A DNA stretch of 35,526 nucleotides, taken from an uncultured bacterium. Its GTDB lineage: Bacteria; Planctomycetota; Brocadiia; Brocadiales; Scalinduaceae. Shown here piece by piece: positions 1 to 35,526 of this stretch. The translations under genes and the position numbers were made by a program. The notes below the pieces were generated by a model that worked only from the letters and a program-made list of their open reading frames with translations, had not been told where the DNA came from and ran no database searches. The stretch is taken from NCBI GenBank assembly GCA_913055705.1, contig CAJXKT010000008.1, forward strand, positions 1-35,526, written 5' to 3'. The first letter of the stretch is position 1, and each line of letters begins with the position of its first letter.

Positions 1-391
1 GGGTAAAGGTAATGATCTTTATGAAGAGTTAGCCAGGCAGGCAGAAAGTATTAGTGCTGTAGAAAATCCTGATAAGGTTATAAGCCTGTTAGAACCATAT
101 AAGAGTGATCCGGAGAATAAATGTAGCCCTTTCTTCAATAGTTTAGCATTAGCTTATAAGGTTAAGAAAAATTATGATGAATCAATTAAGGTTTATAAGA
201 TAGCCATAGAATTGGAACCTATGAATCCCGCTATCAATCATAATTATGGTACAACGTTATATCATGTTGGTAAACCGGAAGAGGCTTTAAAATATCTGTT
301 AAAAAGTAAAGAATTGGGCTCTGACAACAAAAGGACAGATGAATGGATTGAGGGCATTTCAAAGCAGTTAGGTCTTCCTGTTAAAGATTGA
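1..391 (+). CDS. TPR-repeat protein, C-terminal part (5' truncated by window edge)
   Basis: An open frame enters from the left edge (codons start at base 2) and ends at TGA 389-391, giving about 129 residues. The residues carry helical tetratricopeptide-like repeats: the stretch beginning SPFFNSLALAYKVKKNYDES and continuing to a YKIAIELEPMNPAINHNYG segment has the usual TPR spacing (A at position 8, G/A at 20, P at the end), followed by a second unit around GKPEEALKYLLKSKELG. TPRs are protein-protein interaction scaffolds; partner and role cannot be read from this fragment. The gene converges on leuS, whose stop lies 33 bases away. The 5' part, and with it any signal peptide or fused domain, is outside the window. 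Confidence 0.8.
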   Translation, partial: GKGNDLYEELARQAESISAVENPDKVISLLEPYKSDPENKCSPFFNSLALAYKVKKNYDESIKVYKIAIELEPMNPAINHNYGTTLYHVGKPEEALKYLLKSKELGSDNKRTDEWIEGISKQLGLPVKD

Positions 392-404
392 TAACGATCA
401 TAAT

Positions 405-419
405 GGGGTGGGTGGGGGG
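405..419 (+). other. G-rich tract between convergent genes
   Basis: The 33-base gap between the TPR gene stop and the leuS stop contains runs of 4, 3 and 6 G separated by single T. This could form a two-tetrad quadruplex in the plus-strand transcript, but there are only three long runs, so a canonical three-tetrad structure is not encoded. No U-rich hairpin terminator is visible in this gap. Confidence 0.35.
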
Positions 420-424
420 ATATT

Positions 425-2944
425 TTACCTGACAACAAGGTTTACGAGCTTCTTTGGAATTACTATTGTCTTTATTATCTTTTTACCATCCAGATTTTCA
501 ATTATCTTCTGATCTTCCATCACGCGTGATTTCAAGTCATCTTCATTTATCTCTGACGGTACAACCAGTTTGCTTCTGACTTTGCCATTTATCTGGATCA
601 CCATCTCTACCTGATCAGCAGCAATAGCACTCTCATCATATGCCGGCCAGGGTACTGAGAATATGCCTGGGTTGTGTCCCAGTATCTCCCATAGTTCTTC
701 ACATATATGAGGGACGAAAGGCGCCAGAACCTTTACAATAGATTCAAGAGAGAGTCTCAGTACATTAAATTCGTTAATGGCTGCCTCGTCACTGAATTCC
801 TTGTCTCTAAGTCCTGCACTGAAACCCACGACCATATTGAGCAGTTCCATCACAGCTGCTATTGCAGTGTTAAAGCTCCATGATTTCTCAATATCCTCGG
901 TGACCTTCTTTATAGTTATGTTTATGTGCCTGTAGAGTTCTTTTGTCTCTTCTGAGAACAGGTCGCGTTTGATTTCTGTATCAGGAACAGTTTTGAAATG
1001 TCCTTCAAATTCTGTAATATTATTCCATAGCCTGTTCAGGAAACGATACGAACCAATGACGCCACGATCGTTCCATTCAGCATCCCTCTGTGGCGGGGCG
1101 ATAAACAACGTATAGAGCCGTTGTGTATCTGCACCGTATTTTTCCATGATCAAGTCGGGATTAACAACGTTGCCCTTTGATTTGGACATCTTGGCTCCGT
1201 TCTTGATGATCATGCCTTGAGTAAAAAGGTTTCTGAAAGGTTCATTGAAGTTTGTGAGTTTGAGATCAAAGAATACCTTTGTTATGAATCTTGAATAGAG
1301 GAGGTGTAAGATTGCATGTTCGATGCCGCCTATATATTGGTCAACAGGCAGCCACTTATTTACGTTCCCTGTGTCAAATGCCTGAGTATTATCTTTAGAG
1401 GAAAGATATCTCAGATAATACCAACTGGAATCAACGAAGGTATCCATCGTATCCGTCTCCCTCTTTGCACTGCCTCCACATTTCGGGCATGTTACGTTAA
1501 CGAATTCGTCCACGTCATCAAGCGGGCTACGGCCATGAGGCTTAAATTCAACCTTCTCCGGCAAGAGCACAGGAAGGTCTCCTTCCGGTACAGGTACAGT
1601 ACCACAGCTTTCGCAGTATATGATTGGTATCGGTGCTCCCCAGTATCTCTGTCTTGAGATTAACCAGTCTCTCAGCCTGAAATTTATGTTTTTCTCTCCA
1701 ATACCCTTTTCTTCAAAGAAGCTTATAATCTTTGGGATAGCTTCCCTGTTAGGTATTCCATCAAACTGCCCCGAATTAACCTGTGCTCCATCTTCAACAT
1801 AGGCTTCGGTCATATCTTCAGGACTTAGCGTGGTATCATTATCTGAAGGCTGAATGACTATCTTTATGGGCAGTTTGTATTTAACCGCAAATTCGAAATC
1901 TCTCTGGTCATGAGCTGGTACGGCCATAACGGCGCCTGTTCCGTATTCCATCAGCGCATAATTTGAAACCCATAAAGGAATTCTCTCGCCGTTAACGGGG
2001 TTAATGATATATCTACCCGTGAAGATTCCTTCCTTCTCAGTTCCTTCGGACGTCCTTTCAATAGTACTCTGGCCTCTGACCCTCTCTACAAATTCAGATA
2101 CAGGTTTTTCATGTTCAGTACCATTTATCAGTTCGTTTATTATAGGGTGTTCAGGAGCTAACGACATAAACGTGACACCGAATATAGTGTCCGGCCTTGT
2201 TGTGAAGCATGGAATTGTCTCGTCGGATCCTTCTAATTTGAAATTAATCCTTGCTCCTTCACTTCGGCCAATCCAGTTAGCCTGCATTGTCTTAACTTTC
2301 TCCGGCCAACCATCGAGGGTTTCGAGATCATCCAACAGTCTCTGCGCAAAATCACTGATCTTGAAAAACCACTGTTCAAGATATTTCTGCTCTATCCTGG
2401 TATCACATCTTTCACAAAGGTCATCAATAACCTGTTCGTTTGCCAGTACCGTTGCACAGGAAGGGCACCAGTTTACGGCGGCTTTCTTTTTGTATGCAAG
2501 ATTACTCTCGAATAGTTTGAGGAATATCCATTGAGTCCATTTATAATAATCCGGCTCACAGGATGTAACTTCCCTCTCCCAATCGTAACCCACACCCCAT
2601 CGTTCGAGCTGTACCTTCATTTTGCTTATGTTGTTCCTTGTGTGAATGGAGGGGTGGATACTATTGGCAATTGCTGCATTTTCTGCCGGCAGGCCAAAGG
2701 CATCCCATCCAATTGGCGAGAGGACTTTGAAACCCTTCATGATCTTATAGCGGGAGACAACGTCTCCGATTATATAGTTGCGTCCGTGACCAACGTGGAG
2801 TGTACCGGATGGATATGGAAACATTACGAGGCAGTAAAACTTGTCTTTGTCACACTCATTGTCGACTCTGAACAGGCCGTTTTCTTCCCAGAAATCCTGC
2901 CATTTCTTCTCTATTTCACCGAAATTGTATTCTTTATTACTCAT
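425..2944 (-). CDS. leuS: Leucyl-tRNA synthetase
   Basis: Charges tRNA-Leu with leucine in the cytoplasm (class I synthetase). The 839-residue product has the ATP-binding HIGH-type motif HVGH at residues 50-53 and KMSKS at 585-589, the editing (CP1) domain with TTRPDT at 248-253, and zinc-type Cys pairs (CPSC 160-163 with CERC 177-180; CESC 444-447 with CPKC 486-489). Length fits bacterial LeuRS. It starts at ATG 2944 with no obvious Shine-Dalgarno sequence. It follows gcvT on the same strand with 36 bases between them, so the two are probably cotranscribed from the promoter upstream of gcvT. Confidence 0.97.
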
Positions 2945-2980
2945 AATGGATATTTGTTCAATGATATGTAATCAATTCAA

Positions 2981-4084
2981 CTATCTTTCTTTGTCTAAAG
3001 TACTAAAAGGTGTATCTACAATTTGAGCAGGGTAATCTGTCCCCCTGATCCTTATACTAACCATGCTTTTGTGTTCTGCGAAACGCTTGAGAACATATCC
3101 AAAGCCTATACCTATTACAAGGGAAGGACTGAACGTCCCACTAGTTACCTTGCCTACGACATTGTTGTTGTGTGTTATTTCATTGTCTGTCCTTGGTATT
3201 CCCTTATCACGCATCTTAAATGCGACAAACATTCGTTTTAATCCATACTTTTTGAGTCTTAATAAAGTGGCTTTACCAATAAAGTCTGTCTTCTCAAACT
3301 TTACAGCCCAGCCTATGCCGGCTTCCAGTGGTGTTATATAATCATCGATATCGTTTCCGTAGAGCAGGTAACCGGCCTCTAATCTCAAGGTATCTCTTGC
3401 ACCAAGGCCTACGGGTTTAAGGTCCATGTCCTTGCCTTTTTCAAGTAACATTTTCCATAAGTCTACGCAGTGTGAATTGTCGACAAAGATCTCAAATCCA
3501 TCCTCGCCCGTGTAACCCGTTCTGGATACTGTTAATTGTATTTCTCCCACTGTCACTTCCATAAAATGAAAATGGGAGAGTACGGAACATTCATCTCCTA
3601 ATGCCAGGCGTATGATTTCCTTGGACTTTGGTCCCTGCACAGCCAAAAGGGATATTTGATCACTTGCATCGTTTATATTTACATTATCTGACTTAAATTT
3701 ATTTATCCATTTATTGTCCTTCTTGATATTGCCACAATTTACTACGAGCATATATTTATCAAGATTGTATTTGAATATAACGATATCGTCAAGAATGCCT
3801 CCCTCTTCATCGCAGATAGGAGAGTATGCGGCTTTATGGTCCGGCAGGTTACTGATGTCATTTGTTATAATTTTCTGCACTAATTCTGTTGCTCCTTCTC
3901 CCTCTATAACGATTTCACCCATGTGTGAAATATCGAAGAGCCCGGCACTGTTTCTTACGCTTCTGTGTTCACTTATAATGGTGCTATATTCCAGAGGCAT
4001 AAGGAAGCCATGGTAATCTACAATCTTTGCCCGGAGATCTACATGTACGTCATATAAGGGTGTTTTCTTGTTATTGTCAGTCAA
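2981..4084 (-). CDS. gcvT: Aminomethyltransferase (glycine cleavage T protein)
   Basis: Transfers the methylene group from aminomethyl-lipoyl H protein to tetrahydrofolate, releasing ammonia. The 367-residue product shows family landmarks: an N-terminal TPLYDVHVDLRAKIVDYHG stretch, FDISHMGE, the RTGYTGEDGFE segment and GLGARDTLRLEAG. The longest open frame begins 26 codons upstream at ATG 4162, but TTG 4082-4084 is the better start: it gives normal family length, has GAGGAG at 4091-4096 six bases upstream, and the promoter (-35 at 4157-4162) overlaps the upstream ATG, which would therefore not be transcribed. The other glycine cleavage genes (gcvH, gcvP) are not nearby. With the folate C1 enzyme AcsE in the same window, a C1 role is consistent. 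Confidence 0.93.
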   Translation of the reverse strand: MTDNNKKTPLYDVHVDLRAKIVDYHGFLMPLEYSTIISEHRSVRNSAGLFDISHMGEIVIEGEGATELVQKIITNDISNLPDHKAAYSPICDEEGGILDDIVIFKYNLDKYMLVVNCGNIKKDNKWINKFKSDNVNINDASDQISLLAVQGPKSKEIIRLALGDECSVLSHFHFMEVTVGEIQLTVSRTGYTGEDGFEIFVDNSHCVDLWKMLLEKGKDMDLKPVGLGARDTLRLEAGYLLYGNDIDDYITPLEAGIGWAVKFEKTDFIGKATLLRLKKYGLKRMFVAFKMRDKGIPRTDNEITHNNNVVGKVTSGTFSPSLVIGIGFGYVLKRFAEHKSMVSIRIRGTDYPAQIVDTPFSTLDKER

Positions 4085-4090
4085 CAGGAA

Positions 4091-4096
4091 CTCCTC
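4091..4096 (-). promoter_or_regulatory. Ribosome binding site deciding the gcvT TTG start
   Basis: The minus strand reads GAGGAG here, six bases before TTG 4084. No comparable site precedes ATG 4162. This is what moves the gcvT start. Confidence 0.7.
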
Positions 4097-4112
4097 TTTC
4101 TTAAGAATTTCC

Positions 4113-4141
4113 TTGTAAAGTTTATGCCATATTAATATATT
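4113..4141 (+). promoter_or_regulatory. Candidate plus-strand promoter sharing its -10 with the gcvT promoter
   Basis: TTGTAA (4113-4118, 4 of 6) and TATATT (4136-4141, 5 of 6) are 17 bases apart. The near-palindromic stretch TAATATATTA supplies the -10 on both strands, so the two divergent promoters overlap. Confidence 0.4.
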
Positions 4142-4162
4142 AAACTTGAACGAAAATATCAA
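4134..4162 (-). promoter_or_regulatory. Sigma-70-type promoter for gcvT-leuS
   Basis: On the minus strand, TTGATA (4157-4162, 5 of 6 to consensus) is followed after exactly 17 bases by TATATT (4134-4139, 5 of 6). The predicted transcript start is near 4127, leaving a leader of about 40 bases to the TTG start of gcvT. Confidence 0.55.
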
Positions 4163-4173
4163 AGAGAATAATT

Positions 4174-4761
4174 ATGAGATCAGTACAGGATGAAAAAATC
4201 AAAAGGATCCTTGTTGCTTGTGTTGTGTTAATCGTTATATGCGTGGTGTGTATATTAGCCTCTATAAGGTTTATGGATAAATACAGTGACAAAGTTGCTG
4301 AGACAGCATCATTAAGGCAAAAACTGGTTGAACTTGAGCGGGATGTTAAAAAGCTGGATCTCAAGACAAAGGAACTGGAGGCCGTGCGATATGATCTGAG
4401 CCTGGAGAAAAGGGGAATAACAAAAGATTATTCAACCATTAAAGATAAATATGTTTCACTCGGAAAGACGATAAAGACTTTGGAAAGAGATGTCAATATT
4501 TTACAGGAAGCATTTAAGATGGTTGGAGTGAATGAAACTGATCCCTTAATAGCTGATGAAGAAGGTAGTGGAAATGAATCGCAATTGCTAGTGCTGCAAA
4601 GTCGAAATGATGAGTTACTGAGAGAACTGGCCGTTAAGACGAAGGAAAAGATGATACTCAAGATTGCATTAGAGTCACAGGCTAAAAGATTGGGCCTGTC
4701 AGAGCAATATGACCCGGAACTAAAGAAAATATTGAAAGACCTTGTATCCAGTCTGCAGTAA
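4174..4761 (+). CDS. Membrane-anchored coiled-coil protein, unknown function
   Basis: The 195-residue product has one hydrophobic segment at about residues 11-33 (ILVACVVLIVICVVCILASI), followed by a long, charged, heptad-like region from about 38 to 110 and another from about 135 to 190. The pattern is that of a single-pass inner-membrane protein with a periplasmic or cytoplasmic coiled coil, but no domain family is recognised. It is transcribed divergently from gcvT with an overlapping promoter and converges on the epimerase gene 31 bases downstream. No terminator hairpin is visible between the two. Confidence 0.75.
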   Translation: MRSVQDEKIKRILVACVVLIVICVVCILASIRFMDKYSDKVAETASLRQKLVELERDVKKLDLKTKELEAVRYDLSLEKRGITKDYSTIKDKYVSLGKTIKTLERDVNILQEAFKMVGVNETDPLIADEEGSGNESQLLVLQSRNDELLRELAVKTKEKMILKIALESQAKRLGLSEQYDPELKKILKDLVSSLQ

Positions 4762-4792
4762 GAAAATCATTTCAATTCCTACCTGATTTAAT

Positions 4793-5683
4793 TTACAAGT
4801 AAGTCCTGATTGTATCTTCAAAAGGCTTTGGCTGTATCTTGAAATCTCTCTTCATCTCAGTAATGTCACAGACGTTGTCTTCTCTGAGCATGATTAATTG
4901 ATCCCTGTTCAAGGGTGGGTTTGATGATGTTTTCTCCATTAAGAAGGCGAGGGGCTTAAACATTGCCACTGGCAGGTGCATCTTGAATCTGTTCTTTTGC
5001 ATAACCTTCATGATCGTATCAAGTATTTCGTTAAACGAGATTGCATCCGGCCCGCCGATTTCATAAGTCTTATCTGAAATGTTGTCATTGACTGCTGCCT
5101 CATAGAAACAATGTGCAACATCGCCAACATAAATCGGCTGCATCCTGGATTTGCCTTTTCCTATTACGGGGATTATGCGGGTGATAAAGGTCTGTTTAAT
5201 CATTTTTGCAAACATATTTACAAATTCATCATCTGCACCGCAGATGATTGGAGGCCGGAGGATTACATATTTCAGGCCGCTGTTTCTCACAGCCTCTTCG
5301 GCCTGCCACTTTGTTTTATGATATCGGCTTATACCGTCGGGTCTTGTCCCCAGTGCACTCATATGTATATACTTCTTTATCTCTGCATTCTTGGACGCAT
5401 CTAAAATATTCTTTGTCCCTTCAGTATGAATTCTCTCAAATGTTGCGCCCTTTATTTCCTTTATAATCCCCACCAGATGTATAACTGTGTCAATGCCATT
5501 AAATGCTTCTTTAAGTGTGTCAGGGACAAGAATATCACCGGTACAAAACTCTACATCCATGCCATCGAGTACATCCCTGGGAGAGGACTCACGCACAAGG
5601 CATCTTACCTGTTGTCCTTTTTCCACAAGTAATCGTACAATGTTTCTTCCGACAAATCCTGTACCGCCTGTTACCAGAATCAT
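4793..5683 (-). CDS. NAD(P)-dependent epimerase/dehydratase-like protein (atypical SDR, NDUFA9-like)
   Basis: Extended short-chain dehydrogenase/reductase fold. The 296-residue product has the nucleotide-binding GGTGFVG motif at residues 6-12, an acidic GDI segment near 49-51, and a YxxxK catalytic pair (Tyr121, Lys125 in YHKTK). The 'atypical SDR' subgroup related to the complex I subunit NDUFA9 often has this compact length and the opening ILVTGGTGFVGR; its bacterial substrates are mostly unknown (sugar nucleotides, quinones and lipids are all possible). The start codon overlaps the stop of the upstream pore protein by four bases (ATGA), which implies translational coupling within the plsC - pore - epimerase group. 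Confidence 0.85.
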   Translation of the reverse strand: MILVTGGTGFVGRNIVRLLVEKGQQVRCLVRESSPRDVLDGMDVEFCTGDILVPDTLKEAFNGIDTVIHLVGIIKEIKGATFERIHTEGTKNILDASKNAEIKKYIHMSALGTRPDGISRYHKTKWQAEEAVRNSGLKYVILRPPIICGADDEFVNMFAKMIKQTFITRIIPVIGKGKSRMQPIYVGDVAHCFYEAAVNDNISDKTYEIGGPDAISFNEILDTIMKVMQKNRFKMHLPVAMFKPLAFLMEKTSSNPPLNRDQLIMLREDNVCDITEMKRDFKIQPKPFEDTIRTYL

Positions 5684-6195
5684 ATCACATACTCCTGATT
5701 ATTCGATTTCTTCTTTTGTTGCTTCTTCTTCAAGCGCTCTACATGAATAATAAGCGTATCAACTGTCTCCTTCAGAAGATCGAGTTCGTCAATTGTCAAA
5801 TCGTTTAACTGTTCAAGATTGTACTCAATCGTATCGACTATTTTTTTGGCCGGGCGCTGCATTGGACGCATAAAATAAGTTGTAACAGTTGCCACTATAG
5901 TTCCAAAAAAGATTACGGAACCAACTACTATCCATATAGCTCCAATCAACTGAGCAATATCAGATTGTGGTGTATCAGCTATACCGGCTGTCGAGAACGC
6001 AGCTATACCCCAATACAAGGCGTCACCATAAGAGGTTATGGTTGCCCCTTCAGTGCCTCTTTCGGCAAAATACAATCCGGTTGAAAAAGCAAACCACAGT
6101 ATAACCAGAAGGAAAATCATTTTGGTAAATGGCGTGTGAGTTGCGATATCTTTTATAAATCTCTTAGGCCTGGAATTCAGCTTTTTTCTTTTCAT
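5680..6195 (-). CDS. Two-TM pore-loop (Ion_trans_2-like) membrane protein with degenerate filter
   Basis: The 171-residue product has TM1 at about 25-44, a pore-helix-like segment at about 58-72, TM2 at about 82-108 and a charged coiled-coil tail from about 115 to 163. The arrangement is that of small 2TM potassium channels, but the filter position reads TAGIAD (69-74) instead of TVGYGD: the Tyr and second Gly are replaced. It may be a non-selective or non-conducting relative. The tail could drive oligomerisation. Its stop overlaps the epimerase start by four bases. Residues 7-39 recur almost unchanged in the frameshifted gene at 9226-9737. Confidence 0.7.
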   Translation of the reverse strand: MKRKKLNSRPKRFIKDIATHTPFTKMIFLLVILWFAFSTGLYFAERGTEGATITSYGDALYWGIAAFSTAGIADTPQSDIAQLIGAIWIVVGSVIFFGTIVATVTTYFMRPMQRPAKKIVDTIEYNLEQLNDLTIDELDLLKETVDTLIIHVERLKKKQQKKKSNNQEYVI

Positions 6196-6234
6196 AGCTT
6201 GTTTATACTATAAACATTTGGATTTCTCCAACCG

Positions 6235-6897
6235 TTATTTTGCCATTTTTATTCTTTTTAATACACCATCAGATGCTTTTCGTAATTCAGAAAGGCTTTC
6301 CGGAATCTTTCCGATTGTTTCATCAATCTTAAAAGGTTTGCCGAAAACTATCTTTATCCAATGTCTTCCTGTCAGCAGGTCGATTACAGACCCTCCGAGG
6401 ACACTAACAGTACCGTCAAGATTAGACTCAATCTTAAGAGGTACAATCAATTTATTGCTTTTAGCGGCCACATATGAAATTCCCCTGCGCGCTCTTCTCG
6501 TTATGGGTACGTCTCTGTTTAAACCGCCTTCAGGGAATATGACAATCCTTTCACCCTGGTCTAGTTTTTCTATTAACGGCCTGCTGGATAATTCCAGATC
6601 CTTACCCTTTCTAGCGCGAATTGCTCCAACAAAGCGATAAAAAAACAGTAATTTATAAAAGAAATCACTTGCCATGTAAAAAAGCGGAATATATTTCAAA
6701 CGAAACGGCAGGGCAATAAAAACAGATATGGGGTCCAGATATGAGACGTGATTTACGGCTAGAATAAACGAAGTGCCTGCCTTTTCCAGATTGTCAGTTC
6801 TTTCGACCTTAAAATTAAGAAATATTCTAAACAAAAACAGAAAGGGCCAATAAAATGATATTTGCAATACTTTTGTAAGGTTTCTACGAATATTCAT
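6235..6897 (-). CDS. 1-acyl-sn-glycerol-3-phosphate acyltransferase family protein (PlsC-like)
   Basis: Membrane-associated acyltransferase expected to move an acyl chain onto lysophosphatidic acid or a related acceptor. Motif I is NHVSYLD (the HX4D pair His50/Asp55), and motif III is FPEGG at 121-125. The 220-residue length and the N-terminal hydrophobic stretch (about 12-30) fit the family. The basic region around GAIRARKGKD corresponds to motif II. It lies 39 bases upstream of the pore protein on the same strand. PlsC paralogues are common, so the acceptor is not assured. No good Shine-Dalgarno sequence precedes ATG 6897. Confidence 0.87.
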   Translation of the reverse strand: MNIRRNLTKVLQISFYWPFLFLFRIFLNFKVERTDNLEKAGTSFILAVNHVSYLDPISVFIALPFRLKYIPLFYMASDFFYKLLFFYRFVGAIRARKGKDLELSSRPLIEKLDQGERIVIFPEGGLNRDVPITRRARRGISYVAAKSNKLIVPLKIESNLDGTVSVLGGSVIDLLTGRHWIKIVFGKPFKIDETIGKIPESLSELRKASDGVLKRIKMAK

Positions 6898-6962
6898 ATA
6901 GTCTGGCCAAATTAATCGAGTTTACAGGTAATGACATCGCAAAAATACTAACTAATTCTGTA

Positions 6963-8738
6963 TCAGAAAGGCCATAGAATTGGTATGAGAAATACTGCCA
7001 ATCCCCAGAATATCAGGTTCAGTGGACCACCAACACGCGTATAGTCAAAGAACCGATATCCGCCCGGAGCATGGATCATCGTATTTGTTTGATACCCTAT
7101 CGGTGTTGCAAAACTTGTAGATGCGGCAAATGTAATTGCTACCAGAAACGGTCTGGGATCCACATCCATGGACGCTGCTATGGATAACCCAATAGGCGCA
7201 ATGATCACGGCAGCAGCATTATTTGACATAAGCTCTGTTAGAATCGCGGTAATTAAATATAACAGTGCCAGAACAACAATGGGTCCACAACCTGCAAATG
7301 GATTCAATATAGTGTTTACCAGCCAGAGAGCGGTACCGCTTTGTTGCATAGCAAGACCTAAAGGAAGAACACCTCCGAGCAGGAAGATAATCTTCCAATC
7401 AATTGCTTCGTATGCTTCTTCTATTGTAAGGCACCGGCTGACAACCATGCCAACAGCGCCGATCAGTGCCGCAGCCAGTATCGGGATAATATTTAACACC
7501 GTTAAAGTTATTACAGCAAGAAACAGAAACAATGCGATGATGACCTTATCCTTACGAACATATAGTTCGGTTAACTCGTTTGTTACAATCAGATCAGAGG
7601 ATTTAAGCAGGCGCGGTATATCACCTTTATCCGCTTGCAGAAGTAACGTATCCCCGTTCTCAAGAAAGACCTCAGCTACACGATCACGTATAATCTTACC
7701 CCGACGCTGTACAGCAAGGACAACACACTTATACCTACGGAAGAATCCAAAATTTTGCAACGTGTGGCTGGCCAACTTTGACCGTGGCGGGATAAGCACT
7801 TCAACTAACTTAATATCATTTGAACTGATTTTCTTGTCATCCATTTTAGTCTTTGCGTGGATTTCAAGGCCATATTTATCCTGCATGGCAATAAGCGTAT
7901 CCACATTACCGTGGAGCAGGAGAATATCACCTTCTTTAATTTTGGTCCTTGGTGGTTTTGAAGTTTCTTTTCTATTTCGTATAAACTTGATAAGGTCTAC
8001 TTTCTCGTCTTTTTTCACCTTGCTCTTTTCCCAGGTTGTTCCGATCAGTGAGGAATTTTCTGCAACCTGCAATTCAGCCAGGTAGTCAGCAAGGTGATAT
8101 CGATCCACGTTCTGTTCTTCTCCAGTGCGCTTTGGTAAAAACCAGCGGGCTATTGTCAGGTAGCTTATGCCGACAACCGTCATTACGAGTCCCAACGGCC
8201 CAAACTCAAAAAATTCAAAAGCTTCCATCCCGTTGTTTGTTGCAATTGAGTTAATCAGGATATTGGTAGAGCTACCGATTAGCGTACAAACACCTCCAAA
8301 CTGGCTTGCGAATGAAAGTGGCATCAGTACCCGGGAAGATGATAATTTACGGGATTTTGCAAGCATGATTGCAACAGGAATGAATATGGCAACCGTAGCT
8401 GTGTTTATGATGAATGCGGACAGAAGGGCAATCGTAATACAGAGGACGACAATAAGCCGTGGTTCGGTTTTCCCTGCCAATCTGTCTATATGGCGTGCAA
8501 GCCATTCCACAAGGCCGGTCCGTACCAGTCCTGCACTTAATACAAACATAGCAGTAATAATTGCCGTTGCAGAACTTGCAAAACCGTAGAGTGCCTGATT
8601 TGTATTGATTAGTCCCAACACAATAAGCACAACCAACACGCACAGGGCTGTCAAGTCGAACCGGAGCTTTCCGGAAATAAAGAAGAACATTGCGGCCACG
8701 ACCACAATGAGTACCAATATTACGTTAATGTCCGGCAT
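6963..8738 (-). CDS. SLC13/DASS-type anion:sodium symporter with two RCK_C (TrkA-C) domains
   Basis: Inner-membrane transporter, probably for sulfate, phosphate-like anions or dicarboxylates. The 591-residue product has an N-terminal membrane half (about 1-200) with NTATVAIF at 112-119 and the substrate-site motif SSTN at 156-159. A cytoplasmic insert of two RCK_C/TrkA-C-like domains follows (about 215-297 and 303-385). The C-terminal membrane half (about 398-591) carries SNNAAA at 505-510 and a QTNTM re-entrant motif at 550-554. This layout matches the large bacterial 'SLC13 with TrkA-C' group, in which the RCK_C insert probably senses a ligand. The substrate cannot be assigned from sequence alone. 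It lies 33 bases downstream of the two-TM peptide. Confidence 0.88.
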   Translation of the reverse strand: MPDINVILVLIVVVAAMFFFISGKLRFDLTALCVLVVLIVLGLINTNQALYGFASSATAIITAMFVLSAGLVRTGLVEWLARHIDRLAGKTEPRLIVVLCITIALLSAFIINTATVAIFIPVAIMLAKSRKLSSSRVLMPLSFASQFGGVCTLIGSSTNILINSIATNNGMEAFEFFEFGPLGLVMTVVGISYLTIARWFLPKRTGEEQNVDRYHLADYLAELQVAENSSLIGTTWEKSKVKKDEKVDLIKFIRNRKETSKPPRTKIKEGDILLLHGNVDTLIAMQDKYGLEIHAKTKMDDKKISSNDIKLVEVLIPPRSKLASHTLQNFGFFRRYKCVVLAVQRRGKIIRDRVAEVFLENGDTLLLQADKGDIPRLLKSSDLIVTNELTELYVRKDKVIIALFLFLAVITLTVLNIIPILAAALIGAVGMVVSRCLTIEEAYEAIDWKIIFLLGGVLPLGLAMQQSGTALWLVNTILNPFAGCGPIVVLALLYLITAILTELMSNNAAAVIIAPIGLSIAASMDVDPRPFLVAITFAASTSFATPIGYQTNTMIHAPGGYRFFDYTRVGGPLNLIFWGLAVFLIPILWPF

Positions 8739-8771
8739 ATTATCTTAATTGACAGCATTCAGGGCATTTTA

Positions 8772-8984
8772 CTAATTGTCAGATTTTCCTTTATCATCTA
8801 TGCTTTTCTTGAGTGATCCTATTGCATGTATAATACAAGCTCCCAACATCAAGATAGAAGCTATTAAAATGACCATAAGTGACTCTATTTCCTGGGTTGA
8901 GCCATCTGCCGTTAAGATCATTAAAGCACCGAATATAATTGACAACACAGATACCGCAAAAAGACTTATTTTCATTATCTTCAT
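8772..8984 (-). CDS. Small two-TM membrane protein, unknown
   Basis: The 70-residue product has two hydrophobic segments (about 5-26 and 36-58) and a lysine/aspartate-rich tail. The start at ATG 8984 is well supported by GGAGGG a few bases upstream. No family recognised. It sits directly upstream of the SLC13-type transporter on the same strand, so it may be an accessory peptide of that transporter (inference from position only). An inverted repeat flanks the sequence just upstream of its ribosome binding site. Confidence 0.7.
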   Translation of the reverse strand: MKIMKISLFAVSVLSIIFGALMILTADGSTQEIESLMVILIASILMLGACIIHAIGSLKKSIDDKGKSDN

Positions 8985-8995
8985 ATTCCCTCCTT

Positions 8996-9023
8996 ACCTG
9001 TTTATATGCTCATAAGAACAGGT
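8996..9023 (-). repeat. 7-bp inverted repeat just upstream of the two-TM peptide RBS
   Basis: ACCTGTT at 8996-9002 and its exact reverse complement AACAGGT at 9017-9023 are separated by 14 bases. In the minus-strand transcript the hairpin would end three bases before the GGAGGG ribosome binding site, so it could affect translation of the 70-residue protein; it could equally be an operator or chance. Confidence 0.3.
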
Positions 9024-9054
9024 CCTGATGTAGAATGCAGTATCATTAATTCGC

Positions 9055-9201
9055 TTACTCTTGTAATAGCCTTCTATCGCTACTTGATCTCCTGTCCATC
9101 CCACTCCTACGGTCATGTCCATTAAAGTCCAGGTTGTTAGCGCGCCTCCGGTCCGCATTCTCTCTCCTTTCCCTTCTGGATCGACGTTCTTTTTTCTGCA
9201 T
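9055..9201 (-). CDS. 48-residue arginine-rich DRRSG-type protein
   Basis: Short frame from ATG 9199-9201 to TAA 9055-9057, encoding 48 residues. The sequence is extremely basic, opening MQKKERRSRRERRENADRRR and later carrying DRRSGMDRRSSSDRR. Tandem DRRSG-x-DRR motifs of this kind occur at the ends of various bacterial proteins of unknown role. AAAGGGG lies about five bases before the ATG, which supports translation. It follows the frameshifted chimera by 24 bases and precedes the two-TM peptide by 70 bases, all on the minus strand. The Arg repeats could bind nucleic acid or acidic lipid; this is inference. A chance frame is not excluded, but the repetitive protein-level motif with mixed Arg codons argues for selection. 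Confidence 0.6.
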   Translation of the reverse strand: MQKKERRSRRERRENADRRRANNLDFNGHDRRSGMDRRSSSDRRLLQE

Positions 9202-9225
9202 AGAATACCCCTTTCTTAAAAAGTT

Positions 9226-9737
9226 TTATTCTTTAGAATCGTCTTCACTCTGCTTTTCTTCCAGCTTTTTCTCTGGCTCAGGTTCGGGCTCAGGATGTTC
9301 GATCTTCTTGTAACCGTTTTTAGTCCAAATGCGTACTTCGTATTGCCTTGTAAGTTCGTCACGAACAGATTCATAATAAAACCACCCATGATCTGAATCA
9401 TAAAAGATGGTCACCCTGATTTCTTTAGACATTCTGTTGCGTGTGCCAACGGCTACAATCAAAGCCATGTTCTCACTACTGAATGCACCCGCTCCCACTC
9501 CACCAACGCTCTTAATTAATGCACCCACTGTAACGTTTTCGTAGCCCATGTGGCCAAGAATCTGCGCAGCTTCTGCCTTTGTAATCTCCGGAGTTGAAGC
9601 GTTGGCGGTACTAAATCCAACAGTTGAGAAAGCAAAATACAGTATAACCAGAAGAAAACCATTTTGGCAAACGGCATGTGAGTTGTGATATCTTTTATAA
9701 ATCTCTCAGGCCTCGAATTTGGCATTATTTTTTTCAT
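9226..9737 (-). pseudogene. Frameshifted exported protein with N-terminus shared with the pore protein
   Basis: Two abutting frames belong together. From ATG 9737 the product opens with residues nearly identical to residues 7-39 of the 2TM pore protein (27 of 33 match once the frame is corrected). Near base 9654 one base is missing relative to that paralogue (GAAGGAAAA there, GAAGAAAA here). Adding it back joins the second frame, giving about 170 residues with a signal-like core ending in ANAS, an unrecognised domain (contains ILGHMGYENVTVGALIKS and FYDSDHGWFYYE) and an acidic EPEPEPEKKLEEKQ tail. The downstream frame has an internal ATG at 9549 without a ribosome binding site. Explanations are a real frameshift mutation, an assembly error, or less likely -1 slippage at GTTTTC. 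Confidence 0.65.
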
Positions 9738-9797
9738 AGCTGATTTGTAGTTCACTTAAGTTACTTAAAACCTGGTTGTGGCTACTCAATTTCTAAT

Positions 9798-11081
9798 TTA
9801 TTTCTTGGTCTCGTCTTTGTGGTGGATGCCGAAGAGGTGTTTTATGGTTTCTACGTATTGATAACCGCCGCCGTTTTTCGCCTTCTCTTTTCCTACTTTG
9901 GCGGGTTTATGGAGGATTTTGTTGAGTGTTCGCTGCATTGAATAGACTATGTGTTCCCACTCTTCGTGTGCAATTTCTCCCAGTTTTGGACGCAGTCTTT
10001 CAAGCTCCTGCTCACCTATTTCATGGAAGTGGTTTCTCAGTTGAGCGATAGCAGGCCCGATCTTCAGTTCTTCAAACCATGCCATGAATTTTTCTACCTC
10101 ATTGTCGATGATTACAACGCAATTGCCGATATCCTTCTTTCTGTCTTTTGCGTTATTGTTAGCGACTGTCTGCAGGTCATCTATATTGTAGAGGTAGACA
10201 TTGTCTATCTTTGCAACTTGCGAGTCTATATCCCTGGGTACGGCAATGTCTATAAGCAGCATGGGGTTACCCCTGCGTGCCTTTATAGCACTCTTTATGT
10301 GTTCTGTGTGGATTACAGGGCGAGGGGATGCGGTAGAACTGATGACTATGTCTGCCTGTGGGAGATAATCATCAAGGTTTTCGTAATTTATGGCCTTCCC
10401 GTCGTATTCTTCTGCAAGGGATTTTGCCTTGTCGTAGTTTCTATTTGCTACTATTGCCGTCTTTGCGCCGCGCTCCACCAGGTGTTTTAAGACAAGCTCA
10501 CACATCTCGCCGGCACCAATAATAAATATGGTCTTGTCAGAGAAGTCTTTAAATACCTTGATAGCAAGATCAACGGCTACCGTGCTCACAGATATATTGC
10601 CTTTGCCGATACTCGTCTTTGTGTGTACATCCTTGGCGACGTTTAAGGAACGCTGGAAGAGCTGGTTAAGAATACTGCCGGTTGTCTCTGCGGCAGTCGC
10701 TGTCATATACGCCTCCTTTACCTGGGAGATGATCTGTGTCTCACCAAGGACGCCTGAGTTGAGGCTGGAGGCAACAAAGAACAGGTGCCTTACGGCATTC
10801 ATGTCCTGATGGTGATACATGTGGTCAGCAAATTTCTCCTTTGGCAGACCATGAAATGCAGAAAAGAAATCCAGCAGGGCTTCCTTACTCAGAGTATTAT
10901 CGGGTGACGTGGCGTATATTTCCACTCTATTACAGGTAGACAGTATAACTGCTTCTGACAAAGGGAAAGATTGTGTAAAGGAAGACAATGCGATCGGCAC
11001 TGATGAAGCGCTGAAGGCGATCTTTTCCCTTATTTCGACAGGGGCAGAGTCATGATTAAGTCCAACAGTATGTAAGTTCAT
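9798..11081 (-). CDS. hemA: Glutamyl-tRNA reductase
   Basis: First committed step of C5-pathway tetrapyrrole synthesis: NADPH-dependent reduction of glutamyl-tRNA to glutamate-1-semialdehyde. The 427-residue product has the catalytic Cys50 in STCNRVEIY, the GETQI segment at 113-117, the Rossmann motif GAGEM at 189-193 and the C-terminal dimerisation helix region (about 320-410). Full length for the family. It lies downstream of a ccsA/hemX-like gene on the same strand, a common bacterial pairing, with a dispersed repeat between the two. Organisms with much cytochrome c, such as anammox bacteria, need high haem supply. Confidence 0.97.
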   Translation of the reverse strand: MNLHTVGLNHDSAPVEIREKIAFSASSVPIALSSFTQSFPLSEAVILSTCNRVEIYATSPDNTLSKEALLDFFSAFHGLPKEKFADHMYHHQDMNAVRHLFFVASSLNSGVLGETQIISQVKEAYMTATAAETTGSILNQLFQRSLNVAKDVHTKTSIGKGNISVSTVAVDLAIKVFKDFSDKTIFIIGAGEMCELVLKHLVERGAKTAIVANRNYDKAKSLAEEYDGKAINYENLDDYLPQADIVISSTASPRPVIHTEHIKSAIKARRGNPMLLIDIAVPRDIDSQVAKIDNVYLYNIDDLQTVANNNAKDRKKDIGNCVVIIDNEVEKFMAWFEELKIGPAIAQLRNHFHEIGEQELERLRPKLGEIAHEEWEHIVYSMQRTLNKILHKPAKVGKEKAKNGGGYQYVETIKHLFGIHHKDETKK

Positions 11082-11096
11082 TTTATAGTAATTTTC

Positions 11097-11220
11097 ATTT
11101 TAGACGCAGATATCCCCGGACAAAAAGCGCCGAGGACATAACGCAGATGCTAAGGATTTAAGAAAATCTAAGACAAAAAAAGTTCTTATCTGTGCATATC
11201 TGTAAAATCCGTGTCCTATT
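11097..11220. repeat. Imperfect inverted repeat of the 'CGCAGAT' dispersed type, with an internal insertion
   Basis: The hemA-ccsA/hemX spacer contains a left arm TAGACGCAGAT...AACGCAGATGCTAAGGATTT and a right arm TTATCTGTGCATATCTG...AAAATCCGTGTCCTATT that are imperfect reverse complements. Sequences of this sort are widespread intergenic dispersed repeats in several phyla (from memory, not searched). The left arm is interrupted by about 28 bases (11112-11139) that include a 16-base segment (11113-11128) repeated exactly in reverse complement at 30864-30879. Confidence 0.55.
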
Positions 11221-11226
11221 AATTTT

Positions 11227-12129
11227 TTAAGATTTTACTTTTTCTATGCCGGGTGGTTCCGGTTCTATCTCCTGTTCGAGTTTTACTGAACCCTTATCAT
11301 AGCCGTGTTTATGCCCCATTAAGAAGGGGCCGATAAATGTAAGAATTACGATAACAAAACCTGCAATAGTAACGATAGCTACCCTTGTTCCATGAAAGGA
11401 GGCTCCCAGCCTCAAGTGTAAGATTGCGGCATAAATGAGCCATGTAAGAGCTCCTAATGTTACTTTAGGGTCCAGATACCAGAGTAAGCCTAATATGTTT
11501 GATGTCTTTGCCCACACAGTACCTGAAACAAGGCCAATTGTCAGGAGAGGAAAGCCTAACGTGATGGTTTTCCACATTAGCGCATCAAGGGTTTCAAGAG
11601 AAGGCAAACTTTCAAAAAGGGGGCCAAAGGACTTCTTCTTTAATTGTCTCTCTTGCGTCAGGTACATTATACTGAATATAAAAGAGACGGTAAAAGAGGC
11701 ATAACCCAGGAATAATGGGATTATGTGGGCAAAGAGCCAGAATGTCTTTAAATTATAAGTTAAGGCTAGGTCGTTTCTTATAAGTGCGATCGAGGCAATC
11801 GAAAATCCGGTGACTATAGGCATTACAAATGGGGTGAGTGCCTGCAGTCTGTATAAGAATTTGAGTATCACCGAGAGTAAGACAATAAGAGAGAGGTAGA
11901 AGGTGGATGACTCAAAAAGGGTTGTTATCGGCAACGTACCTGATCTTATGCTTACAACTATTAAGAATGCGCAGTGAAATGACAGGCCTGTAAGGATAAA
12001 GTAATTGGATAGCCTTTTGCTGAATGTTCCGGGACGGAATAGAGAGCCTACCTCCCATACAGAATCCAGGATGTATAATACGATTGCGGCTATAAAAATG
12101 TATTGAATCGGACTGAGTAAATTTATCAT
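11227..12129 (-). CDS. CcsA/ResC/HemX-like cytochrome c assembly membrane protein
   Basis: Polytopic membrane protein of the cytochrome c assembly (CcsA/CcmC/HemX) superfamily, which handles haem at the membrane. The 300-residue product shows about eight hydrophobic segments, a tryptophan-rich-motif relative WYLDPK at 217-222 and candidate haem-ligand histidines His135 and His238. CcsA proper has a fuller WxWDPKE motif; the simplified version and position beside hemA favour the HemX-type branch, where the protein influences glutamyl-tRNA reductase level or haem handling. The charged tail (about 275-300) is cytoplasmic or periplasmic. Function as haem exporter for c-type cytochromes is possible but not shown by sequence. 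Confidence 0.82.
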   Translation of the reverse strand: MINLLSPIQYIFIAAIVLYILDSVWEVGSLFRPGTFSKRLSNYFILTGLSFHCAFLIVVSIRSGTLPITTLFESSTFYLSLIVLLSVILKFLYRLQALTPFVMPIVTGFSIASIALIRNDLALTYNLKTFWLFAHIIPLFLGYASFTVSFIFSIMYLTQERQLKKKSFGPLFESLPSLETLDALMWKTITLGFPLLTIGLVSGTVWAKTSNILGLLWYLDPKVTLGALTWLIYAAILHLRLGASFHGTRVAIVTIAGFVIVILTFIGPFLMGHKHGYDKGSVKLEQEIEPEPPGIEKVKS

Positions 12130-12190
12130 TTCAAGGTTGTTTTTAGACTATTATGTTTGTCTAAATGACAGGTTATTAAGACCGTCTTTA

Positions 12191-12226
12191 ACACGCATTC
12201 AATATTGTGAATGACGTGTGTTTTTT
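12191..12226 (+). terminator. Orphan intrinsic-terminator-like hairpin
   Basis: ACACGCATTC (12191-12200) pairs with GAATGACGTGT (12209-12219), a ten-pair stem with one bulged A, followed by TTTTTT at 12221-12226. No plus-strand gene precedes it, so it could end a short leader or small RNA, or act as an attenuator ahead of the CcoN-like gene. The same inverted repeat could instead be a protein-binding site. Confidence 0.4.
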
Positions 12227-12408
12227 CCAGTCTTTCCTACACTATTCTGCCTCCGTTTTTCTGACACCAGTTAAAGTTATACCTATGTCAGGTAAATGTT
12301 TGCATAAAAAAATCTCAATTCATGAGAGAAGATTTAGTCTTTTAGTCTATAAGAAATATAGGAATTAATCAAACAAAAAAATGGGCTCGTTTGGGAGTCA
12401 TTTTTATA

Positions 12409-12437
12409 TTGACAAAAGTCATAATTTGAGATAGTTT
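12409..12437 (+). promoter_or_regulatory. Weak promoter candidate for the CcoN-like gene
   Basis: A perfect TTGACA (12409-12414) is followed after 17 bases by TAGTTT (12432-12437), only 3 of 6 to the -10 consensus. It is about 45 bases upstream of the start codon. The perfect -35 and spacing are suggestive only. Confidence 0.3.
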
Positions 12438-12466
12438 GTAAGTTTAGATTTATATTTGACATATAT

Positions 12467-12475
12467 AGGAGGGGG
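12467..12475 (+). promoter_or_regulatory. Strong RBS fixing a TTG start
   Basis: AGGAGGGGG is followed after six bases by TTG 12482. There is no in-frame ATG before residue 11, so this site decides the start of the CcoN-like protein. Confidence 0.75.
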
Positions 12476-12481
12476 TATAAA

Positions 12482-12883
12482 TTGGATCCGGTAGCGAAGA
12501 ATTTTATACGTATGAGTGTTATATATTTTGTGATTGCCGCAGTTATAGGCGCTCATTTTATGTTTAATAGGGCATATCACCATCAGTTATTTCATGCCCA
12601 CGTTCATGTAATGTTGTTAGGCTGGATATCTATGATGATTTACGGAGTAGGATACCACATATTGCCAAGATTTAATGGCAACCCTGTAGCATTTCCCAAT
12701 ATAGCTGTTGCTCACTTCTTTGTGGCAAATATAGCTTTAGTCGGCTTTGCAGGCACGTGGGGACTCTACAGGCTTGGATATTCTAAGATACCGGAACAGG
12801 GTTTTGCGGTATTGAATGCAATAGGAGTTATTATGTTTGCTACTAACATTCTTTTCAGTATAAGAAAACCAAAGGAAGATTAA
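12482..12883 (+). CDS. Short stand-alone CcoN/cbb3 subunit I-like membrane haem protein
   Basis: The 133-residue product has about four hydrophobic helices (10-27, 40-62, 71-92, 102-126). A histidine cluster with His38, His40 and His42 followed by GW (47-48), then GYHILPRF with His59, resembles the helix of haem-copper oxidase subunit I / NorB-type proteins that carries haem ligands. It is far too short to be an oxidase subunit (about 450 residues or more), and belongs with the small 'cytochrome c oxidase subunit I-like' proteins of unknown role; a haem- or redox-sensing membrane protein is plausible. TTG start with a very strong ribosome binding site. A DUF1858 gene follows after 24 bases. 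Confidence 0.78.
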   Translation: MDPVAKNFIRMSVIYFVIAAVIGAHFMFNRAYHHQLFHAHVHVMLLGWISMMIYGVGYHILPRFNGNPVAFPNIAVAHFFVANIALVGFAGTWGLYRLGYSKIPEQGFAVLNAIGVIMFATNILFSIRKPKED

Positions 12884-12907
12884 CTTAAAACATTGAGGTA
12901 AAAATTT

Positions 12908-13141
12908 ATGAGTGATGAACCACTAGTGATTACAAAGAAGTCAACTATAGGAGAGGTTTTTACGAAGCATCCTGAAACAGAGCCGGTTTTCATGAAGTAT
13001 TTTGGTTCCGGTTGTTTTACTTGTCCAGGCTCGAAGACGGAAGACATAGCTTTTGGCGCTATGATGCACAACACTACTCCTGAAAAGATTATTGATGAAT
13101 TGAATGAGGCCATTCAAAATAAGGCTAACGAAGACAAGTAA
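12908..13141 (+). CDS. DUF1858 redox-disulfide domain protein (hybrid-cluster-protein-associated type)
   Basis: The 77-residue product is a single DUF1858 domain with a CxxC motif (Cys36, Cys39 in GCFTCPG) and the family opening TIGEVFTKHPETEPVFMKYF. Such domains occur alone, or fused to hybrid cluster protein-related and ScdA/RIC-like proteins, and are thought to carry a redox disulfide or help Fe-S repair. A GAGG ribosome binding site precedes ATG 12908. It sits between a haem-type membrane protein and an Fe-S scaffold gene, consistent with a redox or nitrosative-stress role; that role is inferred from context. Confidence 0.85.
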   Translation: MSDEPLVITKKSTIGEVFTKHPETEPVFMKYFGSGCFTCPGSKTEDIAFGAMMHNTTPEKIIDELNEAIQNKANEDK

Positions 13142-13238
13142 ACACATTACATGAGGTTACTCCGATTAATCAGGAATTACTATTCCTTTAATTTGTAACT
13201 ATATTTCTTGTTTTATTTTAAAAAAAGGAGTTCAGACA

Positions 13239-13469
13239 ATGTCAGATGACTTGAAAGAAAGAGTCGAAAAATCTTTGGATACTATCAGGCCTGCCTTGAT
13301 GGCTGACGGCGGAAACGTTGAACTTGTTGACGTTGAAGACGGCATAGTTAAGGTTAGATTGCAAGGTGCCTGTGGTACCTGTCCCAGTGCCCTCATGACG
13401 CTCAAACAGGGAATTGAGGTCAGGGTCAAGGAAGATTGTCCTGAAATTCAGGAAGTCGAAGCTGTTTAA
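13239..13469 (+). CDS. NifU C-terminal-domain (Nfu-type) Fe-S scaffold protein
   Basis: The 76-residue product is a bare NifU C-terminal domain, with the helical opening, the ADGGNVELVDV segment and the Fe-S-binding CxxC (Cys45, Cys48 in GACGTCPSA). Nfu proteins bind or hand over [4Fe-4S] clusters to target enzymes. AAAAGGAG about eight bases upstream supports ATG 13239. There is no NifU N-terminal (IscU-like) part here, so the protein would act as a carrier rather than a primary scaffold. The cysteine desulfurase about 2 kb downstream could supply sulfur, though it lies beyond a terminator. Confidence 0.92.
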   Translation: MSDDLKERVEKSLDTIRPALMADGGNVELVDVEDGIVKVRLQGACGTCPSALMTLKQGIEVRVKEDCPEIQEVEAV

Positions 13470-13509
13470 CACATTTTTCTCACATTAAAAAGATTAGGAG
13501 TTGTTAATA

Positions 13510-14181
13510 ATGAGTTTGGTACTAGGACCCGTACATCATTGGATGTACAACAAGATAAAGACTACAGAAGCAAGAGAGGCAAGCGTAGCTGATGTATTGA
13601 AGGCAAAATATGGTCAGGAGGCTGAGGATATTTTGAATTCAGTTTACGAGAAATATCCATGCGCAAAGCCGGATACGCCACTTGAGGAATTGCTCGGAGA
13701 CATGCCAATCCATGCGGGTATACAGGAGCTGATCATAAAAGCGGAAACACGAGAGGCTGCTACAGTTGCTGCTTTTTGTGAAAAGTATGGTGATGAGGCA
13801 AAAGATCTGATAATAGAGACTGCTCATGATAACGGTGTGGAATTTGGCAAAAAGGCACTTGAGGAAAAACAAGTTAGTGGTGACTGTGATGCCGAAAAGG
13901 CATTTGAGCTTATCCAGAGTTATCTGTGCGACGGAATGCCTTGTGACAGGGGCGCTCAGGTACAAGAAGAGGCCGCGAATCGTACCACGTGGGACCATAC
14001 CGAATGTGTTCATGAACAGTACTGGAAAGATGCAGGCGCATCATTCGAGACAATGTGCGATATGGTAAATTCATGGATTTCAGGATTCGGAGAGGGAACG
14101 AATTCAAAGATAAAGCATACGAGGGAAAAAGCTATCGCTATTGGAGATTCAGATTGTTTAAACTCCTTTGAATTATCATAA
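13510..14181 (+). CDS. Cys-rich protein with internal duplication; possible L-2-amino-thiazoline-4-carboxylic acid hydrolase-like fold
   Basis: The longest frame starts at TTG 13501, but AGGAG at 13496-13500 is nine bases before ATG 13510, giving 223 residues. The N-terminal half holds two copies of one segment: residues 8-42 (core TEAREASVADVLKAKYGQEA) and 67-101 (core AETREAATVAAFCEKYGDEA). The C-terminal half has the Cys-spaced layout ending GDSDC that resembles the L-2-amino-thiazoline-4-carboxylic acid hydrolase family, where Cys and Gly-Asp near the end recur; this match is from memory and uncertain. Eight cysteines are spread through the chain. It lies 40 bases after the Nfu gene and is followed by a strong terminator, so it probably ends a transcript including the three preceding genes. 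Confidence 0.6.
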   Translation: MSLVLGPVHHWMYNKIKTTEAREASVADVLKAKYGQEAEDILNSVYEKYPCAKPDTPLEELLGDMPIHAGIQELIIKAETREAATVAAFCEKYGDEAKDLIIETAHDNGVEFGKKALEEKQVSGDCDAEKAFELIQSYLCDGMPCDRGAQVQEEAANRTTWDHTECVHEQYWKDAGASFETMCDMVNSWISGFGEGTNSKIKHTREKAIAIGDSDCLNSFELS

Positions 14182-14227
14182 TAATCTACAAATCCGGAAA
14201 ACGATTCCTTTTAATATACGTTTTACG

Positions 14228-14264
14228 AAAAAGCTTGCAGTGTAAACAACTGCAAGCTTTTTTT
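14228..14264 (+). terminator. Strong intrinsic terminator
   Basis: AAAAAGCTTGCAG (14228-14240) pairs perfectly with CTGCAAGCTTTTT (14250-14262) across a nine-base loop, and the T run continues to 14264. This is the clearest terminator in the window and separates the haem/Fe-S group from the E1-like gene. Confidence 0.88.
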
Positions 14265-14338
14265 GTCTATATTGACCTTTCTTTGGCTTTGCTTTCCTTT
14301 TAATTATCTTTTGTAAGAAATGGAGACTTCATAAAGAA

Positions 14339-15376
14339 ATGATGGATCAATCACTTGAAAGATATTCACGTCAGATTCTTTCCCAGCATATAGGTGAGGA
14401 GTGCCAGAAGGTATTAATGGACAGCAATGCTGTTGTAGTAGGCTGTGGTGCGCTTGGAACTGTTTCTTCAAGTTATCTTACAAGGGCCGGTATTGGACAG
14501 ATAAGGATTATAGATAGAGACTTCATTGAAGAGAGTAATTTGCAAAGGCAAATACTCTTTGATGAGAATGATATTGCAGAAGGTCTTCCCAAGGCAATAG
14601 CAGCTCAAAGAAAACTTAGAAAGATTAACAATAATGCTAATATAGAGGGAGTTGTTACTGATGTTAACTACGCAAACATAGAAGAATTATCTAAAGATGC
14701 TGATATTATCATTGATGGTACCGACAACTTTGAGACAAGATTCCTGATTAATGATTTCTGTGTCAAGAATAACATTCCGTGGATATATGGAGCATGTATA
14801 GGGAGTAGGGGGCTGACAATGAATATTGTTCCTTCGAAGACTCCCTGTCTGAGGTGTGTCTTTGAGACTATGCCTCAAATGGGTACATTTCCAACCTGTG
14901 ATACTGCCGGCGTTATCGGGCCGATTGCAGGGATTATAGGGTCGATTCAGGCAACTGAGGCTATTAAGATCTTAGCCGGAAAATACGAGTCTGCAAACAA
15001 AACACTTATTGAGATTGATGTATGGGATACAAAAGTTAAGCAAATTGATATTTCAGAGTTGATGGGTTTAAATGATTGCCCAACATGTAAATTACACACT
15101 TATAAGTTTCTGGAGGCAGAGGATGGAGTTATGGTAACACTCCTTTGTGGTAAGAATGCTGTACAGGTGATGAGTCGGAATATTAGTAATATTGATTTAG
15201 TTCAACTGGCAAAGAGATTAGCTTCTATTTCAGATGTAAGCAGTAATGAGTTTATGTTAAAATTTAAGGTCAAAGATAATGAGTTTACGGTTTTTCCGGA
15301 TGGGAGAGCCATTATTACGGGCACTAATGATTTGAATACAGCAAAAAGTCTGTATTCAAAATATCTCGGTATGTGA
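14339..15376 (+). CDS. ThiF/MoeB/HesA-type E1-like adenylyltransferase
   Basis: Adenylates the C-terminal glycine of a ubiquitin-like sulfur carrier (ThiS/MoaD type). The 345-residue product has the ATP-binding GCGALG at 35-40, the acidic Asp59 of the Rossmann strand, a structural zinc Cys4 (Cys170/173 and Cys247/250) and the candidate catalytic Cys187 in FPTCDTAG. A C-terminal extension of about 90 residues ends in FPDGRAIITGTNDL and is typical of one HesA/MoeB/ThiF subgroup. No ThiS/MoaD-like carrier is encoded in the window, so it must act on a partner elsewhere. It is immediately followed (4 bases) by a cysteine desulfurase, the natural sulfur donor. Confidence 0.9.
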   Translation: MMDQSLERYSRQILSQHIGEECQKVLMDSNAVVVGCGALGTVSSSYLTRAGIGQIRIIDRDFIEESNLQRQILFDENDIAEGLPKAIAAQRKLRKINNNANIEGVVTDVNYANIEELSKDADIIIDGTDNFETRFLINDFCVKNNIPWIYGACIGSRGLTMNIVPSKTPCLRCVFETMPQMGTFPTCDTAGVIGPIAGIIGSIQATEAIKILAGKYESANKTLIEIDVWDTKVKQIDISELMGLNDCPTCKLHTYKFLEAEDGVMVTLLCGKNAVQVMSRNISNIDLVQLAKRLASISDVSSNEFMLKFKVKDNEFTVFPDGRAIITGTNDLNTAKSLYSKYLGM

Positions 15377-15380
15377 TTAC

Positions 15381-16526
15381 ATGATATATTTAGATAATGC
15401 AGCAACCACATTTCCAAAACCTGAGTGTGTTTATACGGCAATGGATAAGTTTTTGAGAGAAAAGTGCGCAAATCCGGGACGTGCCGGGTATCGCATGTCA
15501 GTTGAAACAGAGCAGGAGATAGTGAAGGCACGGGTTACACTAGCAAAGTTCCTTGGTATAAAGCATCCTGAGAGAATGATATTTACCTTCAATGCAACGG
15601 ACGCACTTAATATGGGCATAAAGGGGTTGTTGTGTGAAGGCGATCACGTAATAACGAGCAACCTCGAACACAGCTCTGTTTCTCGGCCATTAACCGGTTT
15701 GGAAAAGCATGGGGTAATTACCGTAACGCGGGTGGCAAATTCAGATGATGGATTTATCAATGCTGATGACATAAGGAATGCTATTGAAGCAAATACAAAA
15801 TTAATAGTCTGTACTCATGCCTCTAACGCTTTGGGAACAATCCAGCCGATAAGAGAGATAGGGGGGGTAGCTCGTGAGAAAGAAATTATGTTTATGGTAG
15901 ATGCTGCACAGACTACAGGTGTGTGTGATATTGATGTTGAGACACAGCATATAGACATGCTAGCATTTACGGGACACAAGGGGCCTTTTGGTCCACCCGG
16001 TATCGGGGGATTGTATGTAGGGGAAAACGTGAGACTTCAGGCGTGGAGAGAGGGTGGTACAGGATTTGAACCTGAGTCGCTTTCTCAACCGGAAACACTC
16101 CCATTCAAGTTAGAGAGCGGGACCCCTAATTCAGTTGGGATAGTTGGCCTGAGAACAGGTATAGAGTTTTGTATTAAAGAGGGTACAGACACAATAAGAA
16201 CACACGAACGTGACCTTGCACTGAGACTGATAAAGGGATTGGAGGCTGATGACAGGTTTAAGATATATGGAGGCAGAGATGAAAATGAGAAGGTTGGAAT
16301 TGTCTCCTTGAATATTAAAGGATTAAATCCGGGTGAGGTTGCAGCTATCCTGGATAATAGATTCAATGTAGCCGTAAGGCCGGGCATGCATTGCGCCCCG
16401 CACATTCATCGTGAAATCGGTACGTTTCCAGAAGGGACGATAAGAGTAAGCCCCGGTTATTTCAATACTGTGAATGATATTGAAGAAACGATCTCGGGAT
16501 TAAAAGCGATAGCTGAAAGCGCGTGA
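15381..16526 (+). CDS. Cysteine desulfurase family protein (class V aminotransferase, EF2568-like)
   Basis: PLP enzyme expected to remove sulfur from cysteine as a persulfide. The 381-residue product has YLDNAATTFPKP at 3-14, PLP-contact Asp174 (VDAAQT), the PLP Schiff-base Lys200 in TGHKGPFGPPG and a candidate catalytic Cys338 in RPGMHCAPHIH. The TGHKGPFGPPGIGGL signature resembles the EF2568-like branch rather than IscS or SufS. It begins four bases after the E1-like gene ends, implying a joint sulfur-transfer function with the adenylyltransferase. A 105-base gap separates it from the convergent PQQ-like gene. Confidence 0.92.
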   Translation: MIYLDNAATTFPKPECVYTAMDKFLREKCANPGRAGYRMSVETEQEIVKARVTLAKFLGIKHPERMIFTFNATDALNMGIKGLLCEGDHVITSNLEHSSVSRPLTGLEKHGVITVTRVANSDDGFINADDIRNAIEANTKLIVCTHASNALGTIQPIREIGGVAREKEIMFMVDAAQTTGVCDIDVETQHIDMLAFTGHKGPFGPPGIGGLYVGENVRLQAWREGGTGFEPESLSQPETLPFKLESGTPNSVGIVGLRTGIEFCIKEGTDTIRTHERDLALRLIKGLEADDRFKIYGGRDENEKVGIVSLNIKGLNPGEVAAILDNRFNVAVRPGMHCAPHIHREIGTFPEGTIRVSPGYFNTVNDIEETISGLKAIAESA

Positions 16527-16631
16527 AAGAAATTGAGGATTGTGGATTAATGATGGGTAGGAACTTTGCTTTCTGTATTCTTCTTTGTCTTTGCAATCTT
16601 CAATCTACAGTATTAAATATTCAATCCTTTT
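16527..16631. repeat. Low-complexity convergent intergenic stretch
   Basis: The gap has ATTGAGGATTGTGGATT near its left end and CAATCTTCAATCTACAG near its right, a loose inverted pair of the 'gattgaagattg' kind often seen in intergenic dispersed repeats. AGGATTG pairs with CAATCCT before a T6 run at the right end, but the loop is about 80 bases, so it is a poor terminator. Confidence 0.3.
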
Positions 16632-17771
16632 TTACTTCCCAAATGCATACACCTTCCAGTCTGTACTTCCTACATATATAGAGCCTTGCGAGTCTATTGC
16701 CGGTGAGGAAAGTATTGGAAAACGTGATATAGTCTGTTTCCACTTCAAAGATCCATCAGGTTCTATAGCATATAAATTTCCATTCCATGAGCCTACTAAT
16801 ATAGTCCCATCAGAGCTTATGGCGGCAGATGACGTAATGGTATCGCCGGTGTCGTAAGACCATTTCAGCGTTCCATTGGATTTAATTGCATAAAGTTTTC
16901 CATCTTTTGCTCCCATATATATTGTGCCGTCAGAGCTGATGGCCGGGGTAGAATCTAATCTGGAACCAATATTGTATTTCCAAATCAGTTTACCCTTATT
17001 ATTTGAATCAAGAGCATACAATATTCCATTATGAGCGCCAATGAAGACTATACCATCCTCATTGATTGATGGAGATGAATCAATTTTGGCTTCAGTACGG
17101 AAACTCCATTTGATTCTTCCTTCCGGACTTACAGCATACAGGCGTCCATCCTGTGATCCGAAATACACTATTCCGTTATCCCCAATAGCTGGTGATGATG
17201 AAAGTATATTATTAGCAGTTCTGTATACCCACTTTTTTGTGCCATTTGGATTAACAGCATAAAGGTTTCCATCCCATACTCCTATGTATATAGTACCGTC
17301 CTTACCAATTGCGGGGGATGAATATGCGTCAGACCCGAGAAAGTATACCCACTTAATCTTGCCGTCAGGTTTTAGAGCTAAAAGTTTTTTGTTCTTACCA
17401 CCAATATATATAGTTCCATCCTCACCTATGGCAGGAGTACTGTATAACTCATCTCCTGTTTTGTAATACCACTTCTCTGTTCCATCTGGATTCAGTGCAT
17501 AGAAGTTGCCGTCTGTGCTGGCAACATAAATAGTATTGTCGGTACCTATTACTGGAGAAGACCAGATCTCACCACCTGTTATTAAGTCCCACTTCGCTTC
17601 ATTTGAGTTTGTCACCTGGTATGAGCTACGACCTGTATGTTTAAGATCGTGCATAAACATTTGTGCTGTAGATGAATTAATGCTGATGCTTAGAGTTATT
17701 AAAAAAGCTGCCAGAATAGGCAACAGTTTAGTTATGAATACTTTATTAATGTTTAAAATGGAAAACTTCAT
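16632..17771 (-). CDS. Exported PQQ-like beta-propeller repeat protein
   Basis: The longest frame starts 14 codons upstream, but ATG 17771 is preceded by AAAGGA and leads straight into a signal peptide, giving 379 residues. After a hydrophobic core (about 12-36) ending near SSTAQ, about eight repeats of roughly 40 residues follow, each with the pattern SSPAIGxDGTIYIGxxDGxLYAxxPDGxxKWxY. This is the PQQ-like/YncE-BamB-type propeller fold. Quinoprotein alcohol dehydrogenase catalytic residues are not apparent, so a structural or binding role in the periplasm is more likely than an enzyme. Close similarity between repeats suggests recent internal duplication. Its cell location is periplasmic or outer-surface. 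Confidence 0.85.
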   Translation of the reverse strand: MKFSILNINKVFITKLLPILAAFLITLSISINSSTAQMFMHDLKHTGRSSYQVTNSNEAKWDLITGGEIWSSPVIGTDNTIYVASTDGNFYALNPDGTEKWYYKTGDELYSTPAIGEDGTIYIGGKNKKLLALKPDGKIKWVYFLGSDAYSSPAIGKDGTIYIGVWDGNLYAVNPNGTKKWVYRTANNILSSSPAIGDNGIVYFGSQDGRLYAVSPEGRIKWSFRTEAKIDSSPSINEDGIVFIGAHNGILYALDSNNKGKLIWKYNIGSRLDSTPAISSDGTIYMGAKDGKLYAIKSNGTLKWSYDTGDTITSSAAISSDGTILVGSWNGNLYAIEPDGSLKWKQTISRFPILSSPAIDSQGSIYVGSTDWKVYAFGK

Positions 17772-17969
17772 ATTGTGTCCTTTCGTTGCTGAAATATCTG
17801 TGTATGTATCCACAAAGGTTTATGATTTATTTGAACCGTATACTTAAAGGTATGGTGGGTTTAGGCTGGGGGCCGAATACACCGACAATGGTTAAGGAAT
17901 TAAATTAACAATGTAAGATTAACAGACAAAAAACAGAGTTTGCTATAGTTTAATACATACTCCCTCTGG

Positions 17970-18833
17970 CTATTCTGGAATTATCAGTATCTGGCCTCTT
18001 ATCAGAAAGCTTTCATCCTCAATTGTGTCTTCATTTGCTTCATATATTTTGTGCCACATTGTAGAGTCATCATAATATTTCCTTGCAAGATGGTAAAGTG
18101 TGTCTCCGGGTACTACAGTGTGCCGGGTAGCATTTATAGACATTTCGTTGTCATGTTTCTTCTTAAGTGGAGTTTCTATAGACAAAATCACTTTCTTTGC
18201 AAGCGTAATTTCTGGTATCAATAATTCCTGTCCAATGTAAAGGGCATTGGGGCCTGACATATTATCTTTGTTTACCTCATATATCTTATGCCATTTAGCT
18301 TCGTCACCATAATATTTCCTTGCTATTTTAAAGAGACTGTCATTCGATATTACTTTATGAATAGTTTTGACAGAGAAATCCTCCTGTTTTGTATCCACTG
18401 CGTCTATAGTTTCTTCAACCTCGGGTGGGATTAGATCTGCTATTTCAGGTTCTTCACTTATCATTTCTGCAACAGACATTTCTGAAAATGCTTCTTCAGG
18501 TTCGATAGAGGCTGTTTTAGTTCCTTCCCATTTGCCTTCTAACGTGACATTGTCTCTGGAAGGTTCAACGGGAGTTTTTTCCACTAACTTTTCGACTGAT
18601 TGAACATCTGCCTTCGCTAATGCTGTTTTTGACTCCTCGATAAGATCGTTCATATCAATCTCTTCAATCTCTACAATTTCCTCGATTTCTGATTCTGCTA
18701 CAATTTCTTCTTCAGATATCTTTAAATCTGGTGTTTTTGTCTCATAAACAGCTGTCCTTGTACTAAGAAAGATACCAATAACTACAAGTATTACTACACC
18801 GAGAATTATTCCAATTTGTGTATCTCTTCGCAT
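17970..18833 (-). CDS. Membrane-anchored protein with two LysM domains
   Basis: The 287-residue product has an N-terminal membrane anchor (about 7-24), a highly acidic linker rich in Glu (about 38-150) and two LysM domains at about 157-207 and 237-287. Each shows the GD/ND-TL-x-x-IARKYYxD pattern, a WHKIYExN repeat and a terminal LLIPE/LIIPE. LysM binds N-acetylglucosamine-containing glycans such as peptidoglycan. It lies 31 bases downstream of secDF on the same strand. AGAAAGGA precedes the start. With SpoIID nearby, this supports a peptidoglycan-related function at this locus, in line with peptidoglycan now being accepted in anammox planctomycetes. Confidence 0.88.
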   Translation of the reverse strand: MRRDTQIGIILGVVILVVIGIFLSTRTAVYETKTPDLKISEEEIVAESEIEEIVEIEEIDMNDLIEESKTALAKADVQSVEKLVEKTPVEPSRDNVTLEGKWEGTKTASIEPEEAFSEMSVAEMISEEPEIADLIPPEVEETIDAVDTKQEDFSVKTIHKVISNDSLFKIARKYYGDEAKWHKIYEVNKDNMSGPNALYIGQELLIPEITLAKKVILSIETPLKKKHDNEMSINATRHTVVPGDTLYHLARKYYDDSTMWHKIYEANEDTIEDESFLIRGQILIIPE

Positions 18834-18864
18834 AGATTTTTTCCTTTCTTTGTAAAAAGGTTGA

Positions 18865-21800
18865 TTATGCTCTAGAAGTTTTCAAATGTTTTGCTTTTGG
18901 TACTGGCGGTGTTTTATGTAAAAGTTTATATGCTATCCAGATTGGGAAGAATATACAAATTATAATTACTTTGAAGACCTTTTTAACAACTTCCCAGTCA
19001 AGCAGGATTGGGCTGGCAATGAAAATAGAAGAATATGTACCGACCACAACTCCGACCATCATGACAAACGCAAATCCATGTATCGCAGCACCTCCAACAA
19101 AGTAAAGGGCAGATACTACACCAAATGTAGTTACGGATGTGAGGACAGTTCTGTTCAGGTTTTGGTTAATACTGTGGTCTATCAAGTCCTTTGTTATTGT
19201 TCTATTCTTGCCGGCAAGGTTTTCCCTGATACGGTCAAATAACACAATTGTGTCATTTAATGAATACCCGATCAGTGTCAGGAAGGCAGCTACCATCGGT
19301 AGGTTTAGTTTTACATCACCAAATATATTTCCATAATGATCAGCGACTGCAACTGCACCTACAGTAATTAATACATCATGGACAAGAGTTAATACCGCAG
19401 CTACTCCAAATTTCAGTTCACCAAACCTGAACCATATATAAATAATTATTGCCAGGCAAGCAAAAAATAGAGCAAGAGCGGCTCTACTTTTCATTTCACC
19501 TGCTACAGTTGACCCTATGCTGACTACTCTCTTGAACGGGTCTGGCCTTGATACTTCAGAGCCTGTCGCTTCAGCGTAAATCCTGTCCTCGAATGTCACA
19601 AAAATATCTTCACTTATCTTTTCCTGTATCTTTGCTGCATTCAACGCCTTGATGCCTATCATGTAGTCCTTGGCCGTTATATCCATACTTATAATTTGAC
19701 CAACTGAGTCTCCCAATTGATTTGAGCCTGAGAACATCTCTCTTAAAGAACCTTCATCAATGTTATCCTTTAACTCAATCTGAATTGATGAATTGTCGAC
19801 TATCCTGATCGGAGGTATATTCAAAGACGCTCCCATTAGTTTGATAGTTTCAAGTACATCTCTTGCTCCAGTAACTTCTAACTTTTTGGAGGTAGCCTTT
19901 CTGCTGGATGTTCCTCTTGTCGACACAACAACATCTTTGTATCCTTCTTTCTTCATTACTATTTCAAGCATATTGGGGTCAACTGATTTATTCGTATCCA
20001 TGCTCATGGTTGATATCGATCTGAATTGTGTATTCCTGGGATCGTCTGTAATAGACGGAAGTTCATCTTTTATATCTCCATATTGCGGTTTTACTGACGA
20101 AATATCAATAAGACCTGCAAGGAGAGTGGTTACATTGCTTATTGTATTCGTCCTTGATTTATCCTGTGTTAGCCCGGAAATGTTAATTGAATATTTTTTA
20201 CCTGATTGTCCAACAGGATATAACGAAGTGATATTGTCTCTACCATAACCGGCCTTTTTCAGGTAATCCTTAATGGTAAATTCATCAACAGGCTCATTCA
20301 AGGTTAACTGATAGCTTGAAGGGTCGCTATGGGTGATTTTGCTGAACAGCTTTTCATCAATTACGTTTTGTATGTCATTCTCAATTTTTTGAACGGTTTT
20401 TTCATTGTTCAGACTCTTTATCCTGATTCCGAATTCAGTTGAATCGTTTATCGTACCAGTGGTGTCTTCACTTGCCCATATATTCTGTACTTCTGCGTTG
20501 GGATAGCCTGTAACGTTCAGTTTGCTTCGCACCTCTACAACAGGTATAGGTTTATTTACCTTTAAGTGAATAAGTGTTCCTCCTGTAAAGTCTATGTCAT
20601 AATTATCTTTGCCTCGCAATACAAATACTGAAATGCCAATTATGATCACGACAAGTGAAGCTATCATGGCAATGCGCTTATAAGACACAAAGGAGGTTTT
20701 CGGATTTCTAAATATCTGCAGCATTGAGAAACTGCGCATAATACCAATATTCAGGCATATTTCAAAGATTACCCTTGTGACAAATACGGCGGTAAACATG
20801 TTGATCAAAAGGCCGGCTATCAATACTATGGCAAATCCTTTTACAGGCCCTGTTCCCACAGCATATAAGATTAGTGCAGTAATTAAGGTTGTTAAATTTG
20901 AATCTACGATTGTTGTAAAGGCTCTTTCGTAACCATTTTTAATAGCAAGCTTTATTGCCTTGCCTTTGGTCTTTTCCTCTCTTATTCTTTCAAAGATCAA
21001 GACATTTGCATCAACGGCCATACCTATCATCAAAACCAGGCCGGCAATACCGGGCAGTGTGAGTGTCGCATTCAGGATGGCTAGAGTTCCTACTACTAAG
21101 AATATGTTGAGGATGAAAGTGGCGTTTGCTACCACACCTGCTCCCAGGTAATATATGCACATAAACGCTATAATAAATATTCCGCCCATGATACCGGCGA
21201 GAAGCCCCATTTTAATTGAGTCTTTACCTAAACTTGGACCAACGGTAGTCTCCATTTCTAATTCAAGGTCTGCAGGAAGACTACCTGCACGCATCACGGC
21301 GATCAGGTCATTAACCTCCTCTTGAGTAAAATTACCCTCTATGATCCCTTTACCGGGAATTCTATCACGTATTATCGGGGCAGAATAAAGGGTGCCGTCA
21401 AGGATTATTGCTAGTGGCTTTCCAATGTTACGTTCAGTTAAACGTCCAAATTTAGACCTGCCTGCCTGGTCGAATTCAAATCCAATGACTGGCTTAATAT
21501 CCTTACGGTCTGGAAAGACCCTTGTAAGGTGCTCACCCGTTATTTCGATCTTGTTTTGTACCAGATACCAATCCTGGGTTTCTGCTTCTTCTCCCTTCTG
21601 CTTTCTTAGCCAGTGCTTGTAGAAACCAGGTACAGTTTTTCCTGCTTTAGCATCACTGTGTTCAGTGCTGTCCGGGGGTGCTGCAATTCTGAATTCAAGT
21701 TTTCCGAGTCTGGTGATTCGTTTCTTAAGGCTCTCGGTTTCGTTTTTCGTCGCACCGGGAACCTGTATAAGGATCCTTCGCATACCCTGTTGTTGCAGCC

Positions 21801-22218
21801 GGTACTCTAATACACCCTGTGGATCAATCCTTTTTTCTAATAATGCTATTATTTCATCCGTGAGGCCAGGGTGCAGTTCACCTTCTTCTGCCTTTATTTT
21901 GTACAGAAGTTCAGAACCTCCTCTTAAATCGAGGCCAAGCTTAATTTGCCCTCTGGCGATGTACTCAACATTTTTCTGTATTTCAGTCTCGCCTTTTTCG
22001 TTCGTTTCCTTCTTTAAAATTGTTTCATTTATTATTGGGCTTTTAAACAGGAAGCTAAAGAGTGAATCTTCTATAATTGTACGGTCGACAACTTTACCGT
22101 TTATCTCTGTAATCTTTTCTGTTTTTATTGGTGCATCTGCCGGCGGGTACAACGCCATTATGGCAATAGCAATGAGTATTACTATCAGTGGTATCTTCCA
22201 TTTCAAATTCATTGACAT
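18865..22218 (-). CDS. secDF: SecD-SecF fusion with expanded external region
   Basis: Protein-export motor of the inner membrane that completes Sec translocation using proton motive force. The 1117-residue product has SecD with LGLDLRGG at about 94-101 and its membrane part (about 335-490, with GMAVDANVLIFERIREE at 399-415). SecF starts at about 510 (DIDFTGGT at 541-548) and has its membrane part from about 912 (GYSLNDTIVLFDRIREN at 984-1000). The external region between SecF TM1 and TM2, about 549-910, is some 360 residues, much longer than the usual 100-150. GGAG precedes the start. The order tgt-yajC-secDF is conserved across bacteria. Confidence 0.95.
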   Translation of the reverse strand: MSMNLKWKIPLIVILIAIAIMALYPPADAPIKTEKITEINGKVVDRTIIEDSLFSFLFKSPIINETILKKETNEKGETEIQKNVEYIARGQIKLGLDLRGGSELLYKIKAEEGELHPGLTDEIIALLEKRIDPQGVLEYRLQQQGMRRILIQVPGATKNETESLKKRITRLGKLEFRIAAPPDSTEHSDAKAGKTVPGFYKHWLRKQKGEEAETQDWYLVQNKIEITGEHLTRVFPDRKDIKPVIGFEFDQAGRSKFGRLTERNIGKPLAIILDGTLYSAPIIRDRIPGKGIIEGNFTQEEVNDLIAVMRAGSLPADLELEMETTVGPSLGKDSIKMGLLAGIMGGIFIIAFMCIYYLGAGVVANATFILNIFLVVGTLAILNATLTLPGIAGLVLMIGMAVDANVLIFERIREEKTKGKAIKLAIKNGYERAFTTIVDSNLTTLITALILYAVGTGPVKGFAIVLIAGLLINMFTAVFVTRVIFEICLNIGIMRSFSMLQIFRNPKTSFVSYKRIAMIASLVVIIIGISVFVLRGKDNYDIDFTGGTLIHLKVNKPIPVVEVRSKLNVTGYPNAEVQNIWASEDTTGTINDSTEFGIRIKSLNNEKTVQKIENDIQNVIDEKLFSKITHSDPSSYQLTLNEPVDEFTIKDYLKKAGYGRDNITSLYPVGQSGKKYSINISGLTQDKSRTNTISNVTTLLAGLIDISSVKPQYGDIKDELPSITDDPRNTQFRSISTMSMDTNKSVDPNMLEIVMKKEGYKDVVVSTRGTSSRKATSKKLEVTGARDVLETIKLMGASLNIPPIRIVDNSSIQIELKDNIDEGSLREMFSGSNQLGDSVGQIISMDITAKDYMIGIKALNAAKIQEKISEDIFVTFEDRIYAEATGSEVSRPDPFKRVVSIGSTVAGEMKSRAALALFFACLAIIIYIWFRFGELKFGVAAVLTLVHDVLITVGAVAVADHYGNIFGDVKLNLPMVAAFLTLIGYSLNDTIVLFDRIRENLAGKNRTITKDLIDHSINQNLNRTVLTSVTTFGVVSALYFVGGAAIHGFAFVMMVGVVVGTYSSIFIASPILLDWEVVKKVFKVIIICIFFPIWIAYKLLHKTPPVPKAKHLKTSRA

Positions 22219-22258
22219 CTAAATAGTCTCCTTAGCTCTTATAGTATGTTTGCTCTGT

Positions 22259-22576
22259 TCAGTTATCTTCTTTTTCATCTCTAGGTGCTGTTACGGATGT
22301 TATAGCACTCTTGTCAATTTTCAATTTTACATCCTTGGTATCGTCTACCCGGACTATGACTTCACTTTCCTTTACTGATACGACGACACCATGCACGCCT
22401 CCAACTGTTACTATTTTATCCTGTTTTCTTACGTTTGAAATCATTTCCAGTCTTTTTTTCTCTTTTGTTTTCTGTGGTCTAATGATTAGAAAATACATAA
22501 TTGCAAACATTATAATCAAAAGCGGTAAAAATTGCATCATGGGATTTCCCTGCGGTGCTGCCATTAAGAAATTCAT
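22259..22576 (-). CDS. yajC: Preprotein translocase subunit YajC
   Basis: Small single-pass membrane subunit that associates with SecDF. The 105-residue product has one hydrophobic helix (about 16-33, LLIIMFAIMYFLIIRPQ) followed by a basic stretch and the YajC beta domain (VTVGGVHGVVVSVKE). AAAAGGAGA precedes ATG 22576. It lies between tgt and secDF with a 40-base gap to secDF, in the expected order. Confidence 0.95.
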   Translation of the reverse strand: MNFLMAAPQGNPMMQFLPLLIIMFAIMYFLIIRPQKTKEKKRLEMISNVRKQDKIVTVGGVHGVVVSVKESEVIVRVDDTKDVKLKIDKSAITSVTAPRDEKEDN

Positions 22577-22627
22577 ATAAGTTCTCCTTTTTTTAAATAA
22601 GATGAATCCAGATAAAATAAAATAATA

Positions 22628-23737
<1,110 letters not shown>

Positions 23738-23746
23738 TTATGTTTC

Positions 23747-24979
23747 TCAATATATTTTTACCAGGTCTATTTCCGGATAGTAGTGTTTCAAAATATCATA
23801 CCATTTAAATCCGGAATTTGCCATACCTTGTGTTCCGTACTGGCACAATCCAACGCCATGTCCCCAACCGCTTCCGTCAAATGTTAGCGAACTGCCATTA
23901 TTCTTAACCTTAAAAGCTGTGCTACGCAGATTATTTGGGCCTACTATAAGTCGAAACTCGTTTGCGTTCACTCTTTTTGTTCCTCCTGAATGTTCAATCT
24001 TTATTGTAGAGGAATGGCCACCCGGTCCAGTCTTTTCAGTAACTATTCTGTTTATCTTCTTTACCTTAAATTTGGCATTGTTAAGTTTTCTTTCAATTTC
24101 GTCCTTTTTAAGATTAGCTTTCCAGTTATAGTATTTGGATTTGTTGCAGTACCCACAGTCTACTCCGCTTAAAGGCGGGATACTCCTGAGATTGAACACT
24201 ATATTGACGTCTTCCGTGTGTCCTCCACATGTACTGTGAAAATATCCGGGGAATAGTTCCCAATTATACACCATTACAGTTCCTCTGGATTTGTCTACTA
24301 TTTCTTTTGTCTTTGGTTGGTAATTGTACGAGCCATTATATGCAAGGTCCAGTTTGTTTATATGATACAGGGCATCGATTTTGTTTTTTTTTTGATAAAT
24401 TGCATATGTGCGTGCTGCAATTACCTGTGCCTGTATTGCTTCCTCTCGCCACAATGTCGGCATCTCTCCCTCGATAACACCGGGCAAGTATTCTTCAATA
24501 CCTATTTCCTCCAATACAGAGAATCTATCCTTATTTTGTGGTACCAATATAAGTTTACCACGATACTTTGATTTATCAATTTTGATGAAACCATTATCAG
24601 AAACAATGCCGACATTACTGTTTGTTTTTACAAAAGTAGTAGAGGCCTCAGGTGTTGAATAAGAGGCTTGGGGCTTTATTCTAAATTCTCCTGATTGCAA
24701 GAATATGACTGATTTTGGTAAATTAGTCCTGCTGGCCAGAATTTTGTTACTGTTAAGGTCTGATATACTATATGGGTGACTGATTTCTATTTCTGTTTCT
24801 TTTACATCTTTTTGTATCAACACACGAATGTCTGGCGGGGCTTCCAGGTATTTGTCGTATTTATATACGGTTTCTGTATTAGTGTCGGTATTGAAACAAG
24901 AAACAAGCAGTGCCATAAATAAAAAGATAAAACACAAACCAAATAAGACGAATTTAACCTTTGAAGTAACTATGAACAA
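23747..24979 (-). CDS. SpoIID/LytB-domain lipoprotein (peptidoglycan lytic transglycosylase type)
   Basis: The 410-residue product has a lipoprotein signal with the lipobox LVSC (Cys28), a linker, and a SpoIID domain from about 145. It contains GVIEGEMP (conserved catalytic Glu172), AIQAQVIAARTYA, YFHSTCGGHTE and GSGWGHGVGLCQYG, the core SpoIID landmarks. SpoIID cleaves denuded glycan strands during sporulation, but homologues occur in non-sporulators, where they trim septal or other peptidoglycan. The start is TTG 24979 and overlaps the queH stop by ten bases, with AGAGG about ten bases upstream, so translation is probably coupled. The tgt start lies 24 bases downstream. A periplasmic lipoprotein is predicted. 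Confidence 0.88.
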   Translation of the reverse strand: MFIVTSKVKFVLFGLCFIFLFMALLVSCFNTDTNTETVYKYDKYLEAPPDIRVLIQKDVKETEIEISHPYSISDLNSNKILASRTNLPKSVIFLQSGEFRIKPQASYSTPEASTTFVKTNSNVGIVSDNGFIKIDKSKYRGKLILVPQNKDRFSVLEEIGIEEYLPGVIEGEMPTLWREEAIQAQVIAARTYAIYQKKNKIDALYHINKLDLAYNGSYNYQPKTKEIVDKSRGTVMVYNWELFPGYFHSTCGGHTEDVNIVFNLRSIPPLSGVDCGYCNKSKYYNWKANLKKDEIERKLNNAKFKVKKINRIVTEKTGPGGHSSTIKIEHSGGTKRVNANEFRLIVGPNNLRSTAFKVKNNGSSLTFDGSGWGHGVGLCQYGTQGMANSGFKWYDILKHYYPEIDLVKIY

Positions 24980-25587
24980 TTTATTGGTTCCTCTTTCAGT
25001 GATTCATTATTAGTCGTTTTTTCTTTTAGCTTCCAGCCTTCGTGTAAATTACGTGTTGTGTCTTTGTATCTTTCGTATTCACTGAAAATACAACCACAAT
25101 ACGATTGTCTATATAACATTTTCTTTTTTGCGATCTCATGGCTGCATTCACATAGATGTCTGTAGTCCTTGTATTCGAAAGATATGCCAACTTCCTCTGA
25201 TATTTGTTCACCGATCTCTTTGATCTTCTCATGATCTTGTTGTTTGCTGAAGAGTAACGTTGAACAGAATGCGTCAAACCCTTTTTCTTTTGCATAATTG
25301 GCGGTATTTCTAAGCCTTAATCTATAACAATCTTCACATCTGTTATTTCCTTCATAGTCAACTTCCTTCAGGTATTCCCTTAGTCCATACTCCTCGCAAT
25401 AATCTATTTTTATCGGATCACCTTCCTGGAATATGCGCATTGCCTTGAATCTCTTTCTGAATTCCAATAGGGGGTGAATATTGGGATTGTAAAAATAACC
25501 ATGAACACGGATATTCTCTCTTCTTAACTCTTCAAGTGGTGCACAAAGACAGCCTGCACAACAAATATGTAGTAAAAGATTTGTCAT
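24970..25587 (-). CDS. queH: Epoxyqueuosine reductase QueH (DUF208)
   Basis: Last step of queuosine synthesis: reduces epoxyqueuosine to queuosine on tRNA. The 205-residue product has the adjacent cysteines Cys9-Cys10 in LLHICCAGC, the pair Cys84/Cys87 in RCEDCYRLR and Cys164/Cys166 in YCGC, the cysteine sets characteristic of the QueH family, whose structures carry an Fe-S cluster and a metal ion. It is an alternative to the cobalamin-dependent QueG. The gene overlaps spoIID by ten bases and follows ruvB by four, so ruvB-queH-spoIID-tgt forms one tight unit and links tgt and queH functionally. Confidence 0.93.
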   Translation of the reverse strand: MTNLLLHICCAGCLCAPLEELRRENIRVHGYFYNPNIHPLLEFRKRFKAMRIFQEGDPIKIDYCEEYGLREYLKEVDYEGNNRCEDCYRLRLRNTANYAKEKGFDAFCSTLLFSKQQDHEKIKEIGEQISEEVGISFEYKDYRHLCECSHEIAKKKMLYRQSYCGCIFSEYERYKDTTRNLHEGWKLKEKTTNNESLKEEPINCS

Positions 25588-25591
25588 TTAA

Positions 25592-26611
25592 TCAAAGAAA
25601 AGTAGTTTGTTTTTCAGTAATGGTCTTATGGCCCATGTATTCATATGCCAGTTGTGTTGCAACTCTACCTCTAGGTGTTTTGCTAAGATAGCCCTTCTGA
25701 ATCAGGTAAGGCTCGTAAACTTCTTCTATCGTATCTTCCTGTTCATTTACGGAAACGGCAATTGTTTTCAGGCCAATAGGTCCGCCTCCATGTTGAATTA
25801 TCGCCTGTAGAATTTTTCTATCTAAGTTTCCAAAGCCATCATTGTCCACTCCCAACATATCAAAGCCTAACTTTGTAATATTCTCTGTAATTTTGTTACT
25901 GCCTTTTACCTGTGCAACGTCCCTGATTCTTCTAATGAATCTATTTACAATCCTTGGTGTGCCCCTGGAGGATTTTGCAATCATCTCAGCACTTTTGTCA
26001 TCAATTTCAATTTTCAGTATTTTTGCAGATTTAATGGCAATCTCTTTCAATTCCGTCCATGGGTAGAAGTCCAATCTTTCCAGTACACCGAACCTGGCGC
26101 GAAAAGATGGCGTTAACAGCCCTTCGCGTGTAGTTGAACCTATAAGTGTGAAATTCGGGAGATTAATTTTGACAGACCTAGAGCTCGGGCCCTGGTCAAT
26201 CAAGATATCAATCGAATAGTCTTCCATTGCCGAATAGAGATATTCCTCTGTAGTTTTGTTCAATCTGTGAATTTCATCTATAAAAAGAATATCTCCCTGC
26301 TTCAAATTAGTCAGTATGCCGGCTAAATCGCCAGGTTTGTCAAGCACAGGGCCTGAGGTAGCTTTGATGTCTACATTGATTTCGTTGGCAATGATTTGTG
26401 AAAGTGTTGTCTTTCCTAATCCTTGCGAGCCTGAAAACAAAATATGATCAAGCACATCACCTCTTTTTTTTGAGGCTTCAATATAAATATGCAGGTTTTC
26501 TTTTATCGACTCCTGTCCAATGAAATCAGTAAATCTTTTTGGCCGCAGTGCGATATCAAGAGTCTTATCTTCAGGATCAACATCGCTGGAAAGGAAATTG
26601 TTGTCAGACAT
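25592..26611 (-). CDS. ruvB: Holliday junction branch-migration ATPase RuvB
   Basis: Hexameric AAA+ motor that drives Holliday junction branch migration with RuvA. The 339-residue product has Walker A GSQGLGKTT at 61-69, Walker B DEIHR (Asp112, Glu113), sensor-type GSTTREG and the winged-helix C-terminal domain (about 260-335, with RGRVATQLAYEY). Length is standard. The P-loop reads GSQGLGKTT rather than the usual GPPGLGKTT; the catalytic Lys is kept. It lies 47 bases downstream of ruvA and is followed by queH after four bases. The ribosome binding site at ATG 26611 is weak. Confidence 0.96.
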   Translation of the reverse strand: MSDNNFLSSDVDPEDKTLDIALRPKRFTDFIGQESIKENLHIYIEASKKRGDVLDHILFSGSQGLGKTTLSQIIANEINVDIKATSGPVLDKPGDLAGILTNLKQGDILFIDEIHRLNKTTEEYLYSAMEDYSIDILIDQGPSSRSVKINLPNFTLIGSTTREGLLTPSFRARFGVLERLDFYPWTELKEIAIKSAKILKIEIDDKSAEMIAKSSRGTPRIVNRFIRRIRDVAQVKGSNKITENITKLGFDMLGVDNDGFGNLDRKILQAIIQHGGGPIGLKTIAVSVNEQEDTIEEVYEPYLIQKGYLSKTPRGRVATQLAYEYMGHKTITEKQTTFL

Positions 26612-26658
26612 TTTTAAGGCACCATGATATTTTGTTTACAAAAATAACTGTCAGTAGA

Positions 26659-27246
26659 TTATACACGGCTTAAAGCATCTTTGATGAGCACTTCAACACC
26701 ATCTGAGACTTTAATGTTCCCGGAAGCTGAGTTTACGGCTTTTTCTGCTTCGGGCCTTGTATAACCGAGTGAAACCATCGCCATTATCGCATCTGAAACT
26801 ATTGCCATCTTCGCTGTGTCAGCAGAAGATACTGTTTCAAGTGAAATACTTTTTATAGTTTCTTTTAACTCTAATATTATTCTTTCAGCAGTCTTTTTTC
26901 CTATTCCCTTGATATGCTGTAGAGATTTTGGGTCATTCCCAACAACATATTTTTCAAATTGGCTTACAGAGCTGCTTGATAGTATCGTAAGCGCCATGTT
27001 TGGGCCTACACTGTTAACTGAAAGAAGCAAATTAAACAAGTCTCGTTCTTCCAGTGAAGAAAACCCATAGATTTTTAATTCATCATCTCTTATTGAGAGT
27101 TTTGTATATAATTTAGTGCTCTCTTTATTTGAAATCTTCTCAAATGTTGATAGTGGTATGTGTATTTTATACCCAATACCGTTGGTTTCTATTGTGGCAG
27201 TAGTAGGTGTTTTATGTACTATTTTACCATGAATATAATCAAACAT
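26659..27246 (-). CDS. ruvA: Holliday junction DNA-binding protein RuvA
   Basis: Binds the four-way junction and loads RuvB. The 195-residue product has the N-terminal OB domain (MFDYIHGKIVHKTPTTATIE and GIGYKIHIP), two helix-hairpin-helix DNA-binding segments (SVNSVGPNMALTILS and HIKGIGKKTAERIILELK) and the RuvB-binding domain III from about 150 (AIMAMVSLGYTRPEAEKAV). Full length. ruvB is 47 bases downstream. A ruvC gene is not visible. Upstream are 215 bases without a gene before the TPR/alpha-CTD stop. Confidence 0.95.
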   Translation of the reverse strand: MFDYIHGKIVHKTPTTATIETNGIGYKIHIPLSTFEKISNKESTKLYTKLSIRDDELKIYGFSSLEERDLFNLLLSVNSVGPNMALTILSSSSVSQFEKYVVGNDPKSLQHIKGIGKKTAERIILELKETIKSISLETVSSADTAKMAIVSDAIMAMVSLGYTRPEAEKAVNSASGNIKVSDGVEVLIKDALSRV

Positions 27247-27461
27247 TAAATCAATGTCAAATGAGACTGCATTATTATATTATAAAGGGGGCTTATACTG
27301 TGCCGTGTCTGTAAAATAACCCAAAATGTCTATACGCTTTATAATAGTGGAATATTTAGGTACTTTAGCAAAATTCGTGGGTGAGATAACTAAAGAAGCC
27401 CGTCATTAGTTTCATGAGATTTGTTAAATGCGCAGTTTGATCTTAAGTTTATATCAGAAAT

Positions 27462-28796
27462 TTATTCATTGTCGTTTCCGCTACAAAGTTTCAAACCAAG
27501 CTTATCAAACTGGTCGTTTATTTCATCAATATCTGCCTGCTTAAAACCCTTATGTTCCAAGAGTTCAGTTTCTGTTTTAGATACTAATTCGCCTATTGTC
27601 TGAATCCCCATCTTTTCAACAACCTTTTTACAGTGTTTGGAAATGTCCATTTCTGAGATAGGTGTTGACAAGTTATCTTCGTTTACACCGGGATCGTCAA
27701 TAAATATGTCATTGTGTTTCATTTCATCAACGGCTTGCCCAAGACGCAGGCCTTTTTGGTTAAGTATATTTGTTATCTCTGTTAATGAAGTTTCGCCAAA
27801 ATTTTTATATGATAATAGTTCAAGTTCGCTTACTTGTGTTAAATCTGCAAGAGTTTTTATATTCATACGTTCAAGGCAATTTTTACTCCTGACAGATAGT
27901 TCGAAATCTGAGATTGGAATATTTAAAACTTCGATTTCTATGTCGGCTTTTTTTACCTTATCATCATCGTAATGCATATTTATGCCGGCTCTTGAATCTT
28001 TGAGGTAAAGTTTTGCAATTTCGTGATTCGGATATGATTGTAAGACTGTTTCATAGCAAGAAACAGCTTTTTCATATTCACCGTTGTCTTCATATACAAT
28101 TCCCAGGTTAATCACTGCATTGGTGTATAGAGGAACTTCATCAATACATTTTTCATAGTATTCGAGTGCTTTTTCGTCTTCTCCGCTAAGGTCAAAATCG
28201 TAAGCAAGTCGAAATAAGGTGTCAGGGTGTGAGGGATTAATTTCCAGCGCACGATTATAATGTGTTAAAGCGTCTTCATCTTCGCCAAGATCATCAAGGC
28301 AATTTGCCCATTGGTAGTGAAGGCTGGCTTCGCCATCATATGCTTTTGATAATTTTTCAATTGATTTTAGCGCGCCTTGAAGGTCGCCGGACATTCTTTG
28401 TGTTTCAGCTATACCTATTAGTGTCTCAAACTCTTTTGTATCTGCCTGTTTCGACCGTTCGAAGTAATCGATTGCCTTTTCATAATCTTTAAGTTCTTGA
28501 TGGCATTTACCAAGAAAGTAACATGCAATCTTACGGGACTTCAGTTCGGTAAGTATTTCTATAGCTTCCTCCTGTTTCCCCGCAATCCAGAGGCATATAC
28601 CCAAGATTAATGTGTTCTCCTTTGCCTCTGCATCGTTAGTATTTTTGATAGAAGATCTGAGCGTCTTTAGGTTTTTTTCTAGTTGTTCATGATTCTCTTT
28701 AGTTGTGTAAACCTGTTTTTTTAATGTGTTTATATTCTCTATAGATAATTGATCTTGAGAAAAAGCTTCTTTGAAATCCAGTTCACTGCCTACCAT
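27462..28796 (-). CDS. TPR protein fused to two RNA polymerase alpha-CTD-like domains
   Basis: The 444-residue product has a helical N-terminus, about six TPR units (about 60-270) and two C-terminal helix-hairpin-helix domains of the RNA polymerase alpha C-terminal type. The first (291-353) reads ISDFELSVRSKNCLERM and NFGETSLTEI; against E. coli alpha-CTD it keeps the DNA-contacting Arg265 (Arg303 here) and Asn268 (Asn306) but has Glu-Thr in place of Lys297-Lys298. The second (378-436) is diverged and lacks the Arg. GGGGAG eight bases upstream supports ATG 28796. The combination suggests a DNA- or polymerase-associated regulator, perhaps competing for UP elements or activators; this is inference. 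I recall similar TPR/alpha-CTD proteins from planctomycetes. Confidence 0.88.
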   Translation of the reverse strand: MVGSELDFKEAFSQDQLSIENINTLKKQVYTTKENHEQLEKNLKTLRSSIKNTNDAEAKENTLILGICLWIAGKQEEAIEILTELKSRKIACYFLGKCHQELKDYEKAIDYFERSKQADTKEFETLIGIAETQRMSGDLQGALKSIEKLSKAYDGEASLHYQWANCLDDLGEDEDALTHYNRALEINPSHPDTLFRLAYDFDLSGEDEKALEYYEKCIDEVPLYTNAVINLGIVYEDNGEYEKAVSCYETVLQSYPNHEIAKLYLKDSRAGINMHYDDDKVKKADIEIEVLNIPISDFELSVRSKNCLERMNIKTLADLTQVSELELLSYKNFGETSLTEITNILNQKGLRLGQAVDEMKHNDIFIDDPGVNEDNLSTPISEMDISKHCKKVVEKMGIQTIGELVSKTETELLEHKGFKQADIDEINDQFDKLGLKLCSGNDNE

Positions 28797-28863
28797 TAAC
28801 TCTGCTCCCCTAATTAAATATATATGCTATTAGTAAGAAAATAAAAATTAAATTATTTGTGCT

Positions 28864-28888
28864 ATTGCCGGTTACTAATATTGGCAAT
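28864..28888. promoter_or_regulatory. Operator-like palindrome
   Basis: ATTGCC and its exact reverse complement GGCAAT are separated by 13 bases, between the divergent TPR/alpha-CTD and kdsA genes. It could be a dimeric regulator site or chance in AT-rich DNA. Confidence 0.25.
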
Positions 28889-28989
28889 TGGAAGGTGTCA
28901 TAAGTTTAGACAATCCACTAGTTTTACGTAAATAATTTATATCAAATATATTTCAAAATGCAAATGAAAATTTGTTGGGAATTAAAGGT

Positions 28990-29018
28990 TTGACTAATAC
29001 TTATGACTATGATATAGA
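28990..29018 (+). promoter_or_regulatory. Sigma-70-type promoter for kdsA
   Basis: TTGACT (28990-28995, 5 of 6) is followed after exactly 17 bases by TATAGA (29013-29018, 4 of 6). The leader to ATG 29122 would be about 95 bases. Confidence 0.55.
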
Positions 29019-29121
29019 TATACTTACACCTATAGTTAATCGAAAATTTCCGGAATCATGCCTTTCTTGATAAACTTTTAAGATATCCTCAAATTTCATT
29101 ATAAAAATAAATAGATTTGCC

Positions 29122-29943
29122 ATGAAAAACAAGTTTGAAGTAAAAGTAAATAACCTGGCCTTTGGAGATAAACATCCATTAGTCTTGATTGCAGGGCCAT
29201 GTGTAATTGAAACGGAAAAGGATTGTTGCAGTATTGCTGAGAAATTGAAAGATATAGCCTCCAAGGCAGGGATTCCATTCATTTTCAAGGCTTCATATGA
29301 TAAGGCAAACCGCACTTCTGTTAAGTCTTATAGAGGTCCAGGTGTTAAAAAGGGTATTAAGATTCTCGCAAAGATTAAGAAGCAATTCGGAGTGCCTGTC
29401 CTTTCAGATGTTCATTGTCGTAGCGAAATTGATATGGTAAAGGATGTCTTAGATATGATTCAAATACCTGCATTTCTTTGCAGGCAAACAGATTTAGTTC
29501 TACATGCAGCTAAAACGGGAAGGCCTATAAACATAAAAAAGGGGCAGTTTTTAGCCCCGTGGGATGTTAAAAACATAGCAGAAAAGGTGCTTTCAACAGG
29601 CAATAAGAATATAATATTTACTGAAAGAGGCACAATGTTTGGTTATAACAATCTTGTATCTGACATGCGTTCTATCGTCATTATAAGGGAGATGGGTTAT
29701 CCTGTTGTTTATGATGCTACACACAGTATTCAATTGCCCGGCGGAAAGGGTTCGTCCACCGGCGGGCAGAGAGAAATGATTGAGCCTTTAGCAAGTGCTG
29801 CTGTTGCCGTAGGTTGTGATGGGTTATTTGTTGAAACACATGAAAAACCCGGAAAGGCATTGTCGGATTCTGCGACAATGTTGCCGTTAAGGCAATTACT
29901 GCCTCTTATTAAGAAGGCAAAGAAGATACGCGAGTCCTTATAG
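29122..29943 (+). CDS. kdsA: 3-deoxy-D-manno-octulosonate 8-phosphate synthase, metal-dependent class
   Basis: Condenses phosphoenolpyruvate with arabinose-5-phosphate to make KDO-8-phosphate for the lipopolysaccharide core. The 273-residue product has the full metal-site set of the Aquifex-type enzyme at a constant offset: Cys27 (AGPCVIE), His201 (DATHS), Glu238 (FVETH) and Asp249 (LSDSA), so it is the metal-dependent class, not the E. coli-like class with Asn at the Cys position. KASYDKANRTS at 56-66 and QLPGG at 204-208 are also conserved. Presence of KdsA supports an outer membrane with KDO-containing lipid. It is followed by a small unknown gene about 100 bases downstream. Confidence 0.96.
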   Translation: MKNKFEVKVNNLAFGDKHPLVLIAGPCVIETEKDCCSIAEKLKDIASKAGIPFIFKASYDKANRTSVKSYRGPGVKKGIKILAKIKKQFGVPVLSDVHCRSEIDMVKDVLDMIQIPAFLCRQTDLVLHAAKTGRPINIKKGQFLAPWDVKNIAEKVLSTGNKNIIFTERGTMFGYNNLVSDMRSIVIIREMGYPVVYDATHSIQLPGGKGSSTGGQREMIEPLASAAVAVGCDGLFVETHEKPGKALSDSATMLPLRQLLPLIKKAKKIRESL

Positions 29944-30043
29944 AGTGATTTATCCTATACAACTCGTTCTTGTTTGATTTCAGACATCACGATTGCTTTT
30001 GACTGGTATTGTCAGAGCGTTAAATTGGCGGATAAGAATTATT

Positions 30044-30358
30044 ATGCAAAAGAGCGATACCTTAGATGAATTAATCGAGATAGTAAAGAACTTAGGTCGA
30101 TTGTATGACGAGGAAAATATAAGGGTTAATATCGATTTTGATCCAAACGATGGTATGACTATTGTTAATTTTCAAGACACAAATACCGATGAAAATACCA
30201 TCTTTATAAATTCAAATAATAAAACGATAAGCGGTATTGATGCTACTAAATTCTGGCTGCCAGACTATTCCAACACACAGAAAGCAAATAAGAGGGTTCT
30301 CAGATTTCTTGAGGGCAAGGGCTATTCTTCTGTAAACATAACCTACAGGAAAAAGTAA
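30044..30358 (+). CDS. Small protein of unknown function
   Basis: The longest frame starts at TTG 29993, but ATG 30044 gives a cleaner 104-residue soluble protein beginning MQKSDTLDELIEIVKNLGRL. It has an acidic helical N-terminus, a beta-rich middle (RVNIDFDPNDGMTIVNF) and a basic end (VNITYRKK). No signal peptide, membrane segment or family is recognised. It follows kdsA on the same strand and converges on the thioesterase gene 15 bases downstream. The ribosome binding site is poor, so start choice is uncertain. Confidence 0.5.
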   Translation: MQKSDTLDELIEIVKNLGRLYDEENIRVNIDFDPNDGMTIVNFQDTNTDENTIFINSNNKTISGIDATKFWLPDYSNTQKANKRVLRFLEGKGYSSVNITYRKK

Positions 30359-30373
30359 AATTATCGTCTTTCA

Positions 30374-30769
30374 TCACGTGAGAGCATTTCTGACCTTTTC
30401 CGGTATAGCTGTAGGTTTTCTGTTTATATCCAGGCATGCAAGGCGGGTGAAGCCTTCTGCAATCAGTTTTTCTTCATTATTACGTCTGATCTCATAACAA
30501 AATTCAATTCTTGCATGTTTCATCTTTGATAAACACGTTTTTATGACAAGGAGGTCATCAAACATTGCCGGCGCTCTGTATTTACAATGCGCTTCCGCTA
30601 CAGCCAGGAAAATATTCTCCTTCTCAATCTCTGCGTATGAAATTCCGTGATTTCGCAGGAATTCTATCCTGCCCATTTCAAAATAAACAAAGTAGTTAGA
30701 GTAATACACTATACCCATCTGGTCTGTTTCCTGGTACCTTACTCTAACGTTAATTTCATTACATTTCAT
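30374..30769 (-). CDS. YbgC-type acyl-CoA thioesterase (hot-dog fold)
   Basis: Hydrolyses short acyl-CoA esters; in many bacteria the gene accompanies the Tol-Pal system. The 131-residue product from ATG 30769 has the YbgC motif RYQETDQMGIVYYSNYF with the candidate catalytic Asp16, and the downstream AHCKYRAPAMFDDLLV pattern. The longest frame starts ten codons earlier at TTG 30799, but that codon falls in the T run of the terminator behind acsE, so the ATG is preferred. It converges on the small unknown gene. No Tol-Pal genes are in view, so the physiological substrate is open. Confidence 0.85.
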   Translation of the reverse strand: MKCNEINVRVRYQETDQMGIVYYSNYFVYFEMGRIEFLRNHGISYAEIEKENIFLAVAEAHCKYRAPAMFDDLLVIKTCLSKMKHARIEFCYEIRRNNEEKLIAEGFTRLACLDINRKPTAIPEKVRNALT

Positions 30770-30797
30770 AATACTGAAACCGGTATCTGGATATGAC

Positions 30798-30830
30798 AAA
30801 AAATAATCCCCCTTGGCTAAAAGGGGGGTT
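30798..30830 (-). terminator. Intrinsic terminator behind acsE
   Basis: On the minus strand AACCCCCCTT pairs with AAGGGGGATT (arms 30821-30830 and 30805-30814, one G-T pair) and is followed by TATTTTTT (to 30798). It closes the raco-cooC-acsD-acsE transcript. Confidence 0.7.
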
Positions 30831-30887
30831 AAAGTCCTCCCCGCCTGCCGGACGGGCAGGGGTGCTTTTTGTCCGGGGAAGGGAGGA
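30805..30887. repeat. GC-rich nested palindromic element
   Basis: Contains the terminator hairpin, then TCCTCCC (30835-30841) paired with GGGAGGA (30881-30887) enclosing a second palindrome CCTGCC-ggac-GGGCAGG. Its 16 bases at 30864-30879 recur as exact reverse complement at 11113-11128. It is much richer in G+C than its surroundings. It looks like a dispersed intergenic repeat of the MITE or REP kind; no transposase or target-site duplication is seen. Confidence 0.5.
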
Positions 30888-30932
30888 ATTATCAGTTTCT
30901 AGCATGCGATTTCAATTCACAAGCATTTGAGT

Positions 30933-31718
30933 TTATGGTCTAGCTGCCTTGAGGAATGAATCACTGTAAATCTGCTTATTAAGAAGCATTTCTGCGCAGA
31001 TTGCAGCGTCCATGAGTTCTGTATCAAGTACATCCATGAGTGCAGTGTCCATACCTGCAGCAATGGCCATCGTTAAGAACGTTCTGCATATTAAAGACTT
31101 TTCCTTCGTTCCCTGTGCCAAATTGCTTAAACCAACAGTAATGTGTGGTGAGGGGTCAGAGATAAGCTTTATCTGATTAAACACTTCTAGCATATAAGCA
31201 GGTTGTTTTTGGTCAACTGTTATCGTGAACAAAATAGGATCAATATAGATTTTGTCCATGTCCACGTCATGTTCCATCGCTTTTCCGGCAATCTCAGCGG
31301 CTATCTCAATACGAGTGTCTACATTCTGGGGAATACCATCCTTATTCATAGTAAGACAAATCAACGCCGCGTTATGCTGCTTTGCAAGCTGCATGTATGT
31401 GTCGAGCACTTCAGGATCACCTTGAGCAGAATTAATCATGACGTCGTTCTTTATTACCTCAAGACCTGCCTTTATTACAGATAATTTTTGGCTGTCTATT
31501 GCAATAGGTGTTTTTACCGCTTCCTGCGTCGACTCAACCAGCCATTTCATGGCATCTTCCTGGTCCGCGGCAGCAGTACCGACGTTTATATCCAGATATG
31601 TAGCGCCTGCTTCAGTCTGTTTTTTTGCTAATTCATGGATTACAGAGGGGTCTCGTTCTTTAATAGCCTTCTTTACATCCAAAAACTGTCCATTTATTCT
31701 TTCAGCCAGGGTTATCAT
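30933..31718 (-). CDS. acsE: Methyltetrahydrofolate:corrinoid iron-sulfur protein methyltransferase
   Basis: Transfers the methyl group of CH3-tetrahydrofolate to the cobalt of the corrinoid iron-sulfur protein in the Wood-Ljungdahl pathway. The 261-residue TIM-barrel (pterin-binding, DHPS-like) product matches the Moorella enzyme even in residue numbering at key positions: Asp75 and Asn96, Asp160 and Asn199. DINVG is at 43-47. AAGGAGAAG precedes ATG 31718. It lies 12 bases after acsD on the same strand and is followed by the terminator. Methionine-synthase-type relatives are much longer. Confidence 0.93.
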   Translation of the reverse strand: MITLAERINGQFLDVKKAIKERDPSVIHELAKKQTEAGATYLDINVGTAAADQEDAMKWLVESTQEAVKTPIAIDSQKLSVIKAGLEVIKNDVMINSAQGDPEVLDTYMQLAKQHNAALICLTMNKDGIPQNVDTRIEIAAEIAGKAMEHDVDMDKIYIDPILFTITVDQKQPAYMLEVFNQIKLISDPSPHITVGLSNLAQGTKEKSLICRTFLTMAIAAGMDTALMDVLDTELMDAAICAEMLLNKQIYSDSFLKAARP

Positions 31719-31730
31719 CTTCTTCTCCTT

Positions 31731-32687
31731 CTATGTAAGATTTTCTATATGTTTTTTAACAATTGAGACTGCTTCAGGGTGGTTCATCCTGATTATATCG
31801 ACACCGGATTGTATCAAGGTTGTAGCGGTAATTGCTTCCCACATTACTCCTCGATCAGCAAAAGATCCCCATTGAGGAGCTTCACTGTCACTGGCCTTTG
31901 CTTCCTTTGCGCGCCATGCTTCATGTCCAACATCACAGATAACCGGAGTTGCCATCTGGTGGTCGCCGGATAGCGCTGCCATTCTCCCTCTTTCATGGAT
32001 AGAGTAGCAATACTCAATACCGTAGCCAAGTGCACCGGTAGTCTGGAACATTACGATTCTGTCAGTAGGGAATCCTAAATCAGTTACCAGGATGTTTATC
32101 TGCTTTCCAATGTTTATGTCAACAGGAGCCTGCGTTATCAGGTTGTGTCCGTCTGCAAGACAGACGGCCGTGATAGTCTTGTAATTTTCCTGAGTTGCAC
32201 CTCCCAGAAGGCATCTCTCTCCTTTAGCAGCCTCACTAACCTTAGGCATGATCTCATTATCCCGTTCATCATTTTCACACCCCCATATGATGAGCGGTAT
32301 ATCAACGGCTTCCAGGATAGATTTAACAGTGCTTACCGTCTCGTCAGCACTTCTGTTTCCCTTGTCAGGGTGTATGCCGTCAAGTTTCAAGCAGATTAAG
32401 TCAGCGCCAAATTCAGCACATTTCTTAGCCCAGTTTGCAGGGTTATCAATAACATCCGCATAATGCTTCAAGAGCGGTTCGGGCCACTCTTCCGGTGGGG
32501 CGTCATACACATCCATTGCAATCGCCGGCTTATGACCTGGACTTCCGTCAAAATCCATAAACGGAATACAGTTTGCGCCGCCAATAGTTACAACCTTACC
32601 CCTGGTACCACCCTCATCCTTGGTTGCTCCTATAGTAACTTCTTTAACGATTCCTGAACACTTCTCTACGACATTTGCTATTTCCAT
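31731..32687 (-). CDS. acsD: Corrinoid iron-sulfur protein small subunit (CODH/ACS delta subunit)
   Basis: One of two subunits of the corrinoid iron-sulfur protein that carries the methyl group from methyltetrahydrofolate to acetyl-CoA synthase. The 318-residue product is a TIM-barrel of the CdhD/AcsD type, with GTRGKVVTIGGANCIPFMDF near the N-terminus, LKLDGIHPDKG at mid-length and MFQTTGALGYGIEY in the second half. It precedes acsE by 12 bases. The large subunit (AcsC) with the Fe-S and cobamide domains is not in the window. GAGAG ribosome binding site upstream of ATG 32687. Confidence 0.92.
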   Translation of the reverse strand: MEIANVVEKCSGIVKEVTIGATKDEGGTRGKVVTIGGANCIPFMDFDGSPGHKPAIAMDVYDAPPEEWPEPLLKHYADVIDNPANWAKKCAEFGADLICLKLDGIHPDKGNRSADETVSTVKSILEAVDIPLIIWGCENDERDNEIMPKVSEAAKGERCLLGGATQENYKTITAVCLADGHNLITQAPVDINIGKQINILVTDLGFPTDRIVMFQTTGALGYGIEYCYSIHERGRMAALSGDHQMATPVICDVGHEAWRAKEAKASDSEAPQWGSFADRGVMWEAITATTLIQSGVDIIRMNHPEAVSIVKKHIENLT

Positions 32688-32714
32688 TGTTTTTCTCTCC
32701 AGACAAAAATGTAA

Positions 32715-33488
32715 TCATTTATCAGTTGAAACCAATACAAATTGATTCATTAGATTTCTAATTTCGCTATAAACTGTATTTTCTTTACTTATTCCTAATA
32801 GTGATTCGCCAGAAGTAATGTGTTCAAAAATCTCGTCATCAAATGGTAGTTTAGCAGATACCTCAAACCCTGACTTGGAAATTTCTGCTTCGACCTTTTC
32901 ATTAACTCCTTTTTTTGGAACTTTACACATTACGTATATTGATTCTTTTATCTTAATGGGCAGATTCTCGATTAATTCCGTTATCCTTTTCGCTGTATGT
33001 ACACCTATGATAGTAGATTCAAATACAATTATGAGAAGGTCAACATCATTTGTAGTCCTGCGTGACAGGTGTTCCATGCCGGCCTCGGTATCAATAACTA
33101 TATAAGGGTAACTCTGTTCAGCTTTGTCAAGATATTTACGAAGTATGTTGTTGGCATAGCAATAACATTTTGGCCCCTCAGGCCTGCCCATCGTAAGCAG
33201 ATCAAATTTGCTTTCCTCAATTATACATTCTTCAATACAGTACTCTATGTAGCTGGCCTTTGACATAGATGCTGGAATATCCACTCTTTTTTCGACTACG
33301 TCGTCACGTATATCGGCAATTGTTCCCTTTACGTCCACTCCTAATGATATTCCCAGGGATGAGTTGGGGTCAGCGTCTACTGCCAGTACAGCTTTTCCAA
33401 GCTCCTGTGTTATATAACGTATTATCAGTGTCGCAGTGGTTGATTTACCTGTGCCACCCTTTCCCGCCATTGCTATTGTATATGACAT
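32715..33488 (-). CDS. cooC: CooC-type CODH nickel-insertion ATPase (AcsF-like)
   Basis: Homodimeric P-loop ATPase of the MinD/NifH class that assists nickel insertion into carbon monoxide dehydrogenase or acetyl-CoA synthase. The 257-residue product has the deviant Walker A GKGGTGKST at 9-17, a VDADPNSSLG segment, and the CxC metal motif Cys108/Cys110 in GPKCYCYANNILR that is typical of CooC. It begins one base after the RACo stop, indicating coupling, and precedes acsD by 27 bases. Which of CODH or ACS it serves (CooC or AcsF type) cannot be decided here. Confidence 0.9.
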   Translation of the reverse strand: MSYTIAMAGKGGTGKSTTATLIIRYITQELGKAVLAVDADPNSSLGISLGVDVKGTIADIRDDVVEKRVDIPASMSKASYIEYCIEECIIEESKFDLLTMGRPEGPKCYCYANNILRKYLDKAEQSYPYIVIDTEAGMEHLSRRTTNDVDLLIIVFESTIIGVHTAKRITELIENLPIKIKESIYVMCKVPKKGVNEKVEAEISKSGFEVSAKLPFDDEIFEHITSGESLLGISKENTVYSEIRNLMNQFVLVSTDK

Positions 33489-33489
33489 T

Positions 33490-35445
33490 TTAATTTGTTC
33501 CTGTTAATTGTGTGTTTTGTGAAGCCAATTCTTTTTGTACTGAGGGAAATGCATCAAGGTTAGTATGTGGAAGAAAATTTGCAGACATAAACTCTTCCAT
33601 ATACTTCTGGTTTCCCATAAGATCAAAATATGTCATTTGAGATGCAATGCTCTGTACAGTTTCAAATGCCTCTTTTGACAATAAAGCCATTTTCGCACCG
33701 GTTAAGGATGTATTCCCAACAAATTTTATACGTGATGCAGGCATATCAGGTAACATGCCTATGGTTATGGCATTTCTGACATTAAGGTAATTTCCAAACC
33801 CACCGGCAAGATAGACACAATGCACATTGTCTATGCTTAATCCCATAGACTCTATCAGAAGTGAGACTGCAGCATAGATTGCACCTTTTGAACGAATCAG
33901 GTTTGCTATATCAGCCTGTGTTATCACTATTTCACTATCGATGCCGGTCTCTTCCTTATTGATTAGAACAAATTCGTATTCATCGTCTCTTTGTCTTAAT
34001 TTGTCTGTTTTAATTCCTTTTTGGAAATTTCCGGATCTGTCAATAATTCCGCTTCGTAACATTTCTGCAATACAATCAAGCAAGCCGGAACCACATATTC
34101 CTCTCGGAGGAACATTTCCGATGGCAGAATAACTTACTTCAAATTCTTTTGTGATATGCATTATTTCTATGGCTCCTTTTGCAGCCCTCATCCCATGTTT
34201 GATGCCACTCCCTTCAAAGGCAGGCCCTGCAGATGCAGAGCAGCAAACCATCCACTCTTTATTACCCAGTACCACTTCACCATTAGTTCCTATATCTATT
34301 AATAGAGTTGGCATCTCCTCCCTGTCCAGTCTTATCGCAGTAGCTCCTGATGTTATATCTGCTCCAACATAAGCAGCTACACTAGGAAGGGTGTAAAGGA
34401 GTCCACGGCAATTAATATCAATACCTAGTTGAATGGCCCGAATAGGGGGGATAAAGTTAGCAGTGGGAATATATGGTTCTTTCCTGATGCGTTCCGGATC
34501 CAGGCCTAACAGGAAGTGATGCATTGCAGTATTACCTGCACATACAATAGCTGTTATATTTTCAAGATCTATGCTGTTTCTCTCAACTAAAGTTGAAATA
34601 AGTTTATTTATATCTGTTACAATAGACCTTTGCATCTCGTCAAGCGCATCATTCTGTATTGCATATATTATTCTCTGAATATAGTCCTCTCCAAATTTCA
34701 TCTGAGTATTATAGACAGCTTCTGAGTCAACAACCTTTGAGGTTTCCATCTCAAGTAGACTTGCAACAACAGTCGTTGTTCCTACATCAATTGCAACACC
34801 ATAGTTTAGGTTACTGGTATCACCAGGCTGTACGTCAATAATTTCCAGAATCTTCCCGCGATGTCCCAGTGTAACGGTTACTGTCCAGTCATTTTGCCTC
34901 AGGACCTCCGGGAGTTTTTTCAATATACGATAACCGGTCTGCATAACATTCAGTTCTATACCTTGCTTCATCATAATAGCCTGATAGAGCCGTTCGTGGT
35001 CAGCAACATTGTCGTCCATTGTAGGGGGTTCCATTTTGAGACAGATCTTCTTAACCAGAGCATCATGTTTGAATTTGGCCTGATCAAGTATTGCCTTCCA
35101 CGTCATAGAATGCTGCTCATTCTGATCTAAAAGGATTTTTTTGCCTTCAAGTCTGGTTTCCTGGGGGACAAGGATCTGTAGATCACTTGTAACACTTGCC
35201 TCACAAGCAAGGATATAATCCTTTTCTACTTCTTCATTGCTGAGTTGCTTTGTAGGCAGGGCGTCTACGGTACCACTGGAAAGGATAACCTTACATTTCC
35301 CGCATATGCCATCTCCTCCGCATATGCTGTTAATGTAGATATTTGCCTTGTGTGCGGCATCAAGAACTGTGCTGCCATCATTGACATCAACAAACGTATC
35401 ATTTGGCAGGAAATGTATCTTAAATGTATTACTGTTTTCTGACAT
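33490..35445 (-). CDS. Reductive activator of corrinoid protein (RACo, ASKHA-domain ATPase)
   Basis: Uses ATP to reactivate the corrinoid iron-sulfur protein when its cobalt is oxidised to Co(II). The product from ATG 35445 is 651 residues; the longest frame starts four codons earlier at TTG. Domain order is typical: an N-terminal [2Fe-2S] domain (Cys42, Cys48, Cys51, Cys81 in ICGGDGICGKC and ILACEAS), a linker, and a C-terminal ASKHA ATPase region from about 225 (GVAIDVGTTTVVASLLE, DIGTNGEVV, CGSGLLD, and YLAGGFGNYL). It heads the visible raco-cooC-acsD-acsE group; the 70 bases upstream hold no gene. Confidence 0.93.
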   Translation of the reverse strand: MSENSNTFKIHFLPNDTFVDVNDGSTVLDAAHKANIYINSICGGDGICGKCKVILSSGTVDALPTKQLSNEEVEKDYILACEASVTSDLQILVPQETRLEGKKILLDQNEQHSMTWKAILDQAKFKHDALVKKICLKMEPPTMDDNVADHERLYQAIMMKQGIELNVMQTGYRILKKLPEVLRQNDWTVTVTLGHRGKILEIIDVQPGDTSNLNYGVAIDVGTTTVVASLLEMETSKVVDSEAVYNTQMKFGEDYIQRIIYAIQNDALDEMQRSIVTDINKLISTLVERNSIDLENITAIVCAGNTAMHHFLLGLDPERIRKEPYIPTANFIPPIRAIQLGIDINCRGLLYTLPSVAAYVGADITSGATAIRLDREEMPTLLIDIGTNGEVVLGNKEWMVCCSASAGPAFEGSGIKHGMRAAKGAIEIMHITKEFEVSYSAIGNVPPRGICGSGLLDCIAEMLRSGIIDRSGNFQKGIKTDKLRQRDDEYEFVLINKEETGIDSEIVITQADIANLIRSKGAIYAAVSLLIESMGLSIDNVHCVYLAGGFGNYLNVRNAITIGMLPDMPASRIKFVGNTSLTGAKMALLSKEAFETVQSIASQMTYFDLMGNQKYMEEFMSANFLPHTNLDAFPSVQKELASQNTQLTGTN

Positions 35446-35490
35446 GGTTCTTTTCAAGTGGATAAAAAGGCATGATAGTAAAAAGTCTTA

Positions 35491-35507
35491 GCCCGGATAA
35501 ACTGGGC
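35491..35507 (-). terminator. Weak hairpin upstream of RACo
   Basis: GCCCAG and CCGGGC pair (one mismatch) around a five-base loop on the minus strand, with CTTTTT about five bases after. It may end a transcript entering from the right edge, or be a leader hairpin. Confidence 0.25.
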
Positions 35508-35526
35508 AACTCAGTTAGTGTTTAAT

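Follow-up and report, generated by a model that had tools for sequence, protein, structure and literature searches.

The C-terminal domain of the RNA polymerase alpha subunit (RpoA, PF03118) is the closest described relative of the domains presented here. In E. coli, residues D259 and E261 form the '261 determinant' that contacts sigma, the alpha-CTDs bind NusA as well as sigma, and their fold is a relative of the helix-hairpin-helix (HhH). Outside RpoA, alpha-CTDs occur in stand-alone proteins of the NCBIfam NF005841/PRK07758 type, which have about 95-135 aa, a single module and no tetratricopeptide repeat (TPR), while bacterial TPR proteins such as MamA and YrrB, both among our PDB fold matches, have a TPR superhelix and no alpha-CTD modules. 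In the window (the whole stretch of 35,526 nt that was analyzed, from an uncultured Scalinduaceae bacterium), we found a 444-aa protein that shares the superhelix with the latter and the alpha-CTD outside RpoA with the former. It differs from RpoA in having no alpha-NTD, two tandem copies of the CTD, and a helix which joins the CTDs to a TPR array. The domains are already known; what appears to be new is their combination, its phylum-wide presence, and a CTD under tighter constraint than RpoA's. In the papers that could be searched, we found no description of TPR joined to RNA_pol_A_CTD or alpha-CTD in planctomycetes, and the words tetratricopeptide and TPR are absent from the main text of the study of P. 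limnophila essential genes (PMC10632474). The parts of the gene are as follows.

27462..28796, minus strand: TPR + tandem alpha-CTD protein, 444 aa (ORF with stop; full-length orthologue matches across Planctomycetota)
28023..28634, minus strand: TPR array, residues about 55-258 (Pfam TPR families; AF2 helices)
27924..28022, minus strand: continuous helix bearing a conserved MxYDE motif, residues 259-291, from the last TPR to alpha-CTD 1 (AF2; orthologue alignment)
27738..27923, minus strand: alpha-CTD module 1, residues 292-353 (PF03118 score, site counts, fold match, dN/dS)
27666..27737, minus strand: linker, residues 354-377, unconserved and partly of low confidence (15% identity; pLDDT <50 at 361-370)
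27486..27665, minus strand: alpha-CTD module 2, residues 378-437 (PF03118 score, dN/dS, orthologue site counts)

Architecture, predicted fold and occurrence

In Pfam, the protein matched TPR_2 (E 2.6e-31) and, in two stretches, RNA_pol_A_CTD (E 1.7e-30). In a six-frame search of the genome with PF03118, module 1 scored 75.1 bits (27759-27938) and module 2 43.9 bits (27510-27683), both above the curated cut-off of 23.8 bits. The C-terminal 171 aa compared with the PDB by phmmer had only RNA polymerase alpha subunits among the matches listed (best E 1.3e-13), and the PHROGs comparison gave weak matches only. The whole-protein AlphaFold2 model (mean pLDDT 87.4) contained the TPR helices, mostly at about 85-97, and the continuous helix 259-291 running into module 1; the tandem 34-residue helix pairs seen by TPR_2 form a superhelix in this model. 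Because the whole-protein fold search returned TPR proteins among the best 50 matches listed, the alpha-CTD pair was modelled alone (residues 270-444, mean pLDDT 73.9, about 81-85 in both modules). The PDB fold matches of this model were alpha-CTDs at about 1 A rmsd, with a target TM of 0.72-0.92 for most isolated-domain entries, the stretch matched being one module of about 65 residues; module 2 is assigned as an alpha-CTD by its HMM score and its pLDDT of 81-85. These matches included alpha-CTDs on AT-rich DNA (9zum), with CAP and DNA (1lb2), and on UP/-35 DNA with sigma4 (3n97), and no unrelated or generic HhH protein was among the best 50. Therefore, the original prediction that a TPR scaffold carries genuine alpha-CTD modules was confirmed by Pfam, by the scores of both modules and by the predicted fold, the comparison of which with alpha-CTD had been set as a check beforehand.

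Two annotations were rejected. RpoA itself was excluded by the missing alpha-NTD, the N-terminal half being TPR, and by an NCBIfam rpoA score of 104.5 bits against a cut-off of 227.8; the genome's own RpoA is separate, on another contig (G000:C1). Residues 372-437 (module 2) also matched positions 792-857 of the model of the BREX kinase PglW (NF033442, E 8.5e-9), but at 34 bits against a cut-off of 990 and without a kinase domain, and no BREX genes were seen beside the gene (ORFs at 22-34 kb). The match to an internal segment of NF033442 suggests an alpha-CTD-like module inside PglW.

The search for this architecture across planctomycetes, also proposed beforehand, gave a strong match (best E <1e-37, whole-protein query, table counted by hand) in 277 of 294 Planctomycetota genomes, and only 2 of the 155 good-quality genomes had no match at this level; some match was present in 294/294, the weak ones being explainable by RpoA on its own or by an ordinary TPR protein. 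All 61 members of our alignment (the window protein and named relatives) matched both the TPR and the alpha-CTD models. With the C-terminal part as query, 79 of the best 80 named matches belonged to Planctomycetota and one to an unassigned bacterium, the nearest being Candidatus Scalindua arabica (87% over the C-terminal part). In most of the 59 Brocadiales-centred and 52 other genomes, the alpha-CTDs numbered three, with a single one in RpoA and a pair in the TPR protein; a few genomes had one, two, four or five.

Other arrangements of the domain were also observed. The orthologues L019-L022 (Brocadiales, f2 genera g10 and g3) stop after module 1 with a short tail, module 2 having been lost. 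Some planctomycetes have, besides RpoA and the TPR protein, short stand-alone alpha-CTD ORFs (L222:2956-3261, minus strand, 101 aa; L223:2827-3228, minus strand, 133 aa). A same-genus genome (G301) has a 789-aa ORF (L226:897-3266, minus strand) of a different alpha-CTD architecture, in which two N-terminal alpha-CTD-like modules are followed by a segment like the helix-turn-helix of sigma region 4 (GVGGQPMTLEETGKRESITRERVRQL).

Residues and constraint in the two modules

Module 1 is about 47-48% identical to the E. coli alpha-CTD over 65 aligned residues. The UP-element contact residues R265, N268, C269, G296, S299 and E302 (E. coli numbering) are all present in it as Arg303, Asn306, Cys307, Gly334, Ser337 and Glu340, the sigma-contacting D259 and E261 correspond to Asp297 and Glu299, and Thr336 occupies the K298 position. 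Among the 61 orthologues, R265 and G296 were found in 61/61, S299 and E302 in 60/61, C269 in 58/61, N268 in 57/61, E261 in 56/61 and D259 in 54/61; Thr at the K298 position (59/61) was also usual in planctomycete RpoA (47/48). Retention of the DNA-contact residues in module 1 had been predicted and was borne out, and the generic HhH protein without conserved Arg303 and Asn306, which had been named as the alternative, fails at 61/61 and 57/61.

The RpoA CTD sequences for comparison were chosen without demanding Asn268. Within the same 47 genomes, mean pairwise identity was 67.3% for module 1, 55.5% for the RpoA CTD and 47.4% for module 2, and module 1 exceeded the RpoA CTD in 83% of pairs. Across the 61 orthologues, the mean was 66% in module 1, 49% in module 2 and 15% in the linker, 44% in helix 259-291, and 22%, 35% and 46% in residues 55-155, 156-223 and 224-266, the last TPR repeat (about 224-266) being the most conserved stretch of the array. 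Within Scalindua, module 1 had a dN/dS of 0.00-0.06, against 0.11-0.41 in module 2. Module 1 is thus under strong purifying selection; module 2, with its higher dN/dS and lower identity, is freer yet still under selection. As a separate observation, the RpoA CTDs L199, L174, L175 and L208 have His, Lys or Arg instead of Asn268, and genome G012 has lost this residue both from its RpoA CTD and from module 1 of its TPR protein.

Module 2 had been described as a copy which has lost the contact residues. This holds for the window protein, where His388 lies at the R265 position, Lys391 at N268 and the NFGxTS hairpin reads GFKQAD, so that the DNA-contact set is incomplete, but not for the family, in which R265 is kept in 58 of 59 orthologues while N268 is replaced by Lys or Arg in 51/59. 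Position 315 of module 2 is often Arg or Lys, and the mean charge of the DNA-facing side was +2.7 in module 2, +1.7 in RpoA and +1.0 in module 1. Judged by these residues, module 2 is, phylum-wide, a distinct basic variant and not a non-DNA copy. The Scalindua sequences form a series from LSTRCKN to LSKRC and then LSKHC and LSDEC, and His at the 265 position is a late change in some Scalindua. With module 2 decayed in the lineage of the window, the core role must rest on module 1.

In the CTD tree (61 columns only), module 1, module 2 and RpoA separated almost completely, both modules falling in groups apart from the planctomycete RpoA CTDs, and a single origin of modules 1 and 2 together was compatible with the tree (p 0.915, again on 61 columns only). 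Since the two copies form separate, internally coherent groups across the 61 orthologues, their split is old and phylum-wide, and most of the diversity sampled in the phylum seems to postdate the duplication. The proposal of a division of labour after duplication agrees with these groups.

Genomic surroundings

25592..26611, minus strand: ruvB, downstream on the same strand
26659..27246, minus strand: ruvA, same-strand neighbour 216 bp downstream
28941..29022, no strand assigned: intergenic block of 82 nt between the TPR protein gene and kdsA, kept in Scalindua-type loci
29122..29943, plus strand: kdsA, divergent neighbour

The gene adjoins ruvAB and is divergent to kdsA, as first noted. Such an upstream, divergent kdsA was present in only six of the 61 loci (that of the window and five others), while a downstream same-strand ruvA was present in 27/61, within about 700 bp in 26 of those and often at 8-80 bp, in distant families; spoIID, tgt and yajC had this placement in 22/61, 20/61 and 18/61 loci. 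The frequent position beside ruvA and ruvB, together with the kinship of the alpha-CTD fold to HhH, would suit a DNA-repair or chromosome factor in which the alpha-CTDs are general HhH DNA grips and the TPR recruits recombination proteins. We consider this unlikely, because ruvAB-queH-spoIID-tgt-yajC is a mixed housekeeping cluster, other lineages have other next genes (spoIID, tgt, or a type IV prepilin peptidase-like, protein kinase-like or radical-SAM-like gene), and the modules keep alpha-CTD-specific residues beyond a mere HhH motif.

A palindrome had also been reported between the TPR protein gene and kdsA; we found only weak, A+T-rich, imperfect inverted repeats there. In seven related Scalindua-type loci, the proteins of which are only 64-87% identical, the 82-nt block had 89-95% identity over 77-80 nt, and shorter pieces of it matched in four further loci. 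Its 34-nt core is single copy in the genome with up to 3 mismatches allowed. Inside the block, TTGACT-17 nt-TATAGA reads towards kdsA with an A+T-rich stretch upstream, and the block is probably a divergent promoter region, for kdsA and perhaps for the TPR protein gene. The intergenic region held 8 promoter-like sites against 8.2 in shuffled sequence, and no Rfam family reached its gathering score there.

Candidate functions of the protein

The original prediction had left a choice between a decoy, an UP-element binder and a polymerase tether, and among these the UP-element/sigma option fits best on sequence grounds, because module 1 retains the DNA-contact set together with D259/E261. Of the interpretation as a whole, the modules, the scaffold and the division of labour stand, and a module 2 that is generally non-DNA and the palindrome do not. 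From the DNA-contact set, the acidic pair for sigma contact, the selection on module 1 and the basic module 2, we infer, at somewhat less than even chances, a transcription co-regulator that binds DNA through alpha-CTDs detached from the polymerase and mounted on a TPR adaptor. The long helix at the end of the TPR superhelix would hold two tandem alpha-CTDs with a flexible linker between them, much like the tethering of the alpha-CTD pair in RNA polymerase. Module 1 would bind A+T-rich (UP-element-like) promoter DNA in the minor groove via the standard alpha-CTD residues and could offer D259/E261-type contacts to sigma region 4, and module 2, more basic in most of the phylum, would strengthen binding or supply a second subsite. 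Conservation of the last TPR and of the helix suggests that the partner is a fixed one, and this repeat may dock RNA polymerase, a regulator or some other housekeeping factor. The protein would bring this partner to promoters, or may compete there with the CTDs of RpoA itself.

Several points count against a co-regulator. Module 1 is close to neutral in overall charge, like its E. coli counterpart, and weak DNA affinity is therefore expected; in all UP-element recognition known to us the CTD is tethered to polymerase; the conserved DNA face may have a protein or a different nucleic acid as its ligand; and the common neighbour, ruvA, is no transcription gene.

Two further readings were weighed. 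As a decoy, the protein would titrate activators or regulators that dock on the alpha-CTD of RpoA, in line with E286 and E/D288 kept in module 1 beside the 287 determinant region, plus D259/E261. This seems distinctly improbable: position 287 is variable in module 1 (A, Q, N, S, P), the DNA-contact residues are among the best conserved and a pure decoy need not keep them, and gain and loss from lineage to lineage would be expected, yet retention is almost phylum-wide. A protein-protein adaptor whose alpha-CTDs bind, without a DNA role, to NusA, to sigma or to the ribosomal side of the coupling between transcription and translation would match the NusA and sigma binding of E. coli alpha-CTDs, the TPR as a classical peptide-binding scaffold and Glu at position 297 (53/61 in module 1, against mostly Lys, 34/48, in RpoA), but the joint retention of the Arg265, Asn268, Gly296, Ser299 and Glu302 equivalents is a DNA-contact pattern, and we hold such an adaptor to be just as doubtful as a decoy.

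Returning to the co-regulator, we further propose, as a possibility on which we would place rather low odds, that Planctomycetota hold a second, polymerase-detached alpha-CTD pair on a TPR adaptor which acts generally in promoter recognition or activator loading; RpoA and the TPR protein would then share the control exerted through UP elements and activators in these bacteria. The cell biology of planctomycetes is unusual and their transcription is poorly studied. The protein offers a testable handle, since it is the product of a single gene, has invariant residues that can be mutated, and occurs in a phylum with laboratory members amenable to genetics. Our results suggest a phylum with a built-in extra promoter-recognition or transcription-control factor, and, if this is true, the protein would be a new fixed part of the planctomycete transcription machinery, kept nearly phylum-wide.
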